A stretch of DNA of 64,000 nt, taken from the NCBI GenBank assembly GCA_028695965.1, contig JAQVHZ010000004.1, positions 29,097-93,096 of the forward strand, in the 5' to 3' direction. The DNA is from Thermoguttaceae bacterium. GTDB taxonomy: Bacteria; Planctomycetota; Planctomycetia; Pirellulales; Thermoguttaceae. A program made the translations under genes and the position numbers. Below the pieces are notes generated by a model, which worked only from the letters and a program-made list of their open reading frames with translations, had not been told where the DNA came from and searched no databases. Within the stretch, counting starts at the first letter, position 1, and the number at the start of each line of letters is the position of its first letter. Below are positions 1 through 64,000 of the stretch, one piece after another.

Positions 1-309
1 TTTGACAAACGGAGGTTTGTCCGGGCTCGAGGACGCGTAAAATGTGCCGACCATCGGGGAGTTGATCGTCTTCATAAAGGCGGAATCGTCCGCTTTGGGC
101 GCTTCGGGAGCCGCAGGCTCGCTGACGGCCTGCTCGACAGGCGCGGCAATCGGCGCAACGACGACAGGGGCTCCGGCGACGCCGCGCGACAACTTGAGGC
201 GTCTGCCGTCTTGTTCAAGGTCGATCTCGGCGACGCCGTTTTCCTTCATTAGTTCGACAAGGCTGCGAATTCCGTCAAGATCAAATACGTCGACACATTT
301 TTCAGACAT
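1..309 (-). CDS. accB: Biotin carboxyl carrier protein of acetyl-CoA carboxylase, truncated by window edge
   Basis: Reverse complement translates from ATG at 309 as MSEKCVDVFDLDGIRSLVELMKENGVAEIDLEQDGRRLKLSRG...NSPMVGTFYASSSPDKPPFVK, a typical AccB N-terminus plus start of the biotinyl domain. Not in the supplied ORF track. Confidence 0.88.
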   Translation of the reverse strand, partial: MSEKCVDVFDLDGIRSLVELMKENGVAEIDLEQDGRRLKLSRGVAGAPVVVAPIAAPVEQAVSEPAAPEAPKADDSAFMKTINSPMVGTFYASSSPDKPPFVK

Positions 310-366
310 GTTAGTCTTCCTAATTTCACAAAAAATTGGCAAACGTCGCTCGGTAAGCGCGTCTGC

Positions 367-1281
367 TCACTTCCGCACAGCGTATACAAAACGATCGATA
401 TGGGCGAAATCGCGTCGAATTTCCACGTCGGTCCATCGTTCGTCTTTTTTCATCGTTTCGGCGACTGCGCCGACCGTCGTCGGGCTCAGTTCCATGAAAA
501 GCCTGCCCCCCGATTTTAGGCGCTCGGGGACTTGCTGAACAAGCCGAACAGGCGTTTCCGCGCCGGTCGAACCGCCGACCAGCGCGAGCTTCGGCTCGAA
601 ATCCTTAACGGTCGTCTCCAGTCGAGCGTATTCGCTCTCGGACACGTACGGCGGATTCGAGGCGATTATATCAAATCGTCTTTCTTCTGACAAGTCCAAA
701 GAGACGGGGTCGAGCAAGTCGCCTTCTAGGAACGTAATCTTGTGCTCGACCTTGTGTTTTTGCGCGTTTCTTTGCGCGATTTGCAAAGCGTCTGGGGAGA
801 TATCGACAGCGACGACTTGAGAATTTGGAATATATTTAGCCAGCGTAACGGCGATGCATCCGCTTCCGGTTCCGACGTCGCAGATCGACCAAACGCGCGA
901 ATCGGCGCCGTCGTTTGCCAACGCTTTGTCCGTTCTTTTGATGTGTTCGATCGCCTCGAGGACCAGTTCTTCCGTTTCAGGACGCGGAATCAAGACGCGC
1001 GAATCGACTTCAAAATCGAGGGAGTAGAACTCTTTTTTCCCAACGAGATAGGCGGTCGGCTCGCCCGCGCTCCTCCTGCGGACCAGTTCTCGGAACTGCG
1101 TTCGGGCGTCGTCGCTTGGCTTTTCGTCGTAACGAACAAAAAGTTCGACGCGCGTCGTCTTCAGAACGCGCGCAAGCAGAACCTCCGCGTCTAAGCGCGG
1201 AGAATCGAGCCCCTTTTTTTCAAAGAAAGAGGCCGTCCATTCTAATAGATTCTTGATTGACCAATCTTCCGCTTGCGGCAT
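367..1281 (-). CDS. prmC: Release factor glutamine methyltransferase PrmC/HemK
   Basis: Motifs VLIPRPETEELV, DVGTGSGCIAVTLA, IASNPPYV; adjacent to prfA. Start chosen at MPQAEDW inside the longer ORF. Confidence 0.93.
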   Translation of the reverse strand: MPQAEDWSIKNLLEWTASFFEKKGLDSPRLDAEVLLARVLKTTRVELFVRYDEKPSDDARTQFRELVRRRSAGEPTAYLVGKKEFYSLDFEVDSRVLIPRPETEELVLEAIEHIKRTDKALANDGADSRVWSICDVGTGSGCIAVTLAKYIPNSQVVAVDISPDALQIAQRNAQKHKVEHKITFLEGDLLDPVSLDLSEERRFDIIASNPPYVSESEYARLETTVKDFEPKLALVGGSTGAETPVRLVQQVPERLKSGGRLFMELSPTTVGAVAETMKKDERWTDVEIRRDFAHIDRFVYAVRK

Positions 1282-1327
1282 ATTACGCTTCCAGTACGAG
1301 TCGAGGGGTTGTGCTGTTGCGCTCAGC

Positions 1328-2401
1328 TCATTCGAGCGCGTCGAAAGAGCTTCGCAGCTCCTGACGTTCGTAGTCGAGCAGACCTTCGATGACAGAAGAA
1401 AGATCGCCCGCCAAGATGGAGTCAAGTTTGTAGAGCGTGAGCCCAATACGGTGGTCGGTAACGCGGTTTTCCGGGAAGTTGTAGGTGCGAATGCGTTCGC
1501 TTCGGTCGCCGCTGCCCAATTTGCTCATCCGTTCTTCCGACCGTTTCGCTTCTTCTTCGGAGCGCTTGAGGTCGTAGAGCCGCATTTTCAAGACGCGCAG
1601 CGCTTTGGCCAGGTTCTTGATCTGGCTCTTCTCGTCTTGACAGCTGACGACGACGCCAGTTTCAAAGTGGGTCAGCCGGACTGCGGACGCCGTCTTGTTG
1701 ACGTGCTGCCCGCCGGGACCGCTCGCGCAGAACCGGTCGATGCGGTAGTCGCTGTCCTTCAGCTCAATTTCGACGTCTTCCGGCTCGGCCATCACGGCGA
1801 CGGTCGCCGCGGAGGTGTGGATTCTGCCTTTCGCTTCAGTTTCCGGGACGCGTTGGACGCGGTGCCCGCCGCTCTCGAACTGCAGTTCGCGGAAACAGCC
1901 TTCGCCGTCGATTCCGAGCGCGATTTCTTTGAACCCGCCCATTTCGGAGGGGCTCATCGACAACACTTCGACTTTCCAGCGCTTCGTTTCGCAGTAGCGG
2001 CGATACATTTCGAACAGGTCGCGCGCAAAGAGCGCCGCTTCTTCGCCGCCCGTCCCCGCGTGGATTTCCATGATGCAGCGCGTTCGGTTCGCGTCGTCGC
2101 CGCCGATCGTCATATCGAGGAGCTCGTTCCAATGCTCTTCGCGTTCGTCGCGCAAGCTAGGCAGTTCGGCCTCCGCAAGTTCGCGCATCTCAGGATCGTC
2201 GCCTTCGAGCATCGCTTTGGCTTCTTCAATTTCTTCGTTGAGCTTCTTGAATCGGCGATACTTGCCGCACAATTTCGCCAACGAGCCGTGTTCGCGCGCT
2301 ACCGACGCCAGCCGATTGGGGTCGGCGAGCGCTTCTTGATCGTTCATTAGCCGTTCGAGCTCTTCGAAACGCGCCAGTTTATCTTCTAGCAGCTTACGCA
2401 T
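1328..2401 (-). CDS. prfA: Peptide chain release factor 1
   Basis: Class I RF signature [25 protein letters not shown]; full-length 357 aa. Confidence 0.95.
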
Positions 2402-2486
2402 AAGTTTTCTCGTGAGGTTATTGCGACGTCGTCTCCGGCGACAATTGCGCCAAGGGAAGACGCGCGGTCAAACTCGGGATTCCAAT

Positions 2487-2518
2487 AAAAAAGCGAGCCC
2501 CAGGATAGCCCAAGGACC
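2487..2518 (-). terminator. Probable rho-independent terminator downstream of rpmE
   Basis: On minus strand AGCGGGTCC...GGGCTCGCT followed by TTTTTT. Confidence 0.5.
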
Positions 2519-2584
2519 CGCTTGTAAATCAGCGTCGCCCGACGCGCAAGAAAGCCCGAAGGCGCCCGGAGGTCTTTCTTCGGA

Positions 2585-2803
2585 CTAGGCCTTCTTCTTG
2601 TCGTATTTGCCGCCAAACTTGTTTCGGAACTTCTCAATACGCCCGGCGGTGTCGACGAACTTGACGCGGCCCGTGTAGAACGGATGGCACACGTTGCAGA
2701 TATCGACTTTAAGCTCCGGCTTCGTGCTGCGCGTCGTAAAGGTATTGCCGCAACCGCAGGTTACCTTGGTTTCTACGTACTTCGGATGAATATTTTCTTT
2801 CAT
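2585..2803 (-). CDS. rpmE: 50S ribosomal protein L31
   Basis: [64 protein letters not shown]; start set at MKENIHP. Confidence 0.95.
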
Positions 2804-3215
2804 CGGACAATCTCTGTATTTGGGACGCAAGCGCCGTCTGCTCTTACGCCGCTCTTTTGCGGCTCGCTTGTTCGAACGTCATGCTCGGAACGCGCGTTTA
2901 ATAAGGGGCAAACGCCGACAAACGTCAGTGTTTCGGGTTGGTAAGGACGCGACGACGTCAACGCCGGGCGACCAGTCGTCAATCATTGCGCCATTATAGC
3001 GAACCTTTTTTCTTTGACAAGGGGAAAGGATAAAATACCGGTTAATTTCCTGACGCGCAGGAGTTGCGGTCGTATCTGGCCAGATTGTAATGGAACTGAG
3101 CAGGAACGATAATACTGGCTTGCGTCATGGACGGATGAAAAGAGACGCCGAACAAACGACGTCGCGATTCTATCCGCAGACGGGTTTTCGACATTATTAC
3201 GGAAACGGGGGTTTG

Positions 3216-3253
3216 CTTTCGTGCTAATTTAAGATATGATATTAGCACGAAAG
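3216..3253. promoter_or_regulatory. Perfect inverted repeat upstream of abiEi, candidate operator
   Basis: CTTTCGTGCTAAT-N12-ATTAGCACGAAAG immediately 5' of the abiEi ATG at 3263. Confidence 0.75.
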
Positions 3254-3262
3254 GAAAATATC

Positions 3263-3856
3263 ATGAGCGTTGAATCTGTTATGAAACAACTTTTACAAGA
3301 CAACAAAGGCTGGATTACGTTAAAAGAAGTCTTGGCTCGAGGCGTCAGCAAATATGAATTCTATAAGTCTGCCAAAGAAAGAGAATTGGAAAGAGCCGCA
3401 TATGGAGTCTATGTTTCAGACGACGTCTGGCTAGATTCGATGTATCTCATTCATCTTCGATCTGCGCAGGCTATCTTTTCCCATGAAACGGCTCTCTTTT
3501 TACACGACATGACTGACCGAGAACCGCCTTATTACTCAGTTACGGTAAGGACAGGATATAATCCTCATCGTTTGAAAGAAGACGGTATCAAAGTTTACAC
3601 GATAAAAAAGGAGCTGCATGAAGTTGGCTTAAGCAAGGCAAAGACTCCGTTTGGGCATATGGTTCCCGTCTATGATATAGAAAGAACGCTTTGCGATATT
3701 GCACGAAGCAGAAACAATATAGAAACGCAAGTATTTCAAGACGCCTTGAAGTCTTATGCCAAACGAAAGGACAAGAATCTTAGAGCCCTGACGCATTATG
3801 CAGACGCTTTGAAGGTAAGCGCTGTGCTCAAACCTTATCTGGAGGCGCTGCTTTAA
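3263..3856 (+). CDS. AbiEi-family antitoxin / transcriptional regulator (type IV TA)
   Basis: MSVESVMKQLLQDNKGWITLKEVLARGVSKYEFYKSAKERELERAAYGVYVSDD; C-terminal AbiEi-like region; followed by an AbiEii-like nucleotidyltransferase. Confidence 0.85.
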   Translation: MSVESVMKQLLQDNKGWITLKEVLARGVSKYEFYKSAKERELERAAYGVYVSDDVWLDSMYLIHLRSAQAIFSHETALFLHDMTDREPPYYSVTVRTGYNPHRLKEDGIKVYTIKKELHEVGLSKAKTPFGHMVPVYDIERTLCDIARSRNNIETQVFQDALKSYAKRKDKNLRALTHYADALKVSAVLKPYLEALL

Positions 3857-3857
3857 T

Positions 3858-4696
3858 ATGATTAAAACGTCTAGACAACTGAAAGATAAGATCCGTAATC
3901 TTGCCAAAGAACAATCTGCCAACGCGCAGACTTTAATGCGGGCTTATATGATGGAGCGGCTGTTAGAACGTATTGCTCTTTCTGAGTATAAAGAAATTTT
4001 ATCTTAAAGGGCGGAGCGCTAATCGCTTCTTTAGTAGGCTTGAATTTCCGCAGCACGATGGATGTTGATACGGCAATTAAGGGAGTTGACGTCAATCTGA
4101 CAAGCATGGAACAGGCGATGCGAAATCTGATTGCTGTTCCTATTGACGACGGCGTTCTTTTTCAGATCAAAAATCTCGAGCAAATTATGGACGACGCAGA
4201 ATATCCTGGCATACGAGTCAGTATGCAAGCCATATTTGATGGAACGGTAACGCCGATTAAAGTCGACATATCAACAGGAGACGTCATAACTCCAGCTGCT
4301 GTTCAACACTCCTATAAATTGATGCTTGAAGATAGGTATATTCAGTTACTCTCCTATAACCTTGAAACTGTTTTAGCAGAGAAATTGGAAACCATCGTAC
4401 GAAGACATTTGACAAACACACGTATGCGTGATTTTTATGATATCTACATCTTGAAAAAACTCTATGAATCGGATATTTCAAAACGACTCCTTCAGGACGC
4501 TCTTGAAGCAACGGCACAAATACGGGGAAGCGCCGAGCTTCTAAAGCAGGCAGAGTCAACCTTGAACGAAATAGAAAACAGCAATGATATTAAAAAGTTA
4601 TGGCTTTCTTACCAATCTCATCATGACTATGCACAGGAAATTTCTTGGAATGCTGTAATGGAAGCTGTAAAGACAATATATCCTTCGGGTCTATAA
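3858..4696 (+). pseudogene. AbiEii-family nucleotidyltransferase toxin, frameshifted
   Basis: 3858-4007 encodes MIKTSRQLKDKIRNLAKEQSANAQTLMRAYMMERLLERIALSEYKEILS*. The next frame continues FILKGGALIASLVGLNFRSTMDVDTAIKG...; one missing base near 3993-4000 (gaaatttt) separates the two. Confidence 0.82.
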
Positions 4697-5007
4697 TCTA
4701 CAGTGAATCTTGATGACGCGCTTGGATGAATTATATACTGACGTCAGCAGCAGGATTAAGAAACCAGTCCTCGACCATACGCTAGCTTACTTTTGAAGAC
4801 TTGAATTTACAAAAAAGTTCTTGCGTCCAGGGGCTTGGCGCATTGCAGACCCTTCCAGACCGCTTTTCACGAGAGACATCGCGCCGTCAAGCGTTTCACA
4901 CATACTACACACAAGGACGGTCTACTCTAGCGTTTCTCCCAAGCGCCAAACATGGATAACAATTCTATGCGCGGACAGTTTTGTTGGTATTACCGCTGAA
5001 TTATTTA

Positions 5008-5045
5008 CTTTCGTGCTAATATGACGTTTGAAATTAGCACGAAAG
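5008..5045. promoter_or_regulatory. Second copy of the abiE inverted-repeat operator
   Basis: CTTTCGTGCTAAT-N12-ATTAGCACGAAAG: identical arms and spacing to 3216-3253, different spacer. Confidence 0.75.
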
Positions 5046-5115
5046 AAAATTTCGTAAACGCCGTTCTCTTATGAAACCACTTTTAGAAGACCACAATGGC
5101 GTTCCTGGGTTATGC
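5046..5115 (+). pseudogene. Remnant of a second abiEi 5' end
   Basis: ttatgaaaccacttttagaagaccacaatggcgttcctgggtta matches ttatgaaacaacttttacaagacaacaaaggctggattacgtta of abiEi. Confidence 0.6.
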
Positions 5116-5199
5116 GCCACAGCTCGATTCAGTCTCTAATCGGTCCCGGCATGACATTTGGCGCCGCGGCCGCTTCACGAATCGATCGTTCTCATCGGA

Positions 5200-5580
5200 T
5201 CAAGCAGGCGCGTGAGGCAAAGGAACGCCATGATAATAGTAGATATAGCAGAACAACACCAAAATCATAACAACTAACGACGCAATAATCCAAAAGACGC
5301 CGCATAAAGAAGCGATCGTGACGTCAATGTGATTCAACGACAGCTTGCGACACATATGGACTGCAAACAGAAGCGCAAGTAAGGGAACTCCGTACAAAAC
5401 TGGAAAAACATAAAAACACGCTGCATACACGAAAGGCGGCGCGTCGTTAGGAACAAGCGAGGGCTCGATCAGCATACATCCGACCATCGTCCAAAGGGCA
5501 AACAGCGAGGTCATTACAAATGTAAAGACGAGTATGCCATAAAAAAATCGCTTGTTCATTGTATTATATTTTGTCGTCAT
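5200..5580 (-). CDS. Hypothetical multi-pass membrane protein
   Basis: Several hydrophobic helices; tandem with 5625-5993. Confidence 0.5.
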   Translation of the reverse strand: MTTKYNTMNKRFFYGILVFTFVMTSLFALWTMVGCMLIEPSLVPNDAPPFVYAACFYVFPVLYGVPLLALLFAVHMCRKLSLNHIDVTIASLCGVFWIIASLVVMILVLFCYIYYYHGVPLPHAPA

Positions 5581-5624
5581 GGTCGCCCCTGATCCTGTAA
5601 GTTTGAAAGACGGTGGGTAAGGCT

Positions 5625-5993
5625 TCAACCTCTATGCAAAGAACAAATAATGCATAACTGATGAAACACAGTGAAGAGAAACACGAACGAAACGAACGTT
5701 ATCCAAATCAGATTCGCAAGAACGACCCCGACGACCCGTCGATAATTGAGGCGAGCTCCTCGAATCATAAACAAAACGGCAATCAAGAAGAGGAAAGGAA
5801 CGACGCACAGTTCATAGGCGACATAGTATCGAAAAAACCAAAAGAACGTGCGCGGCTCGATTACGCCGTCGCAGCATACTCTCATTATATAAGCCAAAGC
5901 CAAGACGCTTGCATACAATAGTGTAAACAACAAACTTGACAAGGTCGTTGAAAACAAAACAATTCGGTAGTATTTTCTTTTTGTCGGGGTCAT
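5625..5993 (-). CDS. Hypothetical multi-pass membrane protein
   Basis: About four predicted hydrophobic segments; small ORF on same strand as 5200-5580. Confidence 0.5.
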   Translation of the reverse strand: MTPTKRKYYRIVLFSTTLSSLLFTLLYASVLALAYIMRVCCDGVIEPRTFFWFFRYYVAYELCVVPFLFLIAVLFMIRGARLNYRRVVGVVLANLIWITFVSFVFLFTVFHQLCIICSLHRG

Positions 5994-6478
5994 GATAGTA
6001 TCGCCTTATGCTGTTGGGGTTACCGTCTTCTTCGCGGCGTTCATTTTAGCCTTCCTCTTAGTATGAATGTTTTTAGCGCCAATCCTAAAAGGGCGCTGAA
6101 ATGTCAGCGATCGTCATACGCCGCCTTTTCCCAAGCGTAATCGGCGTCGCGACCGAAGCAAGCGAGTATGCTGAACGTTGTACAGTCGAACGATTCGTTC
6201 CATTTTGGTTTTTCTTCCAAATCCTTTCGCTGCGTCTATTATAATAAAAGTCAACGCGCTTGTCTGCAGAATCAAGCCCCGATTCGACAAAATGTCAAAA
6301 ATTTTCCTGAATCGTCTTCACTATCGTCAGAGGAATTCGCTCGCAGCATTATTAAAATTCATCTCATATTGCTGAAAAATCTCCTGACAATAATTGCTAA
6401 GCTTTTTCCAACCGAGACGTCTCGAAACGACAACGCGTATCGTTTGCAAACTGCTTTAGCTGCAGTATGAGTCAGCCG

Positions 6479-6701
6479 CAAATGCTTGAATGAATAGTCT
6501 ACAAACACTTGAATAAAATTCGCTCAAACGCTTGAATAATTTTTACTCAAATACTTGAATAAAATTCACTCAAACGCTTGAAAATTTGTTATAATATCTT
6601 TGTTATGGAGAAGAGGGCGAGGTTTATGAAGACGTATTTGTCACAAATGCTTGAACGAAAAAGCCTCAAACACTTGAACAGAAACCGCTCAAACACTTGA
6701 A
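6479..6701. repeat. Array of eight 12-bp motifs CAAAYRCTTGAA at exact 23-bp spacing, in two blocks (5+3)
   Basis: Copies start at 6479, 6502, 6525, 6548, 6571, then 6644, 6667, 6690. Most carry a TCAA-N4-TTGA dyad. Confidence 0.88.
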
Positions 6702-6742
6702 AAGTTTTACAACACCTTCGTTTTGGAAGCGAGGCGAAGTCT

Positions 6743-8014
6743 ATGAAGACGTATTTACCAAGGATTGTCGATCAATTATTACAAGAACGATTAGAGGCCA
6801 AAGGCGCTGTTTTATTAGAAGGGCCCAAATGGTGCGGCAAGACAACCAGCGCTAAACAGATCGCCGGTAGTTTTATATCGATGGATCAGCCGGATATGAC
6901 TAAGCAGTATCAGTCGATGGCCGAGCTTTCTCCGCTGCTGCTCTTGGAAGGCGAGACGCCGAGACTAATAGACGAGTGGCAGATAGCCCCTAATTTATGG
7001 AACGCGGTTCGATACGAGGTTGACCAAAGGGACGAGTTCGGTCAATTCATTTTGACGGGGTCAGCCGTTCCGGCAGAAATTGACGCGTCTGCGCATACTG
7101 GAACCGGCAGGATTTCGAGACTTTATATGAGGCCTATGAGTTTGTATGAGTCTCAGGATTCTAACGGCGGCGTTTCATTGAGCGACTTGTTTGCCAATAG
7201 GGAGATCTCCGCCAAAAGCGACGCCGACTTAGAGGAGATCGCATTTTTAATCTGCAGAGGAGGTTGGCCGAAAGCGGTTGGTTTGCCCGAAAAACAAGCC
7301 CTTTTCCAAGCGATCGACTACGTTGAAGCGATCGTCTCGACCGACATAAGCAGGGTCGATTCTGTGAGAAGGGATAAGGAAAAAGCCAAAAGGCTGCTGA
7401 GATCTTATGCGAGAAACGTCGGAACACGAGCCTCCTTAGAGACGATCAGACAAGACGTAACAGCGAATCTTCCGGGCACGTTTGATCCTGTAACGCTCTA
7501 TTCGTACAGAGACGCCTTGACCAAAATCTTTGTTATTGAGGATTCGCCAGCCTGGAATCCTAATTTGAGGTCGAAGACGGCGATTAGGACGTCCGACACG
7601 AGATATTTTGTCGATCCGTCAATTGCGGCGGCGGGCTTGGGACTTGGTCCTCAAGATTTACTCAACGACTTAAACGCAATGGGGCTCATTTTTGAAAACT
7701 TATGCGTCCGCGATTTAAGGATCTATGCGGATTATCTGGACGGCAAGATTTATCAGTACAGAGACGGCGCCGGATTGGAATGCGACGCCGTTATTCACCT
7801 AAGAAACGGTTCTTATGGCCTCGTCGAAATCAAACTGGGCGGGGATAGTTTGATTGAGGAAGGCGCTAAAAACTTGAACGATTTGGCGTCAAAGATCGAT
7901 ACGGATAAGATGAAAGGACCCGCGTTTATGCTCGTTTTATGCGCCAAGGTCCCCTTTGCATACAGGAGAAAAGACGGCGTCTATGTGGCGCCGGTTACTT
8001 GTTTGAAACCATAG
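6743..8014 (+). CDS. AAA_14/DUF4143-type ATPase
   Basis: MKTYLPRIVDQLLQERLEAKGAVLLEGPKWCGKTTSAKQIA (Walker A), LIDEWQIAPNLWNAVR, ILTGSAVP, C-terminal DUF4143-like ECDAVIHL...LVEIKLGG. Confidence 0.9.
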   Translation: MKTYLPRIVDQLLQERLEAKGAVLLEGPKWCGKTTSAKQIAGSFISMDQPDMTKQYQSMAELSPLLLLEGETPRLIDEWQIAPNLWNAVRYEVDQRDEFGQFILTGSAVPAEIDASAHTGTGRISRLYMRPMSLYESQDSNGGVSLSDLFANREISAKSDADLEEIAFLICRGGWPKAVGLPEKQALFQAIDYVEAIVSTDISRVDSVRRDKEKAKRLLRSYARNVGTRASLETIRQDVTANLPGTFDPVTLYSYRDALTKIFVIEDSPAWNPNLRSKTAIRTSDTRYFVDPSIAAAGLGLGPQDLLNDLNAMGLIFENLCVRDLRIYADYLDGKIYQYRDGAGLECDAVIHLRNGSYGLVEIKLGGDSLIEEGAKNLNDLASKIDTDKMKGPAFMLVLCAKVPFAYRRKDGVYVAPVTCLKP

Positions 8015-8155
8015 GACGTCGCTCAGCAGGCGAGTATTATTTTTGTGCCAACAACTGCTGTCGGATAGAGGCAATTCGTCGTCTATAAAGTCGGTCAGCA
8101 TGAAAGACCGGCTGACAGAAATATTCTCGCTGTCTCCCGAAAATCGCCAAAAAAA

Positions 8156-8205
8156 TCGCGTCTCCGGAACGCGCGGCGACGGTTCCGAAAACGCGATACT
8201 CTTGA
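8156..8205 (-). terminator. Rho-independent terminator downstream of dapB
   Basis: Minus strand CGCGTTTTCGGAACC...GGTTCCGGAGACGCG-type stem followed by a T run (aaaaaaa on plus strand). Confidence 0.55.
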
Positions 8206-8230
8206 AGCAATTTGATTCTTAACGCGACAA

Positions 8231-9025
8231 TTACAGCCCGAGGACGTCCGCCATATCGTAGAGTCTGCCGGGCTGTTGTTTCACCAGAAACTTCGCGGCT
8301 TCGAGCGCGCCGGTCGCGTAGCTGTCGCGGGAGGAGGATTTGACGGTCAGCTCGAGCGTTTCGCCCAACATACCGAACAAGATCGTGTGCTGACCGGGGT
8401 CGTCGCCGGTTCGGATCGCGTGATAGGCGATTTCGTTGTGCGGTCTTGCTCCGACGACGCCTTCTCTGCCGTGTCGGAACGCGTCGATTCCCATCTCGTT
8501 GGCGATGAGCGCGCCGAACTTGAGCGCGGTGCCGCTGGGCGAGTCGACCTTATAGCGGTGATGACGTTCGAGAATTTCGACGTCGGCGTCGGCGTCTTTC
8601 AGGGCGCGCGCGGCGATCTGCGCGAGCTTCATCGTCAAGTTGACGGCGGGGCTCATGCTCGGAGAACGGAGGACCAAGGTCGTTTTCGACGCCTCTTCGA
8701 GCTTTGCGACTTGCTCGTCGGAGACGCCGGTCGAGCAGTAGACTAACGGGATATTGCGGCTCGTGCAGAGCGCGTAGACGGCGTCAAACGCCTTTGCCGA
8801 CGAGAAATCGATCAGGACGTCCGGCGCGGCGTCTTCGGGAAGTTCGGACGTCAGCGGGACGCCAAGGGTTCCGACGCCGGCGTTGTCGCCCGCGTCTTTG
8901 CCGAGCCCGGGGCTTCCCGACGCTTCTAACGCGGCGACTAATTGAAATTCGGGATTGGCGGCGATGTGCGCGATTACCATCTTGCCCATTTTACCAGCGG
9001 CGCCAAATAAAGCGACTTTTAGCAT
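8231..9025 (-). CDS. dapB: 4-hydroxy-tetrahydrodipicolinate reductase
   Basis: LFGAAGKMGKMV, EILERHHRYKVDSPSGTA. Confidence 0.95.
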   Translation of the reverse strand: MLKVALFGAAGKMGKMVIAHIAANPEFQLVAALEASGSPGLGKDAGDNAGVGTLGVPLTSELPEDAAPDVLIDFSSAKAFDAVYALCTSRNIPLVYCSTGVSDEQVAKLEEASKTTLVLRSPSMSPAVNLTMKLAQIAARALKDADADVEILERHHRYKVDSPSGTALKFGALIANEMGIDAFRHGREGVVGARPHNEIAYHAIRTGDDPGQHTILFGMLGETLELTVKSSSRDSYATGALEAAKFLVKQQPGRLYDMADVLGL

Positions 9026-9100
9026 GTTATCTTGTCCTTATCTTCTTCAAGCGGTGAGTATTATGTCGTTCAAACAATCCTTGGCAGCGCGTTGGGCGTC

Positions 9101-10066
9101 CTACGCGCGCGGCTCGATTTTAAAAGCGCCGTCTTTTTCGTCCAGCACAACGTCGTCGCTCACGTCCGAGCCCAGCGCGTTCGACTTGACGAGCGCGCCG
9201 CCAAGCATCTCGATGAACCGGGTCGTCGCTGAGGAAAAGATTTTGCGCCTGCGATAAATGACGCCAAGCGGACGCGTGATTTTTGGGGTCGAGAGGGGCA
9301 CGGCTGCCAAGCGCTGCGCGGCAATATCGTCGAGTACCGACGGAGCCGGCAGGATAGCGACGCCCATGCCGACCTCGATCGCCTGCTTGATCGTTTGGAT
9401 GTTGTCAAATTCCGTAACGACGTTGACGCGGACGTTGTGCTGGCGCATATATCTGTCGGTCTCGCGCCTAATCGGCAGACCGGCGTCAAAAGCGACGTAA
9501 TCGAGCCCTTCAAGCTGTTCGATCGGAATCGAGCGTTCTTTCGCCAACGGATGGTCGTATGGAGTAACGACGACCATCTCTTCGGAACGCAACGGGATGA
9601 CGTTGAGCTCGGCGGACGCGGTCGGATAGGAAACGACGCCGACGTCGGCTTCGGAGTTCAGGACCGCCTGATAGACTTTTTCCGGGTGCAGGAACTCAAG
9701 CCTGATTTTCGTTTTTGGATCTTCGGTCATGAACTCGCGCATACACCGGCTCATATCGTGCAGCCCGACGGAATAGATCGCCGCGACGCGGATCGTGCCG
9801 CCTTGAGTTTTCGCCGCTTGGACCCGTGAAACGACGGAGTCGTACGTTTCGAGAATCTCGCGGAACCCCTCGTAGCATATCTTGCCCTCGGGAGTCAGGA
9901 CAAACGGACGCTTCGAACGTTCGAGCAACTTCACGCCGAGCTGTTTTTCCAATCTGTGGACAGATTGGGTCGCTGCCGATTGACTTACGTTGTTCACTTC
10001 TGCCCCGCGCGAAAAGCTCTGATAATGAACGACGTCGCAAAATATTCTAAACGTTTCCGTATTCAT
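9101..10066 (-). CDS. LysR-family transcriptional regulator
   Basis: N-terminal HTH MNTETFRIFCDVVHYQSFSRGAEVNNVSQSAATQSVHRLEKQLGVKLLER plus substrate-binding domain. Confidence 0.93.
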   Translation of the reverse strand: MNTETFRIFCDVVHYQSFSRGAEVNNVSQSAATQSVHRLEKQLGVKLLERSKRPFVLTPEGKICYEGFREILETYDSVVSRVQAAKTQGGTIRVAAIYSVGLHDMSRCMREFMTEDPKTKIRLEFLHPEKVYQAVLNSEADVGVVSYPTASAELNVIPLRSEEMVVVTPYDHPLAKERSIPIEQLEGLDYVAFDAGLPIRRETDRYMRQHNVRVNVVTEFDNIQTIKQAIEVGMGVAILPAPSVLDDIAAQRLAAVPLSTPKITRPLGVIYRRRKIFSSATTRFIEMLGGALVKSNALGSDVSDDVVLDEKDGAFKIEPRA

Positions 10067-10398
10067 TCAAGCGGACTCCATTGCTATTATTTCGATTCGC
10101 GGCGCACAGAACGCAGACGCGCGCGCAGCGCTTATAATATTCCTTTAAATCAACGCTTGCGCCTATTAATTTATCTTATCATTAAATTGCCGTTGCTCAA
10201 GAAGACGTCTCTTAATCTTTTGGCATTTTTCCGTCTGCAAGACGCGCGCTCTTATTTGAGAAATTGGCGCCTATAATAAGAACTATTTTACCCCTCTAAA
10301 TTACCCTAACAAACCATAACATTTGTGCTATAATGCCATGTGTGGCGGAGTATGCCAAAAAAGTAAATAAAACCATTCAATTAAGGACGACTAAAACT

Positions 10399-12054
10399 AT
10401 GACGACCGCAACGGCAAACCGCGAAATCCGTCTGGGAGGATTCCCTCGCTATCTTGCGCCGTTCCATGCGAAATTGCACCCGCACTTTTTCACGGACGTT
10501 TTGATCATCGGGGGCGGCTTGGCGGGCTTGACGGCGGCGTTGGCAGTCGATCCTTCGCAAAAAGTTCTGCTCGTCTGCAAGGCGGGCCTGTCGCAATCGA
10601 ATAGTCTGAAAGCGCAGGGCGGCGTCGCGACTGTCTGGAACGTCCCCGAAGACAAATTCGAGGACCACGTCAACGACACGATCGTCGCGGGCGGCGCGTT
10701 GTGCGAACGCGACGTCGTCGAGTACGTCGTTACCCGCGGGCCGGAAGAAGTCAAAAAGCTGATCAGCTACGGAACCCGATTCGACGTCAACGACGAAGGG
10801 GATTTCCAGCTCGGGCGCGAAGGGGGACACGGCGCTTTCCGGATCCTTCACGCGTTCGGCGACTCGACCGGCGCCGAGATTATGCGCGCCACGATCGAAG
10901 AGGTGAAGAGCCGACCGAATATCCGTATTTGGGAAGACACGTTTGCGCTCGACTTGCTCACGCACGATCAAACCTGCCGCGGCGCGATCGTCTATTGGGA
11001 AAAAGAACGCGAAACGGAGCTCGTCTGGGCGAAACAAACGATTCTGGCGACCGGCGGGCTCGGTCAGCTCTATAGAGAGACGACGAACCCAAAGATTGCG
11101 ACTGGAGACGGCGTGGCGATGGCGTTTCGCGCCGGAGCGGTCTGCCGCGATCTTGAATTCATCCAGTTCCATCCGACCGTGCTCTACATCGCCGGCGGAA
11201 GCAGGAGCTTAATCACCGAAGCGATGCGCGGAGAAGGCGCGCGGCTTGTCGATAAAAACGGACGTCGATTCATGGAGGAATACGACGAACGCGCGGAACT
11301 TGCCCCGCGCGACGTCGTTACCAGGTCGATCGTTCAGCATATGCACAAGACGAACGCGCCGAACGTCTATCTCGACTTGAGGCATAAAGATCCCGAATGG
11401 ACGCTCAAGCGATTCCCCGGCATCGCGAAGATGTGTAAAGAATTCGGCGTCGATATTACGAAGGACCTTATCCCCGTCCGGCCCGGCGCGCACTACGCGA
11501 TGGGGGGCGTGCTTGTCGACCAACAGAGCCGCACGACCCTCGACGGGCTCCTAGCGGCGGGCGAAGTCAGCAGCACGGGCCTTCACGGCTCGAACCGCCT
11601 GGCGTCGAACAGCTTGCTCGAAGCGCTGGTTTACGGGGCGCAAGCGGGCCGTACGGCGAGTAAAGTCGCGACGCGGACGAGCGACGATTTTCACGCCTTG
11701 CCCTTGGAAAATCCGCTTCTTAAAAAATCGTTCATCGACGCGATCGACATAGCGGACGTCCGCAACTCCCTTCGCGCGACGATGCAGCGCCTCTGCGGGG
11801 TCGTTCGCACCGAGGCGGGGCTGCAAGAGGCGCTCCAGTATATCGGCAACTGGTCGAATTTGCTCTTCACCAGGCAGTTTGACTCACTGGAAGCGTGGGA
11901 GACAAAAAATATGCTCGTCGTCGCGCGGCTTGTCGTCGAGGGCGCGCTCCAAAGAAACGAAACGCGCGGCAGCCATAACCGAAGCGACTGCGAACCGTTC
12001 GACCCCGAAGAACCCGCTCTCCATTCGCTCTTTGTGAACGTCGATCAATTCTAA
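10399..12054 (+). CDS. nadB: L-aspartate oxidase
   Basis: VLIIGGGLAGLTAAL, LKAQGGVATVW, RPGAHYAMGGVLVDQQSRT, HGSNRLASNSLLEALVYG. Confidence 0.93.
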   Translation: MTTATANREIRLGGFPRYLAPFHAKLHPHFFTDVLIIGGGLAGLTAALAVDPSQKVLLVCKAGLSQSNSLKAQGGVATVWNVPEDKFEDHVNDTIVAGGALCERDVVEYVVTRGPEEVKKLISYGTRFDVNDEGDFQLGREGGHGAFRILHAFGDSTGAEIMRATIEEVKSRPNIRIWEDTFALDLLTHDQTCRGAIVYWEKERETELVWAKQTILATGGLGQLYRETTNPKIATGDGVAMAFRAGAVCRDLEFIQFHPTVLYIAGGSRSLITEAMRGEGARLVDKNGRRFMEEYDERAELAPRDVVTRSIVQHMHKTNAPNVYLDLRHKDPEWTLKRFPGIAKMCKEFGVDITKDLIPVRPGAHYAMGGVLVDQQSRTTLDGLLAAGEVSSTGLHGSNRLASNSLLEALVYGAQAGRTASKVATRTSDDFHALPLENPLLKKSFIDAIDIADVRNSLRATMQRLCGVVRTEAGLQEALQYIGNWSNLLFTRQFDSLEAWETKNMLVVARLVVEGALQRNETRGSHNRSDCEPFDPEEPALHSLFVNVDQF

Positions 12055-12075
12055 GCCCGAAGATTCTCAACGACT

Positions 12076-12112
12076 AGGGCTGCAAAAGTATCGCCCTTTG
12101 CAGCCCTTTTTC
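12076..12112 (+). terminator. Rho-independent terminator after nadB
   Basis: gggctgcaaaagtatcgccctttgcagccctttttct. Confidence 0.75.
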
Positions 12113-12137
12113 TAGAACCAAAATAAGCGCTCGACTC

Positions 12138-12854
12138 ATGTCCTCTCCCAACGCCCCTTCTCTTTCCGTCGATTCCCCGGCGCCTAGAAAATACGACGCG
12201 TGGACGCTCTTTCTCGTCGTCTGGCTGATTGTCGTAAACGCCGCTATTCTTGCAATCTCAGTCGTTCAGGGGGACTCGCTCGTCGGGATAGGCGCGGCGC
12301 TGACTGGCGTAACGTTCGTCGTCTTGTGCGGGATGGGAAAGACGTCCAGCTATTTCTTTGGGCTTGTCAATATCATTCTCTATGCGATCGTCGCCTGGAA
12401 AGCGAAATACTACGGGGACTTCATGCTCAACGTCCTCTATTATCTCCCGACCAACGTCGCCGGTTGGTTCATGTGGCGCAAGAGTATGGACGCGGAGACG
12501 GGGACCGTCTGCAAGAGACGCTTGACGCTCAAGAACAATCTTTTTCTCGCGGCGCTGTGCGTCGTCTGCGTCTGCGTTTACGGGCTGTTTCTCAAAAAAG
12601 TCGGCGGGAACCTGCCGTTCGTCGACAGCGTCACGACGGTTCTTTCGGTCTTTGGGCAGTTCCTGCTCATCAAGCGCTATATCGAACACTGGATTATCTG
12701 GATCGTCGTCGACGTCGTCTCGGTCGTCATGTGGGTCTACGCGCTCAATACGGAAGGGGAAAGCGTCGCAACGCTGCTGATGTGGATCGTCTTTACCATG
12801 AACGGATTTATCATGTTCTTCAAATGGCGCTGCGATATGAAGCAACAAAAATAA
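12138..12854 (+). CDS. pnuC: Nicotinamide riboside transporter PnuC-like
   Basis: YFFGLVNIILYAIVAWKAKYYGDFMLNVLYYLPTNVAGWFMWRK; next to nadB. Confidence 0.88.
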   Translation: MSSPNAPSLSVDSPAPRKYDAWTLFLVVWLIVVNAAILAISVVQGDSLVGIGAALTGVTFVVLCGMGKTSSYFFGLVNIILYAIVAWKAKYYGDFMLNVLYYLPTNVAGWFMWRKSMDAETGTVCKRRLTLKNNLFLAALCVVCVCVYGLFLKKVGGNLPFVDSVTTVLSVFGQFLLIKRYIEHWIIWIVVDVVSVVMWVYALNTEGESVATLLMWIVFTMNGFIMFFKWRCDMKQQK

Positions 12855-13248
12855 TCAAATCGCCCTCGCCTGCTTTCTCGGCAACGGTTTGAATCCGGTT
12901 TTCTATGTTGTTCTTTGTGGGACTATTGACCTCGTCGCCCGTTGTCAGACATTCAACGCGCTCTCGTGAAAATCCAATGTCGATGAGCTTGTCTCGCAAC
13001 TTGGTCACATCGGCTACGGCATAGTGCAAGTCCCGAATCCGGACGTCATCGTAATCATTGACGCCGACCAGAATCGCCCAGCGCTGCGAATTGGGAACGA
13101 CCGAAAGCCCGCGCTCCGAAGAGTCGTCCGCATAGGTCCGACCAGAAAATGCGAACAATATCAACAGCAGGAAATTAATCGCGCAAACGACTGGAATATT
13201 TTTGGCATATAATCTCATCATATCTTCTTTCGTGTTATCACCTGACAT
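12850..13248 (-). pseudogene. Caspase-like (peptidase C14) protein, 3'-truncated at junction with pnuC
   Basis: Signal-like N-terminus then RWAILVGVNDYDDVRIRDLHYAVADVTKLRDKLIDIGFSRERVECLTTGDE...AGEGDLIIF; the frame then runs into the antisense of the pnuC tail. Confidence 0.78.
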
Positions 13249-13363
13249 AGAGTCCTGAAACGGTAAACGAAGTCAAGTAGCGCCAAACTAAGATTAGAAT
13301 CCGTTTGCCGTTTCAGTTATTACAAGAATAACTATTTTAACGAACGTATGCCGCGCGGATTAG

Positions 13364-13384
13364 GGGGAAAACAACGTTTTCCCC
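13364..13384. other. Perfect hairpin GGGGAAAAC-AAC-GTTTTCCCC
   Basis: 9-bp perfect stem, 3-nt loop, between FGE and caspase fragment. Confidence 0.6.
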
Positions 13385-13436
13385 TTAAAAGCCCCTTTCC
13401 TAAAATAGCAGGTATGCTCGCTTCGAAAAGCGTCGA

Positions 13437-13506
13437 CTTTTGTCTCGACTCAGCCCGCCTTAGCGCCTTAACGGCGCTGTTGTGGCGGGCTGCGTCAAGA
13501 CAAAAG
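13437..13506. other. Long imperfect ~70-nt stem-loop just downstream of the FGE stop codon
   Basis: CTTTTGTCTCGACTCA-GCCCGCC...AGCGCCTTAACGGCGCT...GGCGGGC-TGCGTCAAGACAAAAG. Confidence 0.7.
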
Positions 13507-13516
13507 ATTAGCTGCG

Positions 13517-14752
13517 CTATTTATTAGGAACAAGGGAGAGCCGGAAGCCGAGGCCGTTGCTCAGGTAGTCGACGTCGTTGTGGCCACGGAAAGCCGACCG
13601 GCAGTGCTGGGCGACGAAGTCCCAGCCGCCGCCGCGCAGCACGCGGCTCGAGCCGACTGCTGGACCGAGTGGATCAGTCACGGTACCAGTTGGATAGTCG
13701 TCGTACCAATCGGCGCACCATTCATAAACATTGCCATGCATATCAAAAAAACCCCAAGGATTCGCAGAATAACTGCCAACAGGCGACGTCCTGCCCAAAT
13801 ACTCGCCTTTGACGTCAGTTCCGTAAGGGAAGTAGCCGAAGCAATTCGCCTTGTCGCCGTTAAGAGAAGAGCCCCAAAAGAAAGGAGTCGTCGTGCCGGC
13901 GCGGCAAGCGTATTCCCACTGAGCTTCTGTGGGCAAGCGAAATTCTAGCCCTTTTAGTTCCGCAATTGCGTTTAACTTGTTGATGAATTCCTGACAGTCA
14001 TCCCAGCTTACATTTTCCACCGGGAAATTATCTGTATTCAGACCGGATACCTTGCTCTTTCCACCTCCCGTGTTGGAAAAATCGCTCGGATTGTATCCCA
14101 TGACGCTCCGCCACATTGCCTGCGTTACTTGAGTCTCTAACATCCAGAAGCCGCGCGTTAAGACAACCTCGTGTTGTACTTCGTCATCAAACCGGTTGTC
14201 TTCTTCCTTTGGGCTGCCCATCATAAAACTGCCAGCAGGACACCAACGGAAACGATAGGAAACGCCATTGATTTCAAGCGCGCGCAAATCCCCCGCTTTC
14301 TCACCGACAAAGGATGATTCCTGTCGTTTGGCTGGAATTGCAGCTGATTCAGGATTGGGAAAGGAAGATTCCTGTCGTTTGGCTGGAGTTGCAGCTGATT
14401 CAGGATTGGGAAAGGATGATTCCTGTCGTTTGGCTGGAGTTGTAGCTGATTCAGGATTGGGAAAGGACGATTCCTGTCGTTTGGCTGGAGTTGCAGCTGA
14501 TTCAGGATCGGGAAGATCGGAAAAAGAAGACGGCCGCTCTTCCGCTGAAATAACCGTCGTTATCCGCGCTCGCAACTTCAAATAAAGATCCCAAAGCGGC
14601 GGATGAAAAGCCGCCGCGAGCGCGGCGAGGATGAGACAACTGCCGAAAAAAATGAGCGCTATACCTACAAAACTGGGCAAGACCCCCTTACGAACTAAAA
14701 ACGCCAAAACAAAAGCCAAAAAGAAGATCAAAAGGTATGCGCGTCTTCCCAT
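13517..14752 (-). CDS. FGE/SUMF1-domain protein with N-terminal TM region, repeat linker and putative DGR variable C-terminus
   Basis: RFRWCPAGSFMMGSPKEEDNRFDDEVQHEVVLTRGFWMLETQVTQAMWRSVMGYNPS...GNVYEWCADWYDDYPTGTVTDPLGPAVGSSRVLRGGGWDFVAQHCRSAFRGHNDVDYLSNGLGFRLSLVPNK. Confidence 0.9.
   Translation of the reverse strand: MGRRAYLLIFFLAFVLAFLVRKGVLPSFVGIALIFFGSCLILAALAAAFHPPLWDLYLKLRARITTVISAEERPSSFSDLPDPESAATPAKRQESSFPNPESATTPAKRQESSFPNPESAATPAKRQESSFPNPESAAIPAKRQESSFVGEKAGDLRALEINGVSYRFRWCPAGSFMMGSPKEEDNRFDDEVQHEVVLTRGFWMLETQVTQAMWRSVMGYNPSDFSNTGGGKSKVSGLNTDNFPVENVSWDDCQEFINKLNAIAELKGLEFRLPTEAQWEYACRAGTTTPFFWGSSLNGDKANCFGYFPYGTDVKGEYLGRTSPVGSYSANPWGFFDMHGNVYEWCADWYDDYPTGTVTDPLGPAVGSSRVLRGGGWDFVAQHCRSAFRGHNDVDYLSNGLGFRLSLVPNK
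14313..14516 (-). repeat. Four 51-bp tandem repeats (17-aa unit SSFPNPESAATPAKRQE) in the FGE linker
   Basis: Copies begin at 14313, 14364, 14415 and 14466 on the plus strand; near-identical. Confidence 0.92.
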
Positions 14753-14937
14753 GGTTATATCCTAATTCTCCTAATTCATCATATCCTGCACTCTCCCCAC
14801 TTTTTAAAAATCAGGAGAAGCATTCCAAGAGACTAATCATAGACTAAAAGGGGCTCCCTTGGTATTGCGCTTGTAGTTAAAACAAACCCACAGGAGCCCC
14901 CAATGCACAAAACATTCGTTCTGTACGATTTCACCGT

Positions 14938-15114
14938 AACTCATATTGCAACAAAATTGTCTCATAACAATTGCTAAGTCCTTGCCGACATATAAATAGC
15001 GTCTCTTCATTCTTGAGTCGTTATTTTGAGCAAAACGTTACATTCCCAATTCGGAAGGTTCAAAAATAACGGCGCTTGTCGTTTACTGGGTTGAATCGGG
15101 CTGCAATCTGAGAT
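14938..15114. mobile_element. MITE-like element, copy A
   Basis: Ends AACTCATATTGCAAC ... GCTGCAATCTGAGAT are inverted relative to each other; internal homology to 60947-61110. Confidence 0.5.
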
Positions 15115-15451
15115 TGTAACAAGTCAAAACGACCTTAGCAAGTAGCAGCGAGATTGTTTGACGAAATATTTTTCTCCTCCTTAACCGCCAACGACCCCGC
15201 TTCAAGTTGGATACTTAATTCGGATAACACGAAGCGTTACAAAAAACTTTCTTATTTTCCTAAACGGCTTTGTTGAATAATGGCGTCTGCAAAAACACGT
15301 AGTCCCAAGCGCCGCAAATAAGTAAAGCGCCCTTGCTTTTATCACTGTCTCCGCCTTTTGATTTTCTATGGTTCGATTTTTCAATCGTTCTCCAAAAACC
15401 TTTTTTATTCGGAACATTGCCGTTTCAACAAACGAACGGCGACGGCAACCA

Positions 15452-15711
15452 ACCTGCCGTTCGTCGACAGCGTCACGACGGTTCTTTCGGTCTTTGGGCA
15501 GTTCCTGCTCATCAAGCGCTATATCGAACACTGGATTATCTGGATCGTCGTCGACGTCGTCTCGGTCGTCATGTGGGTCTATGCGCTCAATACGGAAGGC
15601 GAAAGCGTCGCAACGCTGCTGATGTGGATCGTCTTTACCATGAACGGATTTATCATGTTCTTCAAATGGCGCTGCGATATGAAACGACAAAAAATTTCTG
15701 ACGAATCTTGA
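15452..15711 (+). pseudogene. Duplicate of the pnuC 3' third
   Basis: aacctgccgttcgtcgacagcgtcacgacggttctttcggtc... nearly identical to 12609-12842; encodes NLPFVDSVTTVLSVFGQFLLIKRYIEHWIIWIVVDVVSVVMWVYALNTEGESVATLLMWIVFTMNGFIMFFKWRCDMKRQK. Confidence 0.92.
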
Positions 15712-15871
15712 CCGAGCCAGACTGTTTCGGTTATGCAAAATTTAACGATTTTGCAAATAATGCTATTTGAAATGAGGCTCTAGGACGATAATATAAGGAA
15801 GCGGCGTCTTCTCGAGAGTCGAGGGGCGCGTCTTCATTGTTGAAGTTACGAACTGTTCAAAGGAACCTAGA

Positions 15872-16561
15872 ATGTCCCATAGCCGAGGTCTAGTCTATAC
15901 GTTTGCGCTGACGGCGCTTATGTCGCTGACGTTATTCTCAGCGTCCGGGTGCGCTGGCGCGTTCCTTATGCCGATTTACTTAATCTATGGAACCGACGCT
16001 CCCGCCGTCTACAAAAACGAGATGAAGGCGATTCCGAAGGGCTCGAAGATGGTCGTCATTTGCCGCTCGAACTTGAACTTGTTCGGGTCGGCGAATCCGA
16101 ACGCGGACCTCGCGCAAAGCGTTACGTACGTCGTTTCGACGGAAATGAAGGACAAGAAAAAGAAGAAGCTCGTATGGATTCCTTATGCTGAAGTCGAGGA
16201 CAGATTCGACGAAGAAGAGCTGAACTCCCTGAGCTTCGAGAAGATGGGGCACGAGCTCAAGGCGGACTACGTCATCGGCGTTGAAATCGACGCGTTCGAT
16301 ATTCACCACTCGACCCAGTTCTTTCAAGGGAACGCCAAGGTCCTCGTCCGCATGATCCGCGTCCAAGACGGCGAAACGGTCGTTCGTCAATCGATGCCGA
16401 CCTACACCTACCCCACCAACCCGATTCCAAGGTCCGAGTACGACGAGATCGAGTTCCAAAAGACCTTTACCGTCCGGCTCGCCAGAAATATCGCCACGCT
16501 ATTCTGTCCGCACGATCCGCACGCGGAATACGCGACCGACTCCGATTTCTCGAATCGTTAA
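15872..16561 (+). CDS. Hypothetical lipoprotein
   Basis: Signal peptide with lipobox-like LFSASGCAG; no recognised domain. Confidence 0.65.
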   Translation: MSHSRGLVYTFALTALMSLTLFSASGCAGAFLMPIYLIYGTDAPAVYKNEMKAIPKGSKMVVICRSNLNLFGSANPNADLAQSVTYVVSTEMKDKKKKKLVWIPYAEVEDRFDEEELNSLSFEKMGHELKADYVIGVEIDAFDIHHSTQFFQGNAKVLVRMIRVQDGETVVRQSMPTYTYPTNPIPRSEYDEIEFQKTFTVRLARNIATLFCPHDPHAEYATDSDFSNR

Positions 16562-16593
16562 TCGCACGGCGCCATGACGGCTTCCTAACAACG

Positions 16594-16636
16594 AACGCCG
16601 CCGGTCGAACAGCTTTCGATCGGCGGCGTTTTTTTG
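16594..16636 (+). terminator. Rho-independent terminator
   Basis: AACGCCGCCGGTCGAA...TTCGATCGGCGGCGTTTTTTT. Confidence 0.8.
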
Positions 16637-16680
16637 CGCCCGCAACGCGAATTGCGAGCGATCTCCAGCGGCGGTCAGAT

Positions 16681-19140
16681 TCAGATCGCTTCAAGCCCGG
16701 ACGCGTTTTCGACGCTGACGGCGTATCCGTCCGGCGTTTCGAGCGTATAGGCGATCTTGCCGTCTTTCTTCTCCCAGCGCAGCTTGATCGCGCCGCCGGG
16801 GACAGGCTGGACGCCAGCCGCCCATTCGAGCCCTTCGACTTTCGGGATGCGAATCTCGATCTTCTTGCCCACGGCGTCGACGTCGGCGATTCCCAGGACG
16901 TCGCGATAGAGGACGCGCACGATGTGGGACGCGAACCCATGATTGCAGCTTGCGTACGCGCCGTCGTTTTCCCAGAGCGTGCCGGTCAGGTCCGCCATAT
17001 ACTCGTTGTAGGCGACCGATTCGTCGAGCAGTTGCGAGCCGCGGTCCGCCTGCGACAGGAGTTCGAGCCTTAACACGTTGCCGACAAAGGCGTTGGCCTT
17101 GTGGACTTCCGGATAGCCGCCTTCTTTGATCCTGTTCGGTCCGAATTCATCGAGCAGGGTCGCCCACAATTCCGGGTAGGTTTCCGGCGTCGCGGTCTCA
17201 AAGAAAAACGCGAAGTATTGGCAAATTTCCGACCGGTCTCGCAAGATCTCCAAGGAGCCGTCGACCTTGCGCACGGCGTGATCGACGAAGAACTCCCCGT
17301 CAAACGATTGTTCGCGGACCTTATCGCGAATCTTCGCCGCTTTTTCCGTCCATTTCGGAACGTCGTACATCTCGCCCGCTGTGTCGAGAACGTACGCGTA
17401 AAGCATATTGCTCGGATAGTTCACGTCTTGCACGAACTCGTTGGCTTTGGACCATTCGACGAAGACCCAGCTCGGGAGCTTTTCGAGCAGTCCGTCGGAA
17501 TTCTCGTACTGTTCGAAGAAGGCCATGAGCTTTTCGATCTTCTTGCGCAAGCCCTTAATTGTCGTCTGGTCGGGGGAACGGCGCGCGTATTCCCTCAATT
17601 CGGCGACGAACCACATCGCCCAGTTCGGAATAAAGACTCCGTCGTAGTGGTCGGCGGGATAGCACATCGGCAGCATGCCGTCCGGAAGGCATTCGAACGA
17701 CTCCGGAAGCATATAGTTTTCGTAAAAGACTTGTTCGACGTCGGTCTTGCCGGTGAGGTCGAACGCCGAGCGCGCCGTGAAGAAGGAGTCGCAGAGCCAG
17801 CCCGCGCGTTCGCGGTGCGGACAGTCGGTAAAGGCGTCGACTGAGTTTTCGCGGAACGTAAGGACGCCCGCCTTGTACAATTTGGTCAAGCGCGGATCGG
17901 CGCTGTCGAAGGACGCTTCTCGAGTCGGCGGGTAGGCGTACTCGCGCGAGTAGAGCTTCTTGAGCGTGAAGGAGCCTTTCAGGCAGTGCAGTTTGGCGTA
18001 TCGGCCGACTTGCGGCTCAAACGCTTCGAGGGACGTCGTCGCGGCGCCTTTGTCCAGGGTCCACTTGATCGCGCTGCAGGTTCCCAAGCGCAGGAAATTG
18101 ACGTCTTCAGAAGGATCGAGAATTTCGTCGAACGTCAGAACGATTTCCGTTTCGCCCTCGGTCTGGACTTCCATGCCGAAGAAGCCGCAGTAGTTCGCGC
18201 CGAAGTCGACAATCTGGCAGTCTCCGGCGTTGTAGGTCGATCCGATCCCGAGCGGCTCGGCGTTTTCGTCGAAGGTCGTCTGGAGCGCCTGAACTTCGTC
18301 GGAAAGGATGAGTTCGAGCTCGTCGATCTTATAGCCTTTGAGCTGCGGACTGATATTGACGAGGGACCGATCGCGCCACGGATGCTCGAGCTTTTCGAGC
18401 TTCGTCACTTTTCCGGTCTTGCCCCACCCGGTCGGTTCGAGGACGGCGAATTCCGGATAGGGGACGCGGCGCGGCAAGTACTTGACTTCCGGCTGTTTCG
18501 CAAGCTTGACCGGCTCGATTTCGTGGACGCGCGGAACCTTGTACACCTCGATAAAGGGGCGCTGGAAGCTGAAGCGCTGGACCTTTTGCACGCGGTACTT
18601 AGTGTAGTCGAGCGCGTTAAAAGGAACGACGTCCTTTTCTCTGGCGGCAAGGGTCGCCGCAAGAACTTTGCCGTTGCCGTCGACAACTTCCGCCTGCAGG
18701 AACGAAGGCTGGTCGAGAAGATAGTAGCTGTTGCTGTTGTATCCGGCGACCTCGATCGTCAGGAAATTCTTGCCTTTCGTCAAGAGTTTCGAGAGATCCC
18801 ATTCGTCGATGCGGAACCACCCGTGCGGTCCGCGCGCGGGGCCGTAGCCGACATATTTTTCGCCGAGCATAACGCGCATAATGCTCGAGCCGGTCGACCG
18901 GAGAAACGCGCCTTCAATAGCATCTTCGTCGACGTCGAACTCGGCGTAGAAGACGAGCGTAACGTTCATCTCCTCTTCTCTGCCCTTTTCCCATAACGGA
19001 ACAGCTTTTTGGAACTTGGGTGCGTCCGCGCTTTGCGCTTCGAGCGCTTGGAGCTCGAAATCGGGCAGTCCGCACATCGTTGCGGCGCCGGCGAGCGTTC
19101 CCGTCTTCAGGAACGAACGACGATTGAGTGTATGCGTCAT
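16681..19140 (-). CDS. Alpha-L-rhamnosidase-like (GH78-type) secreted protein with Tat-like signal
   Basis: NRRSFLKTGTLAGAA Tat-like signal; DAFTDCPHRERAGWLCDSFFTARSAFDLTG catalytic-region motif of GH78-like (alpha/alpha)6 barrels. Confidence 0.8.
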   Translation of the reverse strand: MTHTLNRRSFLKTGTLAGAATMCGLPDFELQALEAQSADAPKFQKAVPLWEKGREEEMNVTLVFYAEFDVDEDAIEGAFLRSTGSSIMRVMLGEKYVGYGPARGPHGWFRIDEWDLSKLLTKGKNFLTIEVAGYNSNSYYLLDQPSFLQAEVVDGNGKVLAATLAAREKDVVPFNALDYTKYRVQKVQRFSFQRPFIEVYKVPRVHEIEPVKLAKQPEVKYLPRRVPYPEFAVLEPTGWGKTGKVTKLEKLEHPWRDRSLVNISPQLKGYKIDELELILSDEVQALQTTFDENAEPLGIGSTYNAGDCQIVDFGANYCGFFGMEVQTEGETEIVLTFDEILDPSEDVNFLRLGTCSAIKWTLDKGAATTSLEAFEPQVGRYAKLHCLKGSFTLKKLYSREYAYPPTREASFDSADPRLTKLYKAGVLTFRENSVDAFTDCPHRERAGWLCDSFFTARSAFDLTGKTDVEQVFYENYMLPESFECLPDGMLPMCYPADHYDGVFIPNWAMWFVAELREYARRSPDQTTIKGLRKKIEKLMAFFEQYENSDGLLEKLPSWVFVEWSKANEFVQDVNYPSNMLYAYVLDTAGEMYDVPKWTEKAAKIRDKVREQSFDGEFFVDHAVRKVDGSLEILRDRSEICQYFAFFFETATPETYPELWATLLDEFGPNRIKEGGYPEVHKANAFVGNVLRLELLSQADRGSQLLDESVAYNEYMADLTGTLWENDGAYASCNHGFASHIVRVLYRDVLGIADVDAVGKKIEIRIPKVEGLEWAAGVQPVPGGAIKLRWEKKDGKIAYTLETPDGYAVSVENASGLEAI

Positions 19141-19493
19141 GTGTATGATTCCTTTCTTGAGGTTAAAAAGTAAAGTCGATTGTACTATTTCAAAAAGCGA
19201 AAGTCAAATAGATTGAGAAATATATTGGGAAAAATTTTTTCTCAATTGAAAAGACGCTGTTGAAAATCGTTATTGAAGAACTTGCGGTCTTTAACATAGA
19301 ATACCTAAAACCGCCGTGCAAATACTGCAAAAGAACGCCGTGTCGCAAGTTATAGAAGGAAAGAACGCCATCGGCGTCAATCGTCAGTCGACTGCGGCAC
19401 GATCGCGATCTTGTCAAAATTTCCTTGAAAGCGCCGCGAAGGGAACGTCTGCTTCTCGAATCTGTCGTTATCAACGCGGCGTTTCGTCTGATT

Positions 19494-20099
19494 TTACTCT
19501 TTTGCTTGCTCCAGCTCTTGGTTTTCCGGCGCCTGGTTGGCGTCTGGAGAAGCTTTAGGCGCGCTTGGCCCTTTGCCGCCTTTATTTTTTTTATCCGGAA
19601 AATTGGGATAAACCGACGTTATATCCGAAGGAAGGAATATACGCGGCGGAAAGTCGTCGATCGCATACTTATTGTACTTTTGGTCTTTGAGCGGCACGCG
19701 AAGCGTTATTCGGGAAGTCAGAGAAAACTCAATATCAGTGTCTACAAGCCGAATTTTCTCCAATGGAATTTTCAAAGAGACGGTAAACGCCCCTCCTTGT
19801 CTTCTGCACAAAATAGCGGCTGGTCCTCGTCTTATGCACATGATAACGTGATCGTCCGTTGCAGCGACAAAACAAGAATAACCGCTCCCCACCATCGGTT
19901 TTGTTTTAGTGTCGGTATATAACCCTCGCACTGAGTTTGACAACAAACGGCAATCTTCTTCCGACGCTGGAAACACGCTTTTCAACTTGAACGCATTGTT
20001 CAGCATCGTTTGTTTAATCCGCAGGTCTATCGCATAAAGGACCAAAAAAGTCAGGCCGACTGCGATAGCGACAACAACGACAATAAGAAACGCATCCAT
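19494..20099 (-). CDS. Hypothetical protein with N-terminal TM helix
   Basis: MDAFLIVVVVAIAVGLTFLVLYAIDLRIKQ...; reasonable ORF, no recognised domain. Confidence 0.5.
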   Translation of the reverse strand: MDAFLIVVVVAIAVGLTFLVLYAIDLRIKQTMLNNAFKLKSVFPASEEDCRLLSNSVRGLYTDTKTKPMVGSGYSCFVAATDDHVIMCIRRGPAAILCRRQGGAFTVSLKIPLEKIRLVDTDIEFSLTSRITLRVPLKDQKYNKYAIDDFPPRIFLPSDITSVYPNFPDKKNKGGKGPSAPKASPDANQAPENQELEQAKE

Positions 20100-20606
20100 T
20101 TTGGCCCCCGATTCTAGCTGAATAAAAATCCTCTTGTTTCAGTTCGTCTAGTCTTTTGACGACACGGCGTCGATTTCCGTTGAGAAGTTCCTGACAAGGT
20201 ATTTATCGCTCAACGGCTGTGAACAATCAATTGGCAACGGGAACGGCGGGATCTCGTCAAAATTGCCCGCGACTTGATTATATTGGAACGCTGCGCGATT
20301 TTCAATGAAATCCAGCCTCTTTTTGAAAAATTTTCAGAAATATTTCCGGAATCGCTTTCATAGTCGTTGGAATCGGGATAATCTTCGGCGTCTTACGGGT
20401 CGTTTCGGCAGATAAGGTCGGTCTCAGTCTCTTAGAAGTCACGAATAGACTAGAGGCAATTTGAGCGCGACGTCTGAAGATTCGGGGTTCAAACGCGTCC
20501 TCATTCGCTTCCGCTCTTTGAAAAAGAGGAGGTCTTTCTTGAAAAGGCTGTTCGGAACGCGTATAATACGTTCCATTACCCCCTAACCCTCAGCGAAGGA
20601 CGACCC

Positions 20607-22442
20607 ATGCCGCGCCAAACAGCTTGCTTTGTAACTTTATTAGCGTTAGCGCTAACTTGCTTATTCATTTCCCTTCCCTCGTTAGCGCTTGCTCAAGTCC
20701 CTGGCGCGCCCTGGCAAGGGGTCGACGATTTCGGACGCGTTACGGCGTCGGAGGGTCAGGTTCCTGCGACGCGTCCTGACAAGACGGTCGGGCTGTTCTA
20801 CTTCCTCTGGACGGACTCGACGCAAGGGGACATACCGGTCGACACGAAGAATCGGCACGTCGATAAACCCGGTCCGTACGACTTGACGCAAATCCTCAAG
20901 AAAGATCCCGACCCCGTCCAAAAGGACGAGCTGCTCGGAAAGAACGGCGAAATGCATTACTGGGGCGAGCCGCTCTTTGGCTATTACGATTCCCGCGATC
21001 CTTGGGTCGTCAGGCGGCATATGCGGCTGATTGCGGACGCCGGAGTCGACACGCTCGTCTTCGACGTCACAAACTTGCAGACCTACCCCCATGTCTACCT
21101 CCCGCTCTGCGATATCCTTCTGGAAATGCGCGCGGCAGGGTACGCGGCGCCGCAGGTTACGTTCATGACGAACACGCGCATGAAAGAGAACGTCGACGCG
21201 CTCTGGAACGATTTCTATTCTCAGGAACGATACGCGTCCCTCTTCTTCCAATGGGAGGGCAAGCCGCTCCTGCTTGCGAATCGAACCGAGGTTTCCGAGG
21301 AACTGCGCGATAAATTCACGTTCCGGACCGCCTATTGGCCGACGAACGGCAGGAAGAACACGCATAACGAATGGCAATGGGTCGCCGCGTATCCGCAGAC
21401 GTACAGCTGGGCGGTCGACGAAAACACGCCGGAGGAAGTCAACGTCTCGACCGCGCAGAATCTCGCAAGGGACGCGGAAGCCGCGCCTGTCTGGATGAGT
21501 ATGCTGACGGCGCGGGGACGTTCGTTCGTCTGGGGCGCCGAGCGTCAGCAGGACGCGCCGGACCTCGGCTTGAATTTCGCGCAGCAGTGGGAACGCGCTT
21601 ATGAGCTTGATCCGCCCTTTGTTATGATCACCGGCTGGAACGAATGGATCGCCGGACGCTGGCGCGTTTCCTATTACAACCCAGAGACGCGGCGCGGCGA
21701 AATGGTCTATGCGTTCATCGACCAATATAATTACGAATACAGCCGCGACGTCGAGCCGAATCGGTCGTCGAAACACGTCGACGCGTATTATCTGCAAATG
21801 GTCGACGGTATCCGGAAATACAAGGGCGCCTCTCCCCTGCCCGCGCCGACGCCGCGCAAGTCGATCGACCTCGACGCGGGGTTCGAGCAATGGGATACGG
21901 TCGAGCCAAGTTTACGCGACTATGTCGGCGAGACGGCGCCGCGCGATTTCACAGGCGTCGGGGGCGCGTATTACGCGAACAGGTCGGGACGAAACGATAT
22001 TGTCGTGTGCAAAGCGACGCGCGACTCCGAGCAGGTCTATATTTACGTCGAGACGCGCGACCCGATTACGCCGACCCCGCCGGACGGCCTGTGCGTTGCG
22101 TTTGACTCCGACGACGACTTGACGACCGGCTGGCGCGGGGCAGATTTGCTCGTCGGGCGCAGTTACTCCGCAGACGGGACCGTTTCTGCAGAAATATTCG
22201 ACGAGACGACAAAAGAAACGCTCTCCTGGTCGACCGGCGCGACCTTTGACGGCGCGCGGTGGGCGGTCGAGGGAACGAAGCTCCAGCTCTCGATCCCGGT
22301 TGGGTTCTTCGCAGGCGCGGATCCGCAGCGCGTTTCGTTCAAGGCGCTCGACGCCGTGCCGCTCGACTCGCCCGCCGATCTCTACGACCAAGGGGACGTC
22401 GCGCCTGAAAGTTCGTTCTTCTATCGAGTTAAATTTCTCTAA
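20607..22442 (+). CDS. Secreted glycoside-hydrolase-like protein (GH99/GH71-like TIM barrel) with C-terminal CBM9/DOMON-like domain
   Basis: Signal peptide; VGLFYFLWTDSTQG, MRLIADAGVDTLVFDVTN, PPFVMITGWNEWIAGRW; C-term IYVETRDPI...DGLCVAFDSDDDLTTGWRGADLLVGR. Confidence 0.65.
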   Translation: MPRQTACFVTLLALALTCLFISLPSLALAQVPGAPWQGVDDFGRVTASEGQVPATRPDKTVGLFYFLWTDSTQGDIPVDTKNRHVDKPGPYDLTQILKKDPDPVQKDELLGKNGEMHYWGEPLFGYYDSRDPWVVRRHMRLIADAGVDTLVFDVTNLQTYPHVYLPLCDILLEMRAAGYAAPQVTFMTNTRMKENVDALWNDFYSQERYASLFFQWEGKPLLLANRTEVSEELRDKFTFRTAYWPTNGRKNTHNEWQWVAAYPQTYSWAVDENTPEEVNVSTAQNLARDAEAAPVWMSMLTARGRSFVWGAERQQDAPDLGLNFAQQWERAYELDPPFVMITGWNEWIAGRWRVSYYNPETRRGEMVYAFIDQYNYEYSRDVEPNRSSKHVDAYYLQMVDGIRKYKGASPLPAPTPRKSIDLDAGFEQWDTVEPSLRDYVGETAPRDFTGVGGAYYANRSGRNDIVVCKATRDSEQVYIYVETRDPITPTPPDGLCVAFDSDDDLTTGWRGADLLVGRSYSADGTVSAEIFDETTKETLSWSTGATFDGARWAVEGTKLQLSIPVGFFAGADPQRVSFKALDAVPLDSPADLYDQGDVAPESSFFYRVKFL

Positions 22443-22617
22443 TAAGTTCTTTAGCCGCGATTTCGCTCTTGCGCTTGCAATAAAAAAACGTTATCGTGGA
22501 GACGGCGTATTGGCGAAAATGGAGTTTCGCCGACGTTATGCCGCGTCAACGCTCGTCGTTTTGCGAGCGGCGCGACGCTTGTATTTTGTCGTAAAATTGC
22601 AAAAAAGGAGCGCAATA

Positions 22618-24459
22618 ATGTTACGACGTTCAGTTGCCCTATGCGCATTATGCGCCGTTCTTGGAGCATACTCGCTAGGAACGAACGTCTCGGGCGCCGA
22701 TCCTAAGCCCGAGCCGAAGTCCTTGCTAGATAAACTTCTCCCGAACAAGAGCGCGACCGCGACCGAACCCGGCGATTCGGAATCTCGCCGTCCATTCTAT
22801 GGCTTGCTTTTCCCTTCTTCTGAGGGTGAAAGCGCGTCCATTCGCGCGCAAGCCGCCGACCCGGCGAGCGCCGCGCCCGCCGATCCTGCCGCCGAACCTA
22901 TCCCTAACGACCGCGTCTTGGAACTCTCCGACGCGATCGGACGCGCGCGCATTAACGCGGCGACAGCCGATATTGTCGTACTGAACGAATCGGGCCAGAC
23001 CAATTCCGAAGGCGTCGGCGTCGCGGTCCACTACAACGCGGAACATCGCGAAGCGCTCTTCGTCGTTTCGGCGCGCCTTTTCGACGGCGTCGACGTCGAG
23101 TCGTCGGAGCCGCGCGTAACCGCAAGAATCTACTATCCTCACGAGGCGACGTTCGAAGAGACGATCGGACAATGCGTCTACTGCGACCCGAAGACGGGGC
23201 TTGCGCTCGTGGCGGCGCTCGCTTCTCGTTCGATACTCCCGGTCGCGTTTCTGCCGACGCATATGTCGTTGACCGCCGGGGAAGAGGCGCTCGAATTCGC
23301 GCGCGACGGCAATAAGTTCGTCTCTTTTCCTCACGAAGTCCTCGAGGCCGCTCAGCCCGACTCTCCGAGCGAAGGAAGCGGCGTGAACCGTCCTAGTGCG
23401 GACGTTCCGCTCGCGGGCAAGCCATTTGCAGAAGGCGCCGGGTGCTTTGCGCGCCGCAACGGGCGTCTCTACTTTGCGGGCTTATGTTCGCTCGACGCCG
23501 AAACGTCCGAATGTTTTCTAACGCCGACGTCGGCGCTCATGCAAGCGCTCGTTTCGAACCGCAATCTCGCCGCGGTCTATCGCGATCAGATTTCAGGCAA
23601 ATTCGACACGTCGGCGTCGCGTGAAGAGATCAATTTCGCAATGGGACTGCTCTCCGGCAAGCCGACTCAACAAGCCGAACAAGAGCCGATCGAGCAAGAG
23701 CCCGTCACTACGCTGTCGGAACTCACAATGCTTCAAGACGAGCCGATCTTTGCGTATACCAAAATGTCGCCGTACGCAAGTGAACCTGTCGTGACGCAAA
23801 CGCAAACGCAAACGCCGTCGACGAACGACAGCATGATTAGTCCGGAAGATCCGCTCGCTCAAAACGCGTTGACGCCGAACGCGGAACCTGCCCAACCCGC
23901 AACGGCAAGCGTCGTAAAGAATAGTCCAAACGCCGCCTCTATTCCCGTGTTCCAGCCGGAGCAAGCGGCTCAGTCGGCGCCGCGGCAAATCCCTCCGCAT
24001 ATTCCGTTGATAATCTCCGCGCAAACGCCCGAGGGGGAGACGGTTCAATATGTGCTCAGCCCCGCGCATAATATGAGCGCTCAGCAACAAACCAACGCCG
24101 CGCCAAGCGGCCTTCGATCGACAGGATACGACAATCAGCCCGACCCGGAAACGGTCGCCGCGTACGAACGCGAAGAAGAGGCGTTCAACGCCGCGATCGA
24201 CGCGCTCCGACGACGCGCTATGGAAGGCGCCGAGATCCTCTGCATCGTAACTTGGCCGGGAGACGCCGCAGGCGACGAGCCGAGAGAAACGGAGGTCGTC
24301 CGGCTGCCCAAGCGCATGATCGCCAACCCTTACTCGCCAAAGTCGAACGTCGAACTCGTCGGCGCGTCGGCGCAGGAGCGCGCGGTTCCCGACGGTAAGC
24401 CGCAAGGCTCGTTCGTTCCCTTTACGGCGTCCGCGCAACCTGCGGCGGCGATCAAGTGA
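22618..24459 (+). CDS. Hypothetical secreted, Pro/Gln-rich protein
   Basis: Start MLRRSVALCALCAVLGAYSLGTNVSGADPKPEPKSLLDKLLPN; upstream extension of the ORF is not credible. Confidence 0.6.
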   Translation: MLRRSVALCALCAVLGAYSLGTNVSGADPKPEPKSLLDKLLPNKSATATEPGDSESRRPFYGLLFPSSEGESASIRAQAADPASAAPADPAAEPIPNDRVLELSDAIGRARINAATADIVVLNESGQTNSEGVGVAVHYNAEHREALFVVSARLFDGVDVESSEPRVTARIYYPHEATFEETIGQCVYCDPKTGLALVAALASRSILPVAFLPTHMSLTAGEEALEFARDGNKFVSFPHEVLEAAQPDSPSEGSGVNRPSADVPLAGKPFAEGAGCFARRNGRLYFAGLCSLDAETSECFLTPTSALMQALVSNRNLAAVYRDQISGKFDTSASREEINFAMGLLSGKPTQQAEQEPIEQEPVTTLSELTMLQDEPIFAYTKMSPYASEPVVTQTQTQTPSTNDSMISPEDPLAQNALTPNAEPAQPATASVVKNSPNAASIPVFQPEQAAQSAPRQIPPHIPLIISAQTPEGETVQYVLSPAHNMSAQQQTNAAPSGLRSTGYDNQPDPETVAAYEREEEAFNAAIDALRRRAMEGAEILCIVTWPGDAAGDEPRETEVVRLPKRMIANPYSPKSNVELVGASAQERAVPDGKPQGSFVPFTASAQPAAAIK

Positions 24460-24479
24460 TTCGTCGATAACGTCGTTTT

Positions 24480-24542
24480 CAACGAGACGCCGCGAGTGTT
24501 TTCAGTGCGTTCCTTTCTCTCGCGGTCGTCTCGTTTTTTTAT
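24480..24542 (+). terminator. Probable terminator
   Basis: ACGAGACGCCGCGAG...CTCGCGGTCGTCTCGTTTTTTT. Confidence 0.65.
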
Positions 24543-24640
24543 TGTTTATCCGCATCTCAGCGCGTTCGCGGTCGAGCCTTCCTGGTCTTGCCCGCTCTTG
24601 AACCGCTGTAAAAAACCGCTATAATTCTGGAAAAGATATT

Positions 24641-25315
24641 TTGACTATCCCGACTTTTTCGACGCCGAACGTCTGCTCGAAAGAAGACGAACGCGTCCTT
24701 GTCGCGCCGACCGAACTTTTCCGCCAAATTGGAACGTTCCAAGGCTTTTTGACCGAATCGATCGAGCGGTACGATCCGCTCTTTGCGCCGAGCGCAACGA
24801 CTTTTATGCGCCGCGGAGACGCCGAGCTTGACCCAAACTTCAAGCAGTTGATTCCCTACGCGATCTTCACCTGCAAAGAGGGCGGCAAGCGGCTCGTTTT
24901 TGCGTACCTGCGCGGAAAAGGTCAAGGCGAAGCGCGCCTGCGCTCGAAATGGAGCGTCGGTATCGGCGGCCATATCAACGACGGAGACCTTTCGGTCGGG
25001 GAGTCGGAAAGCGTGTTCGAAGCCGGAACCAGGCGCGAAATCGCCGAAGAAGTCGCGCTCGACGCGAAGATAACGTCCTTTTCGCGCGTCGGTCTCGTCA
25101 ACGACGATTCGACGGACGTCGGGTCGGTTCATTTGGGAGTCGTGTGCCGCGTCGAGCTCGACGCGCCGCGGCTGCGCTCAAACGAGCCCGACTTGCTCGA
25201 AGCGCGATTTCGCGAAGTCGGCGAACTTCTCGCGGAGATCGACGAAGCGCCCGAGCGATTCGAGTCGTGGACGGTTTTTGCAATGCGCGAAATTTTCGCG
25301 CGCGAACGGGATTAG
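24641..25315 (+). CDS. NUDIX-like hydrolase
   Basis: GIGGHINDGDLSVGESESVFEAGTRREIAEEV resembles a Nudix box (GX5EX7REUXEEXGU). Confidence 0.75.
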   Translation: MTIPTFSTPNVCSKEDERVLVAPTELFRQIGTFQGFLTESIERYDPLFAPSATTFMRRGDAELDPNFKQLIPYAIFTCKEGGKRLVFAYLRGKGQGEARLRSKWSVGIGGHINDGDLSVGESESVFEAGTRREIAEEVALDAKITSFSRVGLVNDDSTDVGSVHLGVVCRVELDAPRLRSNEPDLLEARFREVGELLAEIDEAPERFESWTVFAMREIFARERD

Positions 25316-25366
25316 AGTTCGCCTTGATTCGTCGCGGCGCGCCCCACAAGACCTCAGGAACCAGCT

Positions 25367-26110
25367 ATGCCATCCTATCAACGCGGCGACGGACGCGCCT
25401 ACGACGAAATACGCCCGATTAAGATCCAACGCGGCTTCACGAACGCGGCAGGCAGCGTCCTCATTTCGGCGGGCGACACCGTCGTTTTGTGCGCCGCGAG
25501 CGTCGTCGAAGACGTGCCCGAGTGGATGAAGCGCGGAGAAAAAGCGCCGACTCGAGGATGGCTCACCGCAGAGTACCGTATGCTCCCCGCCAGCGCCAAG
25601 CAGCGCAAGCCGCGCCAAGATCGGCCCGACGGGCGCGCGACGGAGATTCAGCGCCTGATCGGGCGCTCGCTGCGCTCGGTCTTCGACGCCGAGGCGCTCG
25701 GACCGCGCACAATCTACCTCGATTGCGACGTGCTTCAGGCGGACGGCGGAACGCGCACGCTCTGCGTTACCGGCGCGTGCGTGGCGCTCGTCGACGCGAT
25801 CGCGACGATCCGCGGCTCGCTCCCGAATCCTGACGTCTACCCGCTGCGCGATTCCGTATCCGCGATCAGCGTGGGAATCGTCGAGGGTCAGCCGTTGCTC
25901 GACCTATGTTACGTGGAAGACGTCGCCGCCGACGTCGACATGAACGTCGTTACGACGCGTCAGGGCCGCTTCGTCGAAATTCAAGGGACTGGCGAAGAAT
26001 GCACGTTTGACGACGAACAACTAGCCGCGCTGCTCGCGCTCGCGAAACATGGAAACGCGCAAATTGCCGCGCTTCAACGCGAGACCCTGGCGGACGCGTG
26101 GCCTTTTTAA
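25367..26110 (+). CDS. rph: Ribonuclease PH
   Basis: GDTVVLCAASVVEDVPEWM, GWLTAEYRMLPASA, QRLIGRSLRSVFD, DCDVLQADGGTRTLCVTGA. Confidence 0.95.
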   Translation: MPSYQRGDGRAYDEIRPIKIQRGFTNAAGSVLISAGDTVVLCAASVVEDVPEWMKRGEKAPTRGWLTAEYRMLPASAKQRKPRQDRPDGRATEIQRLIGRSLRSVFDAEALGPRTIYLDCDVLQADGGTRTLCVTGACVALVDAIATIRGSLPNPDVYPLRDSVSAISVGIVEGQPLLDLCYVEDVAADVDMNVVTTRQGRFVEIQGTGEECTFDDEQLAALLALAKHGNAQIAALQRETLADAWPF

Positions 26111-26119
26111 GGATACTCA

Positions 26120-27127
26120 ATGGAAGAAGTTTCAGTAGTTGTTTTGAGCGCGCGCGTTTTACAGAACGTGCTTGGCGCCAGCGACATATACTTGCGGAAA
26201 ATACGCAAAGCGCTCGGCGTCCGCGTCGTCGTCGACGCCGAAAAAGGCAAGTTGTTTGTTCGCTCTGAAGACGCCGAATCGGCGCGGAAATGCGCCTATT
26301 TGCTCGAACAGCTCCAACGCTGGACCGACCGCGACGGTCAGGCGCTCTCCAACGACGACGTCAACCGCGCGATCGACGAAGTCCTTCAAGGTCAGCCAGT
26401 ATCCCAAACGCCCCCGTTTGAAGTCTACGGCGGCAAGACGATACGCCCGAAGACCGCGGGCCAGGCGAGATACTGCGAAGCGCTGCGCGAACATGAAATC
26501 GTCTTCTGCTCAGGGCCCGCGGGCACAGGCAAGACCTACCTTGCCGCCGCGCGCGCCGTCGAAGCGCTCCGATTTGGCGAAGCGCGCAAAATTGTCTTGG
26601 TGCGTCCTGCGGTCGAGGCGGGCGAAAATCTCGGGTTCCTGCCCGGAGACCTTCAAGAGAAGATTAACCCGTACCTGAGACCGCTCTTCGACTCCTTGGC
26701 CGATATGACTCAAGCGGATATGCTGCGCGAGTTTATCGAAGATTCGCGCGTTGAAATAGCGCCCCTTGCGTACATGCGCGGGCGAACGCTGAACAACGCC
26801 TATATCATCTTGGACGAGGCGCAAAATACGACCGTCTCCCAGATGAAGATGTTCCTGACGCGCATGGGCTTCGGCTCGCGCGTCGTCGTTTGCGGGGACG
26901 CCGGCCAGTCCGACCTCTCTCGCCGCATTAAAAACGGTCTCGTCGACGCCTTTGAGCGTCTTCGCGACGTAAAAGAAATCAAATTCCTAACGTTGGGGCG
27001 TTCGGACGTCGTGCGCCATTCGCTCGTTCAGAAGATCGTCGACGCGTACGAAAGGGACGACGACGAAGGCGATTACTCAGCGCCCGAGCCGCCGCGCGCG
27101 CAAGGGTCCCAAGAAGGAACCGTCTAA
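26120..27127 (+). CDS. phoH: PhoH-family ATPase
   Basis: FCSGPAGTGKTYLAAARAVEAL, LVRPAVEAGENLGFLPGDLQEKINPYLRPL, ILDEAQNTTVSQMKMFLTRMGFGSRVVVCGD. Confidence 0.93.
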   Translation: MEEVSVVVLSARVLQNVLGASDIYLRKIRKALGVRVVVDAEKGKLFVRSEDAESARKCAYLLEQLQRWTDRDGQALSNDDVNRAIDEVLQGQPVSQTPPFEVYGGKTIRPKTAGQARYCEALREHEIVFCSGPAGTGKTYLAAARAVEALRFGEARKIVLVRPAVEAGENLGFLPGDLQEKINPYLRPLFDSLADMTQADMLREFIEDSRVEIAPLAYMRGRTLNNAYIILDEAQNTTVSQMKMFLTRMGFGSRVVVCGDAGQSDLSRRIKNGLVDAFERLRDVKEIKFLTLGRSDVVRHSLVQKIVDAYERDDDEGDYSAPEPPRAQGSQEGTV

Positions 27128-29595
27128 TGCCAACACCTCCGCATAACGACAAAGATAGAATACGCACGCGCGCTCAGCGCGTCGCGTCGCGCGTCGCCTA
27201 CGACGGCTTGATAGAGAAGACGTTTCGCAACGTCCTTGCGGACAACGGCGTCAAAAAAATAGGGCTCGTTCTTGCCGCCGCGTTTGTCGTTACGATTATT
27301 TGCGGCGCATGGGATCCGCCGAGCCCCTATAAACTCGGGACGAAGATGGAGCGCGACGTCGTCTGCCGCACGCCGTTCCGTGTCCTTAGCCCCGACTTAA
27401 CTCAAGCGGACAGGCACGAAACGCGAATCAGAACAGTTCGCTATTTCGTCAACGACACGGCGTTGTTGGACGATTACAAAGGGGAGCTTATCAACGGTCT
27501 GTCGCTCATTTTAGAAGAGCCCGACTTCACCAATTGCTCGGAGACCAGCTTAGCTTTTCTTGCGGAATTCCTGCCCCCAAACTCCAGCGAAAACGGCCTT
27601 TCCGAGATTTTCGAAGCGCTCCGCGCCTACTTTGAAGAAGACGACGGGCTCGAAGAGTTCCGCAAGACCCTCAACCTGGCGTTCGAGCCTTATCGCGAAA
27701 CAGGGGTTCTGCGCGCGCTCGTCTCGGTCCACGACGAATCCGCCGCCGCGCAAGCGGTCAGTAAGGCGACCTATATCAACGTTTACGAAAAAGGCGCCGA
27801 TCCGAAAACAGCGCGGCAAGAGCTGGCGTCCCAAGCGCTCTTAGGCAGCGGACATAACGTCAAGGCGTCTCTCAACGAACAAATCGACAGTCCTGAAATC
27901 GTCAACTACATCGCCAATAAGATCAGAAACTCTATTCCCGAAACGCTGACGTACGACGCCGAAGAGACGGAGCGAGCCAGAAACCTTGCCGAACTCAACG
28001 TCGAAGATCGGTACCTCAGCTACGAAGCCGGCGACACGATCGTCAAGGCGGAAAAAGTTCTCGACGAAAAAGACCTGATTCACCTGAACGCGGAACACGC
28101 CGCGCTTTTAGCGGAACGGACGTGGGACGAGCGGTTCCTGCGGTCCGTCTCCTTTTTTGCGCTTTTTTCGTCCCTCATGCTCGGCGCCTTCTTCCTGACG
28201 CGCAATAAACTTCATATTTCGGGCGCGAACCTCCATAGCCGTTCGCTGTCCCATAGCGTTACGTTTCTCGCCGTCATGCTCTTTTTCATCGGCGTCGGAC
28301 GCGTCTTGCAGGAGACGCCCCCGATGAGCGAATCGCAGCGCGAAATCGCGCCGTTCCTAGTCTTTGTCCAACTCACCGCGATCGCCTCCACTTGGGAAAT
28401 CGCCTTGACGTTCGGCACGATCGCCGCGCTGGCGCTCAATTTCTCCGGATACGGCGGAATCAACGAATTCATTGTGTTTGTTGGAACCGGCGTCATCGTC
28501 TCCTTGGCGTCGCGCAACGTCCGCACGCGCGCGCAGCTCTTCGGCGTCGCGTTCGGCTCGGCGATCGCCGCGTTCGCCCTGTCGCTCGTTGTCGATTATA
28601 TGAACGACAATTTTGCCCGCGCGATTCCCGACGCGACCTTTTGCGCGCTTTGGTGTTTCTTTGCGGGCTTCTTTACGGCGGGTATCCTTCCGGTTTTCGA
28701 GCGCTTCTTCGGAATCTTGACGCCGATGCGCCTGCTCGAGTACAGCAATCCGTCGCACCCGCTCTTGCTGGAACTTAACCACCGCGCGCCCGCCACTTAC
28801 AGCCATTCGATCCAGACGGCGGCGCTCGCGGAACCTGCGGCTGAAGTGATCGGGGCGCGTTCGGCGCTCGTCCGGGTCGGGGCGTACTTCCACGACGTCG
28901 GCAAGATGCTGCAGCCGGAACACTTTACGGAAAACCAGAAGGGCTACAATATTCACGACGAACTCGAGCCGAGGATGAGCGCGCTCGTCATCATCGCGCA
29001 CACGAAAGACGGAGTCGACTTGGGCAAGCGCTACCGACTTCCGCGCCAGATTATCGACCTTATCGAGCAGCATCACGGCACGATGAACGCTGGATTCTTC
29101 TATCGCAAAGCGTGCAAAGCCGCCGAGGAAAAAGATCCGAACGCGCCGCCGCTCGACGAAGCGCCTTTCCGTTACCCCGGCCCAATCCCGCAGACGAAAG
29201 AAGCGGCGATCCTCATGCTCGCGGACTCCGTCGAGAGCGCCAGCCGCAGCTTGACCGACTGGTCGCCCCGACGCGTCGAGAACCTGGTGCGCAAACTTGT
29301 CGAAGAACGGGTCGAAGACCGACAATTCAACGACTGCGGCTTGACGCTCGGCGAAATTCATATGGTCGAACAGAGCCTCGTCTCGACCTTGCTCGCCAGC
29401 AGACATACGCGCATCAAATATCCTGACAGTTCCGACAAAGAGAAACCGGCGGAAAAAGAGAAAACGAAAGAGAACAAAGAACCTAAAGAGCGTCGAGACG
29501 GCGCCTCGGCCGCCGAGTCCGACGCGCCCGCGAAGAACGATCAAAACGGGAGCCTCAGCGCGGCGTTCGGGTTCCAAAACGCCTCTGAGAAATAG
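27127..29595 (+). CDS. 7TM receptor with HD hydrolase (PgpH/YqfF-like)
   Basis: N-terminal extracellular 7TMR-HDED-type region, multiple TMs, VRVGAYFHDVGKMLQPEHFTENQ and IDLIEQHHGT HD motifs. Confidence 0.9.
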   Translation: MPTPPHNDKDRIRTRAQRVASRVAYDGLIEKTFRNVLADNGVKKIGLVLAAAFVVTIICGAWDPPSPYKLGTKMERDVVCRTPFRVLSPDLTQADRHETRIRTVRYFVNDTALLDDYKGELINGLSLILEEPDFTNCSETSLAFLAEFLPPNSSENGLSEIFEALRAYFEEDDGLEEFRKTLNLAFEPYRETGVLRALVSVHDESAAAQAVSKATYINVYEKGADPKTARQELASQALLGSGHNVKASLNEQIDSPEIVNYIANKIRNSIPETLTYDAEETERARNLAELNVEDRYLSYEAGDTIVKAEKVLDEKDLIHLNAEHAALLAERTWDERFLRSVSFFALFSSLMLGAFFLTRNKLHISGANLHSRSLSHSVTFLAVMLFFIGVGRVLQETPPMSESQREIAPFLVFVQLTAIASTWEIALTFGTIAALALNFSGYGGINEFIVFVGTGVIVSLASRNVRTRAQLFGVAFGSAIAAFALSLVVDYMNDNFARAIPDATFCALWCFFAGFFTAGILPVFERFFGILTPMRLLEYSNPSHPLLLELNHRAPATYSHSIQTAALAEPAAEVIGARSALVRVGAYFHDVGKMLQPEHFTENQKGYNIHDELEPRMSALVIIAHTKDGVDLGKRYRLPRQIIDLIEQHHGTMNAGFFYRKACKAAEEKDPNAPPLDEAPFRYPGPIPQTKEAAILMLADSVESASRSLTDWSPRRVENLVRKLVEERVEDRQFNDCGLTLGEIHMVEQSLVSTLLASRHTRIKYPDSSDKEKPAEKEKTKENKEPKERRDGASAAESDAPAKNDQNGSLSAAFGFQNASEK

Positions 29596-29603
29596 CGAAT
29601 AAT

Positions 29604-30065
29604 ATGGACGGCGTCGAATTCGAATTTTCTAACGAGCAGTCGGCGTTGCCGGTCGATTTTGACCGAATTGAGCGCGCGCTGCGCGTCATTCTAGCGGACG
29701 CGGGCGTTACCGGCGGCAGAATCGAACTCGTCGTGCTCGAAGCGGAGCCGATGCATAAGATGAATGTCGAGTTCCTCGGGCACGACTACCCGACCGACGT
29801 GCTCGCGTTCAACCTCGGCGATCCGGCGGTTCTGGACCGGCTGGAAGCGAATATCGCCGTCTGTTCCGACGTCGCCGTCGAATCCGCGCCGTTCTACAAC
29901 TGGGCGCCGGAAGACGAGCTTCTGCTCTACGCGATTCACGGGGCGCTCCATCTTGTCGGCTACGACGACCATACTCCCGAAGACGCGCCAATCATGCGCG
30001 CAAAAGAACGCGAATACCTTGCGGTCGTCGGGGTCGACGGCGCGCGTTCCCGCGAGGGCGAGTAG
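29604..30065 (+). CDS. ybeY: Endoribonuclease YbeY
   Basis: MNVEFLGHDYPTDVLAFNL, YAIHGALHLVGYDDHTPED. Confidence 0.93.
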   Translation: MDGVEFEFSNEQSALPVDFDRIERALRVILADAGVTGGRIELVVLEAEPMHKMNVEFLGHDYPTDVLAFNLGDPAVLDRLEANIAVCSDVAVESAPFYNWAPEDELLLYAIHGALHLVGYDDHTPEDAPIMRAKEREYLAVVGVDGARSREGE

Positions 30066-30073
30066 GCGCGGCG

Positions 30074-31123
30074 TTATTCGGCGTCGGCGAAATAGTCGCC
30101 GACGATCGCGTCGAGCTGTTCGCGGATCTTGTCGAACCGGCAGTTCAGGTCGAGCGCTCGCGCTCCTATTCTGTTGCCGGACATTGAGTAATCGCCGTTG
30201 GGCAGGACGGCGTCGGCGGTCTGCGCGTAAAGGAGTAGCCCCGCGACGCGGCAGGGGCGTTCCGACTGGTCGAGCTCCCACTGCTTATTCTTGACGTACG
30301 AGAAGATCTGATAGAGATTGCCCGAATGCAGCTTAGCGACGCCGAATTGGACCTGCGTCATCTTTGAGTAGTATTTCGCGTCAATGATCAATACTTTGTC
30401 GCCGCGCGAGAGCATGACGTCGGTCTTCATGGCGGGCAGCAGCGCGCAATCGTCGTCGGCGTCGAGCGCCCACCCGATGAGTCTCGGCTCGGGCCGAAGT
30501 TCGCGAAAATGTTTGCGGTAGTATTCGAGCAGGAACTGTTCGTAGAGTCGGCTCATGCGCTGCTCGTCGATAAGGGAGACCAATTTAGTTCCGCCGTCCG
30601 TATCCGACTGCAACAGCCCGTAGAAAATCAAGTTACAGAGCGCTATCAGCGGCTGATAGACCCGCGTGTTGGCGTTAAAGCGCATATTCCAGTCGACCAG
30701 ATGCAGGTCGATCGTCCCGACGTCGACGAAATACGCAAGCCCTTTGCGCAGTTCCTGTTTGCGCGCTTTGGAAATTGGCGCGCTCATCAGGCGCAACGCG
30801 GTCGATTTCACGATCCGATTGAGCTTTGTGTCGACGGAAAATTCGTCGTAGTCGCAGACGACGCGCTTTCGGCGCAAGCTCTGCGTCTTCACCGTATCGG
30901 CGACGTCGATTTTTCCCCTAGGAGAAGCGATCGCGTCGGACGTTCCGACGAACCCGCGCCCTATCCCGCGCCGCGCGAGCTCTTCCATCCCCTTGGCAAG
31001 GATCGCGGCGCACAGCTCGACCGCGTTTTCGAATTCTTCGGTCTCGACGTAGCGAAACTCGCGCGCGTTCAGCGCTCGGAAAGCGTACGCCAGCATATAA
31101 TAGACGTTTCGAATCGGGATCAT
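30074..31123 (-). CDS. mcrC: McrC-like subunit of type IV restriction system
   Basis: MIPIRNVYYMLAYAFRAL, GRGFV...SPRGKIDVADTV, D..FS.DTKLNRIVKSTAL, TDVMLSRGDKVLIIDAKYY (PD-(D/E)XK). Confidence 0.9.
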   Translation of the reverse strand: MIPIRNVYYMLAYAFRALNAREFRYVETEEFENAVELCAAILAKGMEELARRGIGRGFVGTSDAIASPRGKIDVADTVKTQSLRRKRVVCDYDEFSVDTKLNRIVKSTALRLMSAPISKARKQELRKGLAYFVDVGTIDLHLVDWNMRFNANTRVYQPLIALCNLIFYGLLQSDTDGGTKLVSLIDEQRMSRLYEQFLLEYYRKHFRELRPEPRLIGWALDADDDCALLPAMKTDVMLSRGDKVLIIDAKYYSKMTQVQFGVAKLHSGNLYQIFSYVKNKQWELDQSERPCRVAGLLLYAQTADAVLPNGDYSMSGNRIGARALDLNCRFDKIREQLDAIVGDYFADAE

Positions 31124-33234
31124 TGGAGCGCCGCCCTCAGACGATGAGCCCACGTTTCGACGTTGGTCGGCTCGTCGTACCAGTACTCTTTGAGCAGCGG
31201 AATAAGTTCTAAGTCGACGACATTCTGCAGCATAGCCTCGACGCTTTCGGTCTCTAAGCCGCACAGGAAGCTATGACCGACACAGAACCCTTCCCCTAGC
31301 GCCTCGTCTGCGACAATCGCTTCGTTAAGACGCTTTATTTCGAGAACTAACTTGTCAAATTCCTCGCTCGCCAAATCGTGCTGATACTCGACGAATCCCT
31401 CAGAATCGAAGCCGGGCTTCATATCGAAAAAGGCAAACCGGCGTCGGAGCGCGAAATCCAACATCGCCAAGCTGCGGTCCGCAGTGTTCATCATGCCAAT
31501 GATATACACGTTCTCAGGAACGGAAAACTTTTCGTTCGCATAGAGCAGCTGCAGCGGGACGCCCCGCTTGTCGCACTCGATCAACATGAACAGCTCGCCA
31601 AAGATCTTGCTCATGTTTCCGCGGTTGATTTCGTCAATGATGAAAAAGTACTTGTTCTCCGGGTCTGTTTCCGCTTCTTTGCAGAACTCGTAGAAGACGC
31701 CTCGACGAAGCTCAAAGCCCGTCTCCATCGGACGATAGCCCATAATGAAATCTTCGTACGAATAGCTCTGATGGAATTGAACCATCGCGACGCGGCTTTC
31801 GTCCTGGACGCCCATCATCGAAAATGCCAAGCGCTTCGCGGCGTACGTCTTGCCGGTCCCAGGCGCGCCTTGCAGGACGACGTTCTTTTTCATTTCGAGC
31901 GCGGCGACTAGACGCTCATAATCGTCGGCGCTCATGTAAACGTCGTTAAGGAAATCTTCTGCGCCATAGCCGTCTGGCTGAGGTCCCCGACCTGTCTCTG
32001 CTGTTCCGTCGCCATCCTTGTCTAACTTCTCATTAAGCGTTTCGACAAGATCCAAATAATCGGTTATGTCCGTTAGGGTTTTCTGCGCGCAGCCTTTTGG
32101 CAAATCCCATTCCCCGTAATCCGTCCACTCAACCTTTCGGACGTTTTTAAGATCGTCTTCCGCGTCGTCAAAATAATAGACGTCTTCAATAATTTCTCCT
32201 CTGCCAAGGAGTTTCGTCACGCCCTTTTTGACGAAGACGACGTCGCCCGGGCGAATATCGTTAGCAAATCGCCAAAGCATATTCGCCGCTTGAGTAGGAT
32301 TCTTCGTCGGGTACAGCTTCTCCCTCAAGGCGTCGCGTATTTCGTTCTGGCTCGAGTACTGACGTAAATCGCCAATTTCATGCCAACCAATACCCATCGT
32401 TCCCTTTTTATAGAAATGGTCCCACCGCTTGGCGTTGGCGCCGGGCGCATAGAGCCAATAGCGCGGCGCAGCAGAAGAAGAAGTTGGCTGTGGAAGGGGG
32501 CCTATAAACGCTTCATGAGACAACTCGGGAAAATGCTTCAATTGGAAATTGTCGTTCGCTTTCATCATTTCCTTGACAAAGGCGCATAGATTGAGATATT
32601 CCTCGCCCGTTGGAACGTTTTTGAGAGCGGCAAAGTAATCGGCGCATTCTTTCGAGACGATAGGAGAGTCGGCGAGAAACTTCCGGTTGCGCGAGTCGAG
32701 GCTTAAATAGCAATAGGGCCGAAACCAAAAAAGCCCCATCGAAAGGCGCCATTTTAATCCGCTTCTATCTTTAATAGCGTCATACGCTCGGATAAAGGCG
32801 TTTCTCGCTTCTTCGTCCGTTTGATTATCGGCATAGGCGACAGCGGCGGCAAGGACGTTCCAAAAAGACTCGCTGTCCTCGCTTCGATTTTCTTTTCGCC
32901 AATCAAAGATGATCGCGCTTAGCGGATAGAGCAACGGGACGCCGTCAAATCCAGTAGGCGGCGGAGTTTGAAAGGAAAATTCCTTGCCCAATTCTTGCAG
33001 GTCGTCAATTCGCTTAGGGGCGGAAGTCATATTGCTCTTATTGAACAAACCGAAAGCGGTGATCGGGTCGATTTCATCGGGGACGTCGTCAGAAAGCTTC
33101 ATTTTTGGAAAATTGTACCCGACTTTTTCATAAACTTTCCGAAGCTTGGGAACCAACGCCTGACGATCGTCTTTATACTCGAGGAGTTTGTTCGCATATT
33201 CTTCATAGAAGGGAACCCAATCGAAGTTAGCCAT
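31120..33234 (-). CDS. mcrB: McrB-like AAA GTPase with EVE/PUA-like domain
   Basis: VLQGAPGTGKTYAAKRLAFSMMG, FIIDEINRGNMSKIFGELFMLIE, GMMNTADRSLAMLDFALRRRF; central YWLYAPGANAKRWDHFYKKGTMGIGWHEIGDL resembles EVE domain. Overlaps mcrC start. Confidence 0.88.
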   Translation of the reverse strand: MANFDWVPFYEEYANKLLEYKDDRQALVPKLRKVYEKVGYNFPKMKLSDDVPDEIDPITAFGLFNKSNMTSAPKRIDDLQELGKEFSFQTPPPTGFDGVPLLYPLSAIIFDWRKENRSEDSESFWNVLAAAVAYADNQTDEEARNAFIRAYDAIKDRSGLKWRLSMGLFWFRPYCYLSLDSRNRKFLADSPIVSKECADYFAALKNVPTGEEYLNLCAFVKEMMKANDNFQLKHFPELSHEAFIGPLPQPTSSSAAPRYWLYAPGANAKRWDHFYKKGTMGIGWHEIGDLRQYSSQNEIRDALREKLYPTKNPTQAANMLWRFANDIRPGDVVFVKKGVTKLLGRGEIIEDVYYFDDAEDDLKNVRKVEWTDYGEWDLPKGCAQKTLTDITDYLDLVETLNEKLDKDGDGTAETGRGPQPDGYGAEDFLNDVYMSADDYERLVAALEMKKNVVLQGAPGTGKTYAAKRLAFSMMGVQDESRVAMVQFHQSYSYEDFIMGYRPMETGFELRRGVFYEFCKEAETDPENKYFFIIDEINRGNMSKIFGELFMLIECDKRGVPLQLLYANEKFSVPENVYIIGMMNTADRSLAMLDFALRRRFAFFDMKPGFDSEGFVEYQHDLASEEFDKLVLEIKRLNEAIVADEALGEGFCVGHSFLCGLETESVEAMLQNVVDLELIPLLKEYWYDEPTNVETWAHRLRAALQ

Positions 33235-33621
33235 TTGAAATCGCCTTGTCTGCTGTTATATTGACCGGTTTGAATGAAACTTTTTTAAATATTTGAAATT
33301 TTAAACGCTAATTCCCAAGTTATTGCTTAGATATTACCATAAAACAAAAGTAGAATCAAGCGCCGCTAGGCAGAAAATAAAAAACTACTCTGGTTCCAAG
33401 ACAGCCGATCATTCAGCGCGAATCCGCCGACAAAGGATAAGCGGCGTTACTGTCGTCTTCGTCTGTAACAGATACGAAATTTGCTGATTGCTTATCTCTC
33501 CTTGTTTTCATCGTTTCTTTACGGCGGTCATAACGCGCGCAAGCAAAAGCACGACTTCGGCGCGATTCCCGGGCGCGGCGTCAACGCCGGACGGGGACGA
33601 GCGCCATTTTGGGTTGTTACT

Positions 33622-34461
33622 CTACATCAGCTCCATGAGCTGGTTGTCTTCTATCGGCAAGCTTTCCAAATATTCTTGCGCTTCTTCCCGAGTATCAAAG
33701 GTATTTATGACGAAGGCGTTCATTCCCTTCTGGCTGTTAAACACCTTGACAGAGCCTGGACTCCGGAGGTCGATTGATACGACAAAGTTCCTTTGTAACG
33801 GGAAGTCATAGGTTGCTACCGCGCGGCTTCCGTCGGGCAACGCTTGGCAAAGCTCGCCGAGCCCTTTGGACGAGATTCGGCAGTTCATCAGCTTCAAACT
33901 CTGCAAACGATTGAAGTTCGAAAAGAGCTCGACGTCGGAATCTTCCAGCCCATATCTGCACTTTAGCTTGGTTACGCGATATATTCTTTGATCTTGGTCG
34001 TCTCTTTCTGCGGGATCGACAACTCGAGCGCTGAACCCCAACGACGATTTTTGATTTAACGTCTTGAACGCGTGTTTTTCAACCGGCAGAAGGCGTTCCA
34101 GGTCGCATTTTCTTCCCAGCGAAACGGCGCCGCTCACTGCAACAATTGAGAATAGAATGAACAGCGTTGCCAAAAGGGGCGCGGAAAAGAGACGACGCCT
34201 TCTTTTGGCGTCAGACTTGTCGTCCGTTTTGACAAGCTCGTCGCTCGCCAGATCTTCATGTTGAGAGGAATCTTCACGACGACGGGCTCTTTCTTTGCCG
34301 CTTTTCACTATAGCGTAAGCTATGTTCAAAAGTTCCGCGTTAAACACAAGGACGACAATGGGGGCGACAAACCTCGCTCCTCCTGCCAAAACGATCAGTA
34401 AAACTAAGAATGAAACGGCGTGCAGCAGCATCGACGCCGCCCGTATGTCTCTTTTGTCCAC
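33622..34461 (-). CDS. Hypothetical membrane protein
   Basis: N-terminal TM pair and third TM; no recognised domain. Confidence 0.5.
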   Translation of the reverse strand: MDKRDIRAASMLLHAVSFLVLLIVLAGGARFVAPIVVLVFNAELLNIAYAIVKSGKERARRREDSSQHEDLASDELVKTDDKSDAKRRRRLFSAPLLATLFILFSIVAVSGAVSLGRKCDLERLLPVEKHAFKTLNQKSSLGFSARVVDPAERDDQDQRIYRVTKLKCRYGLEDSDVELFSNFNRLQSLKLMNCRISSKGLGELCQALPDGSRAVATYDFPLQRNFVVSIDLRSPGSVKVFNSQKGMNAFVINTFDTREEAQEYLESLPIEDNQLMELM

Positions 34462-34593
34462 TTTACTTCTCCTCTGAAAGGCCTGTTGCGTCCGCGACTC
34501 GTGTCTGGAACTTGTCCAAAAAAATTATTCTAACCGCTTTATTATTCGTCGCTGCTCCCACAATTGACCTCCCCAAGACGACGAACAAGCCCG

Positions 34594-34860
34594 TCAGGAC
34601 TCGTTTTCTTCGGAAGAGTTTATGGGTCCTTTGGAGCCTCCTTTAACAGCGACCCCAAGAAACGCCGCCGCCGACGCCAATATGTTGACAACTTCCGCCA
34701 CAAACACAGGCGTTACACACACGAGAAGGAGAACCCCCGAATCATACGGATTCCTCGCTGCAATGTGGATGACAAACCCTGCGACGATAAAGAATAGAAA
34801 GCCCAACAACGCGGCGACGTGCAATACTAACGAAAATTCCTTTAGTCTTTCCTTTGTCAT
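34594..34860 (-). CDS. Small hypothetical membrane protein
   Basis: Two hydrophobic helices; resembles the N-terminal part of the 33622-34461 product. Confidence 0.4.
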   Translation of the reverse strand: MTKERLKEFSLVLHVAALLGFLFFIVAGFVIHIAARNPYDSGVLLLVCVTPVFVAEVVNILASAAAFLGVAVKGGSKGPINSSEENES

Positions 34861-35195
34861 TTCACTTCCTCCTGGGTCGAAGCTTATTCTACGATTCGTG
34901 AGGGAATTTTACGCGCGGGTTTGCCGACGCAACGCCAATACTACCTGATAACGCAAGCAAAATCAAGAGCGGTCGGCGCTTGTTTTCTCGTCGCTGGTCG
35001 AACGACAATCTTTCCTTAAAAGACGCGGCGCCCTTTTTTATCATCCCATACGCCGCGCCGATTTTCAACATATTCATCGTAAACTAAAGCGGGGCGAAAG
35101 TCAAGAAAATTTCTCAAAGAGCAAAGGATTCTTCGCACAAATCGAGCGGAAGTCGTTCGTCGGCGCAATAATTTCTCTCTTTTTAGGAAAAATAG

Positions 35196-36704
35196 TTGCT
35201 AAACTCGGGGAGTCTGCGTATAATGTACGCGTCAGACGACCTAAGGTTTGTGAAAAATTTTTTTGCACGAGAAAATTTTGCAACGTTTAAGCTCGTCCCC
35301 CGTTTTGTGCAATCTCCGTTGACTAAGATTGATAGAAAACAGCAGAGGAATACAATATCTCGCTCACGCATTCTTCTTGTAATTGTGTCGTTCCTAACGT
35401 TGTCGGCGCCGTTTGGTATTGCGTCGTCTCTAATTTTGAATTCGGTTCAGGCGCAGGACGCCGACAAGACTTCGGACCCGGTTCAAGCAGCTCTTGACGA
35501 GTATAGAAAACCCTGGTCGAGCGGTCTCTCTTACGAGGAAAAACTGCCCAAATACGAAGAATGGAGGGATCTCTTGCTTGCTCGAGCGCGAGCGTATCCG
35601 GAAAGTCCGGCTCGTCGTCTCGCTTTATACGAAGCCCTTTATCTCTGCAACTCCCTTTCCGACCAGGACGCCGCGTTTGCCCTCCTGGACGAATTGTTGC
35701 TCCCTGAAGATTTGACGATATATGAGAAACAACTGCTCAAAAATGAATATGCTGAAATAGCTCGCAATAAGTTTTGGAAGACTCGGAAGGTCGAAGACGG
35801 TTTGTTTGCAATCAAATTATTCGACGAGTCTAACGCGCTCTTAGAGACGCTCTTGTCCGACTCGACAAAAAGTCAATCGGAGGGAACAACTTCTTCGGCG
35901 TCCGGTACGAACAGGGGAAAAACATATTACGCCGAGCAACAAATGCTTAACTGCGCCTGGGCTGGCCAAGTTGCGTTCAGGTTGGACGACTCAGAAGACG
36001 CGGCTAGACAAGCGGCGGCATATTTTCAACAGGCTCGCGCTCTTCTCTCCGCCTTGGGCGAGCCAACGGAACGAGCGGCGGGATTGAACTACGACCACGA
36101 ATACCTTTTATCTAGTGAAGCGAGCGCTTGGGCAAAAGCAAACGACCTTGTGAAAATGGAATCGGCTTTGGAGGAGTTGAAATCGACGCCCAACAAGCGG
36201 CTAACCGCGGCGGCTTATCTTGAAATCATCGTCAACGACGTCTTTCTTTCGCAGGACGCGTTTCCGAGGTCTTTCTTGCAAAGCTGGCTCAAGTCGCACG
36301 CCGACGATCCGGAAGCGTCTCTAATCGCATATGCTTTGGCAATGGATTTGATTCGTGAGTATCCGCAAGAACGCGAAGAAAATCGACAAGCGAGAGAAAA
36401 AGAACGAGAGGAAGCTCTTTCTTACTTTATTTCGTTGGTCGACGGTCAATATGCGGAAGAATTAATGCAAATAGAGGCGGAGAATATCAAAAAAGGAACA
36501 GGAGGGCGTTATGCTATCGCGTTGTTCTGTTTGACGACGATTTATTTGAACAAACAGGACTATCTGAAAGCGCAAGAATATAAAGAGCGTTTCCTTAAAA
36601 TGTTTCCTAATAACAAAGCGTCATCAGTGTTTGCCGAGAGCTGCCAGCCTTGCCTGCAGATACAATGCAAGATTCAAGAAGCCGCGGAAAGCATTAACAA
36701 CTAA
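35196..36704 (+). CDS. Hypothetical TPR-like helical repeat protein
   Basis: Long charged helical ORF with signal-anchor; start uncertain. Confidence 0.55.
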   Translation: MLNSGSLRIMYASDDLRFVKNFFARENFATFKLVPRFVQSPLTKIDRKQQRNTISRSRILLVIVSFLTLSAPFGIASSLILNSVQAQDADKTSDPVQAALDEYRKPWSSGLSYEEKLPKYEEWRDLLLARARAYPESPARRLALYEALYLCNSLSDQDAAFALLDELLLPEDLTIYEKQLLKNEYAEIARNKFWKTRKVEDGLFAIKLFDESNALLETLLSDSTKSQSEGTTSSASGTNRGKTYYAEQQMLNCAWAGQVAFRLDDSEDAARQAAAYFQQARALLSALGEPTERAAGLNYDHEYLLSSEASAWAKANDLVKMESALEELKSTPNKRLTAAAYLEIIVNDVFLSQDAFPRSFLQSWLKSHADDPEASLIAYALAMDLIREYPQEREENRQAREKEREEALSYFISLVDGQYAEELMQIEAENIKKGTGGRYAIALFCLTTIYLNKQDYLKAQEYKERFLKMFPNNKASSVFAESCQPCLQIQCKIQEAAESINN

Positions 36705-36767
36705 AAATGCGCGGCGCCCTAAGAAGAACGCCGCGCATAGCTAGTGAGTTACAAGGCGGATTCGCGC

Positions 36768-39002
36768 TCAGTTCGCGCTGAGCGCTTGAATCGTTTCGTG
36801 ATAATCGGCGGCGATGCAGAGGACTTCGTCGAGGTAGTAATCTCGAACGACCCCGGAGTCGCCGTTGACGATATCTTCAAGCTTATCCGTTTCTTCTTTA
36901 TTTGCGTCGAGTCTATCGAGCTCTTCGAAATATTTATCTCTGTTGAGCGGGACTTCCTTACGCAATTTCGATTCTTGATACAACTTGATCTTCTCGATCT
37001 CTTCTTGGAATTCTTTGGAGTTGGCGACGCGTTCTTTCGATCGCTCGGCGACGGCTTTCACAATCTCCGGCGTGTTCAGGGCGAATTTCGGATAGGACGC
37101 CGCTTCGACTTCTTTCAGGGTCATTGGGTAATCGAGGTCCGATTCCGCGACGTCTTCGAGCACGCTCGTGAACTGCGGCAGGATGACGTCCGACTGCACG
37201 CCTTGCAGCTGCGGGGAGACGCCGCTCGGGAGATAGTAGCCTTGAATCGTTACTTTCATGGCGCCGAGGTTCGTCGCTTGCGAGCCGCCGAGCAAGTTGC
37301 CGAAGAGCGCGTTGGCAAGTTCCGACATCGACTGAACGGTGCCTTTTCCATGCGTGGTGTCGTCGCCGACGACAATGCCGCGACCGTAGTCTTTGATGGC
37401 GCCCGCGAAAATTTCAGACGCCGACGCGCTCAGACGCGAGGTCATGACGACGAGCGGCTTCGACCAAACGATCGACGGATCAGGGTCGGTAATCGGCCGC
37501 GGCCGATCGCCAAATTCAGAGGGTTTCGTCTGGACGACGGCGCCGGTCTTGATGAACAAGCCGGTCAGGGTAACGGCTTCCGGCAGGGATCCTCCGCCGT
37601 TGTAGCGCAGGTCGACGACGCAGGCGTCGACGTTTTGCGCGTTGAATTCGTCGAGGATAGCGCGCACATCGACGCTGGCGCTCCTCCCTTCTTTCGAATT
37701 CTTAGCCTTCATATCGAGATAGAAGCTCGGCAGGTCGACGACGCCGATTTTCAGGGTGGACGCATAATCGCTCGGTCGTTCGGTCGCGGCGTTTTCGTCT
37801 TTCGGATCGACGATCTTCACGGAGCCGTCGTTCATCTTATAGAGCTCGAAGATCGCCGATTGCGCGGCGCTGTCTTCAAGGTTGACTTTTTCGCGCACGA
37901 TGGAAATCTGCTTCCTTTTTCCGTCCTGGGAAACGACGTCGAGCCGCACGATCGTGCCGCCTTTTCCGCGGATTTTTTCGACGACGTCAGTCAGCTTCAT
38001 ATCGACGACGTCTTCCATCGGCCCGTCGACGCCTTGGCCGACCGCGACGATTTTATCTTCCACTTGCAATTCGCCGTTCTTCTCCGCCGGGCTGCCCTTG
38101 ACGATCCGCTTGACGACCGTGTACCCGTCGTCCCATTGGAGCGTCGCGCCGATCCCTTCGAGATTGAGCCCCATAGTGATGCTGAAATTCTCATAGGTTT
38201 TCGGGGACATATAGCTCGTGTGCGGGTCGTACGCGTTGGCAATCGCGGTCAGGTAGAGTTCGAGGACGTCGTCGTTGCTCGTCTGATGCAGGCGCTTTTG
38301 GAGCGTGCTGTAACGGCGCTTCAGCTTAGAGATCGGGTCTTCCGCTCTTCCGGGGACAGCTTCTGCGGCGTCGCTTTTCTCTCCTTCGCTCTTTTGCGCT
38401 TCTTTCTGCTTATCGCGCTCTTGCGCTTCAAGGGACAGAATTTCGAACTTGACGCGCTTGCGCATCCTGTCGGCGGCGTCGGCGTCAGACGCGGGATAAT
38501 CGATCTTGTCCTTATCGCGTTCGAACGTTTCGTCGACGGTGAAATCGGCGTCGTTGGCGTCAAGGAGCGCTTGCGCGGTCGCGCACCGTTCGTCGACGCG
38601 CTGGAGGAACCGGTTATAGACGACAAACGCGGGAGTCAGGTCGCCTTTTTTCGCGGAAGTCGCCATCGTGCTCGCGTACGCGGCGGCAAATTCGTCGACG
38701 TCCGCTTTCGTCAGATAGAGTTTGCCCGGATCGACCGCTTTCAGGTAGAGTTCGAACCCGCGCGCCGAGACCGATTCGTCAATTTTCTGCCTGGAGATGT
38801 GGCGCATTTCCAACATACGCGTAAAGTTAATGGCGATATTCTTATCGCGCGTCGTCTGCTTGAGCTCGGCAGGGGCGCTCGATTCCTGAGAGGAGTTTCG
38901 CGCCGCGCAGGCTGTCGCGTTGACGGTAAACAAAATAGAAAGAGCGATAAGCGCGCTCAAAAGGAACTGCTTTGTTCTCATTCCTTCGGTATAGGGAGTC
39001 AT
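36768..39002 (-). CDS. Carboxy-terminal processing protease (S41 family, Prc/CtpA-like)
   Basis: PDZ region; VVDLRYNGGGSLPEAVTLTGLFI, TSRLSASASEIFAGAIKDYGRGIVVGDDTTHGKGTVQ. Confidence 0.9.
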   Translation of the reverse strand: MTPYTEGMRTKQFLLSALIALSILFTVNATACAARNSSQESSAPAELKQTTRDKNIAINFTRMLEMRHISRQKIDESVSARGFELYLKAVDPGKLYLTKADVDEFAAAYASTMATSAKKGDLTPAFVVYNRFLQRVDERCATAQALLDANDADFTVDETFERDKDKIDYPASDADAADRMRKRVKFEILSLEAQERDKQKEAQKSEGEKSDAAEAVPGRAEDPISKLKRRYSTLQKRLHQTSNDDVLELYLTAIANAYDPHTSYMSPKTYENFSITMGLNLEGIGATLQWDDGYTVVKRIVKGSPAEKNGELQVEDKIVAVGQGVDGPMEDVVDMKLTDVVEKIRGKGGTIVRLDVVSQDGKRKQISIVREKVNLEDSAAQSAIFELYKMNDGSVKIVDPKDENAATERPSDYASTLKIGVVDLPSFYLDMKAKNSKEGRSASVDVRAILDEFNAQNVDACVVDLRYNGGGSLPEAVTLTGLFIKTGAVVQTKPSEFGDRPRPITDPDPSIVWSKPLVVMTSRLSASASEIFAGAIKDYGRGIVVGDDTTHGKGTVQSMSELANALFGNLLGGSQATNLGAMKVTIQGYYLPSGVSPQLQGVQSDVILPQFTSVLEDVAESDLDYPMTLKEVEAASYPKFALNTPEIVKAVAERSKERVANSKEFQEEIEKIKLYQESKLRKEVPLNRDKYFEELDRLDANKEETDKLEDIVNGDSGVVRDYYLDEVLCIAADYHETIQALSAN

Positions 39003-39257
39003 TCGACGTCCTTCGTAAAAGTAACTGCTTGATATTCTTTCGGCGTCGCGAGCCTTACGCTCAACGTCCGTCTCAAACTTTGGATTGGATAACGCGCCAA
39101 ATCGGCGCTCGTTTCCCCAAAAACTCAATCGGCTTCGCGCTCAACAGCGCGCGGCGTTATGAGCCGCAATCCTGCGCGTTGCATAAAAGACGCCAATAAC
39201 GCGCGGCGCGGCTCCCCTCTATCATAACGATTTTTTTAGATTAAGGCAATAGGAGGA

Positions 39258-39298
39258 CGAAAAAACGCTCGAGAGTCAGCGCGACTTTCGAGCGTTGG
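39258..39298 (-). terminator. Terminator downstream of aspartate aminotransferase
   Basis: Minus strand CGCTCGAAAGT...ACTCTCGAGCG followed by TTTTTT. Confidence 0.75.
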
Positions 39299-39351
39299 TC
39301 GTTGCACGTAAAGAACGTCGGCTAAGCCGTTGCGAACGCCCTCGTTCGTCG

Positions 39352-40548
39352 TTATTTTATAGCGACAAATTCTTCGATGCGGTCGAACGCGACTTTCAGC
39401 GTGTCGATGCTTGCGGCAAAGGAGGCGCGCGCGTAGCCGGGCGCGCTGAACGAGCTGCCCATGACGGTCGCGACCTTCTTCTGCTTGAGCAGTTCGAGGC
39501 ACCAATCGGTATCGGTATCGACTTGGACGCCGTCGTAGCTCATGCCGAGGAAGTTTTGGATATTGAAGAATGCGTAGAACGCGCCGCCGGTCTTCGGAGC
39601 GCTCATGCCGGGGATCGCTTCGATGCGGCTCATGACGTAGTCGCGGCGCTTTTCGAATTCCTTGAGCATCGCGGCGACGCATTCTTGGTCGCCCTTGAGC
39701 GCGGCGAGCGCGGCGTATTGGCTGATGCTGCACGGATTCGACGTCTGTTGGCTTTGCAGGCTGGCAATCCCCTTAGCGACGTTTTCCGGCGCCAAGAGCC
39801 ATCCGATACGCCAACCGGTCATCGCGTAGGTCTTGCTGACGCCGTTGACGACGATCGTGCGGTCGTATAGGCCTTCCATAAGGGTCGGGAAGCTCGAATA
39901 AGGCGCGGAATCGTAGACGAGCCGGTCGTAAATTTCGTCGGAGACGACAAACAGATCGCGGTCGACGACGATTTTCGCCAGTTCGATCAGTTCTTCGCGC
40001 GTGTAGCAGGAGCCGGTCGGGTTCGACGGGTTGCAGAGCATGAGCATACGCGTCTTCGGAGTAATCGCCGCGCGAAACGCTTCGGGCGTCAGCTTGAACG
40101 AATCTTCTTCGCTCGTCGAGACAATGACCGGCGTCGCGCCGCAGAGCTTGATGAGCTCGGCGTAGCTGACCCAGCACGGAGCGGGCAGAATCACTTCGTC
40201 GCCAGGGTTCAGGGTCGCGAAGAACGCGTTGTGGAGCGAGTGTTTCGCGCCGTTCGAGACGACGACCTGGCTCGGCTTGTACGCGAGCCCGAAACGGGCT
40301 TGGTAGTCGTCGCAGATCGCCGCTTTCAGTTCCTGAATACCGCTTGCGACCGTATAGCGCGTGTGCCCCGCCTGCATGGCGGCGACTGCCGCGTCGCAGA
40401 TGTGCTTCGGGGTGTTGAAGTCCGGTTCGCCGACGCTAAGGTCGTAGACCGTTTCGCCTTGCGCCTTCAGTTCCTTAGCTTTTGCGGACATTGCCAACGT
40501 GGCGGAAGGTTCGACTCCTTGAACAATCTTCGAAACTTCGATACTCAT
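39352..40548 (-). CDS. Aspartate aminotransferase (class I/II PLP)
   Basis: DLSVGEPDFNTPKHI, LCNPSNPTGSCYTREEL, VNGVSKTYAMTGWRIGWL. Confidence 0.93.
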   Translation of the reverse strand: MSIEVSKIVQGVEPSATLAMSAKAKELKAQGETVYDLSVGEPDFNTPKHICDAAVAAMQAGHTRYTVASGIQELKAAICDDYQARFGLAYKPSQVVVSNGAKHSLHNAFFATLNPGDEVILPAPCWVSYAELIKLCGATPVIVSTSEEDSFKLTPEAFRAAITPKTRMLMLCNPSNPTGSCYTREELIELAKIVVDRDLFVVSDEIYDRLVYDSAPYSSFPTLMEGLYDRTIVVNGVSKTYAMTGWRIGWLLAPENVAKGIASLQSQQTSNPCSISQYAALAALKGDQECVAAMLKEFEKRRDYVMSRIEAIPGMSAPKTGGAFYAFFNIQNFLGMSYDGVQVDTDTDWCLELLKQKKVATVMGSSFSAPGYARASFAASIDTLKVAFDRIEEFVAIK

Positions 40549-40689
40549 ATACAGGGGCTCCAAATAATCTGTTGCCGCGTCAGTTCGCGCGCGGAATTTT
40601 TTCAAACGTAAGCATTATAATCACAACGATTATTCTCACAAGAGAGCGAGTGCGCAAAATCAGTAAAAATTTATCGATTTTTACGCGGA

Positions 40690-40722
40690 AAACGCCCCGG
40701 CAAAGGAATTGCCGAGGCGCCT
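40690..40722 (-). terminator. Probable terminator downstream of asd
   Basis: Minus strand GGCGCCTCGGCAA..TTGCCGGGGCGTTTT. Confidence 0.6.
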
Positions 40723-40730
40723 GAGCGCGA

Positions 40731-41747
40731 CTAGAGATTCTGCTGAATCCACTCGGCAATTTGAACGGCGTTGGTCGCGGCGCCCTTGCGCAAGTTGTCG
40801 GCGACGCACCAGAACGCGAGCGAGTTCGGCGCGGAAATATCCTCGCGGATACGACCGACGTAGACGTCGTCGGTATCGTGGCAATGATACGGGGTCGGAT
40901 AGCTCTTTGCGCTGAGATCGTCCATCAGGACGACGCCGGGCATAGCGCGGAAGAGTTCGCGCGCTTTCTCGACGGTAATTTTGCGTTCGGTCTCGACGAC
41001 GACGCTCTCCGAATGGCAGTTGGCGACCGGGACGCGGACGGCGGTCGGGCAGACTTGGATCGAAGGGTCGTCAAGGATCTTGCGCGTTTCGTGCAGCAAT
41101 TTGAGCTCTTCGGAGGTGTACCCGAATTCTCGCTCGCCGCCGATTTGCGGGATGCAGTTGAACCCGATCGGATAGGGGAACGCTTCAGTCTCGCATTCGC
41201 AGTATTGGCAATCGTTGTCGAGCCACGCCTTGGAGTTGTTGACCAGGTCGCGGTTGCCGGGCAGACCGGCGCCGGACGTCGCTTGGTACGTGCTGACGAC
41301 GACGCGGCGGACGCGCGCGTAATCGTGGAGCGGCTTGAGCGCGACGACCATTTGCGTCGTCGAGCAGTTCGGGCTGGAGACTAAGCCCTTATGCTTGCGG
41401 ATAGCTTCGGCGTTGACTTCCGGAATGACGAGCGGGACGTCCGGAAACATACGCCAGTAGCCGGATTCGTCGACGATGACCTTGACGCGTTTCCGAGCTT
41501 CCGGGATGAAATCGCGGGCGACGTCGTCGGGCGTGGAACCGATGACCAAGTCGACCCCGTCGAACGCCTCGGGGCAAAGCTCTTCGACGACAATATCTTC
41601 GCCGTTGAAAGGTATGACTGTGCCAACGCTGCGCTTCGACGCCAAGAACTTCATCTTCTTGTAAGGGAACTTGCGCTCCTGAAACATACGGATCATCAAG
41701 GTTCCCACTGCGCCTGTTGCGCCGGCGACTGCTACGGTATCGAACAT
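40731..41747 (-). CDS. asd: Aspartate-semialdehyde dehydrogenase
   Basis: VAGATGAVGTLMIRMF, SSPNCSTTQMVVALKPLHD, STYQATSGAG. Confidence 0.94.
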   Translation of the reverse strand: MFDTVAVAGATGAVGTLMIRMFQERKFPYKKMKFLASKRSVGTVIPFNGEDIVVEELCPEAFDGVDLVIGSTPDDVARDFIPEARKRVKVIVDESGYWRMFPDVPLVIPEVNAEAIRKHKGLVSSPNCSTTQMVVALKPLHDYARVRRVVVSTYQATSGAGLPGNRDLVNNSKAWLDNDCQYCECETEAFPYPIGFNCIPQIGGEREFGYTSEELKLLHETRKILDDPSIQVCPTAVRVPVANCHSESVVVETERKITVEKARELFRAMPGVVLMDDLSAKSYPTPYHCHDTDDVYVGRIREDISAPNSLAFWCVADNLRKGAATNAVQIAEWIQQNL

Positions 41748-42110
41748 CTTATGCTCCTCAAATATTTTCTGCTGTTCATCGCGCCTTCGCGAAAAACGTC
41801 TTTCGTTGATTTCCTCGGGGTCAGGTCGGCGTCCTATGACAGGTCCGATTCTTCTAAATTTTTATTAGCCTCAACTAACTTTTCTTGACTTATTTTAAGT
41901 CCTCATTGAGATTAGGCAATATTATGGAGCGCTTTCTTTTGGACGCAAGGGGGAATCTCCTGGAAAGAAAGTGAATAATGATGATTTTTGGGATTTTTGT
42001 TAGACGTTTCTAATTCACAAGCAAGGATAGGAAGAATAGAGAATATATATTGAACAAAGAAGGAGAACCGAAAAACTCCGTCAAGAAAAAGGGGGCGCTT
42101 GCCAGTACTC

Positions 42111-42151
42111 CAAAAAGGCGCGCGCCGACCTCAACGATCGACGCGCGCCAT
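42111..42151 (-). terminator. Terminator downstream of the 1111-aa protein
   Basis: Minus strand GGCGCGCG...CGCGCGCC TTTTT. Confidence 0.75.
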
Positions 42152-42181
42152 GCGTTTCTCCGAGACGTTAGGAGACGTCCG

Positions 42182-45100
42182 TCATTCGGCTTTCGGCGCG
42201 ATCACGACGCGGAAGCCCACGTCCGCCGCTTGGAAATAGGGCGTTACGCCGACTCGGAAGGAGCTCGTAGCGCGCTCGGGCCAATCTTTCCAACTCCCGC
42301 CGCGCACGACCCGGTCGGCGCGTTCCAGATCGCCCGGCTTGTCGGTCGTCTGGACGGACCCTGATTCGGCGCCGTACGCCGTCATCGGCGAACTCGTCCA
42401 TTCGGCGACGTTCCCGATCATGTCGTAGAGCCCAAACGCGTTCGGTTCGTACGACGCGACGTTCCCGATCGCGATCATGCCGTCGTCGACCTGCGCTTTG
42501 CGCCAGTAGTCGACGGCGCCCTGCCCGACGCGCATCTTCGACAGGCTCTTATCCGCCAAATTCGCGTAGTTTGCGAAATCGGTCTCCATGCCGCCGTACC
42601 AGAAAGCGTCGCTCGAGCCTGCCCGGGCGGCGTATTCCCACTCGATTTCCGTGGGGAGACGGACTTCGTACCCGTCCGGCAGCGCCCCTGCCGACGTCAG
42701 CGTCTCCTCGAGCCAAGCGCAGAACCGCTCGGCGGCGTCGTGTCCGACGCGGCTGACCGGCTGTTTCGGCAGGTTCGCAGGAATGCCTTCCCTCGCGTGG
42801 TCTTTCGTCAACTCGTCGACATAACGGCTGTCGTGGCTCGGGTTAAAGAGCGCGTACTGCTCGTTCGTGATCTCGGTCGCGCCGATCCAGAAGCCCCGTT
42901 CGATCCTAACGCGCCGTTTCGGATACTCCGCAGGTGACTCGTCGTTCGAGCCGTACTCGAAGTCGCCCGCGGGGATCCAGCGCAGGTCGAGCGTCTTGCC
43001 GTCGCGCAGCGCCAGCGACTTGCCGACCACGCCGTTCTGAGCGGTCGCAAATTGCCGCGCGGACGCCGCGCTTGGGTCGGCGTCGGGCGCAAAGTTCTCG
43101 ATTTCGGCCAGCTCGAATTCCGGAAGTTCGACAGGTTCCGGGATAATCGGCGGATTCGCGGCGCGGCGCGCTTCGACGCGCTCGTACATTTCCAGCTCGT
43201 CGACGGCGTCCGCTTCCGGGTCGCTGTCGAGGTCCGCAAATTCTTTCGAGTAGAGCTTGCGCAGCTCGCGATATTTCGCGATCGACGCCATCTGGTCTTC
43301 ATGCGTGATCTGCATCCAGTCCAAGAGGACTTTGTTCTGCCAATGCCGGTGCGCTTCGGTCCACGTTCCGTAACAGGGCGCGTTCAAGTCGATCCACGTG
43401 TAGAGCCGATCGTACGCTTCCGGGTCGAGCTGGACGTTGTGATGCCCTTTGGTCAGCGTCTGGACGAGCGGCGAGACGCTCGCATGGTATTCGCCCGGCT
43501 TGAAGATGTGCGCGTCGCTCTCGGGGCCCGGCGCGCTCACGTACGGACGCAGCGCCATGTAGCTGCGGTAGAACGGGCCGATTTGACGCAGCGCCCCGTC
43601 TTCGACCGTTTCGAGCGTATAGTCCTTGAAATCCGGGAAGACGGCGTCAGGCGCGACCCCGAGCCTTTCGCGCGATTCGGAGGTTCCGTCGTGACAGCCG
43701 ATGCAGTATTTGTCGAGGACCGGCTGAACTTCGCGCAGGAAGTCGAACCCGCGGGTCGGGCCGTGCCAGGGCGTGATCTCGCGCGGGTCGATCCGGCTCG
43801 CGATCGTCTGACCGGTCGGCGAAATGTCGTTGGCGTTTTCGTGACAGCCGAAACAGGAGACCGATTCGCCCGGCATACCGACGAGCCAGCTACGCATGAG
43901 CTGGAGCGCGCGCCCTTCGGCGTCGAGCGGCTGGACCGAGATCGGAACGCTCGCCGGGATCCGGAAGGTCGCGCTTCCGTCTTCTTCGACGGGGACCGTG
44001 CCCAAGACGCGCTTCACATCCCAGCTGCTTTCGACGCCGATGACGTCGTTATGACCGGAGTACGGGTACGCGAAATGGTACTCGAAGAGTCGGAGCGCTT
44101 TGACAGCGCCGCGCGGCACGTCCGGCAGACCGGCGCCGAAGTAGACGTCCGCCAGGAAGACGGTCGCGTCTTTTTGGTTCGGGTTCGTGCGTTCGGCAAG
44201 GACCGGGGGACGCTTGCGCGGGACAAGCAGGATCGGGTCGGTGAACGCGGCGGCCGGGTCCTGGACGATCGGGGTCATGTTGTCGAAAATATCAACGAGC
44301 CAAATCCCCCATTCGTGCCCGCGACTTGCCGAGACGAGGAAATAACGACCCGCGCCGTCGTCTTCGCTCGTTCCGAGCGGGTCGATCTGCAAGAATTTCG
44401 GCCAGCGACGAAGGTAGAGGTAGTCTTCCACTTCGTTTTCGACGACGTCTTCGCGGCCCGGAATCGACTGCACAACCCCTTCGGTCTCGTGACGGCCGAG
44501 CCGCGGGTCGAACAAGATCATCCTGCCCGGCCGACCGACATGGTGTCCGGAAACGGCCCCGACGAACCGCGCGGGGTCGCCGGGAATCGGCTTGGCGTAG
44601 AAGAGCGAATTGGGCCAGTAGGAGTTCGAGCCGTAATACGCCGTCTGGTTCGTGCCGTCGGGGTTCATCGTGAAGAGGATCCGATAGAAGTAGTGCGGCG
44701 TGTCGGTATATTCCCAGCGCAGGTACATGATCCTGCCGTTTTCCATCATGGTCGGGCACCAGTCGCTGTCCTGTTCGAACGTCAGCTGCCGAATCGCGCC
44801 CGTCTCGGGATTCAAGCGGTACAGGAGCGCCATCTGCTTGCGACCCGACTCGCACGGCAGGCCTTGGAACGTCGCGTTCGAGCCGTAGACGACGTCCCCG
44901 TCAGGCAAGTAGCACGAATCGAAGAAATCGATCTCGTCGATATTCGGCGAAAGCTGCTTGACCGCGCCCGGCTGACCCGACGCGTCCAGCTCGAGTTCGT
45001 GCAGCGCCCAGCGCCCGTTCGCGCCAGGGGACGTGAACATGAGTCGATCCGCGTCGAACTCGAGGTCCAAGTCGATGATCGTCTTGTCCTGGGAGTCGAG

Positions 45101-45517
45101 AAGGACGTCGTAATCGCCTGTGAGCGGGTCGATCAATATGATTTGCGACGCGATATTTTTCGGGACGTCTTCCGTCACATACGCGTTCAAGCTGGGCGTC
45201 GCCGTCTGGTTCGGGCCCCGCTTGACCGCGAGGACGCGGCGGTCCGCAAGGAGCGGGTGCGCGAGCATAGCGCGGCGCTGGAGCGCGACGAGCTTCGCGT
45301 CGAAGTCCGGCGCGTCGGGTTCCGACTCGAGCGCGTCGAGTTCCGCGAGGTACGACTCGCCGTCGGGGTACTCGTCGTCGAAGGTCTCGATCAGGTCCTC
45401 GATCGCCAGACGCAGCGCGACCGGGTCGGGCGAGCCGTCGTTAGCCGCGTGAGTTACGCTCGGCGACAAAAAGGGCAGGATGAACAGCAACAAAGGAATT
45501 AGGCGTCGGATTCGCAT
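42182..45517 (-). CDS. Large secreted protein: beta-propeller/HzsA-like region, two CXXCH motifs, C-terminal FGE/SUMF1 domain
   Basis: Signal peptide; CFGCHENAND and CIGCHDGTSES; C-term FEYGSNDESPAEYPKRRVRIERGFWIGATEITNEQYALF...NVAEWTSSP...VVRGGSWKDWPERATSSFRVG. Confidence 0.8.
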   Translation of the reverse strand: MRIRRLIPLLLFILPFLSPSVTHAANDGSPDPVALRLAIEDLIETFDDEYPDGESYLAELDALESEPDAPDFDAKLVALQRRAMLAHPLLADRRVLAVKRGPNQTATPSLNAYVTEDVPKNIASQIILIDPLTGDYDVLLDSQDKTIIDLDLEFDADRLMFTSPGANGRWALHELELDASGQPGAVKQLSPNIDEIDFFDSCYLPDGDVVYGSNATFQGLPCESGRKQMALLYRLNPETGAIRQLTFEQDSDWCPTMMENGRIMYLRWEYTDTPHYFYRILFTMNPDGTNQTAYYGSNSYWPNSLFYAKPIPGDPARFVGAVSGHHVGRPGRMILFDPRLGRHETEGVVQSIPGREDVVENEVEDYLYLRRWPKFLQIDPLGTSEDDGAGRYFLVSASRGHEWGIWLVDIFDNMTPIVQDPAAAFTDPILLVPRKRPPVLAERTNPNQKDATVFLADVYFGAGLPDVPRGAVKALRLFEYHFAYPYSGHNDVIGVESSWDVKRVLGTVPVEEDGSATFRIPASVPISVQPLDAEGRALQLMRSWLVGMPGESVSCFGCHENANDISPTGQTIASRIDPREITPWHGPTRGFDFLREVQPVLDKYCIGCHDGTSESRERLGVAPDAVFPDFKDYTLETVEDGALRQIGPFYRSYMALRPYVSAPGPESDAHIFKPGEYHASVSPLVQTLTKGHHNVQLDPEAYDRLYTWIDLNAPCYGTWTEAHRHWQNKVLLDWMQITHEDQMASIAKYRELRKLYSKEFADLDSDPEADAVDELEMYERVEARRAANPPIIPEPVELPEFELAEIENFAPDADPSAASARQFATAQNGVVGKSLALRDGKTLDLRWIPAGDFEYGSNDESPAEYPKRRVRIERGFWIGATEITNEQYALFNPSHDSRYVDELTKDHAREGIPANLPKQPVSRVGHDAAERFCAWLEETLTSAGALPDGYEVRLPTEIEWEYAARAGSSDAFWYGGMETDFANYANLADKSLSKMRVGQGAVDYWRKAQVDDGMIAIGNVASYEPNAFGLYDMIGNVAEWTSSPMTAYGAESGSVQTTDKPGDLERADRVVRGGSWKDWPERATSSFRVGVTPYFQAADVGFRVVIAPKAE

Positions 45518-45762
45518 CGCTTCGGCTCCTTAAGGACGGGGAATTGTTTTGCCTCATTATAAAACGCGCCTGACGAGATTGCAACTATTTCGCGCATTTT
45601 TCATCATGTCGTGTGCAAAATCAGAAACTTTTGCCATGTTTTTCCGGGCGTCTGTTGTTTTCCCGCGCGAAAGAAGTACAATTGCCAATAGAAAGGCTTT
45701 GACAAGGTCGTTTGACGCCCTTTTTGCCGACCATAACCGTTCCGTTCTCTCCAAATAAGCCC

Positions 45763-46083
45763 ATGACGAAGACTATCCCTTACGCAAAATTAATTCGCGA
45801 CCGGATCCCGGAAATTATCGCCGACGCCGGGAAGTCGCCCGAGTATCATACGCTCGACGACGAAGCGTTCCAACAAGCCGTCGACGAGAAATTGGCCGAA
45901 GAACTCGACGAGTACCGCGCCTCCGGAAAGGTCGAAGAGCTCGCCGACCTGCTCGAAACTCTCTACGCCGCCGCCCAAGCGCGAGGCTGTTCGCGCGGCG
46001 AACTGGAGCGGATCCGCGAGCAGAAAGCCCAAGAACGCGGCGCGTTTGAGAAACGGCTCTTCTTGACCGCAGTGCGGGAATGA
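45763..46083 (+). CDS. MazG-like / phosphoribosyl-ATP-pyrophosphohydrolase-like nucleotide pyrophosphohydrolase
   Basis: YAKLIRDRIPEIIADAGKSPEYHTLDDEAFQQAVDEKLAEELDEYRASGKVEELADLLE. Confidence 0.8.
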   Translation: MTKTIPYAKLIRDRIPEIIADAGKSPEYHTLDDEAFQQAVDEKLAEELDEYRASGKVEELADLLETLYAAAQARGCSRGELERIREQKAQERGAFEKRLFLTAVRE

Positions 46084-46153
46084 GCGAGAAAGTCGTTTGC
46101 ATATTGGCAATCATTTAAGATTGAAGCATTTACCGACCTATTAGGAAAACGAA

Positions 46154-46717
46154 ATGTCAAAAGTATTTTATTATACTGAGGACGGTCAGAAACATCCTAT
46201 CGCCGACAACGATGAAGCCAAACAACTTATCCACGAGGGAAAAATCTATGCAGCTACGTGGATAGAAGTCGAGGGACGCATTTATCATGCAAAGAGTTTC
46301 AAAGCTTGGGAAGCCTATTTCACCGAGACAAACGCCCCAGAACCTAGCAACCAAAATTTCTCCTCTAATGAAGCGCTAAATAGCAACGACGACGAATTTA
46401 ACCAGCCTGTCCCCGAGCCGCCGCCAGTCATTGTTACAGACGAGGAGTTGAAGGAGGAAGAAAATAAGGAAGAAGAAAATGAGAAAGAGAAAAAGAAAAC
46501 GAACGAGTCTAATGGAGCTACTTCCTCTTCCAGCGATTCCTCAACGAGCGATTCTTTCAAAATAATTCAAAAGAAATATGGCTTACTTGATATTGACGAT
46601 AACGAATTGTTCAAGGCAGTCAAAGCTAATTTGCCGGAACAAATCAAAGAGAACTTCAATTTCGTTGAAAACCTTAATGATTTTCTTTGGATCGCTTTAT
46701 CCTTTTTTTTATTGTAG
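46154..46717 (+). CDS. Hypothetical protein with GYF_2-like N-terminus, possibly frameshift-separated from 46687-46968
   Basis: MSKVFYYTEDGQKHPIADNDEAKQLIHEGKIYAATWIEVEGRIYHAKSF; acidic linker; ends at an 8-T run. Confidence 0.55.
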   Translation: MSKVFYYTEDGQKHPIADNDEAKQLIHEGKIYAATWIEVEGRIYHAKSFKAWEAYFTETNAPEPSNQNFSSNEALNSNDDEFNQPVPEPPPVIVTDEELKEEENKEEENEKEKKKTNESNGATSSSSDSSTSDSFKIIQKKYGLLDIDDNELFKAVKANLPEQIKENFNFVENLNDFLWIALSFFLL

Positions 46718-46968
46718 GTCTTCCTATAGCCTTTCTCATGCTACTTGGAGCCTGGGACTCAGATTTCGAAGTATTTAAATACTTGTTGCTTCTCACTGTC
46801 CTCATCTTGTTCTTCCTTATCGCACTAAAACTGAAGGCGTCTCTGCAGCTAGTTACTACCAATACGGCGCTCCTCAAATCAAGAGACGATTTGAGACAGA
46901 CGATTTACCTCAACGAGATATTGAAAAGCCTCGATAAGAAAAACGACGAGACAAAAGAAAAAGAATAA
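46687..46968 (+). CDS. Membrane-helix continuation of the preceding ORF in another frame
   Basis: FFIVGLPIAFLMLLGAWDSDFEVFKYLLLLTVLILFFLIALKLKASLQ; overlaps previous ORF at T8 tract 46703-46710. Confidence 0.5.
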   Translation: MDRFILFFIVGLPIAFLMLLGAWDSDFEVFKYLLLLTVLILFFLIALKLKASLQLVTTNTALLKSRDDLRQTIYLNEILKSLDKKNDETKEKE

Positions 46969-47128
46969 GAATCAGGGAGAAGCAATGAAATATGAGTCAA
47001 ATTCCGGAAGTATTGGAGAGACTCGTTCGGCGTCGTTGCGGAGCGAATGAAAGATGCAAGGTGAGTGGTGTTTCCCATCTCGAAGAAACAATATATCACA
47101 TCTTGAACGTTCAGTTCTATTCCTAAAC

Positions 47129-48271
47129 TCAGAGGTACCCCTTGAGGAGAGTTATACACGCAGGTTTTCTCAAGTTACGAAGAGCTCTAGCTTCAATTTG
47201 CCTAATTCGTTCTCGAGTAACATTAAACTTTTTGCTAATCTCTTCGAGCGTTCTTTCACGTCCGTCTAATCCGAATCGCAAACGAAGGACTTTCTCGTCT
47301 CTTGGCGACAATGTGCTAAGGACTTCAGCAATTACTTCCGGCAGATTCCTATTTTGAATGGAGCGATACGCGTCTTCGTTAGAGGCAACTGTTTCAGGTG
47401 AAAGATCACTCATGAACGCTCCGATGTTATCCCTCGAATAGCATTCCTCCGTTTCATCCGTGTAAAGTTCAATTAAGTCGCCTAAAAACTCGTCTGGAAT
47501 CGACTGCTCTATAACCTCCTGTGCTTCTGCCTCAGAACAATCAAGCTTCTCGCACAACATCAGAATAGCTTTGTCGCAGCTTCCTAGCTCATGACACCCA
47601 ACGCAACCATAAGATTTCAAGATTGGATAGGCAGCGAAGTACCCCGCTTTTTTGTATGTAGGGTAATGTACCAACGGACGCTGCGTACTTTGCCCTCTAC
47701 CGATAACCTGCAGAATCCATAGTACAGCATATTGAGCAAATATCCTGGAGCTATCAGGGTCAAATTTATCCACAGCAGTAACAAGCCCCACACACGCATA
47801 CCCCACGGCGTCTTCTATGTCCATATCAAACATCTCTGCTCTTTGAAGCGCATACCGTAATGCTAACCTCAAGTACATTTCAATCATACGAACTCGTGCA
47901 TAGGCATTTCCATCAACAACCTGATATTTGAGTTGCTTAATCTCGCCCCATTGAGGGGGCACCACTGTTCTTACAAAGTTGACGAATGTCTCCAGCGAAG
48001 GGCTGAGTTCAACGATTCGATCATACACGGCGTCATAATCGCTTTGGGCATAGTCATCGTACTCCTCCTCGGAAGAAGTAATATAAGAGGGCGGTCTGTC
48101 ATATACAAGGACGCCACGAGTCGTTATTGAGTTGCTAAGCCAATCAACATCCTGAATGGGGAGTGAATATTCCTCAGCACAATCTGCAATGTTATCAAAC
48201 GTCACATAACCTTGCTTTTCAGCAAGTATTATTAGACGCTCATATGCTGCTTGACGATTATTCCTCACCAT
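47129..48271 (-). CDS. Sigma-70-family-like factor, distal gene of phosphorothioation-type operon
   Basis: Region 2-like DIEDAVGYACVGLVTAVDKFDPDSSRIFAQYAVLWILQVI; region 4 LSPRDEKVLRLRFGLDGRERTLEEISKKFNVTRERIRQIEARALRNLRKP. Confidence 0.85.
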   Translation of the reverse strand: MVRNNRQAAYERLIILAEKQGYVTFDNIADCAEEYSLPIQDVDWLSNSITTRGVLVYDRPPSYITSSEEEYDDYAQSDYDAVYDRIVELSPSLETFVNFVRTVVPPQWGEIKQLKYQVVDGNAYARVRMIEMYLRLALRYALQRAEMFDMDIEDAVGYACVGLVTAVDKFDPDSSRIFAQYAVLWILQVIGRGQSTQRPLVHYPTYKKAGYFAAYPILKSYGCVGCHELGSCDKAILMLCEKLDCSEAEAQEVIEQSIPDEFLGDLIELYTDETEECYSRDNIGAFMSDLSPETVASNEDAYRSIQNRNLPEVIAEVLSTLSPRDEKVLRLRFGLDGRERTLEEISKKFNVTRERIRQIEARALRNLRKPACITLLKGYL

Positions 48272-48287
48272 ATATTTCTTCTCTTTT

Positions 48288-48821
48288 CTACTTTGAGCAC
48301 AATTTCAAAATGTCTTCGCTAGTCACTCCTTTATTGAATTTTTCTTGGAACTCGTCAATGAAGTCATAAAGCCTCGTCACAAAATCATCGGGCGATGAAA
48401 CGCCTTCAATCAGCTTCTCGTAAAGCACGTCGACGCCTCCTCGGACATAGCTATCAAACCTAGCCTCGTCAGCGGGATCTTCTCCCATATTTTTGAACGC
48501 TTTGTTGATGCGTATGTCCTCGTTAGGCTCATATGCTTTATCCAGTAACATAATTAGTCTGAAATTAAACAGGTGTTCTTCCTGAGAGTAGATTACTCGA
48601 TCCCCCATAACATTCTGATTATAAACCTGATTTGTTTCCGGATTACGAGTATCATCAAGGTCTGCAGTCCTACCATAGAGAAAGCCAACTAACGGGGCAT
48701 TTGCGTACACATCCACATTACGTTCAAATAGTTTAGCTTTACTTTTGCTGTCAAAAACACTTGCGAGTTTATCTACACGCAAAGCATGTTTACCGAGAAA
48801 ACGATATTGCTTGTTAAACAT
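48288..48821 (-). CDS. Uncharacterised protein of the phosphorothioation-type operon
   Basis: 177 aa; tightly packed between DndD-like and sigma genes; no recognised motif. Confidence 0.7.
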   Translation of the reverse strand: MFNKQYRFLGKHALRVDKLASVFDSKSKAKLFERNVDVYANAPLVGFLYGRTADLDDTRNPETNQVYNQNVMGDRVIYSQEEHLFNFRLIMLLDKAYEPNEDIRINKAFKNMGEDPADEARFDSYVRGGVDVLYEKLIEGVSSPDDFVTRLYDFIDEFQEKFNKGVTSEDILKLCSK

Positions 48822-48833
48822 TTACCCACCTCC

Positions 48834-50828
48834 TCAGATCACCACTGTTTCAAAATCGTTTTTCTTGTCGAACTCATGGCGACGTCCGATCTTGTCGCCC
48901 ATATACTCCTCGGCAAGTTCGCCATCAATATCTTTGATAAAGATGATAACCTGTTCCGCTATGTTAGGAAGCGTCTTGCATACCGTCTGGATGCGTCGTT
49001 TATCAAATGTTGACAAAGGAGCGTCCATAACAAGCGGATAAGGTTCGGAAGAAAGCAGATTCGCATTCTCATCGGTTGCCTTACGGTTATCACGCGCCAT
49101 TTTAATGATACCGGTGATAAAAGCAAAAATAACCGCAATACTCTGTGCCGTCGAAGTTTCAACAAATCCGTCGTATTCATTTACGTAAACGGAAATGCGG
49201 TACTTCTCATCAATGGTAAGAGACAAACCGCCTTCATAAATCTGCTTGAAGATTTCATTGATGGTAGTTTCTAACTTCGTACGAATTTCAGCTTCACTTT
49301 TGGTGTATACCTCTAGTAGCTCTTCGTAGATACGTTCTGCGTACGCCTTGTAAATTTCAATTTTCTTGTTCTTATCATCTAATAGAGAAAGATTTCTGCG
49401 CTCCGTATCTGCTCGCTCTGCCTCTAATTCGAAACGACACCTGTTTCGGAAAAGGCTCTCTCTTTCTGTTTCACCGTCTCTGATTGTTTCAGCGCACAAT
49501 TGAATCTCGCTATTAATTGCTCTAACCTTACCTCTAACATTGCCGCCGCTGAGTTTGCCTTCAATAGTATGCAATTCCTCTTGAAGTTCTACAAGTTCTT
49601 CGTCTTGGTGGCTAATCACAGCAAGCTTATCGCTTATATTATTATGCAAATCTAGTCCTTCATTAGCGCGCCTCTTTGCCTCTTTATTGAAATCGCTGAG
49701 CGACGTGCTAATAGACTGCGGCGGGAGGAAAGCAATCAATTCCTGGAGGTTAGTATACGGAATAGAGCCTTCATCCAAACGTGTTCCACAAATACAGACT
49801 CCCTGCTTCAGCAAATACTCAATAGTTTTTGTATGTATGTATGGAATGTCCTTTCCGGCAAAATCTTTTTCGGAAAGTAATTTAAGAGAATCCAGTATTA
49901 ACATTGCCGAGAAGAAAGAACTCATTCCTTTATTAAAGGCCTTGCATACTTCCTTAACTGCATTTGCTCTTGATTCTTTCACTCCGGAAATTTTTTGGAC
50001 AAGCTTTTCCTTTTGGTGCTGTAATTTCTCGCCTTCTGTATACTGTTTGATTTCTTCGGTTTTTTCGGTCTGCCGCGTTCTTGCCAGTTCGATTTGACTT
50101 TTTAGTTCGTCCAATCTGGCGTCGATCATTTCAATTTCAGCTTTGCTTTTTTCGATAGTCTTCGTATATTCTTCTATCTTCGAATTGCTATGAGAGTCAT
50201 AACTGCCCTCGTAACTACCAATAACGCAAATGCTGGACCTCGGGTTAAAATGCTTGATAGCGTTGTTTATAGCGTTCAAACCAAGCAATCCTTTGACTGC
50301 TTCTGCAAAGTCTGTCGCCCTTGTTCCTGCCGAAATATCCTTGCTCATCTTTTCGATTCGTTCACCGTCGAAAAAGAAGTAGCTAGACAATTCTTTCGGA
50401 AGAATAGCTTCGACTTCACTCTCACACTGAGTTTTCTTAACATATTCAGTGACTCCATTCGCATCCTTAAACGCTATGTCGAATACAGTATTATCCCCTT
50501 TAATACGGTTTAAAGAATCCTTGCGATATCTTTGCTCGCGGAAAAGTGTGTAGCTGACGTCGCCGTGACGCAGTTTAAGAGTTACCTTAACTATGCTCTC
50601 TTGTCCCGGTCTCAAATCCGCAGCCACCATTTTATTAAGCATATTTTTGTCAGATAACTTTGTCTCTCCATACATACACCAGAAGAACGCTTGTGCGAAA
50701 GTTGTTTTGCCTGTGCCGTTCTCCCCAATGATGATAGTTACGTTTTTGCCATTTTCGCCTTGTGCAAACTCGATGGATTCATTGCGAAACTGCCTAAAGT
50801 TTTCCAGCGTTATCGATTCAAGTAACAT
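48834..50828 (-). CDS. DndD-like SMC/Rad50-type ATPase
   Basis: MLLESITLENFRQFRNESIEFAQGENGKNVTIIIGENGTGKTTFAQAFFWCMYGE; SSYFFFDGERIEKM; coiled coil; C-term PLVMDAPLSTFDKRRI. Confidence 0.85.
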   Translation of the reverse strand: MLLESITLENFRQFRNESIEFAQGENGKNVTIIIGENGTGKTTFAQAFFWCMYGETKLSDKNMLNKMVAADLRPGQESIVKVTLKLRHGDVSYTLFREQRYRKDSLNRIKGDNTVFDIAFKDANGVTEYVKKTQCESEVEAILPKELSSYFFFDGERIEKMSKDISAGTRATDFAEAVKGLLGLNAINNAIKHFNPRSSICVIGSYEGSYDSHSNSKIEEYTKTIEKSKAEIEMIDARLDELKSQIELARTRQTEKTEEIKQYTEGEKLQHQKEKLVQKISGVKESRANAVKEVCKAFNKGMSSFFSAMLILDSLKLLSEKDFAGKDIPYIHTKTIEYLLKQGVCICGTRLDEGSIPYTNLQELIAFLPPQSISTSLSDFNKEAKRRANEGLDLHNNISDKLAVISHQDEELVELQEELHTIEGKLSGGNVRGKVRAINSEIQLCAETIRDGETERESLFRNRCRFELEAERADTERRNLSLLDDKNKKIEIYKAYAERIYEELLEVYTKSEAEIRTKLETTINEIFKQIYEGGLSLTIDEKYRISVYVNEYDGFVETSTAQSIAVIFAFITGIIKMARDNRKATDENANLLSSEPYPLVMDAPLSTFDKRRIQTVCKTLPNIAEQVIIFIKDIDGELAEEYMGDKIGRRHEFDKKNDFETVVI

Positions 50829-50974
50829 TTTACTTCCTCCTCAATCTTCTTCTTAATCCAATCTACCATCTGCGAATCGGACATCGTTTTTGTTTTCAGG
50901 TTCTGATTCTCTTGGATGATGATCAGGCGTTTTAGGCGCTCAACAGTCTCCTCATTTATCTTAATTTGCTCCAT
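50810..50974 (-). CDS. Small protein in the DndE position
   Basis: 54 aa MEQIKINEETVERLKRLIIIQENQNLKTKTMSDSQMVDWIKKKIEEEVKCYLNR; overlaps both neighbours. Confidence 0.55.
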   Translation of the reverse strand: MEQIKINEETVERLKRLIIIQENQNLKTKTMSDSQMVDWIKKKIEEEVKCYLNR

Positions 50975-53183
50975 AATCAAATCTACCTTCCTCCAATTCC
51001 TCATCTGTTATTTTGTACGCATCTCGAACTGCCCAAATCAAACGATACGCTTCCATTGAGTTCTGAGATAAACGTCCAAATTCTTTTATCCTAGCTAGCT
51101 CGTTTCTAACAAGGGTAACGTCCCTTTGAGCTTGTTCGGCTGTCAATGACGATACGGTATTAAGCGGTCGCGGCAAAGTCACAAAGTCATAAAGCTCCGC
51201 ATATAGCTTGTTAGGGGCTTTTCTGAGTACTCGTCCGCGACGCTGAATGTATTCCTTCGGGTTTGTTGTACTTGCTAAAATAAATGCGGTTCGAATACCA
51301 GGCATATTTACCCCTTCGTCCAAACATTTAATTGCCACGATAGCCTGAAGCCTGTCTCCGCGTTGAAACTGTTCTTTGATAGAAGCTCTTGTTTCCATGT
51401 TTTCATTGGAGGTAAACTGAGCGACGTCCATACCAAGCTCATTTCCCAAAATGCGAGTTACCGCTTCAATCTGTCGGATATCGCCGTCGTCAGACGAGGA
51501 GGAATCCGCATTTTCATCCAAAACATTCGTAGCGCCACAGTACACAAGAATGTTGTTGTCATGAACATATGGTTTGATTACTTTTCTTAATGCGACAAGT
51601 TTTTCGGATGCTCCAGCGACTATCCTTGCACGACGAAGCGCCAAAATCTCACCAATTTTATTCAGTTTGATTTTTCCCTTCTTGTCTTGAATAATACATT
51701 TCGTCATTTTATACGATAGCTCTTCATATTCAGCTAACTCATTGCCATTTAAGTGAACAACAACAGGGTAGTACCTATAAGGAGTGAGTTTATCCTCAGC
51801 TATCGCGCGATCTAAGGGATATTCGATACATTTCTTTCCAAAAAAAGCATATAAGAGCGCTGTTCCCTCTTCATCGCGGTGTCGTTCAAGGGTAGCGGAA
51901 AGAGCGAGCCTATATTTAAAACGATTATCTAATAGCCCTGAATATGACGCCGCTCCAAAGTTGTGGGCTTCATCGACTACTAAAAGCACAGGAAAATGAA
52001 TTTTGTTAATCTGCCCTTGAACATACTCATTTTTAAATGTTGCATTCGTACAAACGAAACAGAAGAAACTCTTATCTGCACGGAGTTTTTGAAGACGGAC
52101 GGCATTAGACAGAAGCTGTTTCCAATCCCTTTGAGGAGAGCTGCTGTATCCAATAATTGGCTTCACGTTGAATCGGACAATATCCTCTACCCACTGTTCA
52201 ACAAGATGTTGATAGGGGCAGACAATGATTACGGCCAATTCATCGTTTATATCTTCCGCTAGTTTCGAAATTGCTCCAAGCCCTGTAAATGTTTTGCCAG
52301 TACCCGTTGCCATATCAAAAATGCCACGATAGTTTTCACCTACCCAAGCCGCAATGGCTTCCTTTTGATAGCCGTGTAACAAAATGTCTTCCGGTATACG
52401 CGGTCCAACTGCTTTTTTCACGAGCTGAACATTACCGTCTCCGAGCGTTCGGGTATTTTTCTCTCCCAGTGCAAACTGTTCTCTATCGACGTCATAATTT
52501 GGCGGAGACTTTTTGTACTTGTCTATGAGAGCCTGCGATATAATTGGAAACTCTAACACCTTGATATTAGGCTCGTTATCATTCCAAATTGAACAGAAAG
52601 CATTTTGTTTAAGGCGCACTCGTTCAGCGTCATTTTCATTGCTCCAACTTCTAAAGACGTCAATTGTCTCATAATTTACAGACAAGGAAGTTGCTGATTC
52701 GTTCATAGAGCCAGAAAATGCAACGACATTACCGTCCTTATCCTCGATTAGCCCCATCTTTTCATGATACATTCCTATGCCGTCTTTACCCTCTGTATAT
52801 GCAATACGAATATCTAAGACGCCGTCTGCAATGAGACACGCAAGAAGATTAAGACGCTGCATAGAATAGTAGTCAAGTTTTTCACCAGTAATTTGACGCA
52901 GAACCGCACGCTCAATATACTTGTCGCGCTCGGCATAACCCTTCTGAATCGCCTCAATATCTTCGTCAGAGAGGTACGGCGACGCAACAATCTGGATTTT
53001 GCCTCCGTTTGACGCCATTGATGCGATTCCTTTTGTGATTTCTACAAGCGCAGAAGAGGAGAAGAAACCAACTGCCCGTCTGTAAACCATCGCCTTTTCA
53101 AGCAATGGAATATAGAACTCCTGAACAACATTGTCAATGAGTGAACGATACTCGTTTTTAATCCTTACTTCTTGTAGGCTCAT
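50961..53183 (-). CDS. PLD-like nuclease domain plus DEAH helicase
   Basis: N-term YHEKMGLIEDKDGNVVAFSGSMNESATS (HxK..GSxNxS); FDMATGTGKTFTGLGAI; LLVVDEAHNFGA; YIQRRGRVLRKAPNK. Confidence 0.88.
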   Translation of the reverse strand: MSLQEVRIKNEYRSLIDNVVQEFYIPLLEKAMVYRRAVGFFSSSALVEITKGIASMASNGGKIQIVASPYLSDEDIEAIQKGYAERDKYIERAVLRQITGEKLDYYSMQRLNLLACLIADGVLDIRIAYTEGKDGIGMYHEKMGLIEDKDGNVVAFSGSMNESATSLSVNYETIDVFRSWSNENDAERVRLKQNAFCSIWNDNEPNIKVLEFPIISQALIDKYKKSPPNYDVDREQFALGEKNTRTLGDGNVQLVKKAVGPRIPEDILLHGYQKEAIAAWVGENYRGIFDMATGTGKTFTGLGAISKLAEDINDELAVIIVCPYQHLVEQWVEDIVRFNVKPIIGYSSSPQRDWKQLLSNAVRLQKLRADKSFFCFVCTNATFKNEYVQGQINKIHFPVLLVVDEAHNFGAASYSGLLDNRFKYRLALSATLERHRDEEGTALLYAFFGKKCIEYPLDRAIAEDKLTPYRYYPVVVHLNGNELAEYEELSYKMTKCIIQDKKGKIKLNKIGEILALRRARIVAGASEKLVALRKVIKPYVHDNNILVYCGATNVLDENADSSSSDDGDIRQIEAVTRILGNELGMDVAQFTSNENMETRASIKEQFQRGDRLQAIVAIKCLDEGVNMPGIRTAFILASTTNPKEYIQRRGRVLRKAPNKLYAELYDFVTLPRPLNTVSSLTAEQAQRDVTLVRNELARIKEFGRLSQNSMEAYRLIWAVRDAYKITDEELEEGRFDYGAN

Positions 53184-53195
53184 ATCTCAAGCGCC

Positions 53196-54341
53196 TCATA
53201 TGTTGTCGTTGAGGTCGTCAAGGGCTTCTTGCAATGCTAAGAAATCCTCGTCCGTGGTGAAACTATTAACACTTAAACGAACTGTTCCCGCTGGAAATGT
53301 CTTTAGGAACTTGTGTGCAGCAGGAGCGCAGTGCAGTCCGGTGCGGACCGAGATATTTCTTTCACTGAACAATTGCCCCGCAATATCACTGCTTATTCCG
53401 TCAATAATACAGGATACAATACCCACATATTCACGACCTTCGACATTGCCGACGGTAGAAATAATATCATACTCCGACAAAATAGCAATCAATCTACTTC
53501 TATTTGTTTGCTCTTCGGCAGCGAGTCTTATAACGCCCTGTTCCTGAATCCACTTAACAGACGCATTGAGTCCAGAAACGCCGACCGTGTTCATTGTTCC
53601 GAACTCATACCGCTCTGGTAAGGACGTCGGCATATCTTGATTGGCTGAATCAAACCCAGTACCACCAAAAAAAACCGGTTCAAGGTCGACGTCTTGTTTC
53701 ATCACAAAGCCGGATATGCCGGTAGGGCCTAAAAGGGTTTTATGCCCGGCGAAAACAGCAAAGTCAAAAATTTCCTTACCGACGTCGCAGTCAATGAGCC
53801 CTGCAGTTTGAGCCATATCCAATAGCGTGACAGCGTGGAATTCTTTTGCTAACGTGAAAATATCTTCTACTGGCGCAATCAACCCAATTACATTGCTTGC
53901 ATGACTTATAATAACCAAATCCGGCGAAGACTCTTCAAACTGGTATCGTATTCTTTGAAGGTCATAGGCTAATTCCTGATTTACTGAAAGTTCAACGACT
54001 CTAATTACTCCTCTTGCTTCATAGTGATGAAGAGTCCGAGTTACCGCATTATGTTCAAATGGACTTATGTAGACATTTCTTGCCCCTTTTCGAATAATGC
54101 CTTGAATGATAATGTTAAGGGCGATTGTAGCTGACGGTTCAAAAACAACCTGCTTCGCCGGACAATGCAGTAGCCTCTGTATTGCCGACCGTGTATCGTC
54201 AACCAAGCATTTTACGGAACCCGAAGACTTGTAGTCTCCGCGTCCAAAATTACCGCCGGTTTGGCGCTGAAACTGGTCCATACTCTGATATACAATTTCA
54301 GGCTTTGGATATGTAGTCGTAGCATTGTCAAAGTAAGCCAT
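53196..54341 (-). CDS. Class V aminotransferase / cysteine desulfurase, DndA-like
   Basis: MAYFDNATTTYPKPEIVYQSM, FAVFAGHKTLLGPTGISGFV (PLP Lys), ISVRTGLHCAPAAHKFL (catalytic Cys loop). Confidence 0.85.
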   Translation of the reverse strand: MAYFDNATTTYPKPEIVYQSMDQFQRQTGGNFGRGDYKSSGSVKCLVDDTRSAIQRLLHCPAKQVVFEPSATIALNIIIQGIIRKGARNVYISPFEHNAVTRTLHHYEARGVIRVVELSVNQELAYDLQRIRYQFEESSPDLVIISHASNVIGLIAPVEDIFTLAKEFHAVTLLDMAQTAGLIDCDVGKEIFDFAVFAGHKTLLGPTGISGFVMKQDVDLEPVFFGGTGFDSANQDMPTSLPERYEFGTMNTVGVSGLNASVKWIQEQGVIRLAAEEQTNRSRLIAILSEYDIISTVGNVEGREYVGIVSCIIDGISSDIAGQLFSERNISVRTGLHCAPAAHKFLKTFPAGTVRLSVNSFTTDEDFLALQEALDDLNDNI

Positions 54342-54351
54342 CAGCCCGCCT

Positions 54352-57300
54352 TCATAAGCATAGTTTTTCTAGTATCTCCATGATGATTTGGCGCTTTTCT
54401 TGCTCAGAAATAGCGTGCCCCATGGAGTCTAGTGAGTTTGTAATTTGATTATACAGAAGTTCACCACGTTTGCTACGACTAACTCGTTCAAAACTCTTTG
54501 TCGTAGCTGACCCATCTGCTTCAACAAACGTTACCCTATAGTTCCTAGACTGTTCCTCTTTTTCCTCTGCTTCCCCTTCCGTATAGCTTTCGGCGGTCTG
54601 CTTATACTGTTTCATCTTTCGTGTGAAAGTATCAAAAACGCCGTCATCCCAATCTTCAATCCTTAGTCCGGTAGCCATTTTGGCCAAGCGAGCGATAAAC
54701 GTCACCTCATCGTGGGTAACGGTCTTAAATAATGCAAGGCACTTATCTGTGCCGTCGGGAAAAATATGGTTGAAGGCAGAGGGACTAATTGAACGACACC
54801 ATTCTTGAATCGTTGAAAACAGAAGCATTCGTGCAGAGCGCTTCTTGTTTTGAGGAAGCATGAAGATTTTTTTCGTCTGCTCAACCAGCGTCTTTCGTAG
54901 ATGATCGGTGACATTATCAAAGTAATCTTTAGAGGCAATGATATTTTCTGCTAGTCCCGCAGAAAAATCTCCCACATAGCCAAAGGCCTTTGGAAGTTTA
55001 TCAAAGAGCAGTTCATAACTGCTTGTGTTTTGCTTCAGGAGGTTAAGCATGAAAAGACGTCTGGTATCTACCTCTCCGCCCTTTGGATCTTTCTTGATTT
55101 CCTTCGCATATTTAGGCAATGACCAAAACCAGCGCTTCATCGCATTCACAAGGAAATCGTATGTGTTTGCGCCCTTTTCCAATTCAATGATGTGATCAGC
55201 AAATGCCTGAGCAAGCTGTTTGACAAATCTCGCTTTTTCCGCATCCCAGTCGAGATAAACCAAGGAAAAATCCCTGGGATGCTCATTGATTTGAAGGAGA
55301 ACGCCCGAAGATATCGGCGCTTGTCCAGATCTTTCCAGTATCGCCACCTCCTTCTTATACTTGTGGAGAACAACAGCCAAGTAAATCGGAATTAGCCCTT
55401 TGCGCAGTCCAATTTTATACTCAGGAAGTGTTAGCATATCATATAGTTCACCAAAGCTAACGCTTTCATTGGTCCCTGCACGCAACATGAAGTTTTCAAT
55501 AGTTTTCAGCATATTGGCAATTTTACCATCGCCATCTGGACGTAAATTGAGAGCAGGTATTCCATCCTGACTCACTAAAATGCCTGTCTTTACCAATGTG
55601 CTTCGCATGATAGAAACTTCTTGCCCCGTACCAGAAAGACCAAGATTATCTTCAAGCTGGTTGCGTAGTAACGCCGCGATAATTTTACTTCTGCTGTTGC
55701 TTGCAACGCTCGTGACCACATTTCGGTTTACAGCCTCGTTGCTAATGACAGGAGTGAGGGGGAACACGTTGTCACAAATATCAGACAACAACTCAGTCAA
55801 AGCCGCTTTCCTGCGTATGTTTTGGATCTCCCCGTTAAAGATATAGCTAGATTTATACTGCTCAGGACGAGTGTAAACCGATATGAAACTATTGATTACT
55901 TCACGCAAATCCTCATAGATCACATCGTACTCGTTAAATAGGATCGGATCTTCAGAGGCTGCTTCACGCAAGAAAGATACGGCTTCATATTCATGAGCCA
56001 CTTCGTCAATGCTTGTGTAATGATTGGGCAGTATAAAAACATGACGGTTACATCCCTTGCTTGTAGAAAGCAGGGTTTCTTTCAAGCGTTTGATAGATTC
56101 TCCACTGTTTGGTATCACCGCATAGATTACGCCGTCGGCGTCGATCTTTTCACTCTTCGTTATCCAGTCAGTATCCGGTCTTACTTCGCTTTCATCAATA
56201 AACTCGAAGGAGAAATACCGAGTCATCTCACGAGCATCATTATAACGAGACGGATACATATAATTGTCAAAATTAAATGCATTCAGAGTTTCCTTAACAG
56301 AAATCTTCTTTGCATGAGACTCCGTATAGTCGCGTATTTTCTGCTTGACGTCCACGCCGGAAGTTTGCTTCAATTTCAAGAAGTCGTTGCTTCTTTTCAG
56401 ATAGACAACATAGTCTCGGTCTATTAGGTTATCTATCGCGTCCGTAATCTCTGGAACAGAATAAGAGGAAGAAAATACGCCGACTATTTCATCCTTAGTA
56501 GGTTTGAGTCTTTCGAACTGACCGACTGCGTAGAAGAGAGAAAGCGTCTTTATAATCTTTGCTTCTAATGATTCAGGAGCAATCTGGGCGAGGATATTCG
56601 CAGTTAGAGTATAGTTCTGATGAATCTCGCTAGAATAGACTTCCTTCTTAAAGAGGGGGTCAAAATAGTCGTAAATTAAGTCCGGGGTGATTAGTACGAA
56701 ATTATCGCTCGCTTGCTCTAAATACGATGGAAGCGTAGCGCTTCCTGGCGCAGACAGAAATGTAAAAAGCGTGCGCTCATTCTGTGCGACACGTTCGGAT
56801 AATCTCGGCAATATAAATGTCGAAACAGGATGTAACGGATAGCATCCATCCAAAGCCACATCCAGATCCTCACTATTCTCTGAGAACAACAGGTGCGAGG
56901 CGTATCGTTGCTCTATGTCTCTAAATTCACTCTTGTGTTTTTTCTTAAAATTTTTCCATAAAACGTCTTCTCTTTGAATTACAGACGATATAACCTCGTA
57001 GGTCTGTGAGAAGTTGTTGTTCAGGCGGATATGTTTAAAACGCTCAGAGACTCCACGCCAACCGTCAACTTTCTGTTTGGGAAGCTTGTCGATATAGTTT
57101 GCAATCTCTTTATGGGAAATCAGCATCAAATGAAGCTGTAATGGTCCACTACGATTACATTTCTCAGCAAAGTCTTGAAGCGTCTTTATATCGCTCAAAG
57201 ACGCTTCTGTAATATTAGCCTCAAGATATTTACTGAACTCGTCGTAAACGACATATATTCCCGTATATTCTTTTGCACGCAACCCCTTAGCTATACTTTC

Positions 57301-57966
57301 ATAGAGCTCCACAATATCAAATCCGAGGAAAGGGTTAAAAATACTTCCTGCCGTTAATGACGGATAGATTCGTTCGAACTGTTCATAGGCAGTTATATCA
57401 TAAGATTCAAGAGCTTTAATGAATGCGGAGACCGGCGAGTTAATCGCAGATTGAAACGCGCTGTATGTGTCAGGGAATTCCTTCTTCCATCTTTCAATAA
57501 CAGAAATGGCCGCCTTATAGTTCGTTTCTGGCATTACATCAAAGAGATCGTTGTCTGAAAGAGTCCTTTGAATAGCCAACAAGAATGCTTGGGATAAGCT
57601 CGTATTACTTCCAGTAATTACAACTGGAAGAATTTTGTTTGGACTATCGTAGTAATTGAGAACGCACTGCTTTTTTTGGGGGTAATCCTCTAATTTCAGC
57701 AGAAGTTTTTCAAACAGTTTCAAGTCGCGCTTTTGTAAAATTGAGAGGATGGCCAAAACAATGTGCGACTTGCCTTTACCATACGCTCCTATTAAGATGC
57801 GAGCCCTCTCCGTCGAAGCTTCATCTGTGCTCAGAAGAATTTCCTCAAGGAGGTCAAGCGCGGACTTGGTGGGTATGAAATTTTTCAGCTTTTCATCGCT
57901 GTTCAGGTCAAATCCGATGTTTACGGAATATTGGAATCCCGAAGCAACTGAAATCATCTTACTCAT
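54352..57966 (-). CDS. 1204-aa P-loop ATPase (BrxC/PglY/DUF499-like large defence ATPase)
   Basis: ILIGAYGKGKSHIVLAILSIL Walker A; GIYVVYDEFSKYLE Walker B-like; LMLISHKEI; size and layout. Confidence 0.75.
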   Translation of the reverse strand: MSKMISVASGFQYSVNIGFDLNSDEKLKNFIPTKSALDLLEEILLSTDEASTERARILIGAYGKGKSHIVLAILSILQKRDLKLFEKLLLKLEDYPQKKQCVLNYYDSPNKILPVVITGSNTSLSQAFLLAIQRTLSDNDLFDVMPETNYKAAISVIERWKKEFPDTYSAFQSAINSPVSAFIKALESYDITAYEQFERIYPSLTAGSIFNPFLGFDIVELYESIAKGLRAKEYTGIYVVYDEFSKYLEANITEASLSDIKTLQDFAEKCNRSGPLQLHLMLISHKEIANYIDKLPKQKVDGWRGVSERFKHIRLNNNFSQTYEVISSVIQREDVLWKNFKKKHKSEFRDIEQRYASHLLFSENSEDLDVALDGCYPLHPVSTFILPRLSERVAQNERTLFTFLSAPGSATLPSYLEQASDNFVLITPDLIYDYFDPLFKKEVYSSEIHQNYTLTANILAQIAPESLEAKIIKTLSLFYAVGQFERLKPTKDEIVGVFSSSYSVPEITDAIDNLIDRDYVVYLKRSNDFLKLKQTSGVDVKQKIRDYTESHAKKISVKETLNAFNFDNYMYPSRYNDAREMTRYFSFEFIDESEVRPDTDWITKSEKIDADGVIYAVIPNSGESIKRLKETLLSTSKGCNRHVFILPNHYTSIDEVAHEYEAVSFLREAASEDPILFNEYDVIYEDLREVINSFISVYTRPEQYKSSYIFNGEIQNIRRKAALTELLSDICDNVFPLTPVISNEAVNRNVVTSVASNSRSKIIAALLRNQLEDNLGLSGTGQEVSIMRSTLVKTGILVSQDGIPALNLRPDGDGKIANMLKTIENFMLRAGTNESVSFGELYDMLTLPEYKIGLRKGLIPIYLAVVLHKYKKEVAILERSGQAPISSGVLLQINEHPRDFSLVYLDWDAEKARFVKQLAQAFADHIIELEKGANTYDFLVNAMKRWFWSLPKYAKEIKKDPKGGEVDTRRLFMLNLLKQNTSSYELLFDKLPKAFGYVGDFSAGLAENIIASKDYFDNVTDHLRKTLVEQTKKIFMLPQNKKRSARMLLFSTIQEWCRSISPSAFNHIFPDGTDKCLALFKTVTHDEVTFIARLAKMATGLRIEDWDDGVFDTFTRKMKQYKQTAESYTEGEAEEKEEQSRNYRVTFVEADGSATTKSFERVSRSKRGELLYNQITNSLDSMGHAISEQEKRQIIMEILEKLCL

Positions 57967-57980
57967 GGTTTTATTTCCGG

Positions 57981-58871
57981 TTACTGTTTGTTAACGTCTT
58001 GATAATAAGCGTCAACACAGTCTTGGAATGTAAGTTCCTCATTAATATGAATAACATCCAACCCTGCGGTTCTGTTAATCTTGATTATTCCCGTTTCTTG
58101 CACTTGATACAAAATATCGAGCATTGAGATGGCGTCAAGATTGAATGTTTTGCCGATATTGCATGGAGCTGTCAGCAATTCGTTCAACCTTATCTCTCTC
58201 GCTTCTTCTGCTTGGTCAACGATAACCGCTAACGCTACCCACGGATTGATTGTCTTCGCAACAGGAATCGCTTTTCTGTAAGTCTTTTTTCCTTTGCTCA
58301 AAATATCGACAAGTCCAAGTTCGCCAAAGGGACAATCAATATTGTTTTCTGGCTCTACACGCTTAGGGTTAGTCTTATATCTCGGCAAATAAGTACTAAT
58401 GATGCATGAGAAATCTTCATTTAATGAACGAAAAGCGACGTCAGCTTCTCCTTCCATACGGATACGTCTTTGCAAGAACTCAACAAAGTCGTCTCGTGAA
58501 AACTCAGACATATTAAATTCATTGAAAAAGAAATACCACGCAGTGGCGTCGTTCCTATTGGAAGCGAGTCGGTAATGAAGCAGATAGAGCGTTCCTAATT
58601 CTTCTATATAGCGGTCATTCTTATACACGCTTTCACCAAGAGGAGTAAAGCTTTGAAAACGCTTGCCGCTATTGGGTTCTTCTGTCAGACCAACTGCTTG
58701 TAACCAATACCGGAGCGCCTTAACCATATTTGCCCCTATTCCGAAGACGTCCATCGGGTTCTCGTCTTTAGCGACGAACACATCGGGCTTTAGCTGGACA
58801 TGCTTCATGCCTTTGCTAAGCCATCCTTTTCTTATAAAAAACGTGTCATGGGCACGAAATTTCATTGCCAC
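57981..58871 (-). CDS. DUF4007-like protein
   Basis: MAMKFRAHDTFFIRKGWLSKGMKHVQ...NPMDVFGIGANMVKALRYWLQAVGLTEE...LTPLGE; typical DUF4007 opening next to a PAPS reductase-like gene. Confidence 0.8.
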   Translation of the reverse strand: MAMKFRAHDTFFIRKGWLSKGMKHVQLKPDVFVAKDENPMDVFGIGANMVKALRYWLQAVGLTEEPNSGKRFQSFTPLGESVYKNDRYIEELGTLYLLHYRLASNRNDATAWYFFFNEFNMSEFSRDDFVEFLQRRIRMEGEADVAFRSLNEDFSCIISTYLPRYKTNPKRVEPENNIDCPFGELGLVDILSKGKKTYRKAIPVAKTINPWVALAVIVDQAEEAREIRLNELLTAPCNIGKTFNLDAISMLDILYQVQETGIIKINRTAGLDVIHINEELTFQDCVDAYYQDVNKQ

Positions 58872-58898
58872 AACATAACCTCCATCACTCGCTTCGTC

Positions 58899-60653
58899 TC
58901 ACTTCGTCCTAAGATATTTATCCATCATGCAACCGCCATCAAGATATTTGGCTGTCATACAAGTCTTGCAATGGACACACTTTTGAGGGTCAATGTAATA
59001 CCCGAAGTTGTTGATAGTTATTGCGCCTATCCGACAAAGCGACTCGCATTTCAAACACTTTCTACAAGCGTTAAACTTTCTTATTTGATACCCAACCATC
59101 CTCTGCAAATCATCGTGAGCGGCGACATTCATCGTCCGTACTTTTACAGCATACTCATAACCGTCTTGATTAAATGGTTGGAGAGAGAGAATGGGCACAT
59201 TCGTTCTATGATCGAGCACAATAACTTCTCTCAACAATTTTTTTCCAAGCTCTGGCGCTACTCGTCCGAATGGAACGAACATACCAACAAGTTCATCGTC
59301 AAACGGTCTTACCAATCGGTATATTTTTGCATATTCTTCAGCGGTACAGTTTGTAAATTTAATTTTTACATCGTTTGCAGAAGCAAGACCATTGCCGCCT
59401 TGCCGAGCCTTCCACTTGCCCGTATCGACATATACTTCCGGGTCAGGCTTGCCTATTTTCTTTGCAAATCCAACCAGAAAATCACGCCACTTCTTTGACT
59501 GTTCTGGCATATAGATTTTCGATAAAAATTGTGCGCGTCGATTATTATTCGGACAACACCAGCAGCCAACACGGTCATAACCTAGACGATATGCTTCGTT
59601 AAAATCGATATTTTCAGCAATAAGATACAGCCAAATGTCTATGTCTTTCCAAAAGAAGATAGGAGAGGCTACTGTTTGTTGCTGTATTTTTACTGCATCT
59701 GCGCTATCCTCTATACGATTGTACTTGCTTCGACTTGCCGATTCTGATTTCCTAATGCCATAGAAAGTCAATATCTGCTGGTTACGATACAAACTATTTA
59801 TTACCCGCGCAATAGGTCCTGTTTTAAACATTGAACAACACCAACGCATCATTCTCGCTGGAGGACCTATATCTTCGCATACGTCACGGAAATTTTGTTC
59901 GTCATTTTTGGCAATCTGAAAAATTGCGTTAGGGTGGGCTTCTCTGAACCGTCGAGCATATTCAATCGTGCTAGGAAACTCTAAGGTTGTATCTCCAAAA
60001 ATATGAACAAGATGAGGATTGCTTAGAGCCTTAAGAGCTAGGTCCGCAGTCACAGTAGAATCTTTGCCGCCAGAAAAAGAGACAACTACCCTTTCTTCGG
60101 GATACTTAGAAGCCGCATTTCTAATAAAACGATGCGCCTCGTCTATTATGTAGTTTAGACGATCTCTATTAGCTAAGACAAAGGTTTTCAGATAGTTGTC
60201 AAAATGCTCGTATGAGTTTCCTTCTTGGAACTGATGAAGCAGTTCGACAATTTTATCGGCGTCAATGGTTTGATACAGGCTATTGGAGATTGCGATGGAC
60301 TTCCCATCTATATAATATCGATGGTTGCAAGCCCATACAGACTTTTCAATATATTCATGAGGTTTCTTTTGTAATATCAGCTCGACCAAAAGCCGTTCTT
60401 CTGGAAAAACCGGACGAAGATCGGCAGTCATGTATCTTGTTTTGTTTTTACAAAGAGGGCACGTTCCCTTGTCAGCTTGAACAGAGACTTGGATTACCGG
60501 AATACGACAATTGCTGCACCAATAGATTTCCACGGGAAAGTCTTCGACAGTCACTTCGCCGCAAAGAGGGCAGGTACTATCGTTCGTCTCTATATTACAC
60601 TTGTTGCACCACACAAGCGCCTCCTCCCTCGTGGTTTTCTCATAACTTCTCAA
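58899..60653 (-). CDS. PAPS reductase/DndC-like sulfurtransferase with N-terminal zinc ribbons and C-terminal Fe-S-type cysteine clusters
   Basis: VVVSFSGGKDSTVTADLALKAL (PP-loop); WCNKCN..CPLCGE and WCSNCR..CPLCKNK; C-term CRKCLKCESLC...CVHCKTC. Confidence 0.85.
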   Translation of the reverse strand: MRSYEKTTREEALVWCNKCNIETNDSTCPLCGEVTVEDFPVEIYWCSNCRIPVIQVSVQADKGTCPLCKNKTRYMTADLRPVFPEERLLVELILQKKPHEYIEKSVWACNHRYYIDGKSIAISNSLYQTIDADKIVELLHQFQEGNSYEHFDNYLKTFVLANRDRLNYIIDEAHRFIRNAASKYPEERVVVSFSGGKDSTVTADLALKALSNPHLVHIFGDTTLEFPSTIEYARRFREAHPNAIFQIAKNDEQNFRDVCEDIGPPARMMRWCCSMFKTGPIARVINSLYRNQQILTFYGIRKSESASRSKYNRIEDSADAVKIQQQTVASPIFFWKDIDIWLYLIAENIDFNEAYRLGYDRVGCWCCPNNNRRAQFLSKIYMPEQSKKWRDFLVGFAKKIGKPDPEVYVDTGKWKARQGGNGLASANDVKIKFTNCTAEEYAKIYRLVRPFDDELVGMFVPFGRVAPELGKKLLREVIVLDHRTNVPILSLQPFNQDGYEYAVKVRTMNVAAHDDLQRMVGYQIRKFNACRKCLKCESLCRIGAITINNFGYYIDPQKCVHCKTCMTAKYLDGGCMMDKYLRTK

Positions 60654-60946
60654 TATAGTATGTGCTATATCGTGACCATGGAATGAATTAGTTCTCTAGC
60701 GTGCCTCCGGTTTCCTGAACGTGAACATATATTGGCTTCATAGGTAGTTTAAGAGTAAAATGTGTCGTGAGAACCATTGATATTTCCTTGTTCATCCATT
60801 TTTGGGGCATGATTCTAGACTTGACGAACCGAGGCTTTTCACGAGAATATCTTTTGTCGCTGCAGCGCCTTCTACTTTATCACTCTTACCAATCTGGTGA
60901 GAGTAAACACCTCACAATATTATACTCTCGTAGGAAACGACGTCCA

Positions 60947-61110
60947 ACTTTTTGCAACTAAATTAGCTCGCAACAACTCCTAAGTCTTTTCCGACCACGC
61001 ACCATCAATTATAAGTTGTATTTTGAACGACGCCTTACTTTTCGAACAGTGAATGTTCGTAAATGATGATGCGTGTAGTTTGATGAGTGATTCAGGTTGC
61101 AATATGAGTT
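60947..61110. mobile_element. MITE-like element, copy B
   Basis: CAACTTTTTGCAAC ... GTTGCAATATGAGTT ends; the right end is the exact reverse complement of the left end of copy A. Confidence 0.5.
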
Positions 61111-61290
61111 TTCACCAAAATAGAATCAAAATGGGCAAAGAGCGGTCCAATTGCCACATGGAACTATATATACTTTGCTGCCTCATAAAATGCCCTTTTC
61201 AACACTGGTCTTACACATGGTAGACAACGCCTTCCAGCGCCGTTTAAAGCTGCTCTTGTCTTTTGGGGGACCAATGCGAGAGACCCGGTT

Positions 61291-63381
61291 TCATTTTTCT
61301 TTCTTTCCGAAGACGCCTTTTCGCCATTTTCTCGGCTTTTTCCCTTTGTAGTTCGCCTCGACTAGCTTTCTAAAATATTTGTCCTCTTCCAATCCAAACG
61401 CTTCGCGTACGTTGCACTTGAGATTAAGGGACAACAGGGCGTGAATCGTGTCGCTTGTGGGTATTAATTTCAGGTCGTCGATTTGTCCGAGGGTTTTGAG
61501 AAGTTTCTGAGAGAAGTCTTCTGAAACGCCCGCGCCTTCAAAGTTTTTGAAATAAATCTTTCCGTCGATTTCTTTGACAAAGAGGTCGTCGGCTTGGGAC
61601 CTGATGAGATAACACAAGGCCTCGAGGGAGAAACCGGGGAACATTTCCCTGATTTTTTCTTCTTCAAGGGATCCGTCGTATTTATCTACTGCGGCGCGAA
61701 TCTTCTGCAGGAGGAATTCGCTAAATTCTTCTTCAGTTCTAAATTGCCTTTGAGCGCGCGCAATTGCAAATGTTCCGATAAACGAGACCTTCAGGCGCCG
61801 CGTCGTAAAGAATCGGACCCAGTCGGCGAAATCCCCGACGTCGCGAATACAGGCGGGATTCAAGACGTCCGCGTAGGCGTTGTACAGGACCTGAACTTCA
61901 AAGCTTCCGTTCTTTTTTAAATACTCTTGGACTTTCCGAACGATTTCTTCTTCTAGCGCGGGGTCGATAATCGAGTCGGACAGAAAGGAGAGTCCGTCTC
62001 TTCTATGGAAGCTCCTTTCCTGGAGATAGTCGAACACGCTGATTTTGATATGCCCGCCAATCTTTTTTTCTAAAAGCGCGATCGTCGAGTCGTCTAACTT
62101 GAATCCGTTCGGAAAGAGTTCGCGAATAGCGTCGAGCGCCGCTTTAACATGAACCGTCTTTTTGTACTGGAGCTTACGAGAAGCCGATTGTTTCTTTTTA
62201 GCGTCGGACGCGCCTTTGCTGAAACGATTGCCCTTTAGATTCTGGTTCTTTCTCTTAGCGTAATATATCGTCAGATCGCTAATGTCGAGACCGCAGACGT
62301 CAAACCATTCGTGAATCTTTTCGACAATTACCGTGGCGCTGTGATTGGTGTTTAAATAGAAATTGTCGTCGATTCGCTTTAAGTTATGTCTATAGACGTC
62401 TTTGAAATGGTTGTACAGGCTTTTGTCGAGAAAATCAGAATGGTTTCCCGCAATTTTTTCCTTTTGAAGAACGCCCTGTAATTCTTTTGGGTATTGCCGA
62501 TACAGGGACCGGACGACCCATACGTAAAGCTCGGTCCAAGACTTAAAATGCAGCGTCTTACGATCGCCGTATTTTATGCGCGTAGGACGCGTCCTCTCGA
62601 GACGAGTCCCCGTGTCAAATTGGTATAGAAGTTCTCCGAAAATCCCTTCGGGGCTCTTGTCCGCTTCGTCAGCGGCGTCTTCTTCGTATTCCCCGTATTC
62701 CAGGTATTCCTCGTCTTCCTCGTCCTCTTTGGAGTCGTCGTTCCAATAGTCGATAAAATTCCTAAGAGCAAGCAGCGCGGCGTCTCGAGAAACAAACACG
62801 TCTTGCTGAAAATCTGGGAGCGCAAAAAGCTCCGTTTCGATCCTTGTTAAGACCTCCTCGTTGAGGGAGCCGTCGATAAAGCCATAGTGAGCGGAAATAT
62901 CCAGGATTTTGACGAGATGATTCCAATAGTTCGCTTTAAATCCAAGTTCGTCGCCGCGCTTGCGGAGCCACCGACGAAAACTGTCCTGAAGACTTTTTAA
63001 AACCTTTGCGAGCAACACCGTCGCATCCTCGCGGCCCGTGGGAATCTTACCGGTAGTCAAACTCTCTCGAATCTCGTCGAGTCGGCGCTTATATTCAGGG
63101 TAGTTGTTTTTATAAAGTTCGACAATTTTCCTAAAACGAGTCGGCGCTTCGACTTGAAGACCGTCATAGACGCATTCCATAACCGACGATCGCCCCGTGA
63201 GCGAGTCAACGCTGCGAAAGGAATCTGTAATTGCCAGCCCTCTAATGAGCGCACGCTTGCGCATGGTCTCAGAAAGATCCTCAATAATCTTTCTTTTGTT
63301 TTGTCCGTGGTTCTTTATTTGCAGGCACGCGTCGAGCAAAAGAATCACTTCGTCTTCGTCATATCGAGTCATTTGTATCAT
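61291..63381 (-). CDS. Large uncharacterised protein adjacent to defence operon
   Basis: 696 aa, YDEDEVILLLDACLQIKNHG N-terminus, acidic low-complexity segment; good codon usage, no competing ORF. Confidence 0.65.
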   Translation of the reverse strand: MIQMTRYDEDEVILLLDACLQIKNHGQNKRKIIEDLSETMRKRALIRGLAITDSFRSVDSLTGRSSVMECVYDGLQVEAPTRFRKIVELYKNNYPEYKRRLDEIRESLTTGKIPTGREDATVLLAKVLKSLQDSFRRWLRKRGDELGFKANYWNHLVKILDISAHYGFIDGSLNEEVLTRIETELFALPDFQQDVFVSRDAALLALRNFIDYWNDDSKEDEEDEEYLEYGEYEEDAADEADKSPEGIFGELLYQFDTGTRLERTRPTRIKYGDRKTLHFKSWTELYVWVVRSLYRQYPKELQGVLQKEKIAGNHSDFLDKSLYNHFKDVYRHNLKRIDDNFYLNTNHSATVIVEKIHEWFDVCGLDISDLTIYYAKRKNQNLKGNRFSKGASDAKKKQSASRKLQYKKTVHVKAALDAIRELFPNGFKLDDSTIALLEKKIGGHIKISVFDYLQERSFHRRDGLSFLSDSIIDPALEEEIVRKVQEYLKKNGSFEVQVLYNAYADVLNPACIRDVGDFADWVRFFTTRRLKVSFIGTFAIARAQRQFRTEEEFSEFLLQKIRAAVDKYDGSLEEEKIREMFPGFSLEALCYLIRSQADDLFVKEIDGKIYFKNFEGAGVSEDFSQKLLKTLGQIDDLKLIPTSDTIHALLSLNLKCNVREAFGLEEDKYFRKLVEANYKGKKPRKWRKGVFGKKEK

Positions 63382-63599
63382 AAGAACGGCCCTATCATTC
63401 TCCTAAACCACTACGCAACGCCCTAATAAAAAATGGTTCCCCCATTTTACCAGGAAACGCAATGCATTACAAGCGGGAAGAACCGACGTCTGATCATGAT
63501 TTTTAATCTTCTGGAAGACACGCAACTTTCTTATTATCCAACTAATAGGAAAGACAAGCGAGGGTAAGATAGGTCGTTCAAAAGGTCTGTTGCCGCATG

Positions 63600-63849
63600 A
63601 CGTTTTTCTAAGCGTCCTGTATAAGCCGCTGCAGATTGTGGGAATCTATCGCGACAAGAGGTTCTGAAAACTTGTCGCAGCGGTATCCGCCTACGAGAAC
63701 CTCTTTTCAACGTCGACCAAGGTCAAGCCGAGGATCTTATCCAACTCCTCGATATTCTCCGGTTCCGCAAGCCATTTGGAAAAATCATGTTGTTCATGTT
63801 TCCAAAGTTCGCGGACGTCAACTTCTGTTAGTTTAGCTATTTTTGACAT
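63600..63849 (-). pseudogene. Degraded fragment of a nuclease-like (DUF4268/DUF91-type?) gene
   Basis: ATG at 63849: MSKIAKLTEVDVRELWKHEQHDFSKWLAEPENIEELDKILGLTLVDVEK, then a frameshift to VLVGGYRCDKFSEPLVAIDSHNLQRLIQDA*. Confidence 0.6.
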
Positions 63850-64000
63850 TACTCGCTTTCGATGTGAGATGACTTAAGGGAGGTTCTAAAAACCCCATTC
63901 TGCTCCCCCTTCGATTTTCGGGAGGAATTTTTTGAAGAAAAAACGTAAACATTAACGAATCAGTGAGATTTTTGCTGAACAAGCCCCCAGTACAACCGGT

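Follow-up and report, generated by a model that had tools for sequence, protein, structure and literature searches.

The end of a gene in the analyzed stretch of 64,000 nucleotides (the window) is very probably the variable repeat (VR) of a diversity-generating retroelement (DGR), carried by a receptor-like protein with a C-type-lectin/FGE fold (Table 1). The case for placing this gene in the class of DGR targets is strong, and we infer that the species itself has or recently had a trans-acting reverse transcriptase (RT) and template, which probably lie in the part of its genome that was not assembled. In such a system, an error-prone DGR RT would copy an A-rich template RNA, whereby the template adenines would become random bases in the cDNA. 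The cDNA would then home to the VR and take the place of the homologous gene end, giving the FGE-type lectin domain a new binding face.

Table 1. Location and properties of the target gene, its VR and the downstream structure in the window.
Feature	Position	Strand	Properties
DGR target gene	13517..14752	−	411 aa; N-terminal hydrophobic segments, four 51-bp tandem repeats, C-terminal FGE-sulfatase (CLec-type) domain
Putative DGR variable repeat	13532..13645	−	Codons 370-407, RVLRGGGWDFVAQHCRSAFRGHNDVDYLSNGLGFRLSL; based on the comparison with C70 and alignment to same-genus TR/VR pairs
Long stem-loop, candidate DGR target-recognition hairpin/cruciform	13437..13506	−	70 nt; fold z = −7.0

Target gene, codon usage and surroundings

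The sole Pfam domain in the target protein is PF03781 (FGE-sulfatase; residues 171-405, E = 4.7e-48). By sequence, the best match in the PDB was TvpA (2y3c, Treponema denticola variable protein 1; E = 9e-29), which was also the top Foldseek match of the AlphaFold model (mean pLDDT 83.8; E = 8e-20, TM 0.78). The surface geometry of the variable stretch is tentative in this model, since the pLDDT falls there to about 60-75. With the FGE domain extending to residue 405 and the match to TvpA, the VR is located at the C-terminus of a C-type-lectin-fold protein. Instead of the two active-site cysteines, C336 and C341 in human FGE, the target protein has only one Cys at the site (GGGWDFVAQHCRSAFR), so that FGE activity is not expected of it. 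The FGE family of the genome is large and comprises about 20 domains. Four tandem repeats with a period of 51 bp (14309-14514, identified by TRF) encode the linker that connects the hydrophobic N-terminus to the FGE domain; it is composed of repeats of SSFPNPESAATPAKRQE.

The C-ending block spans codons 370-406, at about 13645-13535, and its translation and NNC codons were as stated in the preliminary description. All 17 codons at the Asn-type positions of related templates end in C; farther upstream in the gene, these amino acids have C-ending codons in 67 of 186 cases (36%; Fisher, 1e-7). The abrupt change in codon usage described before is thus present but not unique: counting all codons, the maximum of C-ending codons per 24-codon stretch is 18 in the target gene, a value equalled by three further genes in the window. 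The shift was therefore rejected as evidence by itself and is weak when taken alone. In the scaffold, a Pro and an Arg that are kept in 46 and 44 of 48 homologues, respectively, are Val and Leu in the target VR. As neither is an expected variable position, the target VR departs slightly from the general template pattern.

Two copies of the 3′ third of pnuC (12609-12851 and 15451-15693; 243 bp, 98.4% identical) flank a segment that contains the target gene and a truncated Peptidase_C14 (caspase-domain) gene of 142 aa (12820-13248), whose match ends at position 78 of 233 of the profile. The duplication and the cut of the caspase gene at the first junction suggest a recent insertion or recombination of this caspase-FGE island. 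No FGE motif was found within about 1.5 kb of the pnuC loci of relatives; these loci are not callable as empty sites because their flanks are short and the homologues distant (52% and below). A caspase-domain gene also adjoins the DGR target in the same-genus genome G002. Together with published DGR conflict systems (PMC10907252), these neighbors suggest that the target protein may bind ligands as the sensor in a conflict or signalling system.

Comparison with a paralogue and the downstream stem-loop

A paralogue on contig C70 of the same genome ends in the same VR block as the window gene (W). With a related template (L132) as reference, differences between the two VRs occupy 23 of the 29 A positions and 8 of the 79 remaining ones (p = 1e-11), which agrees with the A-specific pattern proposed earlier. 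The differences at codon positions 1, 2 and 3 number 13, 14 and 4 in the block and 64, 45 and 88 in the upstream part (codons 151-369; Fisher, 6.5e-4), so that third positions account for 4 of 31 and 88 of 197 differences, respectively. The constant stretches flanking the variable zone (CGCGTGCTGCGCGGCGGC and GGCTTCCGGCTCTCCCTTGTTCCT) are identical in W and C70, which, together with the C-ending of all 17 variable codons, suggests recent homing.

In G002, a pair sharing one template differs at 16/29 A positions and 1/79 other positions. Two pairs in the same-genus genome G009 show values of 19/29 and 6/79, and 16/29 and 7/79, and the remaining paralogue pairs in the window's genome range between 18 and 22 of 29 at A positions and between 12 and 18 of 79 elsewhere. 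The W/C70 pair is thus intermediate between fresh pairs and old relics; given its 8/79 differences at non-A positions, compared to 1/79 in G002, W and C70 are not the clean output of a single current template. Enrichment at A positions alone would also fit selection on a binding face. Retrohoming is indicated by the sparing of third positions in combination with the shared 3′ structure. An FGE gene cluster on contig C77 of the own genome (L089) has C-termini resembling decayed VRs, with diverged third positions and the scaffold Pro changed to Val in two of them; these genes are possible fossil targets.

The stem-loop starts 10 nt past the stop codon. In phage-type DGRs, hairpins with stems of 7-10 bp and GRNA loops are found 4-34 bp after the VR (Guo et al., 2011, PMC3240598), and the hairpin/cruciform downstream of the VR is needed for target recognition in Bordetella phage BPP-1 (PMC3240598). 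With a distance of about 26 bp from the VR, the window stem-loop agrees with these in place, whereas its stem is longer and its loop different. Judged from its place, it probably marks the recipient site of homing.

The segment 13410-13512 with this stem-loop recurs once in the own genome, 3′ of the C70 VR, with 91% identity, and no copy was found in the 19 other genomes of the genus. The fold z-scores of the 3′ region are −7.0 and −4.2 behind the two fresh VRs (W and C70). In three relic paralogues of the own genome, no stem-loop is present and the values range from −1.3 to 0.2. Stem-loops of different sequence (z about −3) are also located 3′ of the VRs in G009 and G002, the remote VR of G002 among them. 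The z-score is only a rough guide, since a VR-like end on contig C26 of G009 has a similar stem-loop with a weak z of −0.8. A more general reading, in which the VR and the long 3′ stem-loop form a portable homing module by which a DGR recruits several unrelated N-terminal architectures in trans throughout the genome, with an RT cassette that is sporadic and may be horizontally shared, seems rather unlikely.

Search for the retroelement and competing explanations

The genome assembly (3.43 Mb, 153 contigs) is 82% complete. No RT was found in it with PF00078, a same-genus DGR RT protein or the PADLOC RT model; these searches work, since both RT profiles match in five relatives. DNA searches of the assembly with the VR and with the template of the same-genus genome G010 returned VR-type copies only and no A-rich template. 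The DGR HRDC accessory gene was not found in the assembly either. An HRDC-like match on contig C102 (28% identity over 78 residues, in a frame of 654 aa) was rejected as accessory gene and is taken as a RecQ-type protein, judged from its length. The preliminary description was correct in stating that the window has neither RT nor template, and this extends to the whole assembly, where a template repeat next to a DGR RT, as envisaged there, could not be located. The genome as assembled thus holds no complete DGR system; given the completeness of only 82%, the cassette may simply be missing from the assembly.

Other genomes of the genus contain intact DGRs that act on targets of this kind, which supports the reading of the block as a variable region of DGR type in an FGE-fold protein without a local RT. 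In G009 (C177, JAGBDD010000027.1), an HRDC gene, an RT, a template and an FGE-fold target were found; the target gene has a 126-bp copy of the template, whose 19 mismatches are all at template A. The same arrangement is present in G002 (C23, JAFSDX010000054.1), where 18 of 18 TR/VR mismatches are at template A. A 3.2-kb contig of G010 (C16) carries the HRDC gene, RT and template. Furthermore, a remote VR on another contig of G002 has 15 mismatches to the G002 template, all at A and none elsewhere. This match at every non-A position shows that trans action is real in this genus and supports the interpretation of the window gene as a trans target.

A DGR RT was detectable in 3 of 20 genomes of the genus, and VR-like ends were found in 17 of 20. 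RTs in two further genomes (G018 and G012) were not counted, as neither matched the DGR RT query (cut-off E 1e-20) nor had a VR match on the same contig. In the family, DGR RTs of the genus type are present in 13 of 119 genomes. The VR proteins of two genus genomes (L092 on G009:C189 and L098 on G008:C62) are identical but for one residue (N/K), so some VRs of the genus are not freshly diversified. The degenerate DNA signature of the block was found in 72 stretches in GTDB genomes, among them Thermoguttaceae (ruminant guts), Chlorobiaceae, Desulfobacterales and archaea; AAC-rich template-like copies occur at no fewer than nine loci, and the signature forms template/target sets in many phyla. 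The block pattern was not found in IMG/VR, nor the window stretch in phages or plasmids, and there is accordingly no sign of a phage origin.

Regarding the present state of the system, there is a nearly even chance that a full DGR cassette in the unassembled 18% of the genome diversifies the target gene and C70 in trans. The remote VR of G002, the stem-loop common to W and C70 and the trans diversification of targets reported in Thiohalocapsa PB-PSB1 (PMC10907252) argue for such an active system. However, its cassette has no direct trace in the assembly, and the VRs of W and C70 show about 10% non-A differences. These differences fit better to a frozen relic, in which a DGR of the lineage once generated the VR but RT and template were later lost, leaving the block fixed. 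This is a serious but somewhat less probable explanation, which also accounts for the RT and template missing from the assembly, for the few genus genomes with a detectable RT relative to those with VR-like ends, and for the graded decay among the paralogues of the genome. The incomplete assembly in 153 contigs, the preserved C-ending of all variable codons and the identical constant stretches of W and C70 speak against it.

Without any retroelement, the block could result from ordinary paralogue divergence, with selection acting on FGE-like surface residues at a gene end of locally high GC content. The equally C-rich stretches in other window genes, the large FGE family and the enrichment at variable positions also in older paralogues are compatible with this, but it is very unlikely, considering that third positions are spared in the block and not upstream, that W and C70 have a hairpin in common and that DGRs of the genus target this very end of the domain. 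Least probable is a gene conversion or segmental duplication between two FGE genes that spread VR and hairpin without retrohoming: it fits the W/C70 similarity running past the VR into the hairpin but leaves the pile-up of differences at template A, compared to about 10% elsewhere in the segment, unexplained.

Comparison with known DGR systems

As a DGR target, the protein is closest among solved structures to TvpA of T. denticola, which is likewise an FGE-type C-lectin target with a C-terminal VR and shows about 29% identity in the structural alignment. For the DGR system of TvpA itself, RT and template are known.

The DGRs of the same genus (G009:C177 and G002:C23) resemble the window gene in the FGE-fold target, in a C-terminal VR of equal length and frame and in downstream hairpins, and the G002 system additionally in its caspase gene and in having a remote target. 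RT, HRDC accessory gene and template are present in these systems, in contrast to the window genome, which shows none of the three. The hairpin sequences differ from that of the window target, and the scaffold Pro and Arg are kept where the window target has Val and Leu. The present case shows that a comparison of paralogous VRs and their downstream hairpins can reveal DGR targets despite an RT missing from the assembly, and the many VR-like ends and few detectable RTs in the genus make it directly testable whether they are relics or depend on a trans-acting or transiently acquired RT.

For the DGRs of Thiohalocapsa PB-PSB1, unlike the present case, RT and template are located in the genome that carries the targets, and variation was measured at the population level (PMC10907252). 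As found here, the targets are several and dispersed, with FGE-type domains among them and with diversification in trans, some loci are incomplete and conflict-system domains lie nearby (PMC10907252). The gut Thermoguttaceae (Planctomycetota) join the organisms with dispersed DGR targets.
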